Origin: Streptomyces sp. NBC_01335
Lineage (GTDB): Bacteria > Actinomycetota > Actinomycetes > Streptomycetales > Streptomycetaceae
Direction of reading: 5' to 3'
Length of the DNA stretch: 64,000 nucleotides
NCBI RefSeq assembly: GCF_035953295.1
Contig: NZ_CP108370.1
Span: forward strand, 5,423,001 to 5,487,000
Shown here piece after piece: positions 1 through 64,000 of this stretch; position 1 is the first letter of the stretch; every line of letters begins with the position of its first letter. The notes under the pieces were generated by a model that was not told where the DNA came from, ran no database searches, and saw nothing but the letters and a program-made list of their open reading frames with translations. The translations under genes were made by a program, and so were the position numbers.

Positions 1-14
1 CTGAGCGGGTCGCC

Positions 15-329
15 TCAGTGGGCCAGGGCGAGCAGGCCCAAGGTGGCGTCGCGGCCGTCGGTGAGCAGGTCGCGCAGCTGGAGCCGGTCCGTGTACGCGG
101 TCCCGTCCCGTACGGCGGCGAGCCCGGCCAGGGTGACCGTCCCCGTGCACAGTCCGTCGTTGTCGCAGACGAGCAGATGATCGACGCGGGCACTGATCAT
201 GACCGACAGGGCCACTTCGACGGTCATGTCGTCGCCGACCCGCGGTTCCTGAGCGTCGTCATCGGAAAGCTGGACGGCGCCGGTGGGACGAATGCGGGAG
301 AAGTGTCTGTGCGTACGTACGGGGCCCAA
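15..329 (-). CDS. CBS-domain-like small protein
   Basis: A 104-aa cytoplasmic protein. Residues about 30-90 (MTVEVALSVMISARVDHLLV, then an LCTGTVTLAGL stretch) have the spacing of a single CBS motif (beta-alpha-beta-beta with G-x-(V/L)-T). CBS domains normally bind adenosyl ligands in pairs, so a dimer would be expected. The chosen start is TTG with AGGAAGG just upstream; the ATG of MTVEV is an alternative that would trim the N-terminus. It lies 170 bp downstream of the cold-shock gene on the same strand, which suggests a functional link in cold or RNA stress. The precise role is unknown. Confidence 0.6.
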   Translation of the reverse strand: MGPVRTHRHFSRIRPTGAVQLSDDDAQEPRVGDDMTVEVALSVMISARVDHLLVCDNDGLCTGTVTLAGLAAVRDGTAYTDRLQLRDLLTDGRDATLGLLALAH

Positions 330-499
330 GAGGAACCTTCCTCGACGCGGCGCCGATCAAGGAATTCCCGTCGTGGGCGAGAAGCCACCGCGGGAATGCC
401 GAGAATGCGCCGAACGGAATGCGAAATCGGATCAGGCCTGCGGTGAATCGACTGCAACAGTGAGACGGCGGTGCCCTGCGGAGAGAAAAACCGGGCGCG

Positions 500-709
500 T
501 CACGATTGGACGGGAGCGATGTTCTCGGCCGTCGGGCCCTTCTGGGTCGGCGCGATGTCGAAGGTGACCTGCTGGCCTTCGAGCAGCTCGCGGAATCCCT
601 CGGCAGCGATGTTCGAGAAGTGGGCGAACACGTCCGGGCCGCCGTCCTCCTGCTCGATGAAGCCGAAACCCTTGGCCGCGTTGAACCATTTTACGGTGCC
701 GGATGCCAT
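500..709 (-). CDS. Cold shock protein (CspA family)
   Basis: A 69-aa single cold-shock domain that binds single-stranded RNA/DNA as an RNA chaperone. It begins [18 protein letters not shown] and contains RNP1 (KGFGFI, residues 13-18) and RNP2 (VFAHF, residues 27-31). Length matches the family (65-70 aa). The ATG at 709 is preceded by AAGGAG at an ideal distance, so the longer upstream open frame is not used. About 970 bp of non-coding sequence separate it from the divergent lon gene, leaving room for the long 5' leader typical of cold-shock genes. C-terminal MarR/DEAD partners are not present here. Confidence 0.95.
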
Positions 710-1137
710 GTCATATCTCCTTGGGGCATTACGCCGGAAACCGCAGTCGCATGGATGCCCGGTTGCCGCGGTGATACCCCGTCCGAAAATGACCGGAAAC
801 GCGAAAGGCGTCCTACTGTCGGAAATGTCGACGAGGGTGCTCGAAATTTTAGGGCCACGGCAACTGGTTCGACGATAGCATGCGGTAGTGGTGGGCAGGC
901 GATGTGTAATTCCACTCCGGTCGCCCGGCCGAAAACACTTCGTGCGCGGTGTGCTCAAAGCTCGCCCCGCGGGGACAGATATTGCCCCGCCGGGGGCGCA
1001 GCTCTTCGGGAAAGCGCGTCGTCGTCCACGGATGCGTCCACGGAGGCGTCCTCGGAGTTATTTCGAGGGGGTGGCGTTCGCGGAGGCCCCGGAAGGGTGC
1101 CGTGCTGTCATACGCACCTGTCCGTGGAACGCGTGGA

Positions 1138-1169
1138 GGGGCCCTGGTGCCGTACGGCACCAGGGCCCC
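1138..1169. terminator. Perfect 32-nt palindrome, possible terminator
   Basis: GGGGCCCTGGTGCCGTAC followed by its exact complement gives a 14-16 bp GC stem with the GTAC centre as loop. No U-tract follows on either strand. It could terminate csp-leader antisense or lon-divergent transcripts; its role is unclear. Confidence 0.4.
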
Positions 1170-1377
1170 GAAGGAACTGCTACACCATCCGCCGGCTTCA
1201 GTACCCTGCCGGCCTTCTTGTTCCGCACCGACTCGCGGCGGACGGCCGCGTGTGCGGACCGCCCTCGCGGTAGGTCTGGCGGCGGCCCCTGATCACCGCG
1301 GGCCGCCCGGTCCGGTCGTCAGCCCCGTCGCCTTCTTGCGTCGCTCCTGGCTCCGGGGCTCCACCACCGCACCGTGG

Positions 1378-1407
1378 TGCGTACTGCTGTCCTGCGTACT
1401 GCTGCCC
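1378..1407. repeat. 15-bp tandem direct repeat
   Basis: TGCGTACTGCTGTCC is followed directly by TGCGTACTGCTGCCC, a single mismatch. It is non-coding as far as can be seen. Confidence 0.7.
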
Positions 1408-1634
1408 GGCGGTTCGTCTCTGCCGGGCCCTGCTGTCTCTCTGGGCTACGAGAGAAACCCTAGTCACGCCGTGAAGCAATGTCTACTGTCGCCACTACAG
1501 ATTTCTTCGCCGTGTCCGGAGAGGTTTCCCGCGGTGCGGCCGCCGGGTGCACGCTCCCCCCGGCCGTGCGGTGCGGTCATCCGCCGATCGCTCAGAGCGA
1601 ACACCCCGTGGGGAACATTCAGCGGCTCACAAGC

Positions 1635-1655
1635 ATTGAGCGTGCATAGCTCAAC
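1635..1655 (+). promoter_or_regulatory. HAIR-type HspR operator upstream of lon
   Basis: The sequence reads TTGAG-N9-CTCAA (TTGAG at 1636-1640, CTCAA at 1650-1654), which fits the HAIR consensus CTTGAGT-N7-ACTCAAG bound by the heat-shock repressor HspR. It lies only 22 bp upstream of the lon ATG. Control of lon by HspR has been described in Streptomyces lividans; that it applies here is inference from the motif. Confidence 0.75.
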
Positions 1656-1676
1656 TTGACTGCCGAAGGGAAGATC

Positions 1677-4094
1677 ATGGCTACCGACACCAAGGCGTCC
1701 ACCCCGTTCGACCTGCCCGTGCTGCCGCTCGACGACGAAGTCGTGCTGCCCGGCATGGTCGTTCCTCTCGATCTTTCCGACAGCGAGGCCCGCGCCGCCG
1801 TCGAAGCCGCGCAGGCCGCCGCGGCCGAGGGCGGCAAGCCCGAGGTGCTGCTGGTGCCGCGCATCGACGGCAGATACACGGGGACCGGTGTCCTCGGCAC
1901 GGTCGAGCAGATCGGGCGGCTCTCCGACGGGGACCCCGGGGCGATCGTGCGGGCGCGTTCGCGGGTACGGATCGGCACGGGTACCACCGGCCCCGGGCGG
2001 GCCCTCTGGGTCGAGGCGACCCGGATCGACGAGCAGGTGCCCGACCCGCTGCCGGGTGCCGTCGCCGAGCTGGTCAAGGAGTACAAGGCGCTCGCCACCA
2101 GCTGGCTGAAGAAGCGGGGGGCCTGGCAGGTCGTCGACCGGGTGCAGCAGATCGACGGTGTCTCCGCGCTCGCCGACAACTCCGGTTACTCCCCCTTCCT
2201 GACCACCGCGCAGAAGGTGGAGCTGCTGGAGACCTCGGACCCGGTCGCCCGGCTGAAGCTCGCCGTGCAGTGGCTCGGTGAGCACCTCGCCGAACAGGAC
2301 GTGGCCGAGTCCATCGCCAAGGACGTCCAGGAGGGCGTCGACAAGCAGCAGCGCGAGTTCCTGCTGCGGCGCCAGCTCGACGCCGTACGCAAGGAGCTGT
2401 CGGAGCTCAACGGGGACCCGGGGGACGAGTCCGACGACTACCGCACCCGCGTCGAGGCCGCCGATCTGCCCGAGCACGTCCGCGAGGCCGCGCTCAAGGA
2501 GGTCGAGAAGCTGGAGCGGTCCTCGGACCAGAGTCCCGAGGGGTCCTGGATCCGTACCTGGCTGGACACCGTCCTGGAGCTGCCCTGGAACGAGCGGACC
2601 GAGGACGCGTACGACATCCGGGGCGCGCAGGCGACCCTCGACGCCGAGCACGCCGGACTCGGGGACGTGAAGGAGCGCATCACCGAGTACCTCGCGGTCC
2701 GCAAGCGCCGGGCCGACCGGGGCCTCGGCGTCGTCGGCGGGCGGCGCGGCGGTGCGGTGCTGGCGCTCGTCGGCCCTCCCGGGGTCGGCAAGACCTCGCT
2801 CGGGGAGTCCGTCGCGCACGCCATGGGGCGGAAGTTCGTCCGGGTGGCGCTCGGCGGTGTCCGGGACGAGGCGGAGATCCGGGGCCACCGGCGTACGTAC
2901 GTCGGGGCGCTGCCGGGGCGCATCGTCCGGGCGATCAAGGAGGCCGGCTCGATGAACCCGGTCGTGCTGCTCGACGAGATCGACAAGGTCGGCTCCGACT
3001 TCCGGGGCGACCCCGCCGCCGCCCTGCTCGAAGTGCTGGACCCGGCGCAGAACCACACCTTCCGCGACCACTACCTGGAGGTCGAACTCGACCTCAGCGA
3101 CGTGGTCTTCCTCGCCACCGCCAACGTCCTGGAGGCCATCCCGGAGGCGTTGCTCGACCGCATGGAGCTGGTCCGGCTCGACGGGTACACCGAGGACGAG
3201 AAGGTCGTCATCGCCCGCGACCACCTGCTCCCGCGCCAGCTGGAGCGGGCCGGTCTGGAGAAGGACGAGGTCGCGCTGGAGGAGTCGGCGCTGCGCAAGC
3301 TGGCCGGCGAGTACACCCGTGAGGCGGGCGTACGGAACCTGGAGAGGGCCGTCGCCCGGCTGCTGCGGAAGGTCGCGGCCCAGCACGAACTGGGCGACCG
3401 CGAGCTGCCGTTCACGGTCACCGACGCCGATCTGCGGGGGCTGATCGGGCGGCCGCACCACGTGCCCGAGTCCGCGCAGGACCCGGCCGAGCGCCGTACC
3501 GCCGTACCGGGTGTGGCGACCGGCCTCGCGGTGACCGGTGCGGGCGGCGACGTGCTCTTCGTCGAAGCCTCGCTGGCCGACCCGGAGACCGGGGCGTCCG
3601 GACTGACCCTGACCGGTCAGCTCGGCGACGTGATGAAGGAGTCCGCGCAGATCGCGCTGAGCTTCCTGCGGTCGCACGGCGCGGAGCTGGAGCTGCCGGT
3701 GGCCGATCTCAAGGACCGGGGCATCCACATCCACTTCCCGGCGGGCGCGGTCCCGAAGGACGGTCCGAGCGCCGGCATCACCATGACGACGGCGCTGGCC
3801 TCGCTGCTCTCCGGGCGGCTGGTCCGCACGGACGTGGCGATGACCGGTGAGGTCTCGCTGACCGGGCGGGTCCTGCCGATCGGCGGGCTGAAGCAGAAGC
3901 TGCTGGCGGCGCACCGGGCCGGGATCACCACCGTGGTGATCCCCAAGCGGAACGAGGCCGACCTGGACGACGTCCCGGCCGAGGTCCTGGAGAAGCTGGA
4001 GGTCCACCCGGTGACCGACGTCCGCCAGGTGCTGGAGATCGCCCTCGCCCCGGCCACCGCGGGCGCGGAGGAGAAGGTTCCGGCCGCGGCGTGA
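1677..4094 (+). CDS. lon: ATP-dependent protease Lon
   Basis: An 805-aa cytosolic AAA+ serine protease that degrades misfolded and regulatory proteins. Order: N-terminal LON substrate-binding domain (about 10-205), coiled helices, AAA+ module with Walker A GPPGVGKTS (about 366-374) and Walker B VVLLDEIDK, then the S16 protease domain. The catalytic dyad is visible as Ser698 in DGPSAG and Lys741 in GGLKQK, the same 43-residue spacing as E. coli Lon Ser679/Lys722. The ATG at 1677 follows GAAGGGAAG; the TTG at 1656 is in frame but lies at the operator. Transcription is probably released from HspR on heat shock through the adjacent HAIR dyad. Confidence 0.98.
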   Translation: MATDTKASTPFDLPVLPLDDEVVLPGMVVPLDLSDSEARAAVEAAQAAAAEGGKPEVLLVPRIDGRYTGTGVLGTVEQIGRLSDGDPGAIVRARSRVRIGTGTTGPGRALWVEATRIDEQVPDPLPGAVAELVKEYKALATSWLKKRGAWQVVDRVQQIDGVSALADNSGYSPFLTTAQKVELLETSDPVARLKLAVQWLGEHLAEQDVAESIAKDVQEGVDKQQREFLLRRQLDAVRKELSELNGDPGDESDDYRTRVEAADLPEHVREAALKEVEKLERSSDQSPEGSWIRTWLDTVLELPWNERTEDAYDIRGAQATLDAEHAGLGDVKERITEYLAVRKRRADRGLGVVGGRRGGAVLALVGPPGVGKTSLGESVAHAMGRKFVRVALGGVRDEAEIRGHRRTYVGALPGRIVRAIKEAGSMNPVVLLDEIDKVGSDFRGDPAAALLEVLDPAQNHTFRDHYLEVELDLSDVVFLATANVLEAIPEALLDRMELVRLDGYTEDEKVVIARDHLLPRQLERAGLEKDEVALEESALRKLAGEYTREAGVRNLERAVARLLRKVAAQHELGDRELPFTVTDADLRGLIGRPHHVPESAQDPAERRTAVPGVATGLAVTGAGGDVLFVEASLADPETGASGLTLTGQLGDVMKESAQIALSFLRSHGAELELPVADLKDRGIHIHFPAGAVPKDGPSAGITMTTALASLLSGRLVRTDVAMTGEVSLTGRVLPIGGLKQKLLAAHRAGITTVVIPKRNEADLDDVPAEVLEKLEVHPVTDVRQVLEIALAPATAGAEEKVPAAA

Positions 4095-4140
4095 GCGGCA
4101 CGGCGTGACGGACGTGCCGCCGCGCGCGTGACCGGTACGG

Positions 4141-4179
4141 ACGGCCCGTCGCCCCGGAGACCCCGGGGAGGCGGGCCGT
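4141..4179. terminator. Hairpin between convergent lon and deacetylase genes
   Basis: The outer arms ACGGCCCG and CGGGCCGT enclose a second stem CCCCGG/CCGGGG, forming a long GC hairpin 46 bp after the lon stop. It is probably a bidirectional terminator with no clear U-tract. Confidence 0.65.
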
Positions 4180-4233
4180 TCCCGTGCGCGGCGGGGCACC
4201 GGACAAGGTCGGCGGCCCGCGTGCGGCGGGGGA

Positions 4234-5010
4234 TCAGGGGCGGTAGATCGTGCCGGGCTCGGGCGCGGCGGGGGCCATCAGCTCGGGGACGGTCACGAAG
4301 GTGTAGCCGCGTGCCCGCAGGGCGTCGATGATGCCCGGCACGGCGGGCACGGACCCCTTGTATATGTCGTGGAGCAGGATGATGCCGTCCCGGCTCGCCT
4401 GGTCCAGGATGCGCTTCTCGATCAGCGCCGAGTCGGTGGTCGAGTAGTCCTTGGCGGTCGCGCTCCACAGGATCTGGGAGAGCCCCAGCTCCTTGCTGAT
4501 CTCCGAGACGGTGTCGTCGGTACGGCCCTGGGGCGGACGCATCAGCCGGGGCTTCTTCCCGGTGATCTTCGCTATGGCGTCCTGGGTCTTCTCCAGCTCG
4601 GCGCGTATCTCGTCCGGCTTCTTGTCCGTCAGGATCTCGTGCGACCACGTGTGGTTGGCCACTTCGTGGCCCTCGTCCGAGATCCGGCGCACGGTGTCGG
4701 GGTGCTTGAGGACGTGGTTCTTGCCCAGCAGGAAGAAGGTCGCGTGCACCTTCTTCTCCTTGAGCACGTCCAGCAGGTGCGGGGTGTCCTCGCCCGGCCC
4801 CGCGTCGAAGGTCAGCGCGATGCACTTCGCCACGCGGCAGTCCACCGGGCCGGGTTCGCCCTTCGCGTCGGCGGCCGCCTCGTCGCGCGCCGTGGCGGGG
4901 GCGGTGGTGGCCATGGAGCAGCCGCCCAGGGTGAGGGCGAGCGCGGCCCCCAGGGCGGCGGTCGACCAGGTGCGGCGCTTCGGCGTCCTTCTGAGCACGG
5001 GTGGATCCAT
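4234..5010 (-). CDS. Polysaccharide deacetylase lipoprotein (NodB domain)
   Basis: A 258-aa secreted, probably lipid-anchored carbohydrate esterase family 4 protein, likely acting on peptidoglycan or another N-acetylated glycan. The chosen ATG (5010) gives a short basic N-terminus, a hydrophobic stretch and the lipobox LGGC (about residues 28-31). The NodB domain follows with TFDAG (the usual motif is TFDDG), the zinc-ligand motif HTWSH, RPPQG and LLHD. The second Asp of the TFDD motif, normally metal-binding, is Ala here, so metal binding may differ from the textbook family. An upstream in-frame ATG would add 20 residues before the signal and is less likely. It is convergent with lon. Confidence 0.88.
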   Translation of the reverse strand: MDPPVLRRTPKRRTWSTAALGAALALTLGGCSMATTAPATARDEAAADAKGEPGPVDCRVAKCIALTFDAGPGEDTPHLLDVLKEKKVHATFFLLGKNHVLKHPDTVRRISDEGHEVANHTWSHEILTDKKPDEIRAELEKTQDAIAKITGKKPRLMRPPQGRTDDTVSEISKELGLSQILWSATAKDYSTTDSALIEKRILDQASRDGIILLHDIYKGSVPAVPGIIDALRARGYTFVTVPELMAPAAPEPGTIYRP

Positions 5011-5063
5011 CCATCGGTCGGTACGGCGCGGTACAGCCGTACGTCCGGTACGGCAGCCCGGAC

Positions 5064-5080
5064 TATACATACCGTGTATA
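5064..5080. promoter_or_regulatory. TATACA/TGTATA dyad upstream of deacetylase
   Basis: The sequence is TATACA-N5-TGTATA, overlapping the 8-bp palindrome TGTATACA, about 55 bp upstream of the deacetylase ATG. It is a rare AT-rich island in this GC-rich sequence. It looks like a GntR/TetR-class operator or promoter element; the regulator is unknown. Confidence 0.45.
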
Positions 5081-5125
5081 CAACTGGTGGATAGTGGGGG
5101 CCGGACGTCCGATGGGGCCCCTGGG

Positions 5126-5163
5126 CCGTGGTCCCGGTGACGAGTGCGTCACCGGGACCACGG
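5126..5163 (-). terminator. Terminator of GH25 gene
   Basis: A perfect 16-bp stem (CCGTGGTCCCGGTGAC and its complement) around a 6-nt loop, 30 bp downstream of the muramidase stop. There is no U-tract, as is common in Streptomyces. Confidence 0.75.
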
Positions 5164-5193
5164 GCGGGGGATCACGCCGAATGTGGCGGTAGG

Positions 5194-6033
5194 TCAGCCG
5201 TTCGCGAGGGCCTGGACGCGGTCCAGCGCGCCGTTGAACTTGTCGTGGTCGCCGACCGTCGTACCGGTCGAGGTGTACTGCCAGATCGTGTAGTAGTCCC
5301 AGCCTGCGGGGAGTGCGCCGACCGTGGTGTTGTAGCGGGCCACCCAGAGCGGGTTGGTCGCGCCGAAGCCCGCGTTGCCGCCGGTGCAGGTCGTCCACCA
5401 GCTGGTGGCCGTGTAGATCACCGCGTCCCGTCCGGTGCGCGCCTTGTAGGTGTTCACGAAGTCGCGTATCCAGGAGACCATCGCGGCCGGGGTCTTGCCG
5501 TAGCACTGGTCGCCGTACGGGTTCCACTCGATGTCCAGCACGCCCGGGAGCGTCCGGCCGTCCCGGGACCAGCCGCCGCCGTTGTCCGCGAAGTAGTTCG
5601 CCTGCACGGCGCCGGAGGTCGTGTCCGGGGTGGCGAAGTGGTACGAACCGCGGATCATCCCGACGTTGTACGAGCCCGAGTACTGCTGCGAGAACGAGGT
5701 GTTCTTGTAGTACGTCCCCTCGGTCGCCTTCACGTACGCCCACTTGACGCCGGCGCTCCACAGCGTCGACCAGGCGACGTTGCCCTGGTGCCCGCTGACG
5801 TCGACGCCCTCGGTCTGGGTCGCGGTCGTGCCGACCGGCAGGGGGCCCCGGCCGTCGTGGGCGACGACGCCCATGCCGAGCGAGGCCGTGCCGCGGGCCG
5901 GGACGGCGGCGGCCGAGGCGCCGGCGGCCGAGGCGGCACCGGGCAGGGAGAACAGGAGCGAGAGCGCGGCGAGCAGGGTGCCGGCCGGAGCGAGCAGACG
6001 GGCCGTGCGGGAACGGGATCTGTGCGCGGACAT
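5194..6033 (-). CDS. Secreted GH25 lysozyme-like muramidase
   Basis: A 279-aa secreted 1,4-beta-N-acetylmuramidase that cleaves the peptidoglycan glycan strand. The signal peptide (basic start, hydrophobic LLAALSLLFSL, cleavage near ASA-A at about 37) is followed by a linker and a GH25 TIM barrel from GVDVSGHQG (about 75) to the C-terminus. The catalytic DxE pair is visible in GVLDIEW, and the family residues YVKATEG and GSYHFA are present. Length is standard for the Streptomyces cellosyl type without an extra binding domain. It is divergent from the MarR gene, and a dyad (6113-6132) lies in its promoter region. Confidence 0.93.
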   Translation of the reverse strand: MSAHRSRSRTARLLAPAGTLLAALSLLFSLPGAASAAGASAAAVPARGTASLGMGVVAHDGRGPLPVGTTATQTEGVDVSGHQGNVAWSTLWSAGVKWAYVKATEGTYYKNTSFSQQYSGSYNVGMIRGSYHFATPDTTSGAVQANYFADNGGGWSRDGRTLPGVLDIEWNPYGDQCYGKTPAAMVSWIRDFVNTYKARTGRDAVIYTATSWWTTCTGGNAGFGATNPLWVARYNTTVGALPAGWDYYTIWQYTSTGTTVGDHDKFNGALDRVQALANG

Positions 6034-6112
6034 GGGCGTGCCTCCGTGGTTCGGTGAGGGACGGTGGGGGGAACCGCGAACCGGGGTGCGTGCGGGGCCG
6101 GGCCCCGGTGGT

Positions 6113-6132
6113 CGTGTTCTGTCACGAACATG
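6113..6132. promoter_or_regulatory. Dyad in muramidase/MarR intergenic region
   Basis: The core is TGTTC-N6-GAACA, with flanking bases extending the arms to 6 of 7 matches. Closer to the MarR gene, GGGTCC-T-GGACCC (6174-6186) is a second dyad. Either could be the operator of the adjacent MarR regulator; the assignment is inference. Confidence 0.35.
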
Positions 6133-6268
6133 ACGAGAATGACGCTACGCGCGTTGACCCGTCCTCCGGAAGAGGGTCCTGGACCCGTCTGTGGTCTACT
6201 CCTGCGAAATACTGGCCCAGCTGCGGAAAAGAACCGCGGCGGGCGAAAGTTTCAGAGGTGGAAAGCGT

Positions 6269-6766
6269 ATGAGAGGTGCCGTGGTGGAGGAGAAGGACAG
6301 CGGGACCGGGCCCGACACCGCCGCCGGGGTCCCGGCGGATCGGGCTTTCCTCGCGCTCGAACACGAACTGGCCGTGATCCTGCGGCGGGCGCGCGCCACT
6401 TCCGGCGAGATGGCCCGCGAGGTCCACCCCGAACTGGAGTCCGCCGCCTACGGCTTGCTCGTACGCCTGGAATCCGCCGGGCAGCAGCGGGCCACCGAGC
6501 TCGCGGCCTGGTTCGGGGTCGGCAAAGCCACCATGAGCCGTCAACTGCGCGCCCTGGAGGATCTCGGTCTGGTGAACCGTGAACCGGACCCCGAGGACGG
6601 CCGCGCCTCGCTCGTCCACCTCACCGAGGAGGGGCTCGCCCGGTTCCGCCACGTCCGTGACGCCCGGCGGGCCCGCTACGTCCGCAAGCTCGCCGACTGG
6701 GACCGCGCCGAGGTCGCCGAACTCGCGCGCCTGCTGCACCAGTTCAACGCGCGCGCCGAAGGCTGA
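6269..6766 (+). CDS. MarR family transcriptional regulator
   Basis: A 165-aa winged-helix repressor-type protein. After a variable N-terminus, residues about 25-160 show the MarR fold: dimerisation helix, recognition helix around ATELAAWFGVGKATMSRQLRALEDLGLV, and wing NREPDPEDGRASLVHLTEEG. The ATG at 6269 has GAGGTGG about 8 bp upstream; an in-frame GTG at 6191 would add 26 residues without a better ribosome site. It is divergent from the muramidase gene. No dedicated target enzyme adjoins it, so its ligand is unknown. Confidence 0.9.
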   Translation: MRGAVVEEKDSGTGPDTAAGVPADRAFLALEHELAVILRRARATSGEMAREVHPELESAAYGLLVRLESAGQQRATELAAWFGVGKATMSRQLRALEDLGLVNREPDPEDGRASLVHLTEEGLARFRHVRDARRARYVRKLADWDRAEVAELARLLHQFNARAEG

Positions 6767-6795
6767 CGGTGCCGGGCGGCGCCCCTTCGTCGCGC

Positions 6796-7581
6796 TCAGA
6801 ACTCCACCAGGACCGCCGTGGCGTCGTCGTGCCGCTTGCCCCGGCCCAGGTGGACCCGGTCGGTGTCGGCCCGCTCGCGTTCCCGTACGCGGTCGATGAG
6901 GCGCTGGGGTCCCGCCGAGCGCAGCACCCCCAACGCGTCGCGCCAGTCGCCCTCCTGGAACACCTCGGTCCAGCGGCTCGCCCCGTCCGTCAGGGCGGCC
7001 AGCGCGCGTACCTCCCCGAGCGGCAGCCCGCCGGTCACCGCGCGCGACGCGACGGCGGGATCGGCGGCGGCGGTGAAGAACCCGCCCTCCTTGTTCCGGG
7101 CCAGCGAGTCCGTCAGCTCCATGGACGAGAGCATCCCCGGCGGCAGCCGGTCGAGCCGGTCGTCGATCACCGCGCGTACGCTCCCGTCGAGAAGCTCCAG
7201 CAGCAGGGCCGAATCGGAGAGCACCAGGTACTCGATCGCCGCCTCGTCCCAGCGGACCAGGACGACGGTTGCCTGAGGCGTCCTTACGTGAGAAAGGTCA
7301 CAGGGGGCGCGATGGGCGTCCGCGGTGCGCCCGATGGACTCCGCGAGGACCTCCTCCAGAGTCAGATCCGGGCGTGAAGCGGACAGTTCGGCCAGCGCTC
7401 CGCCCAGCCGCGAGGTGAACCACGGCACCGAGTGCACACAACCGTCATCACCCGGAGGGGGAGTCACCCCGTCCAGCAGGACCAGGCACCCGCCCTGGCC
7501 GGACGCGGGGAGGGCGGCCATGACCCAATCCTCGTTGGGGCGTTCGGGGCTGCCGGGCGTACCGGCGAGTTCGATGCGCAT
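6796..7581 (-). CDS. PP2C-like Ser/Thr phosphatase domain protein
   Basis: A 261-aa cytoplasmic protein resembling the bacterial PP2C/SpoIIE fold. Metal-binding landmarks are recognisable: PERPNEDWV near residue 20 (equivalent to the xED of motif 1), LVLLDGVTP (DG motif), ALTDGASRW (DG) and KRHDDATAVLV (DD). It probably dephosphorylates Ser/Thr or senses phosphorylated partners; the substrate is unknown. The ATG at 7581 lacks an obvious ribosome site, so leaderless translation or the upstream GTG (7608) are alternatives. It is divergent from the conservon. Confidence 0.75.
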   Translation of the reverse strand: MRIELAGTPGSPERPNEDWVMAALPASGQGGCLVLLDGVTPPPGDDGCVHSVPWFTSRLGGALAELSASRPDLTLEEVLAESIGRTADAHRAPCDLSHVRTPQATVVLVRWDEAAIEYLVLSDSALLLELLDGSVRAVIDDRLDRLPPGMLSSMELTDSLARNKEGGFFTAAADPAVASRAVTGGLPLGEVRALAALTDGASRWTEVFQEGDWRDALGVLRSAGPQRLIDRVRERERADTDRVHLGRGKRHDDATAVLVEF

Positions 7582-7934
7582 GGCAGCCAGTCTGCACGAC
7601 GCCTTCACACCGCCTGCACGCCGCGCATGTCACCGTGTACCAGCAGGTCAGGCCGGGCCCCACGGGCGGCGGCGGCGGCACCGGCGGGGTGCGGGCGGGC
7701 ATCCTGCCAAAGCCCGCGCGGAAGGTCCACCCGGCGTCCGACGTATGGGGAGTGGCCGCGCGGGGGAGACTTGTTCGCCCGCTCACGAGTGATGTTCACT
7801 CGTTCGAGTGGCGGAGCGGTCGATGCGCATCCCCCTCCCAAAAGGGCTGGAATGGTCAGAAGCTGGACCAGTTGCAGGGGAGGGCGCGCACGTGACGTTG
7901 CGTCACTTCTGCTTCATGGGCGGACGAGTCAAGA
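7582..7934. other. Intergenic region upstream of the conservon
   Basis: 353 bp without a supported gene. It holds the 19-bp dyad at 7785-7803 and presumably the promoter of cvnA. Confidence 0.6.
7785..7803. promoter_or_regulatory. Perfect 19-bp dyad upstream of cvnA
   Basis: The sequence is ACGAGTGA-TGT-TCACTCGT, followed by another half-site-like TTCGAGTGG. It lies about 130 bp upstream of the histidine kinase gene. It is a strong operator candidate; the cognate regulator cannot be named from sequence. Confidence 0.6.
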
Positions 7935-10900
7935 ATGCGAGCACCGGTGCAGAAGAAGCGGCCGCGGAGCAAGGTCAGCACGCAGGACGTTTCCGGGGCG
8001 ACCGCTCCGGTGGCGGGCGGCGACAAGCGCAAGGTGCGCGTGCGCCGGCGACTCGTCGCGGGCGTCGCCGTCGTCGGGATCACCGTCATAGCGGCGGGTG
8101 CCCCGGCGGCCCTCAGCGCCTCCTCCGACCTCAACGAGTCGCAGAACCTGGTGACGCTGGCCGAGCTCGACCAGCAGGCCATCACGCTCGCCCACTCCCT
8201 CGCCGACGAACGCGACGCGATCACCGCGTACATCGCGGGCGGCCGTAAGACCTACGACGGCAACGGCGACGGCGGCGACGCCAAGCCCGGCGACGACAGC
8301 CTCAGCGCCCGGGTCGACCAGCAGATCGACGAGATCCGCGAGGCCGCCCCCGACACGCTCCGCCGGGACCTCTCCACCGTCCCGTCGCTGCGCCGCGACG
8401 CGGTCAGCGGCAAGGGCTCGGCCCTCGCCGCCCACCAGGCGTACAGCGAGGTCATCGCCAAGCTCCACGACCTCGCCGCCGAACTCGCCGAGACGACCCC
8501 GCCGCGCGCGGCCGCCGCCACCCGCGCGCCGCTCGCCCTCTCCACCGCCGTCGAACAGGCCTCCGCCACCCGGGGACTGCTCCTCGCGGCCCTCGCCGTG
8601 CCCAGCCCGGCACCGGTCCAGGAGTACGACCCCTACACCGGGCTCCCCGTGCAGAGCGACGACGACGAGAAGTCGGCCGACGACCACGCCCGGGACGAGC
8701 TGAGCGCCGCCGCCCAGCAGGCCCGGGTCCGCGAACTCGCCGCCCTCGCCGACTTCGACCAGGCAGCCGGCACCGGCGCCCGCGACAAGCTCTCCTCCAC
8801 CGTCACCGGGCCCGAGGTCAACAGCGCCGAGAAGTACCTCGCCGCCCTGACCGACAGCCCCGAACTCTCCGACTCCGAGCAGAAGACCAGCTCGAAGAAG
8901 CTTTCCGCCGCCCTCTCCGCGCGCATCGACCGGATGCGCGGCGTCGAGTCGGCGCTCGGCACCGCCCAGGTGCAGCGGCTGGAGAAGCTCCGCGACGACG
9001 ACGTCACCGGGCTGGAACTCTCCCTCGCCCTGCTCGGCGGCTGCTTCCTGATCGCGGTCGGCGTCTCCACCGCCGTCGCCCGCACCCTCACCCAGCCGCT
9101 CGCCGTGCTGCGCATCGGCTCCGCCCGGCTGGCCGCCGAACCGGAGACCTCGGAAGCGATCGCCTACCGGGGCCGCAACGACGAGTTCGCCCAGGTGGTC
9201 CGCTCGATCAACGCCCTGCACGCGCGGTTGCTCGCCCTGCACGGCGAGTTCGCCGGGCAGGCCGGCGGTCTGCGGGCCGAGCACGCCGAACTGGTCGCCG
9301 GGCGCGAGGCGCTCACCCTCCAGCGCGCCGAACTCCAGGTCCAGGTCGCCGACCTCACCGCGGAACTCCAGCGGCTGCGCAACACCGTGCACCACACCTT
9401 CGTCAACCTCTCGCTGCGCAGCCTCGGGCTCGTCGAGCGCCAGCTGGGCGTGATCGAGAACCTGGAGGAGCGCGAGCAGGACCCGGAGCGGCTGGCCACC
9501 CTCTTCAAGCTCGACCACCTCGCCACCGTGATGCGCCGCCACGGCGAGAACATGCTGGTCCTCGCGGGCGCCGACCACGGTCAGGGGCACCCCGGACCGA
9601 TCCCGCTGGTCGACGTGGCCCGTGCCGCCGTCAGCGAGATCGAGCGGTACGAACGCGTCACCATCCAGTCCCTGCCGCCGTACGCCCAGATCGCCGGGTT
9701 CGCCGCCGACGACCTGAGCCACCTGGTCGCCGAACTCCTGGAGAACGCGACCGCGTTCTCGCCGCCCGACTCGCGCGTCGAGCTCTCCGGCTGGCTGCTG
9801 GAGACCGGCGAGGTGATGCTCTCCGTGCAGGATGAGGGCATCGGAATGTCGGCGGCGCGGATGGAGGAGGTCAACCTCCGGCTGGCCGACCCGAACTCCT
9901 TCCGGGTCGGGGACCCGTCCGACGACAGCACCGGCCTCGGCCTCCAGGTCTCCTCGCTGCTGGCCGCGCGCCACGGCGTACAGGTGCGGCTGCAGCCGCA
10001 GAAGACCGGCACCGGCGTGGCGGCGGTCGTCGTGCTGCCCCAGGCCCTGCTGCCGAAGGCCCCGCCGGCCGCCTCGCCGCCGCCGGTGAACGTGCCGGGC
10101 GGCGCGCCGGCGCTGAACCTCCCGGGTTCCGTCGCCGAGGCGAACTCCAACACGCTCCAGAGCCGTTCGCTCGTCCTCCCCGCCGACGACCCGCTGATCG
10201 CCGCCGCCGAGCGGACCATCCGGGACGCGGGCCCGCAGGCGGTCCCGGCCGCCGCTCCCGAGGCGCACCAGGCACCGGCCGCCGCTCCCGAGGCACCGGC
10301 CGCCACCGTCCCCGGCGGACCGGCCGCGGAGCCGTCGGCCCCGGTGGAGACCCCGGCCGAGACCACCATGCAGTTCCGGCTCCCGACGGTGCCGGAGGAG
10401 GACGTGCAGCCGGCCCCCGCGGCGGCCCCGGACGCGCCCGGGAACCCGTACGCCATCGGCCCCGACCAGCACGAGCGGTCCGCCGACACGGCGGGTCCGC
10501 ACGCCCCGGCCGCCCACGACCCGTACGAGGCACCGGAGCCCCGGCCGTTCCCGCTCCCCGGGACCGGTCCCGCCCCGTACTCCCAGGCCCCGCAGGCCCC
10601 CCAGGCCCCGCAGATCCCGCAGGCCGAACCGCTTCCCGTGCGGGAGGCCGCTTCCACCGAGTCCGTGCCGGGTCCCCGGCAGCCCGAGCGGGTCACGGAC
10701 AAGGGGCTGCCCAAGCGCACCCCCCGGGTGGTCAAGCCCGCCGACTCACCGTCCGCGGAGCGCACGGGCAGCCTGGACAAGGAAGCGCTCCGGCGCCGGC
10801 TCGGCGGATTCCAGCGGGGAGCGCGGGAAGGCCGCCGGGACGTGGAAGCCGAGATCGCGGAAGGCGTGGAACCCGAGGTTCCTGCCGCGCCGACCGCACG

Positions 10901-10967
10901 CACCGACCTGGCCGGCCGCCCGGACGGCCAGGAGACGGGGGACACTGTCGAGGAGGCACGCAGTTGA
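7935..10967 (+). CDS. cvnA: Conservon histidine-kinase-like protein CvnA with NIT sensor
   Basis: A 1010-aa membrane sensor. Order: TM1 (about 39-60), an extracytoplasmic helical nitrate/nitrite-sensing-type (NIT) region to about 350, TM2 (about 358-382), HAMP, a coiled region, the dimerisation helix LDHLATVMRRHGENML typical of conservon kinases, an HATPase_c domain with N-box ELLENATAFSPP (about 599-610) and G-box GTGVAAV, then about 300 residues of Pro/Ala-rich tail. No conventional H-box is obvious. It is known to work with CvnB, CvnC and CvnD as a GPCR-like membrane switch. The start has only a weak ribosome site; a GTG a few codons in is possible. Confidence 0.93.
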   Translation: MRAPVQKKRPRSKVSTQDVSGATAPVAGGDKRKVRVRRRLVAGVAVVGITVIAAGAPAALSASSDLNESQNLVTLAELDQQAITLAHSLADERDAITAYIAGGRKTYDGNGDGGDAKPGDDSLSARVDQQIDEIREAAPDTLRRDLSTVPSLRRDAVSGKGSALAAHQAYSEVIAKLHDLAAELAETTPPRAAAATRAPLALSTAVEQASATRGLLLAALAVPSPAPVQEYDPYTGLPVQSDDDEKSADDHARDELSAAAQQARVRELAALADFDQAAGTGARDKLSSTVTGPEVNSAEKYLAALTDSPELSDSEQKTSSKKLSAALSARIDRMRGVESALGTAQVQRLEKLRDDDVTGLELSLALLGGCFLIAVGVSTAVARTLTQPLAVLRIGSARLAAEPETSEAIAYRGRNDEFAQVVRSINALHARLLALHGEFAGQAGGLRAEHAELVAGREALTLQRAELQVQVADLTAELQRLRNTVHHTFVNLSLRSLGLVERQLGVIENLEEREQDPERLATLFKLDHLATVMRRHGENMLVLAGADHGQGHPGPIPLVDVARAAVSEIERYERVTIQSLPPYAQIAGFAADDLSHLVAELLENATAFSPPDSRVELSGWLLETGEVMLSVQDEGIGMSAARMEEVNLRLADPNSFRVGDPSDDSTGLGLQVSSLLAARHGVQVRLQPQKTGTGVAAVVVLPQALLPKAPPAASPPPVNVPGGAPALNLPGSVAEANSNTLQSRSLVLPADDPLIAAAERTIRDAGPQAVPAAAPEAHQAPAAAPEAPAATVPGGPAAEPSAPVETPAETTMQFRLPTVPEEDVQPAPAAAPDAPGNPYAIGPDQHERSADTAGPHAPAAHDPYEAPEPRPFPLPGTGPAPYSQAPQAPQAPQIPQAEPLPVREAASTESVPGPRQPERVTDKGLPKRTPRVVKPADSPSAERTGSLDKEALRRRLGGFQRGAREGRRDVEAEIAEGVEPEVPAAPTARTDLAGRPDGQETGDTVEEARS

Positions 10968-11443
10968 CTGCGCCCAGCACATTCGGGCTGAGCACCGAAG
11001 CCCGGAACCTGCACTGGCTGCTGAGCAATCTGGTGGAGGAGGTACCAGGGGTCCACTCGGTCACGGTCGTCTCGTCCGACGGGCTCATGCTGCTCTCCTC
11101 CGACCCCGGACACCAGGCCGCTCCGGCCGCGGGGAACCAGCAGAGCCCCAGGGGCTCCAGCGCCGACCTCGCCACCATCGTCTCCGGCATCGGGTCCCTC
11201 ACCATGGGGGCCGCGAAGCTGATGGACGGCGGCGGCGTCAAGCAGACGATGGTCGCGATGGAGGAAGGAAGCGTCTTCGTCATGTCGATCAGTGACGGTT
11301 CGCTCCTCGGCGTCCACGCCACCCCCGACTGCGACATGGGCGTCATCGCGTACCACATGGCGCTCTTCGTCGGCCGGGCCGGACACGTCCTCACCCCCGA
11401 ACTCCGCAATGAGCTGCGCAAATCGATGGAGAGCGCCCAGTGA
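10964..11443 (+). CDS. cvnB: Roadblock/LC7 domain protein CvnB
   Basis: A 159-aa Roadblock/LC7 protein (residues about 10-130: NLHWLLSNLVEEVPGVHSV, SSDGLMLLSS, GVHATPDCDMGVIAY). In conservons it forms the complex with the CvnD GTPase, probably as a regulator of nucleotide state. The TTG start overlaps the cvnA stop by four bases (TTGA), so translation is coupled. The family length is 120-160 aa. Confidence 0.93.
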   Translation: MTAPSTFGLSTEARNLHWLLSNLVEEVPGVHSVTVVSSDGLMLLSSDPGHQAAPAAGNQQSPRGSSADLATIVSGIGSLTMGAAKLMDGGGVKQTMVAMEEGSVFVMSISDGSLLGVHATPDCDMGVIAYHMALFVGRAGHVLTPELRNELRKSMESAQ

Positions 11444-11853
11444 CGTCCGCCGCCGAACCCGCCCGCAGGCTCCCCGTGCGGGGGTCCGACCGGAAGCCCG
11501 CACGGGTCCGTCCGTACTCCCTCACCGGCGGACGCACCCGCTTCGGGCACGTGCTGCTCGTCGAGACCTTCGTCGCCGCGCTGGAGGCGCCCGAGGAGCG
11601 CCGCGAGCTCACCGGCGGAAACCTCAGCACACGGGTCATGCCGGAGCTCCGGGCGATCGTCGAACTCTGCCGCCGGATGCGTACGGTGGCCGAGATCTCC
11701 GCCCTGCTGCAGATGCCGCTCGGTGTGGTCCGGGTGCTGCTCAGCGACCTGGCCGACCAGGGAAAGATCCGCGTGTACGGAACCGGCCACGGCGCCGGTC
11801 AGCCCGACCGCGCACTGCTCGAAAGGGTGCTCAATGGACTCCGTCGTCTCTGA
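11440..11853 (+). CDS. cvnC: DUF742 protein CvnC
   Basis: A 137-aa DUF742 protein with the family hallmarks VRPYSLTGGRTR near residue 24, the acidic ET-rich helix, and a winged-helix-like C-terminus (LQMPLGVVRVLLSDLADQGKIRVY). The GTG start overlaps the cvnB stop (GTGA). Its function within the conservon is not established; the fold suggests a DNA- or protein-binding wing. Confidence 0.92.
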   Translation: MTSAAEPARRLPVRGSDRKPARVRPYSLTGGRTRFGHVLLVETFVAALEAPEERRELTGGNLSTRVMPELRAIVELCRRMRTVAEISALLQMPLGVVRVLLSDLADQGKIRVYGTGHGAGQPDRALLERVLNGLRRL

Positions 11854-12544
11854 GCCGAAGCTGTCCGGGCCTACGCTCGCGGACCCCGCGCCCGCCGAGC
11901 CGAAACCCGCGGAGCAGACGCTCTTCACCCCGCGTCAGCCGGGGCCCCAGGACCGGACCGAGGAGTCCATCCAGGCGTGGCAGCTGGACCACACGCGCGC
12001 ACCCACCGCGACCAAGATCGTGGTGGCGGGCGGCTTCGGCGTGGGCAAGACGACCTTCGTGAGCGCGGTCTCCGAGATCACCCCGCTGAAGACCGAAGCG
12101 GTCATGACGCGGGCCAGTGAGGAGACCGACGACCTCACCGCGACCCCGGACAAGTCCACCACCACCGTGGCCATGGACTTCGGCCGCCTCACGCTCGACG
12201 ACGACCTCGTGCTGTACGTCTTCGGCACGCCCGGCCAGCAGCGGTTCTGGTTCATGTGGGACGACCTGGTGCGCGGCGCCATCGGCGCGATCGTCATGGC
12301 CGACACCCGCCGTCTCGCCGACTGCTTCCCGGCGCTCGACTACTTCGAGAGCTGCGGGCTGCCGTACATCGTGGCCGTCAACCACTTCGAGGGGTCGGAC
12401 CGCTACGAAGCGATCGACGTCCGCGAGGCCCTGAGTGTCCCTCAGCACGTGCCTGTGGTGATCATGGACGCGCGTCACAGGATCACCGTCGTCGAGTCGC
12501 TGCTCACCCTCGTGGGCCATGCTCTCGACGCCACCCCTGTCTGA
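11834..12544 (+). CDS. cvnD: Conservon GTPase CvnD
   Basis: A 236-aa small GTPase-like protein (MglA/Ras-like). G1 is GGFGVGKTTF (about 66-75), the G3-like motif is FGTPGQQRF, and the G4 position reads VNHFEG rather than NKxD, as is usual in this family. The ATG lies inside the 3' end of cvnC (20-bp overlap). It is expected to cycle between GTP and GDP at the membrane with CvnA/CvnB. An N-terminal Pro/Glu-rich extension of about 45 residues precedes the G domain. Confidence 0.93.
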   Translation: MDSVVSEPKLSGPTLADPAPAEPKPAEQTLFTPRQPGPQDRTEESIQAWQLDHTRAPTATKIVVAGGFGVGKTTFVSAVSEITPLKTEAVMTRASEETDDLTATPDKSTTTVAMDFGRLTLDDDLVLYVFGTPGQQRFWFMWDDLVRGAIGAIVMADTRRLADCFPALDYFESCGLPYIVAVNHFEGSDRYEAIDVREALSVPQHVPVVIMDARHRITVVESLLTLVGHALDATPV

Positions 12545-12590
12545 GAAGCGCGCCCCCGATCGTCGTACCACGTAAACGGAGAACCGTCCC

Positions 12591-13826
12591 ATGCGGAAGA
12601 TACTCATAGTCGGAGCCGGCCAGTCCGGACTTCAGCTCGCCCTCGGCCTGCAGTCACGCGGGTACGAAGTCACCCTCATGTCGAACCGCACGGCCGACGA
12701 GATCCGGACCGGCCGGGTCATGTCCACGCAGTGCATGTTCGACACCGCTCTCCAGTACGAGCGCGACTACCAGCTCAACTTCTGGGAGACCCAGGCCCCG
12801 AAGATCGAGGGCCTCGGCGTCTCGGTCGCGGGCCCCGACTCCTCCCGGGTCATCGACTGGGTCGGCAAGCTGGACGGCTTCGCGCAGTCGGTGGACCAGC
12901 GGGTGAAGATGGCCGGCTGGATGGAGACCTTCGCCCAGCGCGGCGGCCAGCTCGTCATCCACGGTGCGGCCGTCTCGGACCTGGACTACTTCTCCCGTAC
13001 GTACGACCTGGTGATGGTCTCGGCCGGCAAGGGCGAGCTGGTCTCCATGTTCGGCCGGGACGCGTCGCGTTCGCCGTTCGACGCCCCCCAGCGGGCGCTG
13101 GCCGTCGCGTACGTCCACGGCATGGGCCCGCGCCCGGAGCACCCCGAGTTCGACGCCGTCCGCTGCAACCTGGTGCCGGGCGTCGGCGAGCTCTTCGTGA
13201 TGCCGACGCTGACGACCTCGGGGCGCGCGGACATCCTCTTCTGGGAGGGCGTCCCGGGCGGCCCGCTCGACGTCTTCCAGGGCATCAAGGACCCCTCGGA
13301 GCACCTGGCCAAGACGCTGGAGCTCATGGAGCGGTTCACGCCGTGGGAGTACGCCCGCGCCACCAAGGTCGAGCTGACCGACGCCAACGGCACCCTGTCC
13401 GGCCGGTACGCGCCGACCGTGCGCAACCCGATCGGCCGGCTCCCCGGCGGCGGCCTCGTGCTCGGTGTCGCGGACGTGGTCGTGGCCAACGACCCCATCA
13501 CCGGCCAGGGCTCCAACTCGGCCTCCAAGTGCGCCAACGCCTACCTGGAGTCGATCATCGAGCACGGCGACCGCGCGTTCGACGCCGAGTGGATGCAGGC
13601 CACCTTCGACCGCTACTGGGACACCGCCCAGCACGTGGTGAAGTGGACGAACGCCATGCTGGGGGTCCCGCCGGAGCACGTGCTGAACCTGCTCGGCGCC
13701 GCCGGCCAGATGCAGCCGGTCGCCGACCGCTTCGCCAACGGGTTCAACGACCCGGCCGACTTCGACAACTTCTTCTTCGAGCCGGAGAAGACGAACGCGT
13801 ACCTGGCCTCGGTCGCGGGCGCCTGA
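12591..13826 (+). CDS. Styrene/indole monooxygenase-type flavoprotein
   Basis: A 411-aa FAD-dependent protein of the StyA-like group (two-component epoxidases). The N-terminal Rossmann motif GAGQSGLQLALGL (7-19) binds FAD, and the C-terminal half has the group landmarks (GLVLGVADVVVANDPITGQG, then NFFFEPEK). StyA enzymes need FADH2 from a separate reductase; none is encoded nearby. It starts 46 bp after cvnD and shares the terminator at 13847, so it is probably the fifth gene of the conservon operon, the place where other conservons carry a P450. Substrate unknown. Confidence 0.88.
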   Translation: MRKILIVGAGQSGLQLALGLQSRGYEVTLMSNRTADEIRTGRVMSTQCMFDTALQYERDYQLNFWETQAPKIEGLGVSVAGPDSSRVIDWVGKLDGFAQSVDQRVKMAGWMETFAQRGGQLVIHGAAVSDLDYFSRTYDLVMVSAGKGELVSMFGRDASRSPFDAPQRALAVAYVHGMGPRPEHPEFDAVRCNLVPGVGELFVMPTLTTSGRADILFWEGVPGGPLDVFQGIKDPSEHLAKTLELMERFTPWEYARATKVELTDANGTLSGRYAPTVRNPIGRLPGGGLVLGVADVVVANDPITGQGSNSASKCANAYLESIIEHGDRAFDAEWMQATFDRYWDTAQHVVKWTNAMLGVPPEHVLNLLGAAGQMQPVADRFANGFNDPADFDNFFFEPEKTNAYLASVAGA

Positions 13827-13846
13827 CCCGCACCGCTGGCGCTTCC

Positions 13847-13887
13847 GGCGCCGGTCACCGACAACCCGTCGGTGACCGGCGCCTTTT
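13847..13887 (+). terminator. Intrinsic terminator of conservon operon
   Basis: A perfect 16-bp stem (GGCGCCGGTCACCGAC and its complement) with a 5-nt loop, followed by TTTT, starting 21 bp after the monooxygenase stop. Confidence 0.92.
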
Positions 13888-13939
13888 GCGTACGCGGGGT
13901 CGGGCGAGGTCTGTCCGCCGTCGAACGCGACCAACGATG

Positions 13940-13968
13940 TTGAACGTGTTCAAATGTGCTGGCAGGAT
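13940..13968 (+). promoter_or_regulatory. Promoter with TetR-like palindrome over the -35 box
   Basis: TTGAACGTGTTCAA (13940-13953) is a perfect 14-bp palindrome whose first half serves as a -35 box (TTGAAC). Seventeen bases later comes CAGGAT, a good -10 box. It drives the small membrane-protein pair. TetR-family proteins commonly bind such TTGAAC-N2-GTTCAA sites; no TetR gene is adjacent. Confidence 0.65.
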
Positions 13969-14068
13969 GAGTGGGACGCGGTAGCCCACCGGGCGTGCCG
14001 CGCGTTCTCGGCGTGCTGCCCGTCCTGCTGTCCGGCGTGCCGGCCGCCCGCCATGAGGGGGGCTCTCC

Positions 14069-14959
14069 GTGAAGCAAGAACGTCCTAGGAAAGAACGTCC
14101 TTTCGACTGCATGCTGTTGATCTCGCTGCTCGTGCTGTTCCTGGAAGCGGTGACCGTCGCCATCCTCTTCGCGCTCCACGGGCAGACGCAGGAGACGCCG
14201 AGCGCGCACTCCGTCGATGCGGGGATGATCCTGGTGCCCCTTCTCGCGATCCCGGGCGCTTTCGTCGGAGCCGTGCTGTCGCTGCTCCTGGTGATTCCCA
14301 CCGTGCGGCTCAGCGACGCGCTGGGGCGCAGGTTCGGCGGCCGTGAGGCGTGGTGGTGGGTGCCGGCGGTCGCGGCGACCGGATGCGCGCCGCTGGGGGC
14401 GGCCGCGGCCTGGACCGGGTACCTCGGGCCGATCGAGGCGGTGACGGCCTGGTGCGCGGCGACGGTCCTGCTCGCCGTCGCCGGTCTCGTCACCCGGGTC
14501 GCGCGCAAGGGACTCTTCGGCCCGATCGCGCTGTGGGGCACGCTGGGGGTGCTGAGCATCGGCGTTCTCGGGCTCATGGCCCTCGACTTCGGCCTCGTCG
14601 ACACGTACGCCCCGCCGGTCGTCACCCGCGCCTCGATGGTGGGCGACTGGACCGACGGGGAGGGCGGGACCCTGACCCTCGCGGAGGACGGCAGCGCCCG
14701 GTCCGTGGCGGTCGGAGATCCCGCCATCGACGCCGAGACCGCGGAGGGGATGGAGCGGTGTACCGGCGAGGGCACCTGGACCTACGACCGCGGTGAGGGG
14801 GACTGGGGCCAGACGGTCTCCGTCACCGTCCCGGAGTGCGGCTGGGGCGACGACGATCCCTGGGAGGTGGGCGGCGACGAGGGGCGGGTCACCGTCTACC
14901 AGTACATCGGCGACCCGGACTCCTGGAACCTCTACACCCTGACCAGAGGCCACGCATGA
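14069..14959 (+). CDS. Hypothetical membrane protein
   Basis: A 296-aa protein with four predicted membrane helices (about 15-35, 55-78, 90-112, 120-140, possibly a fifth at 150-172) and a C-terminal soluble domain (about 185-296) rich in Gly, Asp and Trp (MVGDWTDGEGGTLTLAEDGS), reminiscent of a small beta-sandwich lipocalin-like domain. A GTG start follows GGGGGG. It overlaps the next gene by ATGA. No family recognised; the C-terminal half probably faces outside. Confidence 0.75.
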   Translation: MKQERPRKERPFDCMLLISLLVLFLEAVTVAILFALHGQTQETPSAHSVDAGMILVPLLAIPGAFVGAVLSLLLVIPTVRLSDALGRRFGGREAWWWVPAVAATGCAPLGAAAAWTGYLGPIEAVTAWCAATVLLAVAGLVTRVARKGLFGPIALWGTLGVLSIGVLGLMALDFGLVDTYAPPVVTRASMVGDWTDGEGGTLTLAEDGSARSVAVGDPAIDAETAEGMERCTGEGTWTYDRGEGDWGQTVSVTVPECGWGDDDPWEVGGDEGRVTVYQYIGDPDSWNLYTLTRGHA

Positions 14960-15411
14960 GACCGGCGGAGACATCACGGGGGGAGTGGAAGCGGTCCCAC
15001 CGGCGGATGAGCCGGGTGTCCCTGCTCCTGCTCTTCCTGGAGGCGCCGGTCCTCCTCGCCCTGATCGTGCTCCTCGACCCGACGGCGGAGACCGTCGAAT
15101 CGATGACCGCGTCACTGGACCTCTCCTCGCCCTTCGACGTGATCCTCGGCGCCATCTCCGGAGCGTTGCCGACGTACGCCGACATCGCCCTGTGGGGCAC
15201 GCTGATGTGGCTGGGCGTCTGCGCGCTCGGGTTCGCGGTCATGCGGTACGGGAGCGGAGCCACCGGAGCCGTCGGTCGAGGGCGCCCGGTGGTCCTCAGC
15301 CCGGCACGTCCATGCGCTGTGTGCCGATCACCGCCAGCAGCCGCAGCGCCTCCTGCGCCGGAGAGCCGGGCTCGGCCGTGTAGAGCACCACGTGCTGGTC
15401 CCGGTCGGTGA
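14956..15411 (+). CDS. Small membrane protein, C-terminus overlapping opposite gene
   Basis: A 151-aa protein translationally coupled (ATGA) to the preceding membrane protein and sharing its N-terminal pattern (MSRVSLLLLFLEAPVLLALIV resembles the upstream MLLISLLVLFLEAVTVAIL). Two membrane helices (about 20-40 and 70-95) are followed by a Pro/Ala/Arg-rich tail. The tail runs 116 bp into the convergent XRE gene, so the last third of the frame is antisense to a real gene. The protein may be a shortened paralogue of its neighbour that lost its natural stop. Confidence 0.6.
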   Translation: MRPAETSRGEWKRSHRRMSRVSLLLLFLEAPVLLALIVLLDPTAETVESMTASLDLSSPFDVILGAISGALPTYADIALWGTLMWLGVCALGFAVMRYGSGATGAVGRGRPVVLSPARPCAVCRSPPAAAAPPAPESRARPCRAPRAGPGR

Positions 15412-16147
15412 TGTCGAGGACGTCGCAGTCGAGGGCGATGGGGCCGATCAGCGGATGGTGGACGGTCTTGCGCAGGGCGGGTTCGGCGTGCACGTCGTGG
15501 GCCGCCCACAGCCGGGCGAACTCCGGGCTTCCGGCGAGGAGATCGGCGACGAGCGCGGAGACCTCGGGGTCGCCGGGGTAGCGTGCGGCGGCGGCGCGCA
15601 GGCGCTGGGCCGCCGTGCGGGCGAATGCCTCCACGTCGGCCGGGTCGTGCAGCGGCCGGTCCGGCGAGGGCGGTGCGAGGAAGGCCTGGCGCACCAGGTT
15701 GCGCTCGCGCCGGGGCAGAGCGGAGAAGTCCCCCAGGAGGGCGACCGCCAGATCGTTCCAGGCGATCACCTCGAAGGTCGCGGAGAGCACGATCCCCGCC
15801 GTGTCCGGAAGCCGCCGCAGGAGGTCGAGGACGCTCTGCCGCACGTGCCGCGAGGGCCCGTCCGGCGGGCCGGGCGGGGCACCGGCGAGGTGGTGCAGGT
15901 GGTGGCACTCGGCGTCCGACAGACGCAGGGCCCGGGCCAGAGCGTCGATCACCTCGCGCGAGGGGTGCGGGCCGCGGGCCTGCTCCAGCCGGGTGTAGTA
16001 CTCGGTCGAGATGAACGCCAGCTGCGCCACCTCCTCGCGGCGCAGTCCCGGGGTCCGGCGGCGCGGCCCTGCGGGCAGACCCACGTCGGAAGGGGCGATG
16101 CGCTCACGCCTGCCGCGCAGGAAACCGGCCAGCTCTTCTCTGTCCAC
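15296..16147 (-). CDS. XRE-type regulator with MmyB-like ligand domain
   Basis: A 283-aa protein. The N-terminal helix-turn-helix (RTPGLRREEVAQLAFISTEY, about 33-52, preceded by FLRGRRERI) is typical of XRE regulators. The C-terminal MmyB-like PAS-type domain includes GIVLSATFEVIAWNDLA and RNLVRQAFL. MmyB-like regulators often sit divergent from SDR oxidoreductases, as here. The start is GTG at 16147; the longer antisense extension into the SDR gene is rejected. It probably represses itself and the SDR gene through the shared dyad at 16179-16205. Confidence 0.92.
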   Translation of the reverse strand: MDREELAGFLRGRRERIAPSDVGLPAGPRRRTPGLRREEVAQLAFISTEYYTRLEQARGPHPSREVIDALARALRLSDAECHHLHHLAGAPPGPPDGPSRHVRQSVLDLLRRLPDTAGIVLSATFEVIAWNDLAVALLGDFSALPRRERNLVRQAFLAPPSPDRPLHDPADVEAFARTAAQRLRAAAARYPGDPEVSALVADLLAGSPEFARLWAAHDVHAEPALRKTVHHPLIGPIALDCDVLDITDRDQHVVLYTAEPGSPAQEALRLLAVIGTQRMDVPG

Positions 16148-16178
16148 GTACCCCAGTCTGCACGGGTGGAGGGGAGCC

Positions 16179-16205
16179 CATCCAGGTACCGCCGGTGCCT
16201 GGATG
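16179..16205. promoter_or_regulatory. Operator-like dyad between XRE regulator and SDR
   Basis: The 12-bp arms CATCCAGGTACC and GGTGCCTGGATG are separated by 3 bp with a single mismatch. The site lies in the 88-bp divergent intergenic region, an ideal position for the regulator to control both genes. Confidence 0.75.
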
Positions 16206-16235
16206 AGCTCCGGGCCCGGACCCAGACTCGGGGCC

Positions 16236-17060
16236 ATGGACAACGCACCGCACATCGACCACTCCGCAGACACCACCTCCTCCCCCGCCACCACCACCGG
16301 TGGTCTGCTCGCCGGCAAGGTCGCCTTCGTCACCGGCGCCGGTCGCGGCATCGGTGCCGCCGCCGCCCGGCTGTTCGCCCGGGAAGGAGCCCGGGTGCTG
16401 CTCGCGGCCCGTACCGAGGACGAGCTCAAGGCGGTGACCGAGAAGATCCGGGCGGCCGGCGGCACCGCCGCGTACACGGTGTGCGACCTCGCCGACGGGG
16501 CCAGTGTGCGGGCTGCCGTCGACCGTGCGGTCGAGCTGTACGGCCGACTCGACGTCGCCTTCAACAACGCCGCGACCAGCGTGCCCCCGGCCCCGATGGA
16601 CCAGGTGTCCGAGGAGGACTTCGACCACGTCTGTGCCGTGAACCTCAAGGGCTCGTGGCTGGCCATGTCCGCCGAGGTCGCCGCCATCCGCGCCACCGCG
16701 GGCACGGGCGCGATCGTCAACAACTCGTCCGTGGGCAGCCTCCGGGGCAACCCCCCGCTCGCCGCCTACGGCGCGACGAAGCGGGCGGTCAACAGCCTCA
16801 CCGAATCGGCCGCCGCCACCTACGGTCCGGAGGGCATCCGCGTCAACGCCATCGCCCCCGGCACCACGCTGACCGAGATGATGCGCGCGTGGGACGACGC
16901 CTCACCCGGCGTCGTCGACCACCTCAACGCCCGCACCCCGTTGCGCAGGGCGGCCGACCCCGACGAGATCGCCCAGGCCGCCGCCTGGCTCCTCAGCGAC
17001 CGCGCCTCCTACGTGACCGGGGCGGTCCTCCCGGTCGACGGCGGCATGCAGGCGATCTGA
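16236..17060 (+). CDS. Short-chain dehydrogenase/reductase
   Basis: A 274-aa classical SDR using NAD(P)H. It has the cofactor motif TGAGRGIG (about 35-42), NNAA (about 112-115), catalytic Ser in NNSSVGSL, and YGATK (YxxxK). The C-terminus VTGAVLPVDGGMQAI is typical. The NADP(H) preference is plausible from Arg at the end of beta-2 (AARTEDEL). The ATG at 16236 has no strong ribosome site. Substrate unknown; it is probably under control of the divergent XRE/MmyB-like regulator. Confidence 0.92.
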   Translation: MDNAPHIDHSADTTSSPATTTGGLLAGKVAFVTGAGRGIGAAAARLFAREGARVLLAARTEDELKAVTEKIRAAGGTAAYTVCDLADGASVRAAVDRAVELYGRLDVAFNNAATSVPPAPMDQVSEEDFDHVCAVNLKGSWLAMSAEVAAIRATAGTGAIVNNSSVGSLRGNPPLAAYGATKRAVNSLTESAAATYGPEGIRVNAIAPGTTLTEMMRAWDDASPGVVDHLNARTPLRRAADPDEIAQAAAWLLSDRASYVTGAVLPVDGGMQAI

Positions 17061-17077
17061 GGCCGCGCGCGAACGCG

Positions 17078-18517
17078 TCACTCGGGCTCGGTCGACCCGC
17101 TGTACCCCGTGTCCGAGCCCTCCGACGCCTCCTCCGGCAACTCCGGCCGGGTGTACGTGCCGAGGGGTACGCCTTCCGGGTCGGGGCGTACGGCGCCGAG
17201 CAGCGGGTTCGACGCCAGCGGCGACACCTTCACCCGTGCGCCCGGCCTCGGCGCCTGCACCACCAGGCCGTCGCCGATGTACAGCGCCACGTGCGTGGCC
17301 TCCGGGTAGTACACGACGAGGTCGCCCGGCCGCAGCGAGGAGACCGGGACGCGGGGCAGCTCGGCCCACTGCTCCTGCGAGGTCCGGGGGACGGCCAGCC
17401 CGGCGTGCTCCCAGGCCCGCATGGTGAGCCCGGAGCAGTCGAAGCTGTCCGGCCCCTCGGCCCCCCACTCGTACGGCTTGCCGATCTGCTCGATCGCGTA
17501 CGCCACCGCCTCGGCGCCCTCCCACGACGGCGGGCGCGTCGAGCTGAGGGCGCCGGAGCTGACGAGGTCCTGCTGCGCCGCGTCCACCTGCTCGTCCTCC
17601 AAGGCGGATACCGCGCCGAGTTGGCCGGGCGTGAGCTCGGCCAGGCGCGCCTCCACCCCGTCCAGCGCCGTCCGTACGGAGTCGCGCTGCCTGCGCTGCT
17701 CCGCCGCGAGCGCCCGCTGTTCGGTGAGTGCCTTGCGGGCGGCGACCGCGAGGACACCGGCCCGCTTCTCGGCCTTCGTGAGGCGGTCCAGGGTCGCCGC
17801 CCGCCCGGCCGCCGCGCGGGCGATCACATGCCCCTGGCCGAACGCGTCGGACGGCCCGTCCGCCAGCAGCAGGCGGAGGTACGCGGAGAAGTCGGACCGG
17901 CCCCGGTACTGCTCCCGGGCCAGCCGCCCGGCTGCCGCGCGCCCGGAGCCGAGGGTGCGCCGGGCCCTCGTCAGGGCGTCGTTCGCCTTCCGGGTGGCGG
18001 CCATCTGGCGCGCCAGCTTCTCGTCGGTCGCGTTGTACGTCTCGGTGGCCTTCTCCATCCGCCGGAAGAGCGTCCGGAGTTCGGTGAGCAGGGCGGGGGC
18101 GGCCTGGGGAGCGGCCTCGGGGGCGGAGGCATCGGGGGTGGAGGCATCGGGGGTGGCGGACGCGGACGGAGTGCGGCCGACCAGGGCCTCGGAGGCGTCC
18201 ACGGTCACGCCGGGGGACGGAGCCGGGCTCGACGACGGGGCGGGTCTGGACGAGGGGGCGGGGCTGGAGGACGGGGCGGGGCTGGAGGACGGGACGTCGG
18301 TCCCTACGGACGGGGCAGGGGCCGGGTCCTCGGACGCTCCGGGGGACGGGGCGGGTGTCGCCGGGCCGGTCGCGTCATCCTCCGGAGGGCGTGAGGAGCC
18401 CTGGGCGGAGGGCTCGGGCGCCGGTCGCGGGCCGGGGTCGGCGCCGGCCGGGGCGTGCGCGGCGACGGCGGCCAGGACCGCCGTCGCGCAGACCGCTCGC
18501 AGAAGTCTGCCTGACAC
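17078..18517 (-). CDS. Secreted NlpC/P60 peptidoglycan endopeptidase
   Basis: A 479-aa exported cell-wall hydrolase. A signal peptide (LLRAVCATAVLAAVAAHAPAGA) leads into a Pro/Ser/Ala-rich low-complexity region (about 28-150) with short SSPAP-type repeats, then a coiled coil (about 155-310), and a C-terminal NlpC/P60 domain. Catalytic Cys is in FDCSGLTMRAW and His in EATHVALYIGDG. It is expected to cut D-Glu-DAP or stem-peptide links. The GTG start has a strong GGAGGTGAT site. An AT-rich patch at 18584-18604 is likely its promoter. Confidence 0.93.
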   Translation of the reverse strand: MSGRLLRAVCATAVLAAVAAHAPAGADPGPRPAPEPSAQGSSRPPEDDATGPATPAPSPGASEDPAPAPSVGTDVPSSSPAPSSSPAPSSRPAPSSSPAPSPGVTVDASEALVGRTPSASATPDASTPDASAPEAAPQAAPALLTELRTLFRRMEKATETYNATDEKLARQMAATRKANDALTRARRTLGSGRAAAGRLAREQYRGRSDFSAYLRLLLADGPSDAFGQGHVIARAAAGRAATLDRLTKAEKRAGVLAVAARKALTEQRALAAEQRRQRDSVRTALDGVEARLAELTPGQLGAVSALEDEQVDAAQQDLVSSGALSSTRPPSWEGAEAVAYAIEQIGKPYEWGAEGPDSFDCSGLTMRAWEHAGLAVPRTSQEQWAELPRVPVSSLRPGDLVVYYPEATHVALYIGDGLVVQAPRPGARVKVSPLASNPLLGAVRPDPEGVPLGTYTRPELPEEASEGSDTGYSGSTEPE

Positions 18518-18583
18518 GTCATCACCTCCGGTGACGGTGCGGGGCCCGTCCTCCGTACGTCGGACCGGACCGGGACCCCTAAA

Positions 18584-18608
18584 AGTGTGCGAATCATATT
18601 TATCCGCT
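18584..18608 (-). promoter_or_regulatory. AT-rich promoter patch of the NlpC/P60 gene
   Basis: Read on the minus strand, GGATAAATATGATTCGCAC is a sharp AT-rich island about 70-90 bp upstream of the GTG. It probably contains the -10 region. The 238-bp gap otherwise carries the tandem repeat at 18691-18757. Confidence 0.4.
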
Positions 18609-18690
18609 CACTCGGGGTCCGGTGGCGCAAGCACCGCACGGCGTGGCGCCCCGCCTCACCCCGTACGGCGGGGTGACGGGCCCGGACCGT

Positions 18691-18757
18691 CGTCCGTCGG
18701 GCCGCCGTCCGTCGGGCCGTCGTTCGTCGGGCGTCGTCCGTCGGGCCGTCGCCCGTC
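18691..18757. repeat. 4.5 tandem copies of a 14-15 bp repeat
   Basis: The unit CGTCCGTCGGGCCGT is repeated with few changes and runs into the stop codon of the pseudokinase gene. It may have expanded by slippage. Confidence 0.8.
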
Positions 18758-21509
18758 AGGCCACGGGGAACGCGTAGACGGCCCGGCCCCGCAGTACGAC
18801 GGCGGTCTGCCCGGTCGTCAGCGTCCGGTACGGGCCGGTGACGGCGGCGCCCTTGGGATCGGCCACCCCGATGTCCTGGAACTTCCACAGCCGCCGCCCG
18901 TCCCGCGCGTCGAACGCCGTCACCTGCGTGGTGTCCGAGGCGAGGACCGTGTCGCCGGACGCGGTGACGGCGACGGCGGGCGCGGCGCCGCCGGCCGGGA
19001 CCTCGGTGGAGCGCAGCCAGAGGAGCTTGCCGGTCTCGCGTTCGACCATGCCCACCTCCTGGCTCCGGTTGGTGGTGACGATCAGGTCGCCCGACTCCAC
19101 CGGGGTGGCGAACTCCGACGTCGCGCCGGTTCCGTCGAGCCGCCACAGCGGTTTGCCGCTGTCCGTGTCCCAGGACTGCAGCGCGCCGCCGACCGCGCCG
19201 AAGAGCCGCCCCTCCTCGTCGCCGCCGGCGGCGCCCGCAGGGGTGACCACGCCGAACTGCTTGGTCCAGAGCAGCTTCCCGGTCGTCCGGTCGAAGCAGC
19301 GGAAGGAGCCCTTCCCCTTGGCGGCGCGCACATCGCCGGGGGTGAGGGTGGAGGCGTCCTGGCGCACCACGATGTCGTTCAGCCGGGCCGCCGTCAGCCG
19401 GTACTCCGGACCGGCCGCGTCCCGGCCCGCCGGTACCTGGACCCGCCACAGCTCCTTACGGCTCACCAGGTCGTACGCGAAGAAGTACGCCTGGACGACC
19501 TGCCTGTCCTTGCCGGGCTTCTTGCCCTTCGCCGGCTTCGGGGCCTTCACGGTCACCGTCCGAGCGCCGGAGAACCAGACCACCGAACCCGACTGTCCGG
19601 TGAGCGTGCCGACGCGGAGCCCGGGCAGGCCGGCGAAGCCGTCCGCGTACCGCACCCGGTGCTCGACCTCGCCCGTCTCCGGCGACAGCCACAGGAACGC
19701 GGTCGGGCCCGCGACGAAGACGAGGCTGTCCCCGGCGGCCAGTGCCGCCTGGCCCCCGGCGGCGTCCGCCCGCTGCCAGACCCGCTTGCCCGTGCGCAGG
19801 TCCACCGCCGTCGCCTGGGCCTTGCTCGTCAGCACCAGCAGCCGGTCCTGCCAGAGCGCGGCGGTGAGCGGCTCCGCCTCGGACGCCGGGTGCGCGTACG
19901 TCCAGGTGAGGGCGGGCGGCTGCCCGGGCAGCGCGGGGCCCTTGGCCGGCTCGGGTTTCCCGTCGGCCACGGGGGCGGGTGCGTCGTCGGTTCCGAGGGC
20001 GCCGACCGCGACCCCGCCGACGAGGAGGCCCAACGCCCCGGCGGCGGCCGTGGCCAGCAGCGACCTGCGGGTGGGGAAGAGTGAGGACCGGTCCGGCCCG
20101 GCGGGCTGCCGCACCGGCGGGACCGCCGCGCCGGTGCGCAGGCTGCCGCCGCCGGGCAGGGACGTACCGGAGTACGGAACGGGGTAGGCCGGGGCGGCCG
20201 GGGCCTGGGCGGAGAGCGAACCGCCGGCCGGCGACTCCAGCGGGCGGCGCGCGGGGAGCAGCGAGCCGGGGGAGGGGGCGCCCGGCGGTACGGCCGGCGC
20301 GGGCGGGGCGGGCCGCCGGGTCGCCAGGGCCCGGCCGGTTGCCGGGGCGGTTGCGGGGGCCTGCCCGGCCGGCAGGGAGGGCTTGCGGAGTGCGGCGAGC
20401 CGCGTGGTGGGGTGGTCCGGCTCCCCTTCGCGGGAACGGGTGTTGAGGAACCGGGTGGTCGACCCGCTCTCGGCGGAGGCCGGGGAGACCGGGGCCTCGG
20501 CGGAGGCCGGGGAGACCGAAGAGCCGGCGGAGGCCTGGGTGCCCGGGGCCTCGGGGCCGTTCGGGGCGCCGGGACCGTCCGGGGTCTCCAGCGCCCGCAC
20601 CCGGGCCTCCTGGTCGGCCACCGCCGCCGAGAGCCGTTCCGGCAGCCAGCCGCTCCGGGCGAGCGCGGCGGCGCCCTCCAGCGCCAGCGACGCGGCGACG
20701 GTCGCGGCGCTCGGGCGGGCCTTCGGGTCCTTCGCCAGGCATCCGGCGATCAGTTCCCGCAACTCGGCGGGTACACCGCCGAGTCCGGGCTCCCCGTGGG
20801 CGATCCGGTCCGCCGTGCTCTCGGCGGGGCCCTCGGCGAACGGGGTCGCCCCGGTCGCCGCGTACGCCAGCAGCAGCCCGAGCACGAAGAGGTCGGAGGC
20901 GGCGCCCACCTCCTCGCCCGCGACCTGCTCCGGGGTGAGGTAGCCGAGCCGTACGGAGAGCTGCCCGCCCGGCAGCGCCTCGGCGGCGGCCGCCCCGCCC
21001 AGCGGGCCGAAGGCGGTCAGCCGGGGCCCGTCGGCGGCGAGCAGCACGGTGTCCGGGGAGAGCCCCTGGAGGGCGGAGCCGGTGGCGTGCACCCGGGCCA
21101 GCACCTCGGCGATGCCCGCGCCCAGTATCCGTACCGCCCGCTCGGGCAGCGGCCCGCCGAGGGCGACGGCCTCGGCGAGCGTCAGGGCGGGGAGGTAACG
21201 GGCGGCGGTCCAGAGCCGCTCAGGACCGGAGAGCGGAACGTCACCGCCGTCGCCGGGGGCGACGGGGACATCGAGTGGTGGCTGCACCCAGCCCCCGGCC
21301 AGTCGTTCGGCCGTACGGACCTCGGCCCGGAAGCGGCGCCGGAAGGCGGGCACCCCGGCGAGGGCCGGCCGGGCGGCGGTGACCAGCACCAGGTCCTCGG
21401 CGTCCGCGCCGCGCGCCACGTAACTCACCGCGCTCGCCGTCTCGCGGTGACGGGCCAGCGCGGTGTACGGGCCGAAGCGGCGTGGATCGTCCTGACGAAG
21501 CGCCTTCAT
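18756..21509 (-). CDS. Pseudokinase fused to PQQ-type beta-propeller
   Basis: A 917-aa membrane protein. Residues 1-280 have the Ser/Thr kinase fold (FGPYTALARH, LGYLTPEQVAGEEVGAASDLFVLGLLL, CLAKDPKARPSA) but lack catalytic residues: the HRD-x-x-x-x-N loop reads LQGLSPDT (147-154), DFG is AFG (166-168), and no VAIK lysine is seen. A Pro/Ala/Ser-rich linker (about 300-480) leads to one membrane helix (LLATAAAGALGLLVGGVAVGAL), and the rest is an extracytoplasmic PQQ/BamB-like propeller with repeated WxxxDGTG-like blades (GKLLWTKQFG, GKPLWRLDGTG, GRRLWKFQ). It probably senses or scaffolds rather than phosphorylates. Confidence 0.88.
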   Translation of the reverse strand: MKALRQDDPRRFGPYTALARHRETASAVSYVARGADAEDLVLVTAARPALAGVPAFRRRFRAEVRTAERLAGGWVQPPLDVPVAPGDGGDVPLSGPERLWTAARYLPALTLAEAVALGGPLPERAVRILGAGIAEVLARVHATGSALQGLSPDTVLLAADGPRLTAFGPLGGAAAAEALPGGQLSVRLGYLTPEQVAGEEVGAASDLFVLGLLLAYAATGATPFAEGPAESTADRIAHGEPGLGGVPAELRELIAGCLAKDPKARPSAATVAASLALEGAAALARSGWLPERLSAAVADQEARVRALETPDGPGAPNGPEAPGTQASAGSSVSPASAEAPVSPASAESGSTTRFLNTRSREGEPDHPTTRLAALRKPSLPAGQAPATAPATGRALATRRPAPPAPAVPPGAPSPGSLLPARRPLESPAGGSLSAQAPAAPAYPVPYSGTSLPGGGSLRTGAAVPPVRQPAGPDRSSLFPTRRSLLATAAAGALGLLVGGVAVGALGTDDAPAPVADGKPEPAKGPALPGQPPALTWTYAHPASEAEPLTAALWQDRLLVLTSKAQATAVDLRTGKRVWQRADAAGGQAALAAGDSLVFVAGPTAFLWLSPETGEVEHRVRYADGFAGLPGLRVGTLTGQSGSVVWFSGARTVTVKAPKPAKGKKPGKDRQVVQAYFFAYDLVSRKELWRVQVPAGRDAAGPEYRLTAARLNDIVVRQDASTLTPGDVRAAKGKGSFRCFDRTTGKLLWTKQFGVVTPAGAAGGDEEGRLFGAVGGALQSWDTDSGKPLWRLDGTGATSEFATPVESGDLIVTTNRSQEVGMVERETGKLLWLRSTEVPAGGAAPAVAVTASGDTVLASDTTQVTAFDARDGRRLWKFQDIGVADPKGAAVTGPYRTLTTGQTAVVLRGRAVYAFPVA

Positions 21510-21595
21510 GGCGCACCCCCCTCGTGACCGTCCCTCGGCACCTGACCGCCGATCTTAGGGGTTCGGGCCGGGACCGAGCGGTCCGCCCCGGGGCC

Positions 21596-21889
21596 TCAGC
21601 CGCCGCTGTTCGGCTTCGTCCAGGGCCACTTGGGGCGGAACCGCTCCCGGCCGCCGGGGGCGTACTCGTACAGCCAGCCGCGCTGGAGGTGCAGCCGGGG
21701 GGTGTACCCGGCGGGGACGCGGCGGTAGGCGTGGACGGTCGGCGGACCGCCGTCCTCGGCCGGTACCGGCACCACGTACCACTGGGGCGGGTGGCCGGTG
21801 AGGCCGGTGAGGACGGGCAGGACCCGGCCGTCCAGGGGACCGCCCTCGAAGGGGGTGTTCTCGCTTCTCACCCGGACAGTCTTGCTCAC
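21596..21889 (-). CDS. Conserved hypothetical protein
   Basis: A 97-aa protein starting MSKTVRVRSENTPFEGGPLDGRVLPV at a GTG. It is rich in aromatic and basic residues (HAYRRVPAGYTPRLHLQRGWLYEY), with no membrane segment or signal. The GGPLDGR element resembles a small beta-rich domain seen in many actinobacterial hypotheticals. It follows the diiron oxygenase gene on the same strand and could be cotranscribed. Function unknown. Confidence 0.65.
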   Translation of the reverse strand: MSKTVRVRSENTPFEGGPLDGRVLPVLTGLTGHPPQWYVVPVPAEDGGPPTVHAYRRVPAGYTPRLHLQRGWLYEYAPGGRERFRPKWPWTKPNSGG

Positions 21890-21959
21890 CGGGCACCGGC
21901 GGCCGGCCGGGGCGGCCACCCGGCGGGCCGCCGGGCGCACCCGGCCGCACGGCTCCGGC

Positions 21960-22895
21960 TCAGGCCAGCAGCCCCGACTTCCGCCAGAGCTTGCGGCTCA
22001 CCCCGTTCATCACCCCTATGTCGTCGAAGAAGTCGGTGAGTCGCTTGGCGCCCGACTGCATGACCTCCTTGCGGTGTCCGCTCGCCTTGACCTGGGCGAC
22101 CGCCTCGCGGCGGTCCAGGCCCACGTTCTCGTACACCTGCGGGTTGATGAAGCAGACGGAGAACACCCGGGCCGCCTCGCCCGAGGTCAGCCGGGTCAGC
22201 TCCCGCTCCCAGCGCGGGGCGGTCACCATCTGGCGGCGGAGCTCCTCGCGGGCGTACCGGACGTGCCGGGCCTCCTCGACGACGTGGATGCGGGTCACCC
22301 CGCGCACCAGGGTCTGGACCCGCTCGTCCGGGAAGGTCAGCCGCTGCATCCAGTCGAGGATCTCCTCGCCGAGCAGGGTCGCGGCGAACGAACCCGGGGT
22401 GGTGGACACAGTCTTCAGGACCCGGGCCACGTTGTGGTAGCCGCGTGGAACCGGGTAGGTGGGGGCCTGGCCCCACTGGATCATCTTGCCGAACATCATC
22501 GAGTGCCGGCACTCGTCGGCTATCTCGGTGAGCGCGTACCGCACGTGGTGGCTGGTCACGGGCTTGTCGTAGATGTGCCGGACCAGCAGCTGCATCAGGA
22601 TGATCTCGAACCAGATGCCCAGCGAGGCGAGCGAGGCCGCCTCGTGCCGGGCGAGGTCCATCCGCTGCTCCTCGGACATCTTCCGCCAGAGCGGGGTGTC
22701 GTAGAGGGAGACCAGCTCGGGCGGCCAGAACCACTTGCCGTCCTCGATCGCCGAGCTCCAGTCGATCTCGGTCTCGGGGTCGAAGGAGTGCTTGGCCGAG
22801 GATTCGAGCAGGCGCTCGGCGATCTGCTCGCGGTCCCGGAGCGGGCCGAGCGCATCGCGGAGGACCTGGACGTCGTGTTCGCTCACTGTCGTCAT
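21960..22895 (-). CDS. AurF-like diiron oxygenase
   Basis: A 311-aa all-helical protein of the AurF (p-aminobenzoate N-oxygenase) ferritin-like superfamily. Carboxylate/histidine ligand motifs are visible: RHEAASLASLG, EIADECRHSMMF (ExxRH) and HVVEEARHVRYA (EEARH). It probably activates O2 at a diiron centre; in this broad family many members are uncharacterised, so substrate is unknown. The ATG at 22895 (MTTVSEHD) is chosen over the GTG six codons upstream. The promoter overlaps an operator-like dyad (22938-22967). Confidence 0.88.
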   Translation of the reverse strand: MTTVSEHDVQVLRDALGPLRDREQIAERLLESSAKHSFDPETEIDWSSAIEDGKWFWPPELVSLYDTPLWRKMSEEQRMDLARHEAASLASLGIWFEIILMQLLVRHIYDKPVTSHHVRYALTEIADECRHSMMFGKMIQWGQAPTYPVPRGYHNVARVLKTVSTTPGSFAATLLGEEILDWMQRLTFPDERVQTLVRGVTRIHVVEEARHVRYAREELRRQMVTAPRWERELTRLTSGEAARVFSVCFINPQVYENVGLDRREAVAQVKASGHRKEVMQSGAKRLTDFFDDIGVMNGVSRKLWRKSGLLA

Positions 22896-22937
22896 GACTG
22901 GGGTACCTCGCACGTGGGTTACCTGGGGTCACCTCTT

Positions 22938-22967
22938 ATTGGACTGCTTGTCAGCAAGGCCGTCAAT
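22938..22967 (-). promoter_or_regulatory. Operator-like dyad over diiron oxygenase promoter
   Basis: The sequence is ATTG-N5-CTTG-N4-CAAG-N5-CAAT, symmetric over 30 bp. Read on the minus strand it contains TTGACG (a -35 box) with AATAAG downstream, so a repressor bound here would block the oxygenase gene. TetR-type spacing; the regulator is not adjacent. Confidence 0.55.
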
Positions 22968-23107
22968 CCCCCGCGTCCCACTTGCCGGCCGGATGTCCCA
23001 TGGCGTACGTCACGTCAACTTCCGTACGGTGCGCGCGGTTTGACCGAACGGTCCACGCGCACGGGAAAACGGTGGGCAGGGGCGGTGCGGTTCGGGAGGA
23101 TGACCGC

Positions 23108-24037
23108 ATGACGAACTCCTCGCCCCACACCCCGGCGGACGTCTCCCGGGCCGGCGCCGAAGCGGCCCGCCGCAGCCTCGAAGGGCTCAGTCTCGGGGAC
23201 GCGTTCGGCGAGCGGTGGTTCCCCCTCTTCCGCGAACGCCGCCAGGCACTCCGCGAGATCACCGAACGCCTGACCCCCGCCGAGCCCCGCTGGCACTGGA
23301 CCGACGACACCGCGCTGGCCCTCGCGCTCGACCAGGTCCTCGCCGGATACGGCGAAGTCGTCCAGGACCGGCTGGCCCTCGTCTTCGCCCTCACCTTCGA
23401 CGCGGACCAGGGGCGCGGATACGGCCACGGCATGCACATGCTGCTGCCCCAACTGCTCGCCGAACCCGCCGACTGGCGCACGCTGGCCCCCGGCCTCTTC
23501 GACGGCGGCAGCCTCGGCAACGGTGCGGCCATGCGGGTCGCCCCGCTCGGCGCCCGCTTCCACGAGGACCTGGACCACGTCTCCCGGCAGGCGCGCCTCC
23601 AGGCCGAGGTCACGCACGCCCACCCGGAGGGGATCGCGGGCGCGGTCGCCGTGGCGGTCGCGGCGGCCCTCTCGGTCCGGGGCGAACTCGCCCTCCCCGC
23701 CGTCGCCGAGCGGACCCCCGAGGGACTCGTACGGGACGGGCTGCGCCGGGCCGCCGAGCTGCCGTTCACCACCGAACCCTGGCGGGCCGCCGACGTCCTG
23801 GGCAACGGGCAGCGCATCCGGGCGGACGACACCGTGCCCTTCGCGCTGTGGACCGCAGCCCGCCACCCGGACGACCTGGAGGCGGCGCTCTGGTCGACCG
23901 CCGAGGGCTTCGGCGACGTGGACACCACCTGCGCCATCGCCGGCGGGGTGGTCGGCGCCGCCACCGGGACCGGCCGGGTGCCCGCCGCATGGCTGCGGAA
24001 GCGGGAGCCGTTGACGGGCTTCCCGGCGTCGGCCTGA
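23108..24037 (+). CDS. ADP-ribosylglycohydrolase family protein
   Basis: A 309-aa all-helical DraG/ARH-type hydrolase predicted to remove ADP-ribose from proteins or small molecules with two Mg2+ ions. Motifs: GLSLGDAFGE (23-32), WTDDTALAL (metal ligands T-D-D, about 63-70), GSLGNGAAMRVAPLG, and the C-terminal metal site GDVDTTCAIAGGVVGA. Length is typical. The ATG at 23108 has GGGAGGA 8 bp upstream. It is divergent from the diiron oxygenase; no ADP-ribosyltransferase is nearby. Confidence 0.92.
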   Translation: MTNSSPHTPADVSRAGAEAARRSLEGLSLGDAFGERWFPLFRERRQALREITERLTPAEPRWHWTDDTALALALDQVLAGYGEVVQDRLALVFALTFDADQGRGYGHGMHMLLPQLLAEPADWRTLAPGLFDGGSLGNGAAMRVAPLGARFHEDLDHVSRQARLQAEVTHAHPEGIAGAVAVAVAAALSVRGELALPAVAERTPEGLVRDGLRRAAELPFTTEPWRAADVLGNGQRIRADDTVPFALWTAARHPDDLEAALWSTAEGFGDVDTTCAIAGGVVGAATGTGRVPAAWLRKREPLTGFPASA

Positions 24038-24188
24038 CGCCGGGTCCGGTCGGTGGGCTGCGCGGTGGTCCGCTCGCCGGGCCGCCCGCCGGTCGCCCCT
24101 CGGTCCGGTCCTCGGTCCGGTCCTCGATCCGCCCGCCGATCCGCTCACTGGGCAGGGACCTGTCAGGCCGGTGCCGTAGCGTGGGCGC

Positions 24189-25145
24189 ATGACCACGCCG
24201 CCGCCCCCGCCGCCGGGCCCCTACGGCCCTCCGACGCCGCCGTCCCAGCCGTCCCAGCCCGCGCCGCAGTACCCGCCGTACCCCGGCGCCCCGCAACAGC
24301 CGGGCGCGTTCCCGCAGCAGCCGGGGCCCGGGTACCCGAACGCCCCGCAGCAGCCCCAGCCGGGATACGGCTACCCGAACGCCCCGCAGCCCCAGCCCGG
24401 TTACGGCTACCCGAACCCGCCGCAGCAGCCGCAGCCCGCATGGGGCCAGCCCGGTTGGGGCGGGCCCGGGACACCCGGGCAGCCGACGGCGCCGGGGTGG
24501 CCGGCCCAGCCCCCGCGCAAGAAGCCGGTCAAGCTGATCGTCGGCATCCTCGTCGGCGTGCTGGTGGTGGCCGGTGGCGTCGCCTACGGGGTCTCGCAGC
24601 TCATCGACAAGGGAACCGACGCCGTCTACCCGAAGGCCGTGAACAAGCTGGAGGTCCAGAAGACTCTGCTGGACGGGGAGTTCACGCTGGGCAGCGACAC
24701 GTCCGACACCGACGGTGCGGACATCGAGGACACCCCGGACCTCAGCATCCGCGACGCGCAGGCCGTCGTCGCCCAGTACGGTGCCGAGGACGGCGGAGTC
24801 CTCATCGTCTCCGGGATGTACGGCCGCATCGCCGACCCCGAGTTCACCCGTGACTCCATCATGAAGGGGGCGGCCGGGGCCGAGGGGAACACGGTGGTGG
24901 TGCCCGCCAAGGAGTTCACCCCCGACGGCTACGACATCACGATCGCGTGCCAGGTGCAGCAGACGGGGACCGGCGACGCGACCTCGGCCATCCCGATGTG
25001 CGCGTGGGGCGACGACAACACCGGAGCCATGGTCGCGCTACTGAGGGTCGAGGACGCGCTGGTGGCCGCCGAGGACGTCGATCTGGAGAAGGCGGCGGCG
25101 GAGACGGCGAAGATCCGCGAGGAGATGCTGAAGCCGGTCGGGTAG
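24189..25145 (+). CDS. Single-pass membrane protein with Pro/Gln-rich repeats
   Basis: A 318-aa protein. Residues 1-110 are a cytoplasmic Pro/Gln/Gly/Tyr-rich region with three to four copies of a YPNAPQQPQPGYG-type repeat. One membrane helix follows (KLIVGILVGVLVVAGGVAYGV, about 117-137), then an extracytoplasmic domain of about 175 residues, acidic, without a recognised family. This architecture is common among Streptomyces cell-envelope proteins of unknown function. It is convergent with the 133-aa membrane protein. Confidence 0.8.
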   Translation: MTTPPPPPPGPYGPPTPPSQPSQPAPQYPPYPGAPQQPGAFPQQPGPGYPNAPQQPQPGYGYPNAPQPQPGYGYPNPPQQPQPAWGQPGWGGPGTPGQPTAPGWPAQPPRKKPVKLIVGILVGVLVVAGGVAYGVSQLIDKGTDAVYPKAVNKLEVQKTLLDGEFTLGSDTSDTDGADIEDTPDLSIRDAQAVVAQYGAEDGGVLIVSGMYGRIADPEFTRDSIMKGAAGAEGNTVVVPAKEFTPDGYDITIACQVQQTGTGDATSAIPMCAWGDDNTGAMVALLRVEDALVAAEDVDLEKAAAETAKIREEMLKPVG

Positions 25146-25247
25146 TCCCGCTACCGGCATGGTCCGCCCCCTGAGGAGCGTCGTCCGGTGCGTGCGATCG
25201 CAGGACGGCCGGAAGTCCTTGTGGCGGAAGTCCTCGTAACGGACTCA

Positions 25248-25649
25248 TCAGGGCTTTCGGCCGGCGCGGCGGGAGTGCGTGCCGGGCTCGGACGAGGGGA
25301 GTCCGTGTCCCAGAGCGCGCCTCAGCGCGAGGTGCGTCAGCCAGGCCGTCCCGAAGGTGAAGGGGGCGGCGGTGTCCTCGGCGGGGCCGGGAACGGCGGT
25401 GCAGACCAGCACGACGGCGAGCGGGATCCAGACGCGCAGCAGCACCTGCTGGGCGGCCGCCGTGCCCGGCGCGAGTCCGGCCAGTAAGGGCACGAGCAGC
25501 CCGGCCACGGCGAGCGGGACGGTGAGACCGGTGTGCTTCACCGCCTCGAACACCGTCCAGGCGAGCAGGAAGAGCCCCAGCGCTCCCCAGGCGAGGCGGC
25601 CTGCCACGGACGGGGACTTCGGCTCGGCCTCGGCGGTCTCCCGGGTCAT
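25248..25649 (-). CDS. Small hypothetical membrane protein
   Basis: A 133-aa protein with three hydrophobic helices (about 18-36, 43-64, 70-90) and a basic C-terminus. The ATG overlaps the stop of the amidase gene by four bases (ATGA), so the two are translationally coupled. No family recognised; it may be a membrane partner of unknown role. Confidence 0.8.
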
Positions 25650-26869
25650 GTCGTCCCTCTCCGTATCGTGCGGTGGTGACGGTCGGACCACGGGTGGTCC
25701 GTGTGCGGGGAGTTCGCAGGGCCCGGGACCGCCGGCCCCACCCGGGGCAGCGCATCCTCCGCCGCGCGGACCGCGGCGAGCAGCCACGCGTCGGCGCCCC
25801 GGTCGGCCACCCACTGGAGGCCGACCGGGCAGCCGTCCCCGGTGAACCCGGCGGGAACGCTCGCCGCCGGATGCCCGCTCAGGTTGAACGCCCAGGTCAG
25901 GGCGGTCGAGTAGACCTCGCCCGGCCCCTCGTGCCCGTGCGGCCGGTTGGGGGTGGTGGGCGTCAGCAGCAGCGGCGTACGCGCGAACAGGCCGTCCAGC
26001 ACGAGGTCGTTCGCGCGCCGGGTCGCCACCGCCACGGCGTCCTCGGGCGCCCCGCCCCGTACGGCCAGCCAGGCCGGCGCGGGGTCCAGCAGCGCGCACC
26101 CGCCGGGCACCAGCCGCACCACGCCCGCCGCCACCAGCCGGTTCGCCGCCGCCCGCACCACCTCGGCCACCTCCGGATCGACGTCCGCGAAGCCCAGGTC
26201 CATGCTCAGCACGGCGGGCACGGGGAGGCGCACCGCCACCGGTTCGTACCCGTCCAGCACATGGCGCAGATACGGTTCGGCAGCCGTGGCCGACGGGGCC
26301 AGCACCCCCGCCGACGCCAACCCCGTCCGGTCCGGCGAGGGCAGCAGCCCGTTGGTCGTCTTCAGCCCGAACACCCCGCACCACGCGGCCGGCAGGCGCA
26401 CCGACCCGGCGCCGTCGCTGCCCGTCGCGAGCGGGACCATCCCCGCCGCGACCGCGACCGCCGACCCGGCCGAGGAACCGCCCGGAGTCCGGTCCGCCCG
26501 CCAGGGGTTGCGGGTCCGGCCGTACGCGCCCTGCCCCCAGGTCTGCCAGTACGTGCCCGGCCCCGGCACCGCCGTCGAGCCCACCGGCACCCCGCCCGCC
26601 CCGATCAGCCGCCGGGCCGCGTACGAACGGAGCCCGGCCGGGCCCTTCACCGCGAACGGCATTCCGCCCAGCGGCAGCAGGGCCGCCCCGGGCTCCCGGG
26701 CGAGAGCCTCCCGGCGCCACACCTCGATGAACGCGCCGAGCGACGGATCGAGTGCGTCGATCCGCTCCAGCGCCCGCCCCACCGCACCCGTCCCCTCCAC
26801 CGCACCAGTGTCACCCGCGCCGGTGCCGGTGTCCGGAGAATGCGCTCCCGGGCACTCGCTCCCGCGCAC
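25646..26869 (-). CDS. Amidase-signature family protein
   Basis: A 407-aa amidase-signature hydrolase. The Ser-cisSer-Lys triad region is visible: Lys in PFAVKGPAG, cis-Ser in [16 protein letters not shown], and the nucleophile Ser in [13 protein letters not shown]. It is shorter than the usual 450-500 aa, with a compact C-terminal part. Substrate unknown (aryl amides, nitrile-pathway amides or others). The first possible start is the GTG directly after the PBP stop; a GTG at 26800 (before [10 protein letters not shown]) would remove a low-complexity leader and is also plausible. Confidence 0.87.
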
Positions 26870-28348
26870 TCAGTCCCGCGGCAGCGCCGCCTCCATCACC
26901 GCGCGCGCGATCGGTGCCGCGCTGCCGCCGCCGCTGATGTCCGCGCGGTCCGCCGCCGCGTCCTCCACCACCACCGCGACCGCCACCTCCGGCCGGCCGG
27001 CCGCCTCCGACTGCGCCCAGCAGATGAACCAGGCGTACGGCGCCCCCGAGTTGTCGACCCCGTTCTGGGCGGTGCCCGTCTTGCCGCCGACCGTGACGCC
27101 GTCGATCGCCGCGTTGGTCCCGGTGCCGTTCTCCACCACGTCGACCATCATCCGCCGCAGCTGCACGGCCGTGGAGGGACTCATCGCGCGCCGGTAGGAG
27201 CGGGTGGAGGTCTGCGACACCGTGTCGCCGTCGTGCTTGGTCGTGCGGTCCACCAGATGCGGCTGGGCGATCTCGCCGTCGTTCGCCACGGCGGCGGCGA
27301 CCATCGCCATCTGGAGCGGGGTGGCCGTCGTGTCGAACTGCCCGATCGAGGACTGCGCCAGCTGGTCGTCGCTCATCTCCGTGTCGAAGTTGCTCTTCGC
27401 CACCCCCGACGGAATCCGCAGCCCGTCGTCGTTGAAGCCGAAGTCGCCCGCCGCCTCCACCATCCCGTCCAGGCCGACCTCCACCCCCAGATGCGCCATC
27501 ACGGTGTTGCAGGAGACCCGGATCGCCTCCGCCAGCGACGCCTTCTCGCAGCCGCTCGACTCGTTGGGCAGCACGGTGGACGTGCCCGGCAGCACGTACG
27601 GGGACGGGGTGTCGGTCTCCTCGTCCGGGTCGTCCACCACCCCGGCGTCCAGCGCCGCCGCCGCCGTCACGATCTTGAAGGCCGAACCGGGCGGATAGGT
27701 CTGCCGGATGGCCCGGTCGAGCATCGGCCGGCTCTCCGAGGCGTTGAGCCGCGTCCACGTGTCGGTCACCGCCGCACCGGTGCCGGAGAGCCGCTCGGGG
27801 TCGTACGACGGGGAGGAGACCAGGGCCAGGATCTTCCCGGTCGACGGCTCCAGCGCGGCCACCGCGCCCTTGCGGCCGGCCAGTCCCTCGTACGCGGCCC
27901 GCTGCACCGCGTCCCGGACGGTGGTGACCACGTCGCCGCCGGGCTGCCGGCCCCGGGTGAGGTCGTTCCAGAGCGGCAGCGGGGCGAGCAGCGAGGAGGT
28001 CCCGGAGAGGATGTCGTCCTCGGCGTTCTCGATGAGGGTGGTGCCGTACGTCTGCGAGGCGTAGCCCGTGACGGGGGCGTACAGCGGGCCGTGGAGGTAG
28101 GTGCGTTCCCAGGCGAGCTGCTCGCCGGTGTCCGTCGATCCGGTGACGGTGGCCGTCGCGTCGCCGCTGCCCGTGTGCACCAGGATGTTGCCGCGCGGCT
28201 GGTCGTAACGGGCGATCGTGTTGCGGCGGTTGGCGGGGTTGGCGGTCAGCTCGTCGGCCTCGAAGACCTGGACGCGGGCCGCGTTCGCCAGCAGCGCCAG
28301 CAACAGCAGCAGACAGAAGGCGGCGGCCCGCCGGATGTACCGGATCAC
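26870..28348 (-). CDS. Class B penicillin-binding protein (transpeptidase)
   Basis: A 492-aa monofunctional transpeptidase anchored by an N-terminal helix (AAAFCLLLLLALLANAA). Catalytic motifs: SxxK as PPGSAFKIVT, SxN as VSCNT, and KTG as GGKTGTAQNG. The dimerisation/pedestal region covers about 30-160. The GTG start overlaps the SEDS gene stop (GTGA), so the two partners are coupled, as expected for a SEDS-bPBP pair that polymerises and crosslinks peptidoglycan. It is shorter than FtsI (no PASTA domains). Confidence 0.95.
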   Translation of the reverse strand: MIRYIRRAAAFCLLLLLALLANAARVQVFEADELTANPANRRNTIARYDQPRGNILVHTGSGDATATVTGSTDTGEQLAWERTYLHGPLYAPVTGYASQTYGTTLIENAEDDILSGTSSLLAPLPLWNDLTRGRQPGGDVVTTVRDAVQRAAYEGLAGRKGAVAALEPSTGKILALVSSPSYDPERLSGTGAAVTDTWTRLNASESRPMLDRAIRQTYPPGSAFKIVTAAAALDAGVVDDPDEETDTPSPYVLPGTSTVLPNESSGCEKASLAEAIRVSCNTVMAHLGVEVGLDGMVEAAGDFGFNDDGLRIPSGVAKSNFDTEMSDDQLAQSSIGQFDTTATPLQMAMVAAAVANDGEIAQPHLVDRTTKHDGDTVSQTSTRSYRRAMSPSTAVQLRRMMVDVVENGTGTNAAIDGVTVGGKTGTAQNGVDNSGAPYAWFICWAQSEAAGRPEVAVAVVVEDAAADRADISGGGSAAPIARAVMEAALPRD

Positions 28349-29724
28349 TGCTCGTCCTCCACGATCGGGGCGATGACGCCGGTCTCGGGCTGACCCGGGC
28401 GCGGGGTGCGGGCCTGGTCGCTGACCCTGATCAGCAGCGCCACGATGATCCAGTTGGTGACGACCGAGGAACCGCCCTGCGCCAGGAACGGCATCGCCAT
28501 GCCCGTCAGCGGGATCAGCCCCATCACCCCGCCCGCGATCACGAACACCTGGAGCGCCAGGATCGAGGCGAGCCCGACGGCGAGCAGCTGTCCGAACGGG
28601 TCGCGCAGTGCGAGCCCCGCCCGGTAACCGCGCGCCACCATCAGCGCGTACAGCAGGAAGACGGCGGTCAGCCCGGCCAGGCCCAGCTCCTCGCCCGCCG
28701 TCGCCAGGATGAAGTCGGACTTCGCGGCGAAGCCGATCAGGATGGAGTGCCCGAGCCCGAGACCCGTACCGAGCATCCCGCCCTCGGCGAACGCGAAGAG
28801 CGACTGCGCCAGCTGGCTCGGCCCCCGTCCCGCGTCGATGGTGGCGAAGGGGTCCAGCCAGTCCTGCACCCGGCTGTGCACATGCGGTTCGAACGAGCCG
28901 ACGACGAAGGCCCCGACCGCCGCGAGCAGCAGTCCGACCGCGATCCAGCCGATGCGCCCGGTCGCCACGTACAGCAGGATCACGAACAGTCCGAAGAAGA
29001 GCAGCGAGGTCCCCAGGTCGCGTTCGAGGACGAGGACCCCGACGCTCAGCAGCCAGATCGCCACGATGGGACCGAGCACCCGGCCGGTGGGCAGCTGGAG
29101 TTTCCAGACGGTGCGGCCGGAGTACGCCAGGGCGTTGCGGTTGGCCGCGAGGTACGCGGCGAAGAACACCGCCAGCAGGATCTTCGCGAACTCGCCCGGC
29201 TGGAAGGAGAACCCGCCGACCCGGATCCAGATGCGGGCGCCGTTCACCGCCGGGAAGAAGATCGGCACGATCATCAGCACCAGCGCGGTCGCGACCGAGA
29301 GGTAGGCGTACCGCTGGAGCACCCGGTGGTCGCGGAGCAGCACCACCACCACGATGAAGAGCGCCACCCCGAGCGTCGACCAGATCAGCTGGGTGGGCGC
29401 CGCCGTGTCCGAGGGCGTCTCCAGGTCGAGGCGGTAGATCAGCACCAGGCCCAGCCCGTTGAGGAGCACGGCGATCGGCAGCAGCAGCGGATCGGCGTAC
29501 GGGGCGCGGAAGCGGACCGCCAGATGCGCGAGGAGCGCCAGCAGCCCGAGCCCGCCGCCGTAACCCGCGACGTCGGGCGGTACGGCGTCGTCGTGGGCGA
29601 GGCCGACCGCCGCGTAGCCGTAGACGGAGATGAGGACCGCCCCGACGAGGAGGGAGAGCTCCACGCCGCGCCGTCTGGGCAGCCGGAGCGGGGGCGGGGG
29701 AGAGTCCACCGTCGGTGCGGTCAT
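28345..29724 (-). CDS. SEDS family peptidoglycan glycosyltransferase (FtsW/RodA-type)
   Basis: A 459-aa polytopic protein with about ten to twelve helices. SEDS features include NPSKILLAVF-like FAKILLAVFFAAYL, ERDLGTSLLFFGLF with the acidic residue of the catalytic loop, GLGLGHSILIGFAAKSDFILATAGEELG, and MGLIPLTGMAMPFLAQGGSS near the C-terminus. It polymerises lipid II with the adjacent class B PBP. It differs from the mre-linked rodA and division ftsW loci by context, so it is probably an additional growth or sporulation SEDS pair. Confidence 0.95.
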   Translation of the reverse strand: MTAPTVDSPPPPLRLPRRRGVELSLLVGAVLISVYGYAAVGLAHDDAVPPDVAGYGGGLGLLALLAHLAVRFRAPYADPLLLPIAVLLNGLGLVLIYRLDLETPSDTAAPTQLIWSTLGVALFIVVVVLLRDHRVLQRYAYLSVATALVLMIVPIFFPAVNGARIWIRVGGFSFQPGEFAKILLAVFFAAYLAANRNALAYSGRTVWKLQLPTGRVLGPIVAIWLLSVGVLVLERDLGTSLLFFGLFVILLYVATGRIGWIAVGLLLAAVGAFVVGSFEPHVHSRVQDWLDPFATIDAGRGPSQLAQSLFAFAEGGMLGTGLGLGHSILIGFAAKSDFILATAGEELGLAGLTAVFLLYALMVARGYRAGLALRDPFGQLLAVGLASILALQVFVIAGGVMGLIPLTGMAMPFLAQGGSSVVTNWIIVALLIRVSDQARTPRPGQPETGVIAPIVEDEQ

Positions 29725-29823
29725 GCCAGGAACGTAGCAAGCGCGGGAGGTTATTTCCCTTATGTCATAGTTCGGCGCTCGCGCTGATGTCCCCGGCCCG
29801 CGACCCCGCCGACCGTGGACGCG

Positions 29824-29865
29824 CCGCCGCCCGGGTCCTCGCGAGGCGAGCGACCCGGGCGGCGG
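29824..29865 (-). terminator. Terminator of the SH3b gene
   Basis: The 14-bp arms CCGCCGCCCGGGTC and GACCCGGGCGGCGG enclose a second small stem (CTCG/CGAG), located 34 bp after the gene's stop on the minus strand. Confidence 0.75.
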
Positions 29866-29898
29866 ACGTGCGGTGCGGAGGCGTGCGGTGAAGAGGTG

Positions 29899-30444
29899 TC
29901 AGCACCAGTCGGGGGCCGCGCCGAGGTTCTCGATGTAGCGCGCGGACCCCCACGCCCAGGTGCCGTTGGTCAGCAGGTACCAGCGGTCGTTGCCGTCCAC
30001 GCTGTCGCCCCGGGTCTTGCAGAAGATGTCGACGATCGTGCCGTACGGCACCTCGCCCACCACCCGGCTGCTGCGGGTCGGACGGTCGCGGAGCAGCAGG
30101 CTCGGCCGGGCGATGACCCGCCCCCGGTACGTCACCTTCGGCGCCGCGGGCTCCACCTGCGGCTCGGCCGACGGCCTGCCGTGTTCGCCCGGCTTGACCT
30201 GGGGCTCGACGGCCGGCCTCCCGTGTTCGCCCGGCTTCGCCTGCGGCTCGACGGCCGGCCTGCCGTGGCCGGCGTGGTGCTCGTGCCCGGGTGCCGGGTC
30301 GGCGGCGGCGATGACGTGGTGGTGCGGGTGGTCCACCGGCTGCGGGAGGGGGCCGGCGGCGAACGTGGGGGCGGCGGCCGTCAGCGCGGCGAGCACGCCG
30401 GCGGCGACACCGAGACCGATGCGGCGGAGGGACGGAGAGGACAT
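29899..30444 (-). CDS. Secreted SH3b-domain protein with His-rich repeats
   Basis: A 181-aa exported protein. A signal peptide (GLGVAAGVLAALTAAAPTFA) is followed by a His-rich stretch (DHPHHHVIAA) and three tandem 15-residue repeats of the type HGRPAVEPQxKPGE (about 59-102). The C-terminal domain (about 110-181) is a bacterial SH3-like domain (ARPSLLLRDRPTRSSRVVGEVPYGTIVDIFCKTRG, WYLLTNGTWAWGSARYI) with two Cys residues that may form a disulphide. It may bind the cell wall. ATG with GGAGG upstream. Confidence 0.88.
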   Translation of the reverse strand: MSSPSLRRIGLGVAAGVLAALTAAAPTFAAGPLPQPVDHPHHHVIAAADPAPGHEHHAGHGRPAVEPQAKPGEHGRPAVEPQVKPGEHGRPSAEPQVEPAAPKVTYRGRVIARPSLLLRDRPTRSSRVVGEVPYGTIVDIFCKTRGDSVDGNDRWYLLTNGTWAWGSARYIENLGAAPDWC

Positions 30445-30723
30445 GCTGCCTCCAGAGAACGTGGGGGGCGAGGTGCGGGGCCGCGGCCCGGGGGCCGCTC
30501 CCCGCACGCTAGGTTCGCCACGTCGCGCACGCATAGAGTCGCTCTGGGTGATGTACGCGGACGGGGGACGGCCGATGGGCCGTCCGGGTGTATCCGCCGC
30601 CCGCCCGCTCCCGCCCGTGCGCCCCGGCCGACGGCCCGTGCGCCGGTGCGCCGCAAGGCCGCCGGGGGAAGCCCCTGCCGGAGTGCCGCGCCGGAAGCGC
30701 GGCGCCCCGGTGGCGTGCGCGTC

Positions 30724-31074
30724 TCAGCTGTTGTACGGGTTCTGGCCCGGGGCGTGCCCCTGCTGCGGGGCCTGGCCCGGCTGGGCGGGGTGGCCGGCCT
30801 GGCCCGCCTGGCCGAAGGGGTTGGCGCCGTCAGGGCCCGCAGCGTACTGGGCCAGCAGGGCGTCCGCCTGCTCCTTGGCTATCTTCTGCTCCCCGCCGCA
30901 GAAGGTGCACTGCGTCGCGTACCTGACCGAGATCGGGAAGAGCGGGACGAAGAACAGCGTGAACTTGGTGACCCGCTTGCGGAGGGTGTGCGCGGCCGGG
31001 TTGCCGCACCAGCCGCACACCATCGTCAGGACGGCCAGCTGGTACAGGTAGCCCCGAGTGCCGAAAATGATCAT
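30724..31074 (-). CDS. Zinc-ribbon domain protein
   Basis: A 116-aa protein. Two Cys pairs, CGWCG (about 20-24) and CTFCGG (about 56-61), can coordinate zinc; the segment between (KFTLFFVPLFPISVRYATQ) is hydrophobic. This matches a conserved actinobacterial zinc-ribbon family. The C-terminal 40 residues are Gly/Pro/Gln/Ala-rich (NPFGQAGQAGHPAQPGQ). ATG with AAGGAGAG upstream. Role unknown. Confidence 0.88.
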   Translation of the reverse strand: MIIFGTRGYLYQLAVLTMVCGWCGNPAAHTLRKRVTKFTLFFVPLFPISVRYATQCTFCGGEQKIAKEQADALLAQYAAGPDGANPFGQAGQAGHPAQPGQAPQQGHAPGQNPYNS

Positions 31075-31201
31075 GTCGTGTCTCTCCTTGTTGCCTTCGG
31101 TACGGTTGTGCCGCGGGCCCGAGGGCCCCGCCTCCCCGCGATACGGCGTACCGGTCGATCCGGCACTCCGGTGGTCCGGCCTCCCCGGACGCGCGCCCGG
31201 C

Positions 31202-33307
31202 TCAGCCCCGGCCGTCCCCGTGGCGCAGCGCCTGCCGGCACAGCGTCAGCAGGCGTTCGTCCTCCTGGATGTCCAAGCCGGCGTACCCGCCGTCCCGGGC
31301 GTTGTGACGGCGTACGGAGGACAGCTCGGCGCGCAGGGTGCGCGCCGCCCCGGACCCTGCCGCAGCCGTCCCCGTCCGCGCCAGCGTGTCCGCCACCCGG
31401 ACGCGGACGTACGCGTTCTGCGTCCACGCGGCCAGCAGCACCGGCCACGTTTCGGCGGACCGCCCCGAAACCTCGCACAGTGCGAGCGCGGCGTCCACCC
31501 GTACCCAGAGATCGTCGTGTGCCAGCAGTGCGCGCAGCCGGGGTCCGGCCACCGCGGCCCTGTCGCCGAGCCGGCCCAGCGCCTTGGCCGCCGCCCGCAG
31601 GTCGAGGCCGTCCGCCGCCGCCAGACCGTCCAGCAGCACCGGCAGCACCGCGTCGACGTCGCCGGAGACCGAGTAGAGCGCGTCCGCCACGTCGACCGCC
31701 CCGCGCGGGTCCGACCGGCGCAGCAGCGCCTCCAGCTCCCCGACCGCGCCCCGCGCCCCCGGCCCGAACGCGCCGAGCGTCCGCAGCGCCGAGAGCCGCA
31801 CGTGCCAGGCCGAGGGCTCCCGGGCCGCCCGCAGGACGCGGAGCACCTCGGGCGTCGCCTCGTCCGCCCGCAGCGAGGCGAGGGCGTCCATCAGCGGAAC
31901 GGCCCCGTCCTGCCCGGACGGGGCCGGCGGGACCGCCGCCAGTCTCCGGCGCAGCGCCCCGGCCAGCGGGGACGCGACCGGCCCGAGACCCGCGACGGCG
32001 TGCCCGAGGTTGTGCGGCACGACCGGCCCCTCCAGCACGGCGGCCAGCACCGGCAGCGCCCGGGGGTCGCCGATGTTGGCCAGCGCCCGCACCGCCGGGT
32101 CGAGGCTCGGCTGCCCGTGGTCCCACAGCCTGACCCAGCTCTCGGGAGTGACCGCCACCTGCGCCGCCAGCGCGTCGGCGGCCGGTGCGGCGAGCGTGTG
32201 GACGTCGGCCAGCAGATACGCGGCGGCGTCGCGGAGCCGGGGCTCGGGCTCGGCGAGCTGTTCCCCGACCAGCCGCACCACCTCGTCGTACGAACCCCGC
32301 CACGCCCGGATCAGCCCGTCGCTCATCCGGACCGCGTCCAGCCGCTGCCCCTCGTCCGGGCTGCACAGCTGGTCGGCCAGGAGCGCCACCCGGTCCTCCA
32401 CCCGGTCGCCGAGCGCCCCGTGCAGGGTGCGCAGCAGATCGGCGGCCCAGGGGGCGCCCCGCCCGGCCGTCTCCGCCGCGTGCAGGGCGCGCAACTGACC
32501 GATCAGCGTCGGCGACTGGGCGCCCTCCCGGGCCGCGGCCTCGGCGGCGGCCCGGGCGGCCGGGCCGGACGGAGGGTGCACCGCGCGCAGGTCCCGCAGC
32601 AGAGCCGAGACCCTGGGCACGATGTCGACGGGGAGCGCGCCGGGCGCGCACCGCGCCAACTGCGCGAGGGCCGCCAGCCGGAGGCCCGGCGCGTACTCCT
32701 GCATCGCGAGCCGGCTCAGCCAGTGCGCCGCCGCGTCGGCCACCGTGTCGTGGCGCAGGGCGAGCCGGCCGGCCGCCTCGACGAGGGCGAGCCGCACCTC
32801 CTCGTCCTGCTCCACCGGCAGCCGCTTCCGCAGCAGCGCGAGACATCGCTCCGGTTCGGTGTGGAGCGTGGCGAGCGCCAGGGGAGCCGCGAGCCGCACG
32901 CCGCGATCGTGGTCGTCCAGCAGCTGGACGAAGACCTCCGCCCCGGCGCAGACGGCCGCCGCGGCCATGGCGTAGTTGGCGGCGCCCTCGATCTCGTCCT
33001 CGTCGAGTTCGTCCTCGTCGTCCTCGTCCAGTTCGATGCCGCCGATGCTGGTCAGCAGCTCCACGATGCTGCCGCGCTCGGCCACCGAGGGATCGGCGAC
33101 CAGCTCGAAGAGGAACGGGATGCACGCGAGCGTGCAGGCGTAGACGTCGCCCTGGTGGTGGACGGCGCCGTACATCCCGTCCAGCGCGCGTTCGCGTTGC
33201 CCCGGGTCCGCCGAGGCCAGCCCGGCCAGCAGCGCCGGAACATCGTCGGCCGGTCCGTAGGCATGCTGCATCGAGGCCCAGTCCACCTCGTCGATCCCCG
33301 AGAACAC
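31202..33307 (-). CDS. HEAT-repeat protein
   Basis: A 701-aa cytoplasmic alpha-solenoid. Repeated paired helices of about 30-40 residues with LAxLxxLG-type patterns (for example VRVADTLARTG, ALRTLGAFGPGARGAVGEL, ALANIGDPRALPVLAAVLEG) run through most of the protein. Acidic tract DEDDEDELDEDE lies at about 150. The GTG of VFSGIDEVDW is chosen because GGGGAGGGG lies 9 bp upstream; two earlier in-frame starts add at most 16 residues. Likely a protein-protein interaction scaffold; no partner is indicated by neighbours. Confidence 0.85.
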   Translation of the reverse strand: MFSGIDEVDWASMQHAYGPADDVPALLAGLASADPGQRERALDGMYGAVHHQGDVYACTLACIPFLFELVADPSVAERGSIVELLTSIGGIELDEDDEDELDEDEIEGAANYAMAAAAVCAGAEVFVQLLDDHDRGVRLAAPLALATLHTEPERCLALLRKRLPVEQDEEVRLALVEAAGRLALRHDTVADAAAHWLSRLAMQEYAPGLRLAALAQLARCAPGALPVDIVPRVSALLRDLRAVHPPSGPAARAAAEAAAREGAQSPTLIGQLRALHAAETAGRGAPWAADLLRTLHGALGDRVEDRVALLADQLCSPDEGQRLDAVRMSDGLIRAWRGSYDEVVRLVGEQLAEPEPRLRDAAAYLLADVHTLAAPAADALAAQVAVTPESWVRLWDHGQPSLDPAVRALANIGDPRALPVLAAVLEGPVVPHNLGHAVAGLGPVASPLAGALRRRLAAVPPAPSGQDGAVPLMDALASLRADEATPEVLRVLRAAREPSAWHVRLSALRTLGAFGPGARGAVGELEALLRRSDPRGAVDVADALYSVSGDVDAVLPVLLDGLAAADGLDLRAAAKALGRLGDRAAVAGPRLRALLAHDDLWVRVDAALALCEVSGRSAETWPVLLAAWTQNAYVRVRVADTLARTGTAAAGSGAARTLRAELSSVRRHNARDGGYAGLDIQEDERLLTLCRQALRHGDGRG

Positions 33308-33550
33308 TCCGGCCATCCCCTCCCCGATCACGACGCTCAACCGCTGCGACGGCACCTGACCGGAGTTGGTTCCCGGAACGGCCCACGCCCGCCTCGCACC
33401 GAGTCTGCCCCAGGTCCGCGGTGGTCCGCCCGGCGGACGGGCCTTTCCCGCCGCCGCGGAGCGAGGCTGTGGGAGACCTGTGGTGCGGGAGGTCCCGGAG
33501 GCGGCCCGTGGGGGCGGCCGGGCGGTCCCCGCACGCTCCGGCGGGCGCCG

Positions 33551-34468
33551 TCACGCGCCGGGGCGGCGCCCCCGGCGGCCGGTGGGCAGCGGACGGGCCC
33601 GGTTCGGGTTGATGAGCGGCCCGAGCAGGTCCCCGTACGTCTCCAGGCGTGCGGCCATGTCGCCCGCGAGGAACACCAGCTCCTCCGGGGCGCCGCACGC
33701 CTCGATCTCCTCCCAGGTGACGGGCGCGGAGACGGCCGGTTCGGGGCGGGCGCGGAGGGTGTACGGGGTGGCGGTGGTCTTCGCCGCCGCGTTCTGGCTG
33801 AAATCGACGAACACCTTCCCCGGCCGCAGATCCCGCTTCATCCGGTGGACGACCAGATCCGGCAGCGCCGCCTCCGCCTCGACCGCGAGCTTCTTCGCGT
33901 ACGCCGTCACCTTGTCGGACGGGGCGGGCTCCAGCGGGACGAGCAGATGCAGGCCCTTGGAGCCGGAGGTCTTCCCGTGGGCGAGCAGCCCGTCGGCCGC
34001 CAGCCGCTCGCGCAGCCACCCGGCAACCGCGCAGCACTCGACCACGCTCGCCGGGGCGCCCGGGTCCAGGTCGAAGACCATCCGGTCGGCGACGCCCGGT
34101 GCGTCCGCCTGCCACTGCGGGGTGTGGAACTCGACCATGAGATTGGCCGCCCACATCAGCGAGGCCAGGTCCTGGACCATGACCTGGGCCGCTTCCCGCT
34201 CCCCCCGGTGCGGGACGCGCGCCGTACGCACCCAGGCGGGCGTACCGGGCGGCGGGTTCTTGGAGAAGAAGTGCTGGCCCTCCGCACCGTCGGGATACCG
34301 CAGGAAGGAGACCGGCCGGTTGTACAGATGGGCGAGCAGCGCCCCCGCGACCGTGGCGGCGTAGTAGTGCAGCACCTCGCCCTTGGTCGTGCCGGTGGCC
34401 GGGTACACCACCTTGTCCAGGTTGCTGAGCGCCAGGCGCCGCCCCTCCACCTGCGTGATCGGCGTCAT
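33551..34468 (-). CDS. LigD-type NHEJ polymerase domain protein
   Basis: A 305-aa stand-alone archaeo-eukaryotic-primase-like polymerase (LigD PolDom) that fills gaps during non-homologous end joining. It shows the expected elements: LSNLDKVVYP near the N-terminus, SFLRYPDG, catalytic acids in MVFDLDPG, GSKGLHLLVPL, and VFVDFSQNAAAKTTATPYTLRA. It lacks the ligase and phosphoesterase parts of full LigD. ATG at 34468. Divergent from ku with 145 bp between, so they form an NHEJ module. Confidence 0.95.
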   Translation of the reverse strand: MTPITQVEGRRLALSNLDKVVYPATGTTKGEVLHYYAATVAGALLAHLYNRPVSFLRYPDGAEGQHFFSKNPPPGTPAWVRTARVPHRGEREAAQVMVQDLASLMWAANLMVEFHTPQWQADAPGVADRMVFDLDPGAPASVVECCAVAGWLRERLAADGLLAHGKTSGSKGLHLLVPLEPAPSDKVTAYAKKLAVEAEAALPDLVVHRMKRDLRPGKVFVDFSQNAAAKTTATPYTLRARPEPAVSAPVTWEEIEACGAPEELVFLAGDMAARLETYGDLLGPLINPNRARPLPTGRRGRRPGA

Positions 34469-34613
34469 ACGATAAGAATCACACGAATCGCCCGACATGT
34501 GCGCCATGCGAGAAGTGTGCGCAGTGCGATGTGTACGCGTGCGCCGGAGCGGCCGAGACCGCCGGGCGGGGCCGCCGGAATCGTCGGGGCATGGTCGTCG
34601 GAAGGGGTCGAGA

Positions 34614-35825
34614 GTGAGCTCCATGAGGTCCATCTGGAACGGCGCGATCTCGTTCGGGCTGGTCAGCATCCCGGTCAAACTGATGAACGCCACCGAGAAC
34701 CACTCCGTCTCCTTCCGCCAGGTCCACCTCACCGACGGCGGCCGCATCCGCTACCGCAAGGTCTGCGAGGTCGACGAGGAGGAGGTGACCTCCGCCGAGA
34801 CCGGCAAGGCGTACGAGGACGCGGACGGCACGCTCATCCCGATCACCGACGAGGACCTCGCCTCGCTCCCGCTCCCCACGAACAAGACGATCGAGATCCT
34901 CGGCTTCGTCCCGGCCACCCGGATCGACCCGCTCCAGATGGACACCGCCTACTACCTCTCGGCCAACGGGGTCCCGGCGGCGAAGCCGTACACCCTGCTG
35001 CGCGAGGCGCTCAAGCGCAGCGAGAAGGTGGCCGTCGCCAAGTTCGCCCTGCGGGGGCGGGAACGGCTCGGGATGCTGCGGGTGGCCGAGGACGTGATCG
35101 TGATGCACGGACTCCTGTGGCCGGACGAGCTGCGGTCGCCGGAGGACGTCGTACCGGACGCCGCGACCAAGGTGCGCGACGCCGAACTCGACCTGGCCGA
35201 CGCCCTGATGGACACCCTCGGCGGGGTGGACCTGGACACGCTCCACGACGACTACCGCGAGGCGGTGGAGGAGCTGGTCGCCGCCAAGGCCGCGGGCGAG
35301 CCGCTGGAACCCGTCCGCGAGGAGGACAACGGTGGCAAGGTCATCGACCTGGTCGCCGCCCTGGAGAAGAGCGTCCGCGCCGCGAAGGAGTCGCGGGCGG
35401 ACGGGGAAGGCGAGGCCGGCGGGGAGGACGGAGGGGACGGCGGTGACGGCAAGGTGGCCGACGTCCACCACATCGGGCGGACCACGCACCGCACACCGAC
35501 CGGCAAGAACGTCTCCCGCTCGGCCGGCTCGGACTCCGGGAAGTCGCGGCCCAAGGAGACCGGGGCGAAGAAGTCCACCGCCAAGGGGACGGCACGGAAG
35601 CCGGCGGCGAAGCAGGCCCCCGCGAAGAAGACGGCCGCGAAGAAGACCGCCGGAGGGAAGGCGGGGACGAAGGCGACCGCGACGAAGACGACCGCGAAGA
35701 AGACGACCGCCAAGAAGGCCCCCGCGAAGAAGACCTCTTCCGCGAAGTCGGCGACGTCGGCGACGAAGAAGACGGCGGCGGGCAAGAGCGCTTCGGGCGG
35801 GCGGACCTCGCGTTCCTCCGCCTGA
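34614..35825 (+). CDS. ku: Ku protein with lysine-rich histone-H1-like tail
   Basis: A 403-aa Ku that forms a ring on DNA ends and recruits LigD in NHEJ. The Ku core (SIWNGAISFGLVSIPVKL to about residue 255) is complete. The C-terminal 110 or so residues are a highly basic KKTAAKKTA-type repeat resembling histone H1/HU tails, expected to bind DNA nonspecifically. The GTG (34614) has AAGGGG upstream; the ATG three codons later is also possible. Divergent from the LigD-type polymerase gene. Confidence 0.95.
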   Translation: MSSMRSIWNGAISFGLVSIPVKLMNATENHSVSFRQVHLTDGGRIRYRKVCEVDEEEVTSAETGKAYEDADGTLIPITDEDLASLPLPTNKTIEILGFVPATRIDPLQMDTAYYLSANGVPAAKPYTLLREALKRSEKVAVAKFALRGRERLGMLRVAEDVIVMHGLLWPDELRSPEDVVPDAATKVRDAELDLADALMDTLGGVDLDTLHDDYREAVEELVAAKAAGEPLEPVREEDNGGKVIDLVAALEKSVRAAKESRADGEGEAGGEDGGDGGDGKVADVHHIGRTTHRTPTGKNVSRSAGSDSGKSRPKETGAKKSTAKGTARKPAAKQAPAKKTAAKKTAGGKAGTKATATKTTAKKTTAKKAPAKKTSSAKSATSATKKTAAGKSASGGRTSRSSA

Positions 35826-35838
35826 GCGCCCGGAGCGC

Positions 35839-35894
35839 CCTCGGCCGTGCTCCCTCGGCCGTGCTCCCCCGGCCGTACTCCTCTCGGCAGTACT
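35839..35894. repeat. 14-bp tandem repeat after ku
   Basis: CCTCGGCCGTGCTC occurs twice exactly, then as CCCCGGCCGTACTC and a degenerate fourth copy. It lies between ku and the convergent 623-aa gene. Confidence 0.8.
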
Positions 35895-35907
35895 GCGCCC
35901 CGGCCCC

Positions 35908-37779
35908 TCAGGCGATGTCCGACGGGTCGATCGACGGCAGGTCCAGCGAGGGCGGGTCCAGCCCGAAGGGGTCGTCCTGCTCGACGACGTACGTGCACGA
36001 GGTGTAGGTGTACCCGGGCTCGATCTTCGAACCGTCCGCGTAGCTGTCCACGGCCGCGCTCGCCCCGGTCCCGTGCTTGTACAGGAAGTGGTAGTCGCCG
36101 GCGGGCAGCCGCAGCCGCGCCTTCGGGTAGCTCTTCCCGCTCGCCTTGCAGGCCTGTTGGTTCCCGTCCGCCGTGCTGTCGTACCGCCCGCAACTCCCGC
36201 ACGCCTTCAGGGTGACGGTGCCGGTGACCGGTCCGGTGTAGAGGACCTCCACCTCGTTGGGCGCGTCGTTGCTGATGACGAGCTCCATCGTCGGGCCGCC
36301 AGGGCGTTTCGCCGGTGGCAGCTTCTCCCCGGCGGCGGGGCGGTCCTCGGCGATCTCGGCGGCTATCGAGATGTTCCGCGCCTGCCCGCGCCGCCCGTCG
36401 TCCCGGTACGTGTCGGCGAACCCGGTCAGTGTGGAGCGCGCCTCGCTGAACTTCTTCTCCCTGAACTGGTCCACCCCACAGGCGTACACCCCGTCCCGGA
36501 CGCCCCGGTCCGCGCGGGCGGCCGAGGCCTTGAGGTCGTCCCCGGTCAGGGCGCCGACGGTCGCGCCGATGCTGCGCAGCGTCTCCGTCACCGTGCACGG
36601 CTCGGCGCCGCCCAGCTTCCCGGCCTCCTCGGTGATCCGCGCGTCGACGGCCGGAGCCACCTTCGCGGCGGCGGCCGAATCCGGGAACGTCCGCTGAAGC
36701 TCGGCGAGTTCCGCCCCCTTGGCGACGGAAGCGGCTTCCACGCCGTACGAGCCGAGCTCCGACATCCCGCACGCGTAGAGGGACTCGGACAGCGGCTCGT
36801 CGGGCCACTGCGCGAGGCTGCCCAGCAGTCCGGTGTCCTTGCCCTTCGGCAGGGTGCGCAGATAGCGCAGCGGCTCCAGCGCCCCGCAGTAGTCCTTCTC
36901 GGTGTACGGGGCCGAGACCGCCGCGTAGTAGGACTTCAGCCGGTCCGGCACCAGCTTTCCGGCCCGCGAGTCCGGGTGCTCCCGGCCGAGGTCGCGGTAG
37001 ACGGCGAACGCCGAGGTGTACTTCGCCTTCGCCGTGGTGAAGGACTGGCCGTCCGCCGCGGCGACCGCCCGGTCGGCGGTCTCCAGTCGGTCGAGCAGCA
37101 TCTCCTGTACGGCCTCGTCGCGCGCGGAGCCGTAGAGCGCCACCCCGCCCACCGGGACGGCCAGCAGCACCAGGCCGAGCGCGGCGGCCACCACCGGCCG
37201 CCACGAGCCGGCGACCGCCGTGCGCCGCGCGATCCTCGCCGCGTCGGCGGCGGCCACGACGAGCACCACGAGGTAGGCGACGAGCACGCCGCCCGACACC
37301 CCCTCGGGCTCGGCGGGCAGGACCGCGAGCAGCAGCAGCCCCGTCGCGGCGAGGCAGAGGGCGGCGCGGATCCAGCGGCGGGTGAGGAGATGGCCGAGCC
37401 CGAGGCCGCTGAGATTGAGCAGCCCGGCCGCGGCGGCGCGCAGCCCGGCACCCGGCGGGGGAGGCCCGACGGGCCCGGTCGGCGACGGCTGCCCGGCGAA
37501 CGGCGGCAGTGGCGGGGGAGGCGGCGGGGACGAGGGAGGCAGCGGTGGGGGTGGCGGTACGTGCGGCGGCCCCGGCGGAGGCGGCGGTACGTCCGCCGGC
37601 GCGCCCTGTCCGCCCGGTCTGTCCGGACCGCCCGGTCTGTCCGTTCCGGAGGCCCAGGGCGTCGGCCCCGGCCCCGATCCCGGCCCGGACCCCGGGCTCG
37701 GATCCGGCCCCGGAGCGCCTTCGTACGGGTGCGCGCGTCCCTCGTCCGACTCCATACGGTCCCCCCACCGTCGAGCCAT
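35908..37779 (-). CDS. Large membrane protein with Pro-rich N-terminus
   Basis: A 623-aa protein of unrecognised family. Residues 1-110 are Pro/Gly-rich (runs of PPPP), followed by four or five membrane helices (about 120-240), then an extracytoplasmic region rich in short helices with several Cys residues (YCGAL, YACGM, PCTVTE, YACGV) and a C-terminal domain with CGSCG and TSCTYVV. Helical repeats in 250-480 resemble TPR-like hairpins. ATG with AGAAGGTG upstream. Its leader can form two mutually exclusive hairpins (37816-37870). Function unknown; likely an envelope protein. Confidence 0.8.
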   Translation of the reverse strand: MARRWGDRMESDEGRAHPYEGAPGPDPSPGSGPGSGPGPTPWASGTDRPGGPDRPGGQGAPADVPPPPPGPPHVPPPPPLPPSSPPPPPPLPPFAGQPSPTGPVGPPPPGAGLRAAAAGLLNLSGLGLGHLLTRRWIRAALCLAATGLLLLAVLPAEPEGVSGGVLVAYLVVLVVAAADAARIARRTAVAGSWRPVVAAALGLVLLAVPVGGVALYGSARDEAVQEMLLDRLETADRAVAAADGQSFTTAKAKYTSAFAVYRDLGREHPDSRAGKLVPDRLKSYYAAVSAPYTEKDYCGALEPLRYLRTLPKGKDTGLLGSLAQWPDEPLSESLYACGMSELGSYGVEAASVAKGAELAELQRTFPDSAAAAKVAPAVDARITEEAGKLGGAEPCTVTETLRSIGATVGALTGDDLKASAARADRGVRDGVYACGVDQFREKKFSEARSTLTGFADTYRDDGRRGQARNISIAAEIAEDRPAAGEKLPPAKRPGGPTMELVISNDAPNEVEVLYTGPVTGTVTLKACGSCGRYDSTADGNQQACKASGKSYPKARLRLPAGDYHFLYKHGTGASAAVDSYADGSKIEPGYTYTSCTYVVEQDDPFGLDPPSLDLPSIDPSDIA

Positions 37780-37815
37780 TGCGGTCACCTTCTCTCTTTC
37801 CCTTTTCGCCCTCAT

Positions 37816-37870
37816 CCACGCACGAACCGGACGGTTCGTGCGTGGTCCGGGCGGCGCTGCCCGGACCACG
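37816..37870 (-). promoter_or_regulatory. Two mutually exclusive hairpins in the leader of the 623-aa protein
   Basis: Stem A pairs CCACGCACGAACC (37816-37828) with 37833-37845. Stem B pairs CGTGGTCCGGGC (37841-37852) with 37859-37870. They share CGTGG at 37841-37845, so only one can form fully. They lie 37 bp upstream of the start on the transcript side. Confidence 0.5.
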
Positions 37871-37906
37871 ACGAACGCGTCAACTGCCGTGCGTCAGAAC
37901 TGATTC

Positions 37907-37934
37907 GGTGCCGATGCAACGCCGCATCGGCACC
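37907..37934 (-). terminator. Terminator of the methyltransferase gene
   Basis: An 11-bp stem GGTGCCGATGC/GCATCGGCACC with a 6-nt loop, lying 26 bp after the methyltransferase stop. Outer GAATCA/TGATTC can extend pairing. The region also contains short repeats GCATCGGCACC and CCCCGAATCGG. Confidence 0.7.
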
Positions 37935-37959
37935 GCATCGGCCCCGAATCGGCCCCGAA

Positions 37960-38706
37960 TCAGCGCTTCATCAGGGCGAAGACTCCCCAGCCGAGGTACT
38001 CGCGCTCGTACCGGGCGTAGCGGACGGGGTCGGTGGTGAGCTCCGCGCGTACCTGGGGCGCCAGTTCGTCGTCCGGGTTCCGGTCCAGCCAGCTGCGGAG
38101 GTTGAGCCACTGCGCCGCCCGGTACCGGTCCCAGCTGTTCTGGTCCGCCAGCACCATCTCCACGACGTCGTACCCGAGGTCGCCGAACCGCCCGAGGAGC
38201 TCGGGCAGCGCCAGGAAGTCGGCCGGGCTGCTCGCGTGGCAGCCCTCGGCGGTCTCCTGGTCCGTGGGTTCCCGGCGCCAGAACGGCTCGCCGATCAGCA
38301 TCAGGCCGCCCGGCCGCAAGCTGCGGGCCAGCAGCTCCACCGTCCCGTCCAGACCCCCGCCGATCCAGGTCGCCCCAATGCAGGCGGCGAGGTCGACGGG
38401 CACGTCCGCGACATGCCCGGAGGCGTCGCCGTGCACGAACTCCACCCGGTCCGCCACCCCGAGTTCCGCCGCGCGGGCGCGTGCCCCGGCGGTGAAGACG
38501 GTGCTGATGTCGACGCCCGTACCGGTGATCCCGTGGTCACGCGCCCAGGTGCACAGCAACTCGCCGGAGCCGCTGGCGAGATCGAGCGCACGGATCCCCG
38601 GCTCCAGGTGCAGGGCCCGACCCAGGGTCGCCAACTTGTCGGCCGTGAACGGGTTGTGGATGCGGTGGCTGCTCTCGCGGATGGTGAAGATGCGGGGAAG
38701 GTCCAC
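37960..38706 (-). CDS. SAM-dependent methyltransferase
   Basis: A 248-aa class I methyltransferase (Methyltransf_25/11 type). SAM motif I is ALDLASGSGELLCTWA (about 40-55), the acidic end of beta-2 is GTGVDIS, and motif II/III regions FVHGDASG and SLRPGGLMLIGEP are present. Substrate unknown. GTG start with GAGAGGAG upstream. It is divergent from the riboswitch-controlled SHMT, with 375 bp between. Confidence 0.9.
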   Translation of the reverse strand: MDLPRIFTIRESSHRIHNPFTADKLATLGRALHLEPGIRALDLASGSGELLCTWARDHGITGTGVDISTVFTAGARARAAELGVADRVEFVHGDASGHVADVPVDLAACIGATWIGGGLDGTVELLARSLRPGGLMLIGEPFWRREPTDQETAEGCHASSPADFLALPELLGRFGDLGYDVVEMVLADQNSWDRYRAAQWLNLRSWLDRNPDDELAPQVRAELTTDPVRYARYEREYLGWGVFALMKR

Positions 38707-38928
38707 GGGCGGGCTCCTCTCTTCTCGGGTGACGCGGGTGACGCGGGTGAAGCCGGTACGGAGGTGGCGGGGCCGCTTCTTCCCGGGGGAAGCGGGTACG
38801 GAGGCGGCGGCCCGCCGGGGCGGGGACAGTCCTACGGGCGGCACGCGCCGCGTGTCCACCGGATTTCGGCCCCCGCGCCGTCCGTGTTTTCCCGCGCGCG
38901 CTCCGGCCCGAGCCGGTAACGTCCTGCG

Positions 38929-39040
38929 TGCCGCGACTGGCGTGCGCCTCACGGGGCGTTGCGTGGAAACGACCACGAGGGAGCGGCGCGCTCCGGCCCG
39001 TCCGGAGGACCACCGCCGGAGGGCCGTCCGCCTGGGCATC
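38929..39040 (+). ncRNA. Candidate ZTP (pfl motif) riboswitch upstream of SHMT
   Basis: The leader contains the three most conserved blocks of the pfl/ZTP motif in order: GACTGGCG (38935-38942), GGGAGC (38979-38984) and, after a variable hairpin, CCGCCTGGGCA (39028-39038), the pseudoknot-forming 3' part. pfl RNAs sense ZTP/AICAR and often precede glyA, folD and purH. Downstream, CCGGGTC (39040-39046) can pair with GACCCGG just before the SD GGGAGAG, giving a plausible translational expression platform. Confidence 0.82.
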
Positions 39041-39065
39041 CGGGTCCATGCCGCACGACGCGGCC

Positions 39066-39081
39066 GACCCGGGAGAGTCCC
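39066..39081 (+). promoter_or_regulatory. SD region of SHMT sequestered by hairpin
   Basis: GACCCGGGAGAG includes the ribosome-binding site for the GTG at 39082. Its GACCCGG pairs with CCGGGTC 20 bp upstream, adjacent to the ZTP aptamer, so ligand binding could free or hide the SD. Confidence 0.55.
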
Positions 39082-40419
39082 GTGACCGTACCCGCCCTCG
39101 CATCCGTGACCGACGTATCCGCACCGCCGCACGACGGGGCGCCGACCGCGGCGCCCTCCACCGCCCGTCCGGCGCTCGCCGCCACCGATCCCGTACTCGC
39201 CGGGCTGATCGACGCGGAGGAGCGGCTCCAGGCCGACACCCTGCGGCTGATCCCCAGCGAGAACTACGTCTCGGCCGCCGTGCTGGAAGCGTCCGGCACC
39301 GTCCTCCAGAACAAGTACTCCGAGGGCTACCCCGGCCGCCGCTACTACGAGGGCCAGCAGGTCGTCGACCAGGTCGAGAGGCTGGCCGTCGAGCGCGCCA
39401 AGGCCGTCTTCGGCATGGAGCACGCCAATGTGCAGCCGTACTCGGGCTCCCCGGCCAACCTCGCCGTCTACCTCGCGTTCTGCGCCCCCGGCGACACCGT
39501 CCTCGGCATGGGCCTGCCGATGGGCGGTCACCTCACCCACGGCTGGGGCGTCTCCGCCACCGGCACCTGGTTCCGGGGCGTGGGCTACGGCGTGCGCCGC
39601 GACACCGGGCGGGTCGATCTGGACGAGGTGCGCGACCTGGCCCTCGCCGAGCGCCCCAAGGTGATCTTCTGCGGGGGCACGGCCGTGCCCCGCACCATCG
39701 ACTTCGCGGCCTTCGCCGAGATCGCCCGCGAGACCGGCGCGGTGCTGGTCGCCGACATCGCCCACATCGCGGGGCTGATCGCCGGTGGCGCGCACCCCTC
39801 GCCCGCCCCGTACGCCGACATCGTCTCCACCACCACGCACAAGACGCTGCGCGGGCCGCGCGGCGCGATGCTGCTCAGCACGGCCGAGCACGCCCGCGCC
39901 ATCGACCGGGCGGTGTTCCCGGGGCTCCAGGGCGGTCCGCACAACCACACCACCGCCGCCATCGCGGTCGCGCTCGGGGAAGCCGCGCAGCCGGACTTCG
40001 CCGGATACGCCCACCAGGTGGTCGCCAACGCCCGTCTCCTCGGCGAGGAACTGGCCGGGCGGGGCTTCGACCTCGTCTCCGGCGGCACCGACAACCACCT
40101 GCTGCTGATCGACCTCACCGGCAAGGACGTGCCGGGCAAGGTCGCGGCCAAGGCGCTGGACCGCGCGGGCATCGTGGTGAACCACAACTCCGTGCCGTAC
40201 GACACCCGTAAGCCCTTCGACCCGTCCGGCATCCGCATCGGCACTCCCGCGCTCACCACGCGCGGCGTTCCGGCCTCCGCGATGGCGGACGTGGCGGCCT
40301 GGATCGACACCGTGGTCGACGCGGCACGCACCGGCGACGAGAGCGTGGTCGCCCGGGTCCGCGGCGAGGTCAAGGAGCTGATGGACGCCCACCCGGCACC
40401 GGGCCTGCCGCTCGCCTGA
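39082..40419 (+). CDS. glyA: Serine hydroxymethyltransferase
   Basis: A 445-aa PLP fold-type I enzyme converting serine plus tetrahydrofolate to glycine plus methylene-THF. The PLP lysine is K254 in TTTHKTLRGPRG. Other conserved elements: LIPSENYVSAAVLE, NKYSEGYPGRRYYEG (the active-site tyrosine pair is intact), VQPYSGSPANLAVY and ADIAHIAGLIAGG. A 35-residue Ala/Pro-rich N-terminal extension precedes the core. GTG start. Apparently controlled by the upstream ZTP riboswitch, which fits folate/purine metabolism. Confidence 0.95.
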   Translation: MTVPALASVTDVSAPPHDGAPTAAPSTARPALAATDPVLAGLIDAEERLQADTLRLIPSENYVSAAVLEASGTVLQNKYSEGYPGRRYYEGQQVVDQVERLAVERAKAVFGMEHANVQPYSGSPANLAVYLAFCAPGDTVLGMGLPMGGHLTHGWGVSATGTWFRGVGYGVRRDTGRVDLDEVRDLALAERPKVIFCGGTAVPRTIDFAAFAEIARETGAVLVADIAHIAGLIAGGAHPSPAPYADIVSTTTHKTLRGPRGAMLLSTAEHARAIDRAVFPGLQGGPHNHTTAAIAVALGEAAQPDFAGYAHQVVANARLLGEELAGRGFDLVSGGTDNHLLLIDLTGKDVPGKVAAKALDRAGIVVNHNSVPYDTRKPFDPSGIRIGTPALTTRGVPASAMADVAAWIDTVVDAARTGDESVVARVRGEVKELMDAHPAPGLPLA

Positions 40420-40577
40420 CCCGCGGTGCGCGGAGGCGGTGCGAAGGTCCCCGACGGGTCCTCGTACCGCCTTCGTGCCATCGCCCGGAAAAATCGGTTC
40501 GCCCCTCCGCTTGCCGAAGAACCGTCTCTGCGGCCAATGTCCTCGCAGGCACGAGCCGTCCAGGAAAGAGACACATC

Positions 40578-41876
40578 ATGCACACCAAACCCCCCGCCGA
40601 CACTTCTCCCTCCCAGCACGCCCCCGGCACCGCCGCGCGCTGCCCGTTCCGGCTCGACCCCTCCGGTAGGGACATCCAGGGCGAGGCCGCCCGTATCCGC
40701 GCGGGCGGATCGGCCACCCGGATCGAACTGCCGGAAGGCGTCCCCGCCTGGGCCGTCGCCGACCCTGCCGTCATCACCCGGCTGCTCACCTCCCCGGACG
40801 TCTCCAAGGACGCCGCCCAGCACTGGCCCGCCTGGATCGACGGCGAGGTCGGGCCCGACTGGTCGATGGCCCTGTGGGTCTCCATACGCAGCATGTTCAC
40901 GGCGTACGGCCCCGCCCACACCCGCCTGCGGAAGCTCGTCTCCGGCGCCTTCACCGCCCACCGCACCAAGGCCCTGGCCCCCGTCGTCACCCGCATCGCG
41001 GAGGAACTGCTCGACGAGATCGAGGCGTTGCCCGCGGGCGAACCGGTGGACCTGCGCGCCCGGTACGCCGGACCGCTGCCCGCCCGCGTCATCTGCGAGC
41101 TGTTCGGCGTACCGCTGGCCAGCCGCGACCGGCTCTGCACCCTGTTCGACGCCCTGTTCAGCACCGCCACCCCGGCCGAGGAAGTGCGCCTCCACGCCGG
41201 GGAGCTGTACGGCATCCTCCACGGACTCGTCGCCCTCAAGCGGGAGACCCCCGGCGACGACCTCACCAGCGCGCTGGTCGCCATCCAGCGCGACGGACTC
41301 GCCTCCGGTGAGTCGAACCCCCTGGAGGACCAGGAGCTGCTCGACACCCTCGTCCACTTCCTGTCCGCCGGGTACGAGACCACCATCAACCTGATCGACC
41401 ACGCCACGCACGCCCTGCTCACCCACCCCGACCAGCTCGAACTGATCCGCACCGGCAAGGCCGAGTGGTCCGACGCGATCGAGGAGACCCTGCGCTGGGA
41501 ACCGGCCGCGGCCAACCTCATGCTCCGGTACGCCGTCGAGGACCTCGACCTCGGCGACGTGGTCGTCCCCAAGGGCGACGCCCTCGTCATGGCCGTCGCC
41601 GGCGCGGGCCGCGACGAGGGCCTGCACGGACCGGACGCGGACCGGTTCGACCTCACCCGGGCGACCCGCCGCGACCATCTCGCCTTCGGACACGGCGTCC
41701 ACCACTGCCTCGGGGCGCCCCTCGCCCGGATGGAGGGGGTCACCGCCCTCTCCGCGCTCTTCGCCCGGTTCCCCGGACTGACGCTCGCCGTCCCGTCGTC
41801 CTCGCTGCGCCCGGTGAAGTCCTTCATCTCCAACGGCCACCAGGAACTCCCCGTCCTGCGACACGGGCGCGCCTGA
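40578..41876 (+). CDS. Cytochrome P450
   Basis: A 432-aa class I-type soluble P450. Heme-ligand motif FGHGVHHCLGAPLAR with Cys377, K-helix ExxR (EETLRW), and I-helix AGYETT (O2-activating Thr) are all present. It needs ferredoxin/reductase from elsewhere. It lies just before the AfsA-type gene (convergent, 223 bp between). In other Streptomyces, P450s tailor butenolide signals (SrrO for SRB, Cyp17 for avenolide), so a role in signal oxidation is plausible but inferred from context only. ATG with AGGAAAGAG upstream. Confidence 0.95.
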   Translation: MHTKPPADTSPSQHAPGTAARCPFRLDPSGRDIQGEAARIRAGGSATRIELPEGVPAWAVADPAVITRLLTSPDVSKDAAQHWPAWIDGEVGPDWSMALWVSIRSMFTAYGPAHTRLRKLVSGAFTAHRTKALAPVVTRIAEELLDEIEALPAGEPVDLRARYAGPLPARVICELFGVPLASRDRLCTLFDALFSTATPAEEVRLHAGELYGILHGLVALKRETPGDDLTSALVAIQRDGLASGESNPLEDQELLDTLVHFLSAGYETTINLIDHATHALLTHPDQLELIRTGKAEWSDAIEETLRWEPAAANLMLRYAVEDLDLGDVVVPKGDALVMAVAGAGRDEGLHGPDADRFDLTRATRRDHLAFGHGVHHCLGAPLARMEGVTALSALFARFPGLTLAVPSSSLRPVKSFISNGHQELPVLRHGRA

Positions 41877-42099
41877 CCACGCGCGCCTGACCACGCGCGG
41901 CGGACCGGCGGGCGCCGCCCGCCCGACGGGAGTGGCCGGAGAGGGCCCGGGCCTCTCGTCCGGATCGGGCCGGGCTCGCCGACCAGCCTGATCCGACGGA
42001 AGACCCTGGGCCCGACCGGCCCCGGAAGCCGGTGGCGTACGGGCCGCGGGATCCCCCCCCGTCCCCGTCCGCCACCGGCCCCGGAGCCTCACCCGACCG

Positions 42100-43170
42100 T
42101 CACTCCGGTACGGCGACGGGCGCTGCCAGCCCTTCCACCAGGCTGCGGAACGCCACCTTCCCGTGCTGCGTCCCGGTCACCTCCACCGCGATCCTCTCCA
42201 CAGCACGGCCCGAGCCCGCAGCACGGCCCGAGCCCGGAGCACGGCCCGAGCGGGCAGCGCTGCCCGCGCCGGGAGCGCTGCCCAAGGGCGCGTCGGGCAG
42301 TGGAACTTCACGGGCGTCGACCCAGCACGGCGCGTCGAACTCCACGTACCGGGACGTACGCATGTCGGTGGTGAGCGGGCACCACGACCGGGCTCCCGCA
42401 CCCGCGACGACGGCGTGCGCGGCCTGCTGGCTCGCCTCCATGATCACGAGCCCCGGCACATGGTCGACCGGGTGGTCCATCAGCGCCGGATTGCCGGTGT
42501 CGGCGATCAACTCCCAGCGGCGCGGGCGGTCCGAGGCGCCGAGCACCACCTCGTCCGCCGCCCGCCGCCCGGCCGCCGCCGCCCCGACCGGCGCCGGCAT
42601 GGCCCCGGGCCGCGCGGTCAGGTGCGAGCCGCGCAGCCGCCGGTAGACCCGGTCGGACACCCAGGAGAACCCGGACTCGCTCCTGACGAAGACCGTCCCG
42701 TGCTGCTCCAGGGTGATGGCTATGCGGATACCGTTGCGCCCCGTCCAGGTGCAGACCGCCTCCGCGCGGACCGGTGACAGGTCCGTCGGCAGGAGCGGAT
42801 CGGTGGAGTAGGACATCCCGCCCATCAGGAACTGGTGCGCGGAGCTGATCTTGAACTCTGTGTGTGCGAGGCTGAGTCCGATCTGTCTCAGTGTCTGCGC
42901 GATCAGCATGTGGTGGTGCACACTGCCGAGTGCGGGTTCGAAGAAGACGTGCCGGCCGGCCCAGTCGATGTCGAGTGCGTAACTGTTCTCGGCGATCCGG
43001 TGGTAGTCGCGGATCAGTACGTCGTCCGGCTGGACGCGATGGGCGTCCGCCGGGCGGACCGCGGGCGTGGTGTCCGGTACGCCCCCTGCGGGCGCCGGGA
43101 CCGAGGCGGTGCGGTCCGTCCTGAACTCGGGGACGGACGGGGTGTGGTGGTGCTTCACGGTGTGGTGCAT
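42100..43170 (-). CDS. AfsA-type gamma-butyrolactone/butenolide synthase
   Basis: A 356-aa protein with two A-factor-biosynthesis hotdog domains (about 50-170, from VLIRDYHRIAENSYALDIDW to GGMSYSTDPLL, and about 215-350, with HVPGLVIMEASQQAAHAV). AfsA condenses DHAP with beta-ketoacyl-ACP in A-factor synthesis. The second domain contains a Gly/Ala/Ser/Arg-rich insertion (GSAARSGRAPGSGRAAGSG) encoded by an 18-bp repeat, absent from AfsA homologues I know. ATG with GGGGGAG upstream. Divergent from its receptor gene across an ARE-containing region. Confidence 0.92.
   Translation of the reverse strand: MHHTVKHHHTPSVPEFRTDRTASVPAPAGGVPDTTPAVRPADAHRVQPDDVLIRDYHRIAENSYALDIDWAGRHVFFEPALGSVHHHMLIAQTLRQIGLSLAHTEFKISSAHQFLMGGMSYSTDPLLPTDLSPVRAEAVCTWTGRNGIRIAITLEQHGTVFVRSESGFSWVSDRVYRRLRGSHLTARPGAMPAPVGAAAAGRRAADEVVLGASDRPRRWELIADTGNPALMDHPVDHVPGLVIMEASQQAAHAVVAGAGARSWCPLTTDMRTSRYVEFDAPCWVDAREVPLPDAPLGSAPGAGSAARSGRAPGSGRAAGSGRAVERIAVEVTGTQHGKVAFRSLVEGLAAPVAVPE
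42201..42254. repeat. 18-bp triplicated repeat inside the afsA-like gene
   Basis: CAGCACGGCCCGAGCCCG is present twice exactly and a third time with three changes. It keeps the reading frame and inserts a flexible GSGRA-type loop in the second hotdog domain. Confidence 0.85.
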
Positions 43171-43218
43171 GTGCTCCCCCCAGGGATGAATGCGCACGTG
43201 ATCAGTGGTGTTCGAGCG

Positions 43219-43244
43219 CGAAAACGGAGCAGTTCGGTCCGTCC
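43219..43244. promoter_or_regulatory. Possible second ARE near the afsA-like start
   Basis: The segment shares 15 of 26 positions with the ARE at 43345, including AACGGA-CAG and GGT. It lies 49 bp upstream of the afsA-like ATG. Weaker than the first site; it may be a lower-affinity receptor site. Confidence 0.35.
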
Positions 43245-43344
43245 TCAAAGAGGCGGATCGCACGGGCCGTTGAGGGCGGGGAGCGCGCCCGGGCACACGG
43301 CCGCCGGTGCCGCCTCAACTGGAGGCCGCCGGGAACGGTGCCAT

Positions 43345-43370
43345 AGAATACGGACCAGCCGGTTTCTTGA
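43345..43370. promoter_or_regulatory. Autoregulatory element (ARE) of the butyrolactone receptor
   Basis: The 26-bp segment begins AGAATACGGACC and ends CCGGTTTCTTGA. As I recall published AREs of BarA/FarA-type receptors (AGATACATACC-N-ACCGGTTC), it aligns over the full length. It lies 56 bp upstream of the receptor ATG, in the divergent region, so the receptor probably represses itself through it. Confidence 0.75.
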
Positions 43371-43425
43371 GGGGAACGTGCCGGAGACACTGAGCCCCGT
43401 CAGGCGCATCGTCAGGAGATCTCGA

Positions 43426-44133
43426 ATGGCACGGCAGGAGCGCGCGATCAGGACGCGCAACGCAGTACTGACAGCCGCCGCAGCGGTCTTCGCCGAGCGC
43501 GGCTACGAGGCCGCGACGATCCAGGAGATTCTGGAGCGGGCCGCGGTGACCAAGGGCGCGCTGTACTTCCACTTCCCCTCCAAGGAGGACCTGGCGCGAG
43601 GCGTTCTGGATCATGCGGTGACCGAGCCGCCCCCCGAACAACCTCTGAAGATGCAGTCGTTCGTCGACATGGGGCTGATCCTCGCGCACCGGCTGCCGAG
43701 AGAGCCACTGTTGCGGGGTGCCGCGCGCATTGCAGCCGATCAGAGCAACCAGCGCTTCTTCGGCAAGCCGTGGCACGACTGGGTGCAGTTGACCAGCCAG
43801 CAGATCACCGCAGCTCAGGGGCAGGGTGAGGTACTTCCGCACGTCGATCCCGAGCGGACCGCCCAGACGATGGTCGGCTCCTTCACCGGCATCCAGCTGA
43901 TGTCGCAGGCGGCCACCGAGATGGCCGATTTCGAGGAGCGCATCTCTCTTCTGTACGACCTGGTGCTGCCCAGCATCGCGGTGCCCGGCGTCCTCGGACG
44001 GCTGGACACCTCGCCCGAGCGCGGCGCCCGCGCCTTCGCGGAGGCCCGCGCGTCGGCCGAGGGCCACGACCCCGCGGATTCCGGACAGCCGGACGCCTTC
44101 GACGCGAGCCGGCCGGTGGCCCGGACGGCCTGA
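43426..44133 (+). CDS. TetR-type gamma-butyrolactone receptor (ArpA/ScbR family)
   Basis: A 235-aa TetR-family receptor. The DNA-binding part MARQERAIRTRNAVLTAAAAVFAERGYEAATIQEILERAAVTKGALYFHFPSKEDLA matches ArpA-like receptors. Ligand-domain landmarks include RGAARIAADQSNQRFFGKPWHDW, with the conserved Trp expected in the ligand pocket (ArpA Trp119 region). ATG with AGGAGA upstream. Codon use is less GC3-biased than neighbours, hinting at horizontal acquisition. Divergent from afsA-like gene, as in scbA/scbR and afsA homologues elsewhere. Confidence 0.95.
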   Translation: MARQERAIRTRNAVLTAAAAVFAERGYEAATIQEILERAAVTKGALYFHFPSKEDLARGVLDHAVTEPPPEQPLKMQSFVDMGLILAHRLPREPLLRGAARIAADQSNQRFFGKPWHDWVQLTSQQITAAQGQGEVLPHVDPERTAQTMVGSFTGIQLMSQAATEMADFEERISLLYDLVLPSIAVPGVLGRLDTSPERGARAFAEARASAEGHDPADSGQPDAFDASRPVARTA

Positions 44134-44246
44134 CCCCGGCGCCCTCCTGCCCGTACGCCCGGGGTTCGTCCGGCACGTCCCGGGTACCCGGAGTGGCGGC
44201 ACACCCGCGCCCCGGCAACCATGGGCAGGTCGAACGGAGAACGCAG

Positions 44247-44507
44247 ATGACCGACCGCAGGCCAGAAGGACCCGCGTACACCGGCGCCTCGGGAAGCCCG
44301 CCGCCCGTCCCCGCCGACATGCCCGACCAGCAGGTGCAGGAGGGCGAGGACGCCCTTGACGTCCCCCCGCCGCCGTGGGCGGACCAGTACCGGGACGACG
44401 CCGGCGCCGACGGGGCCGACCCCGACGAGGCCGGTGCGGGTGCCCGTGCCGCCCGCAACGCGGGCGTCCACCCGGACCAGCCGACCCCGGACGAGTCGAC
44501 GGGCTGA
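44247..44507 (+). CDS. Small acidic hypothetical protein
   Basis: An 86-aa protein, acidic and disordered-looking, rich in Pro, Asp and Ala (MTDRRPEGPAYTGASGSPPP, EDALDVPPPPWADQYRDD). ATG with ACGGAGA upstream. A similar small acidic protein is conserved upstream of this tRNA in streptomycetes as far as I recall. No function can be assigned. Confidence 0.65.
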   Translation: MTDRRPEGPAYTGASGSPPPVPADMPDQQVQEGEDALDVPPPPWADQYRDDAGADGADPDEAGAGARAARNAGVHPDQPTPDESTG

Positions 44508-44598
44508 GAAGCCCGCGTCCGCCGGCGGCAGCGCGGGCGGGCCGGCGGCCCTGACGGCAGCTACCGGAAAACGAGACGCGACGAGGGGGCAACGAGAA

Positions 44599-44632
44599 AG
44601 GGTCCGATCGGCGTTTCCGCTGATCGGACCCT
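44599..44632 (-). terminator. Terminator of tRNA-Arg
   Basis: Read on the minus strand, AGGGTCCGATC pairs with GATCGGACCCT around an inner GCG-GAAA-CGC stem-loop, followed by TTTCTC. It lies 12 bp after the tRNA 3' end. Confidence 0.85.
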
Positions 44633-44643
44633 CTGTCCGGAAG

Positions 44644-44715
44644 TGCCCCCGGCAGGATTCGAACCTGCGCACCCGGCTCCGGAGGCCGATGCTCTATCCC
44701 CTGAGCTACGGGGGC
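44644..44715 (-). tRNA. tRNA-Arg (anticodon CCG)
   Basis: The cloverleaf is complete on the minus strand: acceptor GCCCCCG/CGGGGGC, D arm GCTCAGGGGATAGAGC, anticodon stem TCGGC/GCCGG with loop CTCCGGA (anticodon CCG, reading CGG), T arm GCAGGTTCGAATCCTGC. The 3' CCA is not encoded, as usual in Streptomyces. No integrase is next to it. Confidence 0.97.
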
Positions 44716-44896
44716 GTATCGCGGTGTTGCTCTGCGACGGGTGAAACACTACCAGCTCCGGAGGGGTGTCCGTGAACGGGTATTTCCGCGGTGCTGGGCG
44801 ATTCGCGTGGGCGGGGGAACGGGGCCGGCGCGGCCCCCGGGGGCGGAAGTGGGCAAAACCCGGACGCAGCCCCTGGGGCGCACCTACTCTCGAAAC

Positions 44897-45331
44897 GTGT
44901 CAGGGGCGTACGGCCGCGTGCTTGTTGTGGACGACAACAAGGTCATCCGGCATCTGATCAGGGTCAACCTTGAGCTTGAGGGCTTCGAGGTCGTGACCGC
45001 GGCCGACGGTGTCGAGTGCCTGGACGTCGTGCACCGCGTGCGGCCCGACGTGATCACCCTCGACGTCATGATGCCCCGGCTCGACGGCCCCCGGACCGCC
45101 GCACGGCTCCGCGAGGACCCCCGTACCAGCGCCATTCCGGTCGCGATCATCAGCGCCTGCACCCCGCACGAGACGGATCGGGGCGTCGCCGCCGGGGTGG
45201 AGGCGTTCCTGGCGAAGCCGTTCGAGCCCAGTGAGCTGGTGCGGCTGGTGCGCCGCCTCGCCCTCCCGGAGCCGCCCTCCGCGGCGGAGGGCGGCTCCGG
45301 CGCCGGCCGGGCGGGCAGCGCCGCGCGCTGA
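44897..45331 (+). CDS. Stand-alone response-regulator receiver
   Basis: A 144-aa CheY-like receiver without output domain. Acidic pocket VVDDN (about 10-14), phosphoacceptor Asp in ITLDVMMPRLDG (about 55), Thr/Ser switch in IISACT, and Lys in LAKPFEP are all present. GTG at 44897 lies 7 bp after TACTCT (44885-44890), a likely -10 box, so the mRNA may be leaderless. A perfect 35-nt palindrome lies in the last codons (45266-45300). Kinase partner unknown. Confidence 0.92.
   Translation: MSGAYGRVLVVDDNKVIRHLIRVNLELEGFEVVTAADGVECLDVVHRVRPDVITLDVMMPRLDGPRTAARLREDPRTSAIPVAIISACTPHETDRGVAAGVEAFLAKPFEPSELVRLVRRLALPEPPSAAEGGSGAGRAGSAAR
45266..45300 (+). repeat. 35-nt perfect palindrome in receiver gene 3' end
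   Basis: CCGGAGCCGCCCTCCGC, a central G, then its exact complement. It sits inside the coding sequence (encoding PEPPSAAEGGSG) 30 bp before the stop and could act as an mRNA 3' hairpin or terminator. Confidence 0.8.
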
Positions 45332-45427
45332 GTACCCGCGCTCATCCCGCCCCGGCGGCCCCGGCTGCTGCCCGTATGGCGAAACGCGGTCGCGGAAGGC
45401 CCCCCTTCCTCCCCTAGGCTGGTCCCC

Positions 45428-46609
45428 GTGACCCCCGCCGACCTCTCCAGGACCGTGCTGCACGCCGTGCGCCGCGCGGTGGACGAGGACGCCCTGCGCG
45501 TGGCCGTGCCCGCGCGCGTACGGGTGGAGCGGACGCGCCCCGGCGGCAGCGGGGACTACGCCTGCGCCGTCGCGCTGCAGCTCGCCCGTCCGGCGGCGCT
45601 GCCCGCGCACGAGGTCGCCCGCATCCTCAAGGACCGCATCGCGGCCGAGCCCGGGATCGGGCGGGTCGAGATCACCGGGCCCGGGTTCCTCAACCTCACG
45701 CTCGACGCCTCCGCCGACGGAGCCGCCCGGGTCGCCCTCGTGCGCGAGGTGGCGGCGCGCGGCGCGGCGTACGGCCACGGGACGGCGCTGAGCGGCCGGG
45801 CGCCCCTGCTGCCGTACGCGGCCGAGGTCCGGGCCGCCGTCACCGCCGACGCCGTCGCCGCGCTGCTGCGGTCCCAGGGCGCCGCCCCGCGCACGGTCCC
45901 GACCGGACCGGCCGACCCGGCGTGGAGCGGCCTCGGGGTCGCCGCCGGTACGGAGGCCGGTACGGGCTCCGGGGCCGAAGCCGGGGCGGCCGGAACGATG
46001 CGGCCCGTGCCCGCCGGGGTGCCCGCCGCCGACCTCCTCGTACGCCTCGGGTCCGACGCCGCCCGCTGGGGGCTGCTGCGGGCCGCCGGACACGACCGGG
46101 CCGCGCTCGACGACGGGCTGCTCGTCCAGACCGCCGCCAACCCGCTCTTCCTGGTCCGCTACGCCCACTCCCGCGCCCACGCCGTCACCCGGGCCGCCCG
46201 CGCCCTCGGCCTCCGGGCCACCCCGGACGCGTACGACGACGGCGCCCGGGACGACGCGGCCCGGGACCACGGCGCCCCGGACCACACCGCCACGCGGCAC
46301 CCGGCCGCCCCGGACCACGGCGCCCCCTTCGGCGAGCCCGCCGCCCTCGCGCTGGCCGCCCTCCTCGCCGACCACCCGGCGGTCCTGCTCGCCGCCGCCC
46401 GGCACCGCGCGCCCGACCGGCTCGCCCGCCACCTCGAAGCCGTCGCGCACGCCTTCTTCGACTTCCACGACGCCTGCCCCCCGCTCCCCGCCGGCGACGA
46501 GAAACCCTCGGCCGCCCACCGCTCCCGGCCGGCCCTCGCCGAAGCCACCGGGACGGTGCTGGCCGGCGGCCTGTCCCTGCTCGGTATCAGTGCGCCCGAA
46601 CACCTTTGA
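45428..46609 (+). CDS. nrtL: ArgS-related anticodon-binding protein NrtL
   Basis: A 393-aa protein that resembles arginyl-tRNA synthetase without its catalytic core. The N-terminal part (about 1-95, with IEITGPGFLNLTLD) matches the ArgS Add-1 domain that contacts the tRNA D-loop. The C-terminal part (PLFLVRYAHSRAHAVTRAA, LARHLEAVAHAFFDFHDACP, ATGTVLAGGLSLLGISAPEHL) matches the DALR anticodon-binding domain. HIGH and KMSKS motifs are missing. GTG start. It lies 22 bp before lysA and is likely cotranscribed with it. Its role, perhaps in regulation by tRNA-Arg, is not established. Confidence 0.88.
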   Translation: MTPADLSRTVLHAVRRAVDEDALRVAVPARVRVERTRPGGSGDYACAVALQLARPAALPAHEVARILKDRIAAEPGIGRVEITGPGFLNLTLDASADGAARVALVREVAARGAAYGHGTALSGRAPLLPYAAEVRAAVTADAVAALLRSQGAAPRTVPTGPADPAWSGLGVAAGTEAGTGSGAEAGAAGTMRPVPAGVPAADLLVRLGSDAARWGLLRAAGHDRAALDDGLLVQTAANPLFLVRYAHSRAHAVTRAARALGLRATPDAYDDGARDDAARDHGAPDHTATRHPAAPDHGAPFGEPAALALAALLADHPAVLLAAARHRAPDRLARHLEAVAHAFFDFHDACPPLPAGDEKPSAAHRSRPALAEATGTVLAGGLSLLGISAPEHL

Positions 46610-46630
46610 GAGACCCGAGAGAGCAATACG

Positions 46631-48022
46631 ATGAGCCGTTCCGCCCACCCCGCCGGACCCCGTCACGCCGACGTCGTCCCCGAGGGCCACTACGCCGCCC
46701 CGCCCGCCGACCTGAACCTCCTCGACGAGAAGGTCTGGTCGCGCACCGTCACCCGTGACGCGGACGGCGCCCTCACCGTCGGCGGCATCGGAGTCGCCCG
46801 GCTCGCCGAGGAGTTCGGCACCCCGGCGTACTTCCTCGACGAGGCCGACTTCCGGGCCCGCTGCCGCGCCTGGTCCGACGCCTTCGGGCCCGGCGCCGAC
46901 GTCTACTACGCGGGCAAGGCGTTCCTCTCCCGCGCCGTCGTGCGCTGGCTCCGCGAGGAGGGGCTCAACCTCGACGTCTGCTCCGGCGGCGAGCTGACCA
47001 CCGCGCTCGACGCCGGGATGCCCGCCGAGCGCATCGCCTTCCACGGCAACAACAAGACGGTCGCCGAGATCGAGCGGGCCGTGGAGGCCGGTGTCGGCCG
47101 GATCGTCCTCGACTCCTTCCAGGAGATCGTCCGCGTCGCCCACGTCGCCCAGCGGCTCGGCAAGCGCCAGCAGGTGCAGATCCGGGTCACCGTGGGCGTG
47201 GAGGCACACACCCACGAGTTCATCGCCACCGCGCACGAGGACCAGAAGTTCGGCATCGCGCTCGCCGGCGGCCTGGCCGCCGAGGCGGTCCGCCGCGCCC
47301 TCACCCTGGACGGCCTGGAGCTCACCGGCATCCACTCGCACATCGGCTCGCAGATCTTCGACATGGCCGGTTTCGAGGTCTCCGCCCGCCGCGTGGTCCA
47401 GCTCCTCGCCGAGGTGCGCGACGAGCACGGCGTCGAGCTCGCGGAGATCGACCTCGGCGGCGGCCTGGGCATCGCCTACACCTCCGACGACGACCCGCGC
47501 GAGCCGCACGAGATCGCCAAGGCGCTCGGCGACATCGTCACCCGCGAGTGCGAGGCGTCCGGCCTCGCCACCCCCCGGATCTCCGTCGAGCCGGGCCGCG
47601 CCATCGTCGGCCCTACCGCCTTCACCCTGTACGAGGTCGGCACCATCAAGCCGCTCGAAGGGCTCCGTACGTACGTCAGCGTCGACGGCGGGATGTCCGA
47701 CAACATCCGCACCGCCCTCTACGACGCCGAGTACAGCGTCGCGCTCGTCTCGCGCAGCTCGGACGCCGAACCGATGCTGGTCCGGGTCGTCGGCAAGCAC
47801 TGCGAGAGCGGTGACATCGTGGTGAAGGACGCGTTCCTTCCCGCCGACCTCGCGCCGGGCGACCTGATCGCCGTACCGGCCACCGGGGCGTACTGCCGCT
47901 CGATGGCGAGCAACTACAACCACGCGCTCCGCCCGCCCGTCGTCGCCGTGCGCGACGGAGAGGCGCGCGTCATCGTCAGGCGCGAGACGGAGGAAGATCT
48001 CCTGCGTCTCGATGTCGGCTGA
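46631..48022 (+). CDS. lysA: Diaminopimelate decarboxylase
   Basis: A 463-aa PLP fold-type III enzyme that makes lysine from meso-DAP. PLP lysine K96 is in [18 protein letters not shown], the glycine-rich IDLGGGLGI and EPGRAIVG bind PLP phosphate; [10 protein letters not shown] supplies the active-site Cys from the other subunit. Length is typical of actinobacteria. ATG 22 bp after nrtL. In Streptomyces LysA also controls the DAP pool for the LL-DAP cell wall. Confidence 0.97.
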
Positions 48023-48033
48023 TGAAATAGATG

Positions 48034-48081
48034 TCTCAGAATCCGGACGGGTGACAGAATCGCCCGTCCGGTGAGTGAGAC
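48034..48081 (+). promoter_or_regulatory. Nested hairpin between lysA and hom
   Basis: GTCTCA (48034-48039) pairs with TGAGAC (48076-48081), and inside it CCGGACGGG (48043-48051) pairs with CCCGTCCGG (48063-48071). It could be the lysA terminator or an attenuator in the hom leader. No U-tract. Confidence 0.6.
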
Positions 48082-48117
48082 TGTTCCATACATCGGATGT
48101 AGGAGAAACGAGGTCGG

Positions 48118-49419
48118 ATGATGCGTACGCGTCCGCTGAAGGTGGCGCTGCTGGGCTGTGGTGTGGTCGGCTCAGAGGTGGCGCGCATCATGACGACGCA
48201 CGCCGACGACCTCGCCGCGCGCATCGGCGCGCCGGTCGAGCTCGCCGGCGTCGCCGTCCGCCGCCCGTCGAAGGTCCGCGAGGGCATCGACCCCGCGCTC
48301 ATCACCACCGACGCCACGGCCCTGGTCAAGCGCGGCGACATCGACGTGGTCATCGAGGTCATCGGCGGCATCGAGCCCGCCCGCACCCTCATCACCACCG
48401 CCTTCGAGCACGGCGCGAGCGTCGTCTCCGCCAACAAGGCGCTCCTGGCCGAGGACGGCTCGGCCCTGCACGCCGCCGCCGGGGAGCACGGCCGCGACCT
48501 CTACTACGAGGCCGCCGTCGCCGGGGCCATCCCGCTGGTCCGCCCGCTGCGCGAGTCCCTCGCCGGCGACAAGGTCAACCGGGTGCTCGGCATCGTCAAC
48601 GGCACGACCAACTTCATCCTCGACAAGATGGACACCAGCGGCGCCGGCTACTCCGAGGCGCTCGACGAGGCCACCGCCCTCGGGTACGCCGAAGCCGACC
48701 CGACCGCCGACGTCGAGGGCTTCGACGCCGCCGCGAAGGCCGCGATCCTCGCCGGGATCGCCTTCCACACCCGGGTGCGGATCGGCGAGGTGCACCGCGA
48801 GGGCATCACCGAGGTCACCGCCGCCGACATCGCCTCCGCCCGCCGCATGGGCTGCACCGTCAAGCTCCTCGCCATCTGCGAGCGGGCCGCGGACGGGCAG
48901 TCGGTCACCGCGCGCGTCCACCCCGCGATGATCCCGCTCAGCCACCCGCTGGCCTCCGTCCGCGAGGCGTACAACGCCGTCTTCGTCGAGGCCGAGGCGG
49001 CCGGGCAGCTGATGTTCTACGGCCCCGGCGCCGGCGGTTCGCCGACCGCCTCCGCGGTCCTCGGCGACCTCGTGGCCGTCTGCCGGAACAAGCTCAACGG
49101 GGCCACCGGCCCCGGCGAGTCGGCCTACACGCGCCTGCCCGTCAGCCCGATGGGCGAGGTCGTGACGCGCTACCACATCAGCCTCGACGTCGCCGACAAA
49201 CCGGGCGTTCTCGCCCAGGTCGCCACGGTCTTCGCCGAGCAGGGTGTGTCGATCGATACCGTTCGTCAGCAAGGCCGTCAGGACTCGAGCGGCGAGGCTT
49301 CTCTCGTCGTCGTCACCCACCGCGCGCCCGACGCCGCCCTCTCGGCGACCGTCGAAGCGCTGCGCAAGCTCGACACCGTGCGCGGTGTCGCCAGCATCAT
49401 GCGTGTTGAAGGGGAGTAA
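48118..49419 (+). CDS. hom: Homoserine dehydrogenase
   Basis: A 433-aa NAD(P)H-dependent enzyme reducing aspartate semialdehyde to homoserine. The Rossmann motif is GCGVVGSEVA (about 11-20); the catalytic region contains NGTTNFILDKM and LGYAEADPTADVEGFDAAAK. The C-terminal ACT domain (about 350-430: HISLDVADKPGVLAQVATVFAEQGVSIDTVRQQG) suggests feedback by threonine. Two adjacent ATGs; the first (48118) is given. Followed after 6 bp by thrC, so translationally close. Confidence 0.97.
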   Translation: MMRTRPLKVALLGCGVVGSEVARIMTTHADDLAARIGAPVELAGVAVRRPSKVREGIDPALITTDATALVKRGDIDVVIEVIGGIEPARTLITTAFEHGASVVSANKALLAEDGSALHAAAGEHGRDLYYEAAVAGAIPLVRPLRESLAGDKVNRVLGIVNGTTNFILDKMDTSGAGYSEALDEATALGYAEADPTADVEGFDAAAKAAILAGIAFHTRVRIGEVHREGITEVTAADIASARRMGCTVKLLAICERAADGQSVTARVHPAMIPLSHPLASVREAYNAVFVEAEAAGQLMFYGPGAGGSPTASAVLGDLVAVCRNKLNGATGPGESAYTRLPVSPMGEVVTRYHISLDVADKPGVLAQVATVFAEQGVSIDTVRQQGRQDSSGEASLVVVTHRAPDAALSATVEALRKLDTVRGVASIMRVEGE

Positions 49420-49425
49420 GGACCC

Positions 49426-50496
49426 ATGACCAGCAAGGGCACCCACCAGTGGCGCGGCATCATCGAGGAGTACCGGGACCGTCTCCCGGTCACGAGCACG
49501 ACGCCGGTCGTCTCGCTCCGTGAGGGCGGTACGCCGCTCGTCCCGGCGCAGGTCCTGTCCGAGCGCACGGGTTGCGAGGTGCACCTCAAGGTCGAGGGCG
49601 CCAACCCCACCGGTTCGTTCAAGGACCGCGGCATGACCATGGCCATCACCCGGGCCAAGGAGGAGGGTGCGCAGGCCGTCATCTGCGCCTCCACCGGCAA
49701 CACCTCCGCCTCCGCCGCCGCGTACGCGGTGCGTGCCGGAATGGTCTGCGCCGTCCTCGTACCGCGCGGCAAGATCGCGCTCGGCAAGATGGGCCAGGCG
49801 CTCGTGCACGGCGCCAAGATCCTCCAGGTCGACGGCAACTTCGACGACTGCCTGACGCTGGCCCGCTCGCTCTCCGACAACTACCCGGTGGCGCTGGTCA
49901 ATTCGGTCAACCCGGTCCGTATCGAGGGCCAGAAGACCGCCGCGTTCGAGATCGTCGACGCGCTCGGCGACGCCCCGGACATCCACGTCCTGCCGGTCGG
50001 CAACGCGGGCAACATCACGGCCTACTGGAAGGGCTACACCGAGTACGCCGGTGACGCCATGGCCACCCACCGGCCGCGCATGTGGGGCTTCCAGGCCTCC
50101 GGTTCCGCGCCCATCGTGCGCGGCGAGATCGTCAAGGACCCGGCGACGATCGCCACCGCGATCCGGATCGGCAACCCGGCCTCCTGGGACTACGCCCTGG
50201 CCGCCCGGGACGAGTCCGGCGGCTTCATCGACGAGGTGACGGACCGTCAGATCCTGTCCGCCTACCGCCTGTTGGCCGCGCAGGAGGGCGTCTTCGTGGA
50301 GCCCGCCTCGGCCGCCTCCGTCGCCGGTCTGCTCAAGGCCGCCGAAGAGGGCAAGGTCGACCCCGGCCAGCGGATCGTCTGCACCGTCACCGGCAACGGC
50401 CTCAAGGACCCCGACTGGGCCGTCGCGGGCGCACCGCAGCCCGTCACCGTCCCGGTCGACGCCGCCACCGCCGCGGAGAAGCTCGGCCTCGCCTGA
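49426..50496 (+). CDS. thrC: Threonine synthase
   Basis: A 356-aa PLP fold-type II enzyme converting phosphohomoserine to threonine. The PLP lysine is K66 in [11 protein letters not shown], with [13 protein letters not shown] and [11 protein letters not shown] (phosphate loop). The shorter actinobacterial/plant-like class. ATG with GGGGAGTAAGGA upstream, 6 bp after hom. A strong terminator follows at 50567, so thrB likely has its own promoter. Confidence 0.97.
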
Positions 50497-50566
50497 GCCT
50501 CCGGGCCCAAGGGCCCCGGCGCTCCTCCCGGTTCGGCCGCGCACACCGCGCCGTTCCCGCGACACC

Positions 50567-50608
50567 ACCGCACCGCCCGGCAGGCGAAACGCCTCCGGGC
50601 GGTGCGGT
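50567..50608 (+). terminator. Strong terminator after thrC
   Basis: ACCGCACCGCCCGG-C-AGGCG-AAA-CGCCT and then the complement of the first arm give a 19-bp stem with a single bulge and a triloop. No U-tract, but thermodynamically very strong. Confidence 0.85.
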
Positions 50609-50916
50609 GCGGATCGGGCGGATCGGGCTCAACCCCCTTTTCCGGGGCGGAGAGCGCAAGGGACGCGTGCGACACGCATCGTGCGCCTCCCATGCGCCCT
50701 ATGTCGCCACAGAACCTTCCTTCGATAAGCTGTACGTGATCGGCAGCGTCGTCACACGACCCTGTCCCGGTCGCCGTGCGGTGGCCGTGGGGTCCACCAC
50801 CGGAGCACCGCCTCCCGGAAGTCGCGTTCCGGCCGACCGGACTCCCGTGTCACCACCCCGCCGCCGCAGAGTCACCCGCACGCACCGCATCCCCGCCCCA
50901 AGGAGTCCACCAGCCG
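50609..50916 (+). other. Intergenic region upstream of thrB
   Basis: 308 bp with no supported gene. An AT-rich stretch near 50712-50740 (TTCCTTCGATAAGCTGTACG) probably holds the thrB promoter, giving an mRNA leader of about 170 nt. Confidence 0.45.
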
Positions 50917-51834
50917 ATGGCCGGTCCCGCGTTCCGAGCCGCCGCCGTCAGGGTGCGCGTCCCCGCCACCAGCGCCAACCTGGGCCCGGGCTTCGACGCC
51001 CTCGGCCTGTCGCTGGGCCTCTACGACGACGTGGTCGTCCGGGTCGCCGACTCCGGCCTGCACATCGACATCGCCGGTGAGGGCGCCGACACCCTGCCCC
51101 GCGACGAGTCGCACCTGCTCGTCCGCGCCATGCGCACCGCCTTCGACCTGCTCGGCGGGCAGCCGCGCGGGCTGGAGATCGTCTGCGCCAACCGCATCCC
51201 GCACGGCCGCGGCCTCGGCTCCTCCTCCGCCGCCATCTGCGCCGGCATCGTCGCCGCCCGCGCCGTGACCACCGGCGGCGAGGCCCGCCTCGACGACGCC
51301 GCGCTGCTGGAGCTGGCCACCGAGATCGAGGGCCACCCCGACAACGTCGCCGCCTGCCTCCTCGGCGGATTCACCCTCGCGTGGATGGACGGCGGCGCGG
51401 CCCGCGCGATCCGGATGGACCCGGCCGCCCCGGTCGTGCCGGTGGTCTTCGTACCGGGCAAGCCGGTGCTCACCGAGACCGCCCGCGGACTGCTGCCCCG
51501 CCAGGTCCCGCACGTCGACGCCGCCGCCAACGCCGGCCGCGCCGCGCTGCTCGTCGAGGCGCTGACCCGGCGCCCCGAGCTGCTGCTGGCCGCCACCGAG
51601 GACCGGCTCCACCAGGAATACCGGGGCCCGGCGATGCCGGAGAGCCTCGAACTGGTGCACCGGCTGCGCGCCGACGGCGTCCCCGCCGTCATCTCCGGCG
51701 CCGGGCCCACGGTTCTCGCTCTCACGGAGGAAGGCGCCGCCGACAAGGTGGCCCGCCTCGCGGGTGAGGGATGGGCCGCGAACCGGCTCGCGCTCGACGG
51801 TCCCGGCGCGTGCGTGCTGCCGCTCGCGCCGTAA
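50917..51834 (+). CDS. thrB: Homoserine kinase
   Basis: A 305-aa GHMP-family kinase phosphorylating homoserine. Motif 1 PATSANLGPGFDALGLSL (near residue 12), motif 2 the P-loop-like PHGRGLGSSSAA (about 89-100), and motif 3 VISGAGPTVLAL near the C-terminus are complete. ATG with AAGGAG 9 bp upstream. Unlike many bacteria, a terminator and 420 bp separate it from thrC. Confidence 0.97.
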   Translation: MAGPAFRAAAVRVRVPATSANLGPGFDALGLSLGLYDDVVVRVADSGLHIDIAGEGADTLPRDESHLLVRAMRTAFDLLGGQPRGLEIVCANRIPHGRGLGSSSAAICAGIVAARAVTTGGEARLDDAALLELATEIEGHPDNVAACLLGGFTLAWMDGGAARAIRMDPAAPVVPVVFVPGKPVLTETARGLLPRQVPHVDAAANAGRAALLVEALTRRPELLLAATEDRLHQEYRGPAMPESLELVHRLRADGVPAVISGAGPTVLALTEEGAADKVARLAGEGWAANRLALDGPGACVLPLAP

Positions 51835-52221
51835 GCAGAGGGATTGCCGGTGACAGAGAGGGGGAATATTTGTTGGAGCCGGTAGTGTTAATCTCAAGTC
51901 GGCAATCGACGTCCCAGCGACGCGTTGCTTCGTGTCCCCTTCAGGGACCACCTTTCTTCCGGGAGCCTCCCCAACTGCCTGATCAGCCTGTCTGAGCAGT
52001 TTCGAGCACGCTCCGGAACCGGCACGACACCCCACGTTCGTCCATCAGTGGGCCGAGCAGGGGGAGCTCGCGTCGGACCCCGCACGTTCATCTCTCCGCC
52101 GCACCCGGCGGACCACCGCCCCGGCCCGGTCCGCGATCGAAAAGATCACCAACCGAATGCCGGACAGCACAACCGGTCGCCGAGCCAGAAGGCCGACGTC
52201 CGCTCCAGGGAAGGACCCTTC
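51835..52221 (+). other. Promoter and long leader of rho
   Basis: 387 bp. An AT-rich segment at about 51867-51897 (GGGAATATTTGTTGG, then GTGTTAATCT) looks like the promoter (TAATCT as -10). The mRNA leader would be about 320 nt, C-rich, as in genes where Rho attenuates its own synthesis. No ORF is convincing here. Confidence 0.5.
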
Positions 52222-54261
52222 GTGAGCGACACCACCGATCTGATGGGCGTGACTGCCGACAAGAGCGTCGACAGCGCCGCGCCCGCCGAAGGTGCTGCCA
52301 CTGGCACCACCGCACGGCGCCGCCGCTCCGGCACCGGCCTTGACGGCATGGTCCTGGCCGAGCTGCAGCAGGTCGCGTCCGGCCTCGGCATCAGGGGCAC
52401 CGCGCGCATGCGCAAGAGCCAGCTGATCGAGGTCATCAAGGAGGCGCAGGCCGGCAAGGCCCCCGCCGCCAAGGCCGCCGCCAAGGCGCCCGCCGCCGGG
52501 ACGGACGCGGAGAGCAAGCCCAAGCGCCGCGCCACCTCCAAGGCGCGCACGGGCGACGAGGCCGCCGCCCCGGCCGAGAAGCCGGCTGCCCAGCAGCAGA
52601 TCGACATCCCCGGCCAGCCCGCCAGCGACGACCAGCCCGCGGGCGAGCGCCGCCGGCGCCGCGCCACCGCGCAGGCCGGTGCCCCCGAGGCCAAGGCCGA
52701 GCCGAAACAGGACGACCGCGCCGCCGAGGCCAAGCAGGACGACCGCGCCGAGGCGAAGGGCGACGCCCGCGCCGAGTCGGCCGCCGACACCGCCGAGGGC
52801 CGTCGCGGCGACCGCCAGGACCGTCAGCGCGGCGACCGCGGTGACCGCCGCGACCGCCAGCGCGACCGCCGGGGCAAGGGCGACGACCAGGGCCAGCAGC
52901 GCCAGGGTCAGGGCCAGTCGCAGCGTCAGGGCCAGGGCCAGACCCAGGGTCAGGGCCAGGGCCAGGGCGGCGGCCAGGGCCAGCAGCACCGCGACAACGG
53001 TCCGCAGGACGACTTCGACGACGAGGGCGGCCGCCGCGGCCGTCGTGGCCGCTACCGCGACCGCCGCGGCCGTCGCGGCCGCGAGGACTTCCAGAGCGAC
53101 GTGCAGGTGGCCGACGACGACGTCCTGATCCCCGTCGCGGGCATCCTGGACATCCTCGACAACTACGCGTTCATCCGGACCTCCGGCTACCTCCCGGGCC
53201 CGAACGACGTGTACGTCTCGCTCGCCCAGGTCCGCAAGAACGGCCTGCGCAAGGGTGACCACGTCACCGGCGCCGTGCGCCAGCCCAAGGACGGCGAGCG
53301 CCGCGAGAAGTTCAACGCCCTCGTGCGCCTCGACACCGTCAACGGCATGGCGCCCGAATCCGGCCGTGGACGCCCGGAGTTCCAGAAGCTGACTCCGCTG
53401 TACCCGCAGGACCGGCTCCGCCTGGAGACCGACTCCAACGTCCTGACGACGCGGATCATCGACCTGGTCGCCCCGATCGGCAAGGGCCAGCGCGGACTGA
53501 TCGTGGCCCCGCCGAAGACCGGTAAGACCATGATCCTCCAGGCCATCGCCAACGCGATCACGGTCAACAGCCCCGAGTGCCACCTGATGGTCGTCCTCGT
53601 GGACGAGCGTCCGGAAGAGGTCACCGACATGCAGCGGTCGGTGAAGGGCGAGGTCATCTCCTCGACCTTCGACCGTCCCGCCGAGGACCACACCACCGTC
53701 GCCGAACTGGCCATCGAGCGGGCCAAGCGCCTGGTCGAGCTGGGTCACGACGTGGTCGTCCTGCTCGACTCGATCACCCGCCTGGGCCGCGCGTACAACC
53801 TCGCGGCGCCGGCCTCCGGCCGCATCCTGTCCGGTGGTGTCGACTCGACCGCGCTGTACCCGCCGAAGCGCTTCTTCGGTGCCGCGCGCAACATCGAGGA
53901 CGGCGGCTCGCTGACCATCCTGGCCACCGCGCTCGTCGAGACCGGCTCGCGCATGGACGAGGTGATCTTCGAGGAGTTCAAGGGCACCGGCAACATGGAG
54001 CTCAAGCTCGACCGGAAGCTCTCGGACAAGCGCATCTTCCCGGCCGTCGACGTCGACGCGTCCAGTACCCGCAAGGAAGAGATCCTGCTGGGCAGCGACG
54101 AGCTGGCCATCACCTGGAAGCTGCGCCGCGTGCTCCACGCGCTCGACCAGCAGCAGGCGATCGAGCTCCTGCTGGACCGGATGAAGAAGACCCAGTCCAA
54201 CGCGGAGTTCCTGCTCCAGATCCAGAAGACGACGCCGTCGCCGGGCAACAACAACGACTGA
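52222..54261 (+). CDS. rho: Transcription termination factor Rho
   Basis: A 679-aa hexameric RNA helicase. The N-terminal helical domain (about 35-75: [33 protein letters not shown]) is followed by an actinobacterial insertion (about 85-295) of Ala/Lys then Arg/Asp/Gln/Gly-rich low complexity ([24 protein letters not shown]). Next come the cold-shock-like RNA-binding domain ([20 protein letters not shown]) and the ATPase with PPKTGKTM (K435), [26 protein letters not shown] and [23 protein letters not shown] with GGAAGGA upstream. Confidence 0.97.
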
Positions 54262-54280
54262 CGTCCGCACCGCAGTTGAC

Positions 54281-54320
54281 CGAAGCCGCCCCCGTCGCAC
54301 CCGCGACGGGGGCGGCTTCG
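54281..54320 (+). terminator. Terminator of rho
   Basis: An 18-bp perfect stem (CGAAGCCGCCCCCGTCGC and its complement) with a 4-nt loop, 20 bp after the rho stop. Confidence 0.85.
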
Positions 54321-54482
54321 TCGTGCGTGGGGGACATACGGGGCGTATCCGAGACCTTCACCACACCCAGGGTGACCGCCCCGGGGGTGCCCCGAAGCGT
54401 GCATGGGGAAGGAAACCGCAGGTGAGCGCGGTGTCACCGGTAGTTCTCCAGGTCCGCCCCCCACCCGTTCGGCCGTACGGTG

Positions 54483-54500
54483 GTCACAGGGCGTTGTGAC
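54483..54500. promoter_or_regulatory. GTCACA-N6-TGTGAC dyad upstream of LCP gene
   Basis: A perfect dyad with 6-bp arms, 109 bp upstream of the LCP start, in the 289 bp between the rho terminator and the LCP gene. It resembles a CRP-type half-site pair (TGTGA inverted orientation); regulator unknown. Confidence 0.4.
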
Positions 54501-54608
54501 ACCCTTCTTGGTGCTTCGGCGTCCATCCGAGAGACGACCCGACCGTGCCGGGACCACACCGGCAGGGGGGAGCAGGGAGCAGCGGGGAACCTGGAACGAG
54601 GGAACACC

Positions 54609-55712
54609 ATGAGCGAGCAGAGCAGAGGTACGGGCCGCATACGCGGCACCGGCAGCCGGCGCAGAAAGCCCTCGCGCCGGCGCCGGGTGAAGACGGTGGT
54701 GGCCTGGACGGCGGCGGGGGTCGTGGTCCTCGGCGGATCGGGCCTCGCCTACGCGTACTTCGCGCTCGACGGCAACCTCAAGGGCGTCGACATCAACGCC
54801 GCCCTCGGCACGGACCGCCCGGACGACGTCGACGACGGCTCCGAGGACATCCTGGTGCTCGGCTCGGACTCCCGCTCCGGCGCCAACGCCGAGTACGGCA
54901 AGGACCAGGGCGGCGCCCGTTCGGACACCGCGATGGTCGTGCACGTCAACAAGGGCCACACGTCGGCCAGCATCGTCTCGATCCCGCGCGACACGATCGT
55001 CGACCGGCCCGCCTGCACCGACCCCGACACCGGGCAGCAGGCCCCCGCGGCCACCGGCCAGATGTTCAACTCGGCCTACCAGGTGGGCGGTCCGGCCTGC
55101 ACGGTGAAGACCGTCGAGGCGATGTCCGGCATCCGCATGGACCACTACGTCGAGGTCGACTTCACCGGCTTCAAGAAGCTCGTCGACCAGCTGGGCGGTG
55201 TCGAGATCACCACCGGCGAGGCGATCGACGACCCCGGCAGCCACCTCGACCTCGCCCCCGGCACGCACACCCTCGACGGCGAACAGGCCCTCGGCCTCGT
55301 CCGTACCCGCAAGAGCGTCGGCGACGGCAGCGACCTCGGCCGCATCCAGCTCCAGCAGGCGTTCGTCAAGGCGTTGATGAAGCAGGTCAAGTCGGTGGGC
55401 GTGTTCACCAACCCCGCCAAGCTGTTCGGGCTGGCGAACACCGCCACCAAGGCCATCACCACCGACTCCGACCTCGCCTCGGTCACCAAGCTCACCGGAT
55501 TCGCGAACGGGCTCAAGGGCCTCGACGCCAACGACGTCGACATGGTCACCCTGCCCGTCCAGTACGACCCGGCGGACCCCAACCGGGTCGTCCCGCTGGA
55601 GAAGGGCGCGCAGGAGGTCTGGAAGGCGCTGCGCGCCGACACCGCGATCCCCGCCTCCGCCACCGCGGACTCGGCCGGCGACAAGGGTTCCGCGAGCACC
55701 GTCGTGCACTGA
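54609..55712 (+). CDS. LytR-CpsA-Psr family envelope ligase
   Basis: A 367-aa type II membrane protein: basic cytoplasmic start (RRRKPSRRRRVK), one helix (TVVAWTAAGVVVLGGSGLAYAYF, about 29-51), then an extracytoplasmic LCP domain with ILVLGSDSR, ARSDTAMVVHV, SIPRDTIVD, GPACTVKTVEAMSGIRMDHYVEVDF and LVRTRKSVGDGSDLGRIQLQQAF. These Arg/Asp residues bind polyprenyl pyrophosphate and Mg2+ when teichoic-acid-like polymers are attached to peptidoglycan. ATG with GAGGGAAC upstream. Confidence 0.95.
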   Translation: MSEQSRGTGRIRGTGSRRRKPSRRRRVKTVVAWTAAGVVVLGGSGLAYAYFALDGNLKGVDINAALGTDRPDDVDDGSEDILVLGSDSRSGANAEYGKDQGGARSDTAMVVHVNKGHTSASIVSIPRDTIVDRPACTDPDTGQQAPAATGQMFNSAYQVGGPACTVKTVEAMSGIRMDHYVEVDFTGFKKLVDQLGGVEITTGEAIDDPGSHLDLAPGTHTLDGEQALGLVRTRKSVGDGSDLGRIQLQQAFVKALMKQVKSVGVFTNPAKLFGLANTATKAITTDSDLASVTKLTGFANGLKGLDANDVDMVTLPVQYDPADPNRVVPLEKGAQEVWKALRADTAIPASATADSAGDKGSASTVVH

Positions 55713-55725
55713 CCGTCGTGCACTG
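55698..55725. repeat. 14-bp tandem duplication across the LCP stop codon
   Basis: ACCGTCGTGCACTG occurs twice in direct succession; the first copy carries the stop codon (CAC TGA) and the second would supply an equivalent one. Looks like a recent slippage event. Confidence 0.9.
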
Positions 55726-55797
55726 ACGGCTCCCCCGGGACACCGCCGCCGCACCCCGGCCGGTCCGGCCGGGAATAGACCGGCCCGTACCCCCGTT

Positions 55798-55826
55798 TTG
55801 GGAGATACGGCCGGTCCTGGCAGACT
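55798..55826 (+). promoter_or_regulatory. Putative rpmE promoter
   Basis: TTGGGA (55798-55803), 17 bp, CAGACT (55821-55826), about 75 bp upstream of the rpmE start. Good match in spacing to the principal sigma factor consensus. Confidence 0.55.
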
Positions 55827-55900
55827 GGTACGTCGGCCCCGGTTCACGGACGCGCAATCCGCGCGGACGACCCGGAGCCCTCCCGAAACTAGGAGACACC

Positions 55901-56125
55901 TTGAAGCGCGACATTCACCCCACGTACGTCGAGACGCAGGTCAGCTGCACCTGTGGCGCGTCGTTCACCACCCGGAGCACCATCGACAACGGCACCATCC
56001 GTGCCGACGTCTGCTCCGAGTGCCACCCGTTCTACACGGGCAAGCAGAAGATCCTCGACACCGGCGGCCGTGTGGCCCGCTTCGAGGCCCGCTTCGGCAA
56101 GGGTGCAGGCTCCGCCGCCAAGTAG
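55901..56125 (+). CDS. rpmE: 50S ribosomal protein L31
   Basis: A 74-aa ribosomal protein L31 of the zinc-binding type: [27 protein letters not shown] with CTC and, later, [24 protein letters not shown]. The Cys residues (CxC and CxxC) mark the zinc-containing paralogue that zinc-starved cells replace with a Cys-less form under Zur control. The start is TTG after AGGAGACACC, an unusual start for a ribosomal protein gene. Confidence 0.97.
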
Positions 56126-56135
56126 CGAGCCACAG

Positions 56136-56184
56136 CGCCGGTTCTCGGGCGCCCTCTCGGGGGCGGCGGGAACCGGCGTTTTTT
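56136..56184 (+). terminator. Intrinsic terminator of rpmE
   Basis: CGCCGGTTC pairs with GAACCGGCG around an inner GC-rich hairpin (GCCC/GGGC), followed by TTTTTT. One of the most canonical terminators in the window. Confidence 0.9.
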
Positions 56185-56243
56185 CCGGTCGGGTCCTGGG
56201 GCGACCCGGGGCCCGACCGGCACCTTCCTCCAGCAGGCCCGTA

Positions 56244-56418
56244 GGGCGTGTGTCGAAAGTGGCGCCTGTCCGGCGACGCCCGGCACGCACGCTCGCCGCG
56301 TTGTCGGGAGCACCCCGATACATCCAGTATCGGGGCGACCCTCCGCCTTGCGATCGCACGCACCGGACGCCGCCGGACCCGCCCTCCGGGCGGACGGCGC
56401 CACTTTCGACACACGCCC
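56244..56418. mobile_element. MITE-like 175-bp inverted-repeat element
   Basis: Perfect 23-bp terminal inverted repeats, starting GGGCGTGTGTCGAAAG (56244-56266) and ending CTTTCGACACACGCCC (56396-56418). The two halves are near-complementary throughout, with a central hairpin CCCCGATAC-ATCCA-GTATCGGGG (56313-56335). No ORF. No clear target-site duplication is visible. It looks like a non-autonomous element; its RNA would form a long hairpin 27 bp upstream of prfA. Confidence 0.8.
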
Positions 56419-56445
56419 CAGTCACCCCCACCCAGGAGCCCGAAG

Positions 56446-57522
56446 ATGTTCGAGGCGGTCGAGGAACTGATCGGTGAACACGCCGATCTCGAGAAGAAGC
56501 TCGCCGACCCGTCGGTCCACGCGGATCAGGCCAACGCGCGCAAGCTCAACAAGCGCTACGCGGAGCTGACCCCGATCGTCTCCACGTACCGGTCCTGGAA
56601 GCGGACCGGTGACGACATCGTGACCGCACGCGAGTTCGCCGCCGACGACCCCGACTTCGCCGCCGAGGTCAAGGAGCTGGAGAAGCAGCGCGAGGAGCTC
56701 ACCGAGCGCCTGCGCCTCCTTCTCGTTCCGCGCGACCCGAGCGACGACAAGGACGTGCTCCTGGAGATCAAGGCGGGTGCGGGCGGCGACGAGTCGGCCC
56801 TGTTCGCCGGTGACCTGCTCCGCATGTACCTCCGCTACGCCGAGCGCATCGGGTGGAAGACCGAGATCATCGACTCCACCGAGTCCGAGCTCGGCGGCTA
56901 CAAGGACGTCCAGGTCGCCGTGAAGACCAAGGGCGGCAACGGCGCCACCGAGCCCGGCCAGGGCGTCTGGGCCCGGATGAAGTACGAGGGCGGCGTGCAC
57001 CGCGTGCAGCGCGTGCCCTCCACCGAGTCCCAGGGCCGCATCCACACCTCCGCCGCCGGCGTCCTCGTGACCCCCGAGGCCGAGGAGGTCGAGGTCGAGA
57101 TCCACGCCAACGACCTGCGCATCGACGTCTACCGGTCCTCCGGCCCCGGCGGCCAGTCCGTCAACACGACCGACTCCGCCGTCCGCATCACGCACCTGCC
57201 GACCGGCGTCGTCGCCTCCTGCCAGAACGAGAAGAGCCAGCTCCAGAACAAGGAGCAGGCCATGCGCATCCTGCGGTCCCGGCTGCTCGCCGCCGCCCAG
57301 GAGGCCGCCGAGCAGGAAGCCTCCGACGTACGCCGCAGCCAGGTGCGCACCGTCGACCGCTCCGAGAAGATCCGCACGTACAACTTCCCGGAAAACCGGA
57401 TCTCGGACCACCGCGTCGGCTTCAAGGCGTACAACTTGGACCAGGTCCTCGACGGGGACCTCGACGCGGTGATCCAGGCGTGCGTCGACGCCGACTCCGC
57501 CGCCAAGCTCGCCAACGCCTGA
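56446..57522 (+). CDS. prfA: Peptide chain release factor 1
   Basis: A 358-aa class I release factor for UAA/UAG. The codon-reading tripeptide PxT is PST (191-193, in [10 protein letters not shown]), and the GGQ motif (235-237, [16 protein letters not shown]) catalyses peptide release. Length and N-terminal domain are standard. ATG with AGGAG upstream. The gene precedes prmC, whose product methylates the GGQ glutamine. The MITE-like element separates it from rpmE. Confidence 0.97.
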
Positions 57523-57562
57523 TTCCGCCCGCCCCGCCCGTGAACCCGTACGGAGATCCGCG

Positions 57563-58408
57563 ATGAACCTGCTGCTCGCCGAGGTGGCCCAGGCCACCCA
57601 GCGGCTGGCCGACGCCGGTGTCCCTTCGCCGCGATTCGATGCCGAGGAGCTCGCGGCCTTCGTCCACGGAGTCAAGCGGGGCGAGCTGCACCGGGTGCCG
57701 GACGCGGACTTCGACGCGCGCTACTGGGAGACCATCGCGCGCCGCGAGAACCGCGAACCCCTCCAGCACATCACCGGCCGCGCCTTCTTCCGCTACCTGG
57801 AGCTCCAGGTCGGCCCCGGGGTGTTCGTGCCGCGCCCGGAGACCGAGTCGGTCGTCGGCTGGGCCATAGACGCGGTCCGCGCGATGGACGTCGTCGAGCC
57901 GCTCATCGTCGACCTCTGCACCGGCTCCGGCGCCATCGCCCTCGCCATGGCCCAGGAGGTGCCGCGCTCGCGCGTGCACGCCGTGGAGCTGTCCGAGGAC
58001 GCCCTCACGTGGACCAGGAAGAACGCCGAGGGGTCCAGGGTCACCGTGCACCGCGGAGACGCCCTGAGCGCCCTTCCCGAGCTCGACGGCCAGGTCGACC
58101 TGGTGATCTCCAACCCGCCGTACATCCCGCTCACCGAGTGGGAGTACGTCGCGCCCGAGGCCCGCGACCACGACCCGCAGATGGCGCTGTTCTCCGGCGA
58201 GGACGGCCTCGACACCATCCGCGGCATCGAGCGCACCGCGCACCGCCTGCTCCGCCCCGGCGGCCTCGTCGTCATCGAGCACGCCGACACCCAGGGCGGC
58301 CAGGTCCCCTGGATCTTCACCGAGGAACGCGGCTGGGCCGACGCGGCCGACCACCCGGACCTCAACAACCGGCCGCGGTTCGCGACCGCCCGCAAGGCCA
58401 TGCCGTGA
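57563..58408 (+). CDS. prmC: Release factor glutamine methyltransferase PrmC
   Basis: A 281-aa SAM-dependent N5-glutamine methyltransferase acting on the GGQ of release factors. The helical N-terminal domain (1-80) precedes the Rossmann domain with IVDLCTGSGAIALAMA (motif I), AVELSEDAL and the catalytic NPPYIP. ATG with CGGAGA upstream, 40 bp after prfA; likely one operon. Confidence 0.97.
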   Translation: MNLLLAEVAQATQRLADAGVPSPRFDAEELAAFVHGVKRGELHRVPDADFDARYWETIARRENREPLQHITGRAFFRYLELQVGPGVFVPRPETESVVGWAIDAVRAMDVVEPLIVDLCTGSGAIALAMAQEVPRSRVHAVELSEDALTWTRKNAEGSRVTVHRGDALSALPELDGQVDLVISNPPYIPLTEWEYVAPEARDHDPQMALFSGEDGLDTIRGIERTAHRLLRPGGLVVIEHADTQGGQVPWIFTEERGWADAADHPDLNNRPRFATARKAMP

Positions 58409-58424
58409 CCCGCGCAGCGGCCCC

Positions 58425-58452
58425 GTGCCCGCACTGCCCGCACTGCCCGCAC
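58425..58452. repeat. Triplicated TGCCCGCAC
   Basis: Three adjacent copies of the 9-mer TGCCCGCAC between prmC and the Sua5 gene. Short non-coding tandem repeat. Confidence 0.75.
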
Positions 58453-58487
58453 CACCTTTACCCGTACCCGCTTGAGGAGGCCGGCTG

Positions 58488-59135
58488 ATGGCACGGCGAT
58501 ACGACTGCAACGACGCGACCGACCGTACGACCGGGCTGCGTGAAGCCGCCTCGGCGGTCCGTCGTGGCGAACTGGTCGTGCTGCCCACCGACACCGTGTA
58601 CGGCATCGGTGCGGACGCCTTCTCCTCGGAGGCCGTCGCGGACCTGCTGGACGCCAAGGGCCGCGGGCGCAACATGCCCACCCCGGTCCTCATCGGCTCC
58701 CCGAACACGCTGCACGGCCTGGTCACCGACTTCTCCGAGCAGGCGTGGGAGCTCGTCGACGCCTTCTGGCCCGGCGCCCTCACCCTCGTCGCCAAGCACC
58801 AGCCGTCGCTCCAGTGGGACCTCGGCGACACCCGCGGCACCGTCGCCGTCCGGATGCCGCTGCACCCGGTCGCCATCGAGCTCCTCACCGAGGTCGGCCC
58901 GATGGGCGTCTCCAGCGCCAACCTCACCGGCCACCCGTCCCCGGAGACCTGCGACGCCGCCCAGGAGATGCTCGGGGACTCCGTCTCCGTCTACCTCGAC
59001 GGCGGCCCCACCCCGGGCAACGTCCCGTCCTCCATCGTCGACGTCACCGGCAAGGTCCCGGTCCTGCTGCGCGCCGGCGCCCTGTCCGTCGAGGAACTGC
59101 GCAAGGTGGTACCCGACCTCGAGGTGGCCAATTGA
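58488..59135 (+). CDS. L-threonylcarbamoyladenylate synthase (Sua5/YrdC/YwlC)
   Basis: A 215-aa enzyme making threonylcarbamoyl-AMP for the t6A37 tRNA modification from Thr, bicarbonate and ATP. YrdC-domain landmarks: LPTDTVYGIGADAF, KGRGRNMPTPVLIGS, FWPGALTLVAKH, TVAVRMPLHPVA and PMGVSSANLTGHPSP. The short (YrdC-like) form without a C-terminal Sua5 domain. ATG with GAGGAGG upstream. Stop overlaps the next start (TTGA). Confidence 0.95.
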   Translation: MARRYDCNDATDRTTGLREAASAVRRGELVVLPTDTVYGIGADAFSSEAVADLLDAKGRGRNMPTPVLIGSPNTLHGLVTDFSEQAWELVDAFWPGALTLVAKHQPSLQWDLGDTRGTVAVRMPLHPVAIELLTEVGPMGVSSANLTGHPSPETCDAAQEMLGDSVSVYLDGGPTPGNVPSSIVDVTGKVPVLLRAGALSVEELRKVVPDLEVAN

Positions 59136-59773
59136 CCGCCCCTGAGGGGCGTGGCATAGCGGGGCAGACCGACCACTTCCGCATTCTCCACGTCAGCACC
59201 GGCAACGTCTGCCGCTCGCCCATCACCGAGCGGCTGACCCGCCATGCCCTCGTGGACCGCCTCGGCGATCCGCTCCAGGGCGGCCTCATCGTGGAGAGCG
59301 CAGGCACCTGGGGGCACGAAGGCGCCCCCATGGAGGCGAACGCCGAGATCGTCCTCGCCGATTTCGGCGCGGACGCCACCGGCTTCGTCGGCCGCGAGCT
59401 CCTCGACGAGCACGTGATCCGCGCCGACCTGGTGCTGACCGCGACCCGCGACCACCGCGCGCAGGTCATCTCGATGGGCCACTCCGCCGGCCTGCGCACC
59501 TTCACCCTGAAGGAGTTCACCCGGCTCGTGCGGGCCATAGACCCCGCCACCCTGCCGGACGCCCACGACGAGGGCGTGGTCGAGCGTGCCCGCGCCCTGG
59601 TGCGCGCCGCCGCCGCGCTGCGCGGCTGGCTGCTGGCCCCGAACGCCGACGCCGACGAGGTGTACGACCCGTACGGCGCCCCGATCACCTTCTTCCGTTC
59701 GATCGGCGACGAGATCAACCAGGCGCTCGACCCGGTCGTCACCGCGCTCACCGGCGTGCCCGCGCACCACTGA
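59132..59773 (+). CDS. LMW-PTP-like protein with catalytic Cys replaced by Ser
   Basis: A 213-aa low-molecular-weight phosphotyrosine phosphatase/arsenate reductase fold. The P-loop is HVSTGNVCRSP (20-30): the nucleophile of C-x5-R is Ser22 instead of Cys, while Arg28 and the following Ser29-Pro30 are kept. The general-acid loop YDPYGAP near the C-terminus is present. Cys-to-Ser variants of PTPs normally trap substrates without hydrolysis, so this is probably a pseudophosphatase or binding protein. TTG start overlapping the sua5 stop by four bases. About 50 residues longer than classical LMW-PTPs. Confidence 0.88.
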   Translation: MTAPEGRGIAGQTDHFRILHVSTGNVCRSPITERLTRHALVDRLGDPLQGGLIVESAGTWGHEGAPMEANAEIVLADFGADATGFVGRELLDEHVIRADLVLTATRDHRAQVISMGHSAGLRTFTLKEFTRLVRAIDPATLPDAHDEGVVERARALVRAAAALRGWLLAPNADADEVYDPYGAPITFFRSIGDEINQALDPVVTALTGVPAHH

Positions 59774-59935
59774 GACGCACCCCGGGACGCACCACCGGGA
59801 CGTACTCCGGCCGGGGGCGTCCGCCCTTGCGCCGACCGGCCCCACCGGCCCTTTCGCGGCGGGCGTACGGGCGTCCACCGGCCTACATTGGATGCGAAGC
59901 CCCCCACCGCACTCCTCCAGGCCCGGAGCCGTCAG

Positions 59936-61228
59936 ATGCCGGTCAGCACCCCCACCGCACCCCTGCCGCCCGCCGCTCCGCAGGGGGACCTCGGCCCGCT
60001 GCCGCGGACCGACCCGGAGATCGCCGAGGTGCTCCGGGACGAGGCCTTCCGACAGGCCGGTTCGCTCCAGCTGATCGCCGCCGAGAATTTCAGCTCCCCC
60101 GCCGTCCTCGCCGCGCTCGCCTCGCCGCTCGCCAACAAGTACGCCGAGGGCTACCCGGGCGCCCGCCACCACGGCGGCTGCGACCACGCGGACGCCGCCG
60201 AACGCATCGCGGTCTCCCGCGCCACCGCCCTCTTCGGCGCCGAGCACGCCAACGTCCAGCCGCACTCCGGCTCCTCCGCCGTGCTCGCCGCCTACGCCGC
60301 CCTGCTGCGCCCCGGCGACGCAGTGCTGGCCATGGGCCTGACCTCCGGCGGCCACCTCACGCACGGGTCGCCGGGCAACTTCTCCGGACGCTGGTTCGAC
60401 TTCACCGGATACGGCGTCGACCCGGACACCGGCCTGATCGACTACGACCGGGTACGCGCCCTGGCCCGCGCCCGCCGGCCCAAGGCGATCGTCTGCGGCT
60501 CGATCTCCTACCCCCGCCACCCCGACTACGCCCTCTTCCGCGAGATCGCCGACGAGGTCGGCGCCCGCCTGATCGTCGACGCCGCGCACCCGATGGGGCT
60601 GATCGCCGGGGGAGCGGCGCCCAACCCGGTGCGTCACGCCGACGTGGTCTGCGCCACCACGCACAAGGTGCTGCGCGGGCCGCGCGGCGGGATGCTGCTC
60701 TGCCGGGCGGAGCTGGCCGGACGGATCGACCGCGCGGTCTTCCCGTTCACCCAGGGCGGGGCGCAGATGCACACCATCGCCGCGAAGGCCGTCGCGTTCG
60801 GGGAGGCGGCGACGCCCGCGTACGCGATGTACGCGCACCGGGTCGTCGCCAACGCCCGGGTGCTCGCCGCCGCGCTGGAGGCGGAGGGGTTCGAGGTGGC
60901 GACCGGCGGCACCGACACCCACCTGGTGCTGGCCGACCCGGCGCCGCTCGGCGTCGACGCACGGACCGCCCGCGACCGCCTCGCCGCCGCCGGCATGGTC
61001 CTGGACACGTGCGCGCTGCCGCACGCCGGAGCCGCCGCCCTCACGGACGGCCACGGCCGGGGCATCCGGCTGGGCACGGCCGCGGTCACCACCCAGGGCA
61101 TGGACGAGGCGGACATGGCCCGGATCGCCGTCCTGCTCGCCGACGCGGTCCGGGACGGGGCCGACCATGATCGTATCCGGGCCGAAGTGCGGGGATTCAC
61201 CGAGCGGTATCCGCTCCATCAGGGGTAG
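59936..61228 (+). CDS. glyA: Serine hydroxymethyltransferase-like protein with altered active site
   Basis: A 430-aa PLP fold-type I protein of the SHMT family. PLP lysine K244 in TTHKVLRGPRG, LIAAENFSSPAVL, VQPHSGSSAVLAAY and VDAAHPMGLIAGG are present. The canonical RYYGG, holding the active-site tyrosines (E. coli Tyr64/Tyr65), reads RHHGG (77-81), both Tyr replaced by His. Annotated as glyA in this locus by family, but substrate may differ. ATG with GGAG upstream, between the PTP-like gene and the sugar-phosphate transferase. Compare the canonical SHMT at 39082. Confidence 0.85.
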   Translation: MPVSTPTAPLPPAAPQGDLGPLPRTDPEIAEVLRDEAFRQAGSLQLIAAENFSSPAVLAALASPLANKYAEGYPGARHHGGCDHADAAERIAVSRATALFGAEHANVQPHSGSSAVLAAYAALLRPGDAVLAMGLTSGGHLTHGSPGNFSGRWFDFTGYGVDPDTGLIDYDRVRALARARRPKAIVCGSISYPRHPDYALFREIADEVGARLIVDAAHPMGLIAGGAAPNPVRHADVVCATTHKVLRGPRGGMLLCRAELAGRIDRAVFPFTQGGAQMHTIAAKAVAFGEAATPAYAMYAHRVVANARVLAAALEAEGFEVATGGTDTHLVLADPAPLGVDARTARDRLAAAGMVLDTCALPHAGAAALTDGHGRGIRLGTAAVTTQGMDEADMARIAVLLADAVRDGADHDRIRAEVRGFTERYPLHQG

Positions 61229-61324
61229 CCGGAAACTGTGGAACCGTCACCCGTTCCCTGATGTCCTTGCTCGTGGGGCTAGGGTGTGGGGCTGAGATGG
61301 CCGGCGAAATCTGTGGGGCAGCCC

Positions 61325-62695
61325 GTGCGTGATTACCTGCTGACGCTGTGTGTCGCGGCCGCAGTGACCTATCTGCTGACCGGACCGGTGCGGAAGTTCG
61401 CCATCGCGATCGGGGCCATGCCCGCGATCCGCGCGCGCGACGTCCACCGGGAACCGACACCGCGGCTCGGTGGCATCGCCATGTTCGGCGGACTGTGCGC
61501 GGGGCTGATCGTCGCCTCGCACCTGTTCAACCTCGGCGGGGTCTTCGAACTCTCCAACGAACCGAGGGCGTTGCTCTCGGGTGCGGCGCTGATCTGGCTG
61601 ATCGGCGTCCTGGACGACAAGTTCGAGATCGACGCCCTGATCAAGCTCGGCGGCCAGATGATCGCCGCGGCCGTCATGGTCATCCAGGGCCTGACGATCC
61701 TCTGGCTGCCGATCCCCGGCGTCGGGACGGTGGCGCTCACCCCCTGGCAGGGCACCCTGCTCACGGTCGCCCTGGTCGTCATCACGATCAACGCGGTGAA
61801 CTTCGTCGACGGCCTCGACGGCCTCGCCGCCGGCATGGTCTGCATCGCCGCCGCCGCGTTCTTCCTGTACACCTACCGCCTCTGGTACGGCTACGGCATC
61901 GAGGCCGCCGCCCCCGCCACGCTCTTCGCCGCGATCCTCATGGGCATGTGCCTGGGCTTCCTGCCGCACAACATGCACCCCGCCCGGATCTTCATGGGCG
62001 ACTCCGGTTCGATGCTGATCGGTCTGGTGCTCGCCGCCGGCGCGATCTCGGTGACCGGCCAGGTCGACCCGGACGCGATGAAGCTCTTCGAGGGGAGCGA
62101 GCGGCAGGCCACCCACGCGATGCTGCCGGTCTTCATCCCGCTGCTGCTGCCGCTGACGATCATCGCGATCCCCGCCGCCGACCTCGTGCTCGCGATCGTG
62201 CGGCGCACCTGGAACGGCCAGTCGCCGTTCGCCGCCGACCGCGGCCACCTGCACCACCGGCTGCTGGAGATCGGCCACTCGCACAGCCGGTCCGTGCTGA
62301 TCATGTACTTCTGGTCGGCGCTGATCGCCTTCGGCGCCGTCGGGTACTCGGTGCACTCGGCGTCGATGTGGATCGTGCTGGTGATCGTCTTCCTCAGCGC
62401 CGTCGGGCTGGTGCTGCTCCTGCTGCCGCGCTTCACGCCGCGCGCGCCGCGCTGGGCGAACTCCCTGGTGCCGCCCCGCTATCGGCGCCGGCGGCGGGTC
62501 GTCCTGCCCGAGGGGCCCCACGAGGAGTTGCCCGACGAGGGAGCGGCCGCTCCGGAAGTCCACGGCTCGCACCTCGCGGACGAGGACTCCGAGGGCGTAC
62601 GGGTCGCGGTGGGCGTCTCCGGCGTCAACGGAGCGACCGCGATCGGCACTCGTTCGCGGTTCTCCGATCGACGCAAAGCCGATTCCTCGCGTTGA
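61325..62695 (+). CDS. Polyprenyl-phosphate sugar-1-phosphate transferase (MraY/WecA family)
   Basis: A 456-aa polytopic protein with about eleven helices that transfers a sugar-1-phosphate (WecA-type GlcNAc likely) from UDP-sugar to a polyprenyl phosphate. Catalytic Asp motifs: VLDDKFEID, NAVNFVDGLDGLAAG and FMGDSGSMLIG; HLHHRLLEIGHS matches the WecA HIHH motif. The C-terminal 90 residues are soluble and charged. GTG start. It precedes the atp operon and supplies a lipid carrier for envelope glycans, matching the nearby LCP ligase. Confidence 0.93.
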   Translation: MRDYLLTLCVAAAVTYLLTGPVRKFAIAIGAMPAIRARDVHREPTPRLGGIAMFGGLCAGLIVASHLFNLGGVFELSNEPRALLSGAALIWLIGVLDDKFEIDALIKLGGQMIAAAVMVIQGLTILWLPIPGVGTVALTPWQGTLLTVALVVITINAVNFVDGLDGLAAGMVCIAAAAFFLYTYRLWYGYGIEAAAPATLFAAILMGMCLGFLPHNMHPARIFMGDSGSMLIGLVLAAGAISVTGQVDPDAMKLFEGSERQATHAMLPVFIPLLLPLTIIAIPAADLVLAIVRRTWNGQSPFAADRGHLHHRLLEIGHSHSRSVLIMYFWSALIAFGAVGYSVHSASMWIVLVIVFLSAVGLVLLLLPRFTPRAPRWANSLVPPRYRRRRRVVLPEGPHEELPDEGAAAPEVHGSHLADEDSEGVRVAVGVSGVNGATAIGTRSRFSDRRKADSSR

Positions 62696-62766
62696 CCTTT
62701 CGGACGCGGTAGCCGTTACCAGACAAGTCGTCAGGTTGTCGCGCGCCACGCAGGCAACTAGTCCTC

Positions 62767-62788
62767 ACGTGTGACAGTTGGCACACGT
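62767..62788. promoter_or_regulatory. Dyad upstream of the atp operon
   Basis: ACGTGTG-N8-CACACGT, 7-bp perfect arms. A second small dyad, GAGGT-N4-ACCTC, lies at 62791-62804. Both are close to the presumed atpI promoter; function unknown. Confidence 0.45.
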
Positions 62789-62814
62789 TTGAGGTAAAGA
62801 CCTCATCAAATAGT

Positions 62815-62832
62815 TTGTGATACCGTTCACGA
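62815..62832 (+). promoter_or_regulatory. Rex operator (ROP) upstream of atpI
   Basis: TTGTGA-N6-TCACGA matches the Rex operator TTGTGAA-N4-TTCACAA in 11 of 12 arm positions. Rex represses respiratory genes at high NAD+/NADH; repression of the atp operon by Rex is described in Streptomyces avermitilis. It lies about 130 bp upstream of the atpI start. Confidence 0.75.
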
Positions 62833-62958
62833 GACCCGGTGACAGAGCCGAAGGACCCGAGTACGTCGGTCCATTGGCCTCAGGCATCGACTCGGACCGG
62901 GCCTACGCTCGTCCATGACGACACCATTTGCCCACCCCAAGCAAGCGGAGCTGCCGCC

Positions 62959-63396
62959 ATGCCGACCAACGACGCCCGGATCCTCCTCCACACCGCCCTG
63001 CCCACCGCTGCCGCCGGCGTGATCGCCGTAGCCGTGAGTGCGGGCGTGGCGGGCGGCAAGGGAGCCCTCGGCGCGCTCGTCGGGGCGGTGGTCTCGCTCT
63101 TCTTCATGGGGCTCGGACTCGTCGTCCTGCAGCGGACCGCCCGGTCGCTCCCGCATCTGTTCCAGATGATGGGGCTGATGCTGTACACCGCTCAGCTCCT
63201 GCTGATGGTGATCTTCGTAGCCCTGTTCAAGGACACGACCGCGTTCAACCCGAAGGCGTTCGCGATCTCGCTGGTCGTGCTCACCCTCGTATGGATCGGT
63301 GCCCAGGCGCGTGCGTACATGAAGGCCAAGATCCTCTACGTCGAACCCGAGTCCAGCAAGGCCGAAAAGCCCGAAAAGACCGGCTCCCCGACGTGA
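62959..63396 (+). CDS. atpI: ATP synthase protein I
   Basis: A 145-aa membrane protein with four helices (about 10-30, 36-56, 72-94, 100-118), first gene of the F1Fo operon, thought to assist c-ring or Fo assembly. Family pattern: small, hydrophobic, conserved helix 2 GALGALVGAVVSLFFMGLG. ATG with GCGGAG upstream; an upstream in-frame GTG (62839) would add 40 residues at the Rex operator and is unlikely. C-terminus is charged (ESSKAEKPEKTG). Confidence 0.92.
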   Translation: MPTNDARILLHTALPTAAAGVIAVAVSAGVAGGKGALGALVGAVVSLFFMGLGLVVLQRTARSLPHLFQMMGLMLYTAQLLLMVIFVALFKDTTAFNPKAFAISLVVLTLVWIGAQARAYMKAKILYVEPESSKAEKPEKTGSPT

Positions 63397-63469
63397 AGGG
63401 TAGGGGCGGAATAAATGCCCGATCCGGACCCTGCTATCGTCCGGTTCCAACTGCGGCACTGCGGGCGCG

Positions 63470-63512
63470 GGCATGTGAGCTGACGCCTGCCCGATCGCGA
63501 GGCTCACATGCC
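63470..63512 (+). other. Stem-loop in atpI-atpB intergenic region
   Basis: Perfect 11-bp arms GGCATGTGAGC and GCTCACATGCC, separated by 21 nt, within the 226-bp gap between atpI and atpB. May stabilise or attenuate the polycistronic mRNA. Confidence 0.6.
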
Positions 63513-63622
63513 TGACTGCCGCTCTCACATCCGAAACACCAGTCCAGTGCCGAACCGCGGCTGCACGCCGCGCCGACACAACGAGGTTGCCGTACCTATG
63601 CGCCACGCTGAAGGAGCCCGCG

Positions 63623-64000
63623 GTGAGTGCTGACCCGACACAGGTGCTCGCCTTCGAGACCGATTGCCACATCTTTGACGGTTGTGGTTTCCCGGCACCC
63701 GGCCTGCACTCGTTCCTGTTCGAGCCCCTCTGGGGCGACGCGGACAGCAACCTGTACTTCAACAAGCCGATGCTGCTGGCCCTGCTGGGCTCGGTCATCA
63801 TCGTCGGTTTCTTCTGGGCCGCGTTCGCCAAGCCCAAGATCGTCCCCGGCAAGCTGCAGTCCGTCGCCGAGATGGGTTACGACTTCATCCGCCGCGGTGT
63901 CGTGCACGAGACCATCGGCAAGCGCGAGGGCGAGAAGTACGTCCCGCTCGTCGTCTCCCTGTTCTTCTTCGTGTGGATGATGAACCTCTGGTCGATCATC
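63623..64000 (+). CDS. atpB: ATP synthase subunit a (partial, cut by window end)
   Basis: The first 126 residues of the Fo proton-channel subunit. The N-terminal HIFDGCGFPAPGLHSFLFEPLW and first helices (PMLLALLGSVIIVGFFWAAF, YVPLVVSLFFFVWMMNLWSII) match actinobacterial subunit a. The conserved Arg of the proton channel lies beyond the window. GTG start with GAAGGAG upstream. Confidence 0.95.
   Translation, partial: MSADPTQVLAFETDCHIFDGCGFPAPGLHSFLFEPLWGDADSNLYFNKPMLLALLGSVIIVGFFWAAFAKPKIVPGKLQSVAEMGYDFIRRGVVHETIGKREGEKYVPLVVSLFFFVWMMNLWSII

Follow-up and report, generated by a model that had tools for sequence, protein, structure and literature searches.

Hormone systems with an AfsA-type synthase and a P450

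Streptomyces hormones turn on antibiotic clusters, and structures are known for only some of them. Systems combining an AfsA-type synthase, a P450 and an ArpA-type receptor have already been described, namely SrrX/SrrO/SrrA of S. rochei and SfbA/Sfb4/SfbR of S. filipinensis. In the reports on S. rochei (PMC7564063, PMC12301235), the AfsA and P450 genes are adjacent, the receptor gene is nearby, and the SrrO P450 adds an oxygen function, a C-6′ ketone, to the alkyl tail. A probable new member of this kind of system is found in the window, i.e. the whole 64,000-nucleotide stretch analyzed here from Streptomyces sp. NBC_01335 (contig NZ_CP108370.1).

Organization and probable acquisition of the locus

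A P450 gene, an AfsA/ScbA-type synthase gene and a divergent ScbR/ArpA-type receptor gene all lie between a gene assigned as glyA and a tRNA-Arg; the three genes are located where the initial annotation had placed them, and neither a phosphatase nor a dehydrogenase was seen in the trio. The features are as follows.

38959..40419, + strand: serine hydroxymethyltransferase gene, presumably glyA, left island border
40578..41876, + strand: cytochrome P450, CYP154 family, afsA-linked lineage (motifs, best solved match, tree, dN/dS)
42100..43170, - strand: AfsA/ScbA-type butyrolactone/butenolide synthase, two hotdog domains (NF041195, PF03756, conserved columns, model)
43348..43365, no strand: predicted autoregulator element, ARE (consensus match, promoter conservation, genome-wide pattern scan)
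43426..44133, + strand: ScbR/ArpA-type autoregulator receptor, TetR family (NF041196, AvaR1 match, clade, pocket residues)
44643..44715, - strand: tRNA-Arg (CCG), island border (partial copies in some other genomes)

The trio is missing at this site in all 17 readable genomes of the genus and is present in one relative (L059), so that the module is not common to all close relatives at this locus; this absence supports the proposed acquisition at the site, though L059 shares the trio. In L059 glyA also adjoins the module, and in L144 it is located on the same side of the tRNA. Partial copies of the tRNA-Arg, 47-53 bp long, occur in L148, L149 and L155, and in some genomes other than that of the window the tRNA resembles a site of integration. 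A search of the window for a repeat of the tRNA-Arg end gave none, and a complete integrative element within it is therefore rejected. As for base composition, GC3 is 0.864 in the receptor gene, 0.891 in afsA and 0.938 in the P450 gene, compared with 0.950 in glyA and 0.955 in lysA; thus, the less biased codon use noted for the receptor is real, but the difference is modest and, taken alone, weak evidence. Codon bias adds little to the case for acquisition.

The P450

The P450 has 432 amino acids, with intact ExxR (ETLR at 303), AGYETT (264) and heme (FGHGVHHCLG at 370) motifs, and its top solved match is CYP154A1 (408.6 bits). In a tree built without SrrO, it falls in a lineage (support 89/89) in which 18 of 21 rows adjoin afsA, and not with unrelated catabolic P450s, the grouping that had been named as evidence against a role in signaling. 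Pairing with a second P450 was taken as the marker of the conservon setting of some CYP154 enzymes; the paired P450s form a separate clade, and no second P450 match was found near the window P450. A catabolic or paired, conservon-type enzyme is rejected on account of the position in a mostly afsA-linked lineage.

The gene has its own upstream region of 158 bp, in which a consensus scan revealed no ARE; the promoter of sfb4, its published counterpart, is likewise reported to have none. The P450, synthase and receptor genes are kept together in L059, L060 and L162, in the last two at other sites, while G030 and G157, which have an AfsA-receptor pair, are absent from the list of genomes (24) in which the P450 was matched at E<=1e-140. 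The trees suggest that P450s repeatedly joined AfsA-receptor pairs or dropped out of them, and signals may diversify in this way.

The synthase, the receptor and the ARE

The synthase (356 aa, start codon ATG at 43170) scores 244 bits with the NCBIfam model NF041195, ScbA_BarX (cut-off 200), and Pfam AfsA (PF03756) matches it in two stretches; its predicted structure (mean pLDDT 84.7) resembles double-hotdog thioesterases. In the alignment it keeps all seven columns that are invariant in the 75 other rows, while it departs at 14 of the 63 columns with more than 75% agreement. Position 272, aromatic (F or Y) in 75/75 other rows, has lost this residue in the synthase clade, and a low-complexity insert of variable length is found near the C-terminus. 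The reading of Q in place of E at position 92 as the mark of a dead synthase is rejected, Q being present also in 20 of the 75 other rows. The literature search on ScbA active-site residues returned nothing relevant.

The receptor (235 aa, start codon ATG at 43426) is the divergent neighbor of the synthase gene and reaches 211 bits with NF041196, ScbR (cut-off 150); its top solved match is AvaR1 (195 bits). Gln64, Thr108 and Trp127 are the residues named for the AvaR1 receptor (PMC7347384); the window receptor has Ala at 64, Ala at 108 and Trp at the third position, whereas 15/15 readable AvaR1-like receptors have Gln at 64 and Thr at 108. AfsA and receptor share a joint ancestry: in trees from which ScbA and AfsA themselves were left out, the AfsA clade (100/99) and the receptor clade (97/95) contain an identical set of eight loci. 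Among the 12 rows that form the clade sister to that of the synthase, no P450 was present in the stretches examined.

Between the two genes, 60 bp from the receptor ATG and 177 bp from the afsA ATG, lies the predicted ARE, ATACGGACCAGCCGGTTT (43348-43365). It differs from the 18-nt SfbR consensus at one base and, read on the minus strand, agrees fully with that of AvaR1/AvaR2. The block is conserved in all seven aligned promoters, window included, six of them strictly and L061 with one mismatch. The pattern AWACNGNNNNNNCNGTWT occurs at three places in the 8.36 Mb genome, compared with two for the reversed control pattern, so that the count alone is near chance; two of the three strict matches sit 60-90 bp upstream of receptor genes of one clade. 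The third, C1:4747565, precedes a core gene, presumably of the TatD type, and could be a chance match. A looser pattern gave 64 sites, against nine for its control, and was left unused, most of the matches listed deviating from known AREs in their outer bases. Family scores above the curated cut-offs, together with this conserved and consensus-matching block, uphold the AfsA/receptor/ARE module of the initial annotation.

A second locus with putative reducing enzymes

About 5.35 Mb away, at 112 kb, an SDR and a zinc/quinone-type reductase (C1:111371-114078) flank a paralogous receptor, 57% identical to the window receptor and with its own ARE at C1:112349-112366. Since six related clusters (L060, L061, L162, L165, L166 and L167) contain an SDR and/or a zinc/quinone-type reductase, and these genes are found here at the second locus, the description of the trio as self-contained fails. 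The nearest relative found, L059, has the module and the second locus in an identical layout, with 81% (SDR), 75% (receptor) and 79% (reductase) identity and an ARE between. All module and second-locus genes are under purifying selection (dN/dS 0.15-0.42).

The reductase was found (E<=1e-60) in five of nine searched genomes, with one match each, which in every case was no more than ~3 kb from a receptor gene belonging to this clade; two of the seven searched clade-bearing genomes (G332 and G409) gave no match, and the reductase also adjoins the AfsA-receptor pairs of L068 and L069, which fall outside the clade. The top SDR match adjoins a receptor gene in six of seven searched clade-bearing genomes, and in G370 it lies next to another AfsA-receptor pair; SDR homologues away from receptors are found in G410 and in G019 (56% identical), a genome without the module at this site. 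The literature search on BarS1/reductase returned nothing relevant, and one on two-locus arrangements listed general papers or those already considered here.

Proposed function and alternatives

The trio is probably the half of an AfsA-type hormone system that makes and senses the signal, while the reducing enzymes would be encoded at a distant locus. AfsA would join a β-keto acyl thioester to a C3 (glycerol-type) unit, giving a butenolide precursor whose alkyl tail the P450 would oxidize; enoyl and/or keto reduction would probably be carried out by the distant zinc/quinone-type oxidoreductase and SDR. A receptor dimer on the ARE between the receptor gene and afsA would repress one or both genes, and hormone binding would free it from the DNA. 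With these enzymes at a second locus that has its own receptor and ARE, the hormone would coordinate two loci. A more specific version, offered tentatively, describes a two-locus system in which one site encodes the synthase, the oxidase and a receptor, and the other, 5.35 Mb away, the two reducing enzymes and a paralogous receptor; both sites would be under matching AREs, and both are retained in two genomes. Such a system may produce an oxidized lactone that belongs to none of the known classes (GBL, SRB, avenolide), synthase (272) and receptor (Ala64/Ala108) having changed together. If the pathway is indeed divided between two loci, surveys limited to the neighborhood of afsA or of the receptor would miss parts of such pathways.

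It is somewhat unlikely, though to be taken seriously, that the trio suffices both to produce and to sense an SRB-type butenolide of its own, the 112 kb locus being a separate system or a cluster remnant. The S. rochei arrangement fits this, as does the L060 genome, with trio and SDR and without a reductase match; moreover, the second receptor is sister to the L162 receptor (98/95) and not to that of the window, and thus may come from another module. Against it are the reducing genes inside the six related clusters, the two-locus layout retained in L059 and the further putative biosynthetic genes reported around srrX. Nor does a P450 outside the hormone pathway, a detoxification or secondary-metabolite enzyme lying by chance beside afsA and the receptor gene, seem probable: its ARE-free upstream region and the pairs of G030 and G157 would agree with it, but 18 of the 21 rows of its lineage adjoin afsA, the trio has stayed intact at different places, and published P450s beside receptors or synthases (SrrO, SnbU) are reported to act on the ligand or to be required for it.

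A decaying locus, in which a fast-diverging AfsA may be losing function, is quite improbable. Identity to L059 is indeed 57% for AfsA versus 80% for the P450 and 88% for the receptor (212 residues), dN is 0.33 versus 0.13 and 0.11, and the altered columns and the variable insert point the same way; however, dN/dS (0.42 for AfsA, 0.26 for the P450) is far under 1, the seven invariant columns are retained, and complete proteins are predicted for 18 homologues (44-89% identity), the closest AfsA homologues being those of strains such as NBC_00101, NBC_00102 and NBC_00247. Least probable by far is an avenolide-type system, despite the AvaR1 match and the P450 near the receptor: AfsA stands in place of an acyl-CoA oxidase, a search with the Aco-type protein of L216 gave no match above 150 bits within 6 kb of the P450, the P450 is outside the 15-row Aco-linked clade (99/100), and the receptor is outside the AvaR1-like clade (100/100) and has neither Gln64 nor Thr108. 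The analogy with Aco/Cyp17/AvaR1 drawn at first is therefore weak. The locus offers a compact system that lends itself to testing, as it has a predicted operator and a pair of receptors.

Comparison with known systems

SrrX/SrrO/SrrA, which produces the SRB butenolides, of the 2-alkyl-3-methyl-4-hydroxybutenolide type, is described as having, like the window locus, an AfsA-type synthase with a P450 next to it and an ArpA-type receptor; it is accompanied by srrG, srrP and srrH on a linear plasmid, whereas the window has the three genes by themselves, on the main contig. SfbA/Sfb4/SfbR shares AfsA, P450, receptor, 18-nt AREs and the ARE-free P450 promoter, but its cluster is larger, with SARP-type regulators, a pseudo-receptor and sfb5 (short-chain dehydrogenase/reductase), none of which was seen beside the window trio. 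Aco/Cyp17/AvaR1 of S. avermitilis, TylP/Orf16* and SpbR/SnbU likewise have a P450 near an ArpA-type receptor; unlike the window locus, S. avermitilis and S. fradiae have an acyl-CoA oxidase as the synthase. The butyrolactone pairs ScbA/ScbR and AfsA/ArpA have the same divergent AfsA-receptor arrangement with an ARE and no P450; to this arrangement the window adds a P450 and a synthase without the aromatic residue at 272.

The P450, synthase and receptor genes

The P450, the AfsA-type synthase and the divergent receptor that the initial annotation placed together were all found as described, with a predicted autoregulator element (ARE) in the receptor/afsA promoter:

40578–41876, + strand: P450, CYP154A1-like (motifs and structure match)
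42100–43170, − strand: AfsA-type synthase gene (NCBIfam ScbA/BarX)
42355–42357: codon of AfsA residue 272
43348–43365: ARE 18-mer ATACGGACCAGCCGGTTT, receptor/afsA promoter (consensus match)
43426–44133, + strand: receptor gene (NCBIfam ScbR)

The NCBIfam models ScbA/BarX and ScbR recognize the synthase (244 bits, cut-off 200) and the receptor (211 bits, cut-off 150), respectively; the P450 retains ETLR, AGYETT and FGHGVHHCLG, and its closest solved relative is CYP154A1 (408.6 bits). All 7 columns that are invariant across 75 other rows are retained by the synthase, which deviates at 14 of the 63 columns of >75% agreement, and its AlphaFold model (mean pLDDT 84.7) resembles double-hotdog acyl thioesterases. 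At position 272 all 75 other rows have F or Y, and all 26 rows of the window clade have A, T or P, some proteins having been fetched, and counted, twice. A low-complexity near-repeat, SGRAPGSGRAAGSGRAV, lies within afsA (window 42200–42290), where the model is weak; the nine closest AfsA homologues vary in total length from 321 to 356 aa.

Compared with the consensus sequences given in the accessible parts of PMC7480387 and PMC5744401, ATACGGACCAGCCGGTTT differs from that of SfbR/SfbR2 at one base, and its opposite strand fits that of AvaR1/AvaR2 throughout. The block is kept in all seven aligned promoters (the window and six related loci) and the strict pattern is met in six, L061 having one mismatch; an extra complete copy occurs in L061 and L165 and one with a single mismatch in L060, while the window and L059 have one copy each. 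Genome-wide, the strict pattern occurs at three places, versus two for a reversed control. One is in the trio promoter, another, at 112 kb, lies upstream of a paralogous receptor, and the third, at 4.75 Mb, falls between two ORFs.

The accessible part of PMC7347384 reports Gln64, Thr108 and Trp127 as conserved across 90 putative butenolide receptors; the window receptor has Ala, Ala and Trp. Ala64/Ala108 is found in 9/9 receptors of its clade, whereas AvaR1-like receptors have Gln64/Thr108 in all 15 readable cases (L222 was unreadable), and Gln64 occurs in all 13 other P450/AfsA-linked receptors of the tree. Ala64 is common also among AfsA-linked receptors without a P450, and therefore is not peculiar by itself.

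Genomic site and origin

On its left the trio is flanked by a gene that we take to be glyA, and on its right by tRNA-Arg(CCG) (window 44643–44715), beyond which lie, presumably, a response regulator, an argS-like gene, lysA and hom. A small acidic ORF (window 44247–44507, 86 codons from ATG) separates receptor and tRNA. Whether all close relatives share the module at this locus, a point raised by the initial annotation, was checked on the lysA neighbourhood of 18 genus genomes, out of 22 in which lysA has a match: the trio was missing at this site in all 17 that were readable, and was present at the same site in L059, together with an extra FAD oxidoreductase, so that the insertion is common to at least one relative. 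Among the 17, glyA was present only in L144, whose glyA-to-tRNA gap (5725–8993) contains other ORFs in place of the trio; thus the gap itself looks variable. L060 and L162 have the trio, with no glyA, argS or lysA matches nearby.

Partial tRNA-Arg duplicates of 47–53 bp, located upstream in L148 (1691–1739), L149 (5785–5831) and L155 (2757–2809), suggest that tRNA-Arg(CCG) serves as an integration site in other genomes of Streptomyces. The window contains one copy in all, so no intact element is visible there. The less biased codon use claimed for the receptor stands (GC3 0.864, below its neighbours), but does not extend to the P450 (0.938, near its neighbours).

Ancestry of the trio

The P450 has matches at E≤1e-140 in 24 of 392 genus genomes, at 25 places (own genome counted): afsA adjoins at 11 (own counted), a second P450 at 10, a receptor-type gene at one (G332, on a short contig, with afsA on a different one), and none of these at three. 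In a 55-row P450 tree, whose sample is not random since rows were obtained via AfsA, P450 or AvaR1 matches, the window P450 falls in a 21-row lineage (89/89) in which 18 adjoin afsA, and not with unrelated catabolic P450s, the outcome against which the initial annotation had cautioned; a five-row inner set includes it (100/100). A separate clade (15 rows, 99/100) holds the P450s of AvaR1-like loci, almost all of which have an acyl-CoA oxidase; the paired P450s make up a further one (11 rows, 92/99). SrrO and Cyp17 are not among the rows; for Cyp17 the Aco-linked clade serves as a proxy, since its loci bear receptors 69–88% identical to AvaR1.

The window receptor belongs to a nine-member clade of the 49-row receptor tree (97/95), comprising the window, L059, L060, L061, L162, L165, L166, L167 and L247, the second receptor of the same genome. 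In the 59-row AfsA tree, the same eight loci group in a single clade (100/99) with ten close homologues from a protein database; its sister is a set of 12 AfsA rows, P450-free in the fetched stretches (joint support 100/99). In the receptor tree, ten of the receptors that pair with these rows also adjoin the window clade, and the P450-linked receptor of L168 branches from the same fork, which is unresolved. Synthase and receptor move as a pair. P450-linked AfsAs occupy at least two well-separated places in the AfsA tree (three as drawn, the remainder poorly resolved), while their P450s form a single lineage with moderate support; the simplest reading of the trees is that this P450 type was added to AfsA-receptor pairs, or disappeared from them, on more than one occasion. 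The pair is present in G030 and G157 (L166, L167), neither of which is among the 24 genomes where the P450 search matched at E≤1e-140. The window's genome contains two further AfsA-receptor pairs on its main contig (L182, 4714250–4716117; L183, 357333–359039), 31–32% (AfsA) and 29–39% (receptor) identical to those of the window, with no P450 match in the fetched stretches.

A second locus in the same genome

The ARE at 112 kb belongs to a second locus:

G000 C1:111371–114078 (L247, main contig of the window's genome): SDR (−), receptor (+, from 112439), reductase (+)

The ARE lies between the SDR and the ScbR-type receptor, a paralogue 57% identical to that of the window; the reductase is a zinc/quinone-type oxidoreductase. 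Homologues of the SDR (57–60%) lie inside the clade clusters L060, L165, L166 and L167, and those of the reductase (59–65%) inside L061, L162, L166 and L167; the reductase also adjoins the non-clade AfsA-receptor pairs L068 and L069 (64–65%). In nine genomes searched whole, the reductase has a match at E≤1e-60 in five, one apiece, each no more than about 3 kb from a window-clade receptor; at this threshold none was found in the clade-bearing G332 and G409, nor in G019 and G005, both trio-less at this site. The top SDR match adjoins a receptor in six of the seven clade-bearing genomes searched (the exception is G410), in G370 that of a different AfsA-receptor pair; matches in G019 (56%, no receptor found adjoining) and G005 (38%) indicate that the SDR by itself is not diagnostic. 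The genome of L059 repeats the arrangement (L290: SDR 81%, receptor 75%, reductase 79%, following gene 74%), with ATACCGCCGCGCCCGTTT as its ARE. This following gene encodes an NB-ARC/TPR regulator.

The initial annotation had called the module self-contained, a description that is not supported, as counterparts of the SDR and reductase of related clusters are encoded at this distant locus. On balance, the trio more likely forms half of a system, with its reducing enzymes encoded elsewhere. A simple split is opposed by the position of the L247 receptor, which is sister to that of L162, not to that of the window (98/95), and whose origin may therefore lie in another module. Should the reductase act on the butenolide, it would yield a saturated butyrolactone in place of a butenolide. 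Between the window's genome and that of L059, dN/dS is 0.26 for the P450, 0.42 for AfsA and 0.15 for the receptor, and 0.25, 0.36, 0.23 and 0.20 for the SDR, second receptor, reductase and glyA; all seven genes are constrained, and the synthase is the fastest-changing.

Comparison with published systems

A literature search of limited coverage found no published report of the window locus or of a two-locus version. According to the accessible part of PMC12301235, the signal type is hard to foretell from the synthase sequence, and that of PMC7554373 reports a role for SnbU of S. pristinaespiralis in making the receptor ligand. The window trio belongs to a known kind, since, as far as the accessible parts of the sources go, two trios of the same kind are already in print: SrrX/SrrO/SrrA, in which SrrO introduces the C-6′ ketone (PMC7564063, PMC12301235), and SfbA/Sfb4/SfbR (PMC7480387).
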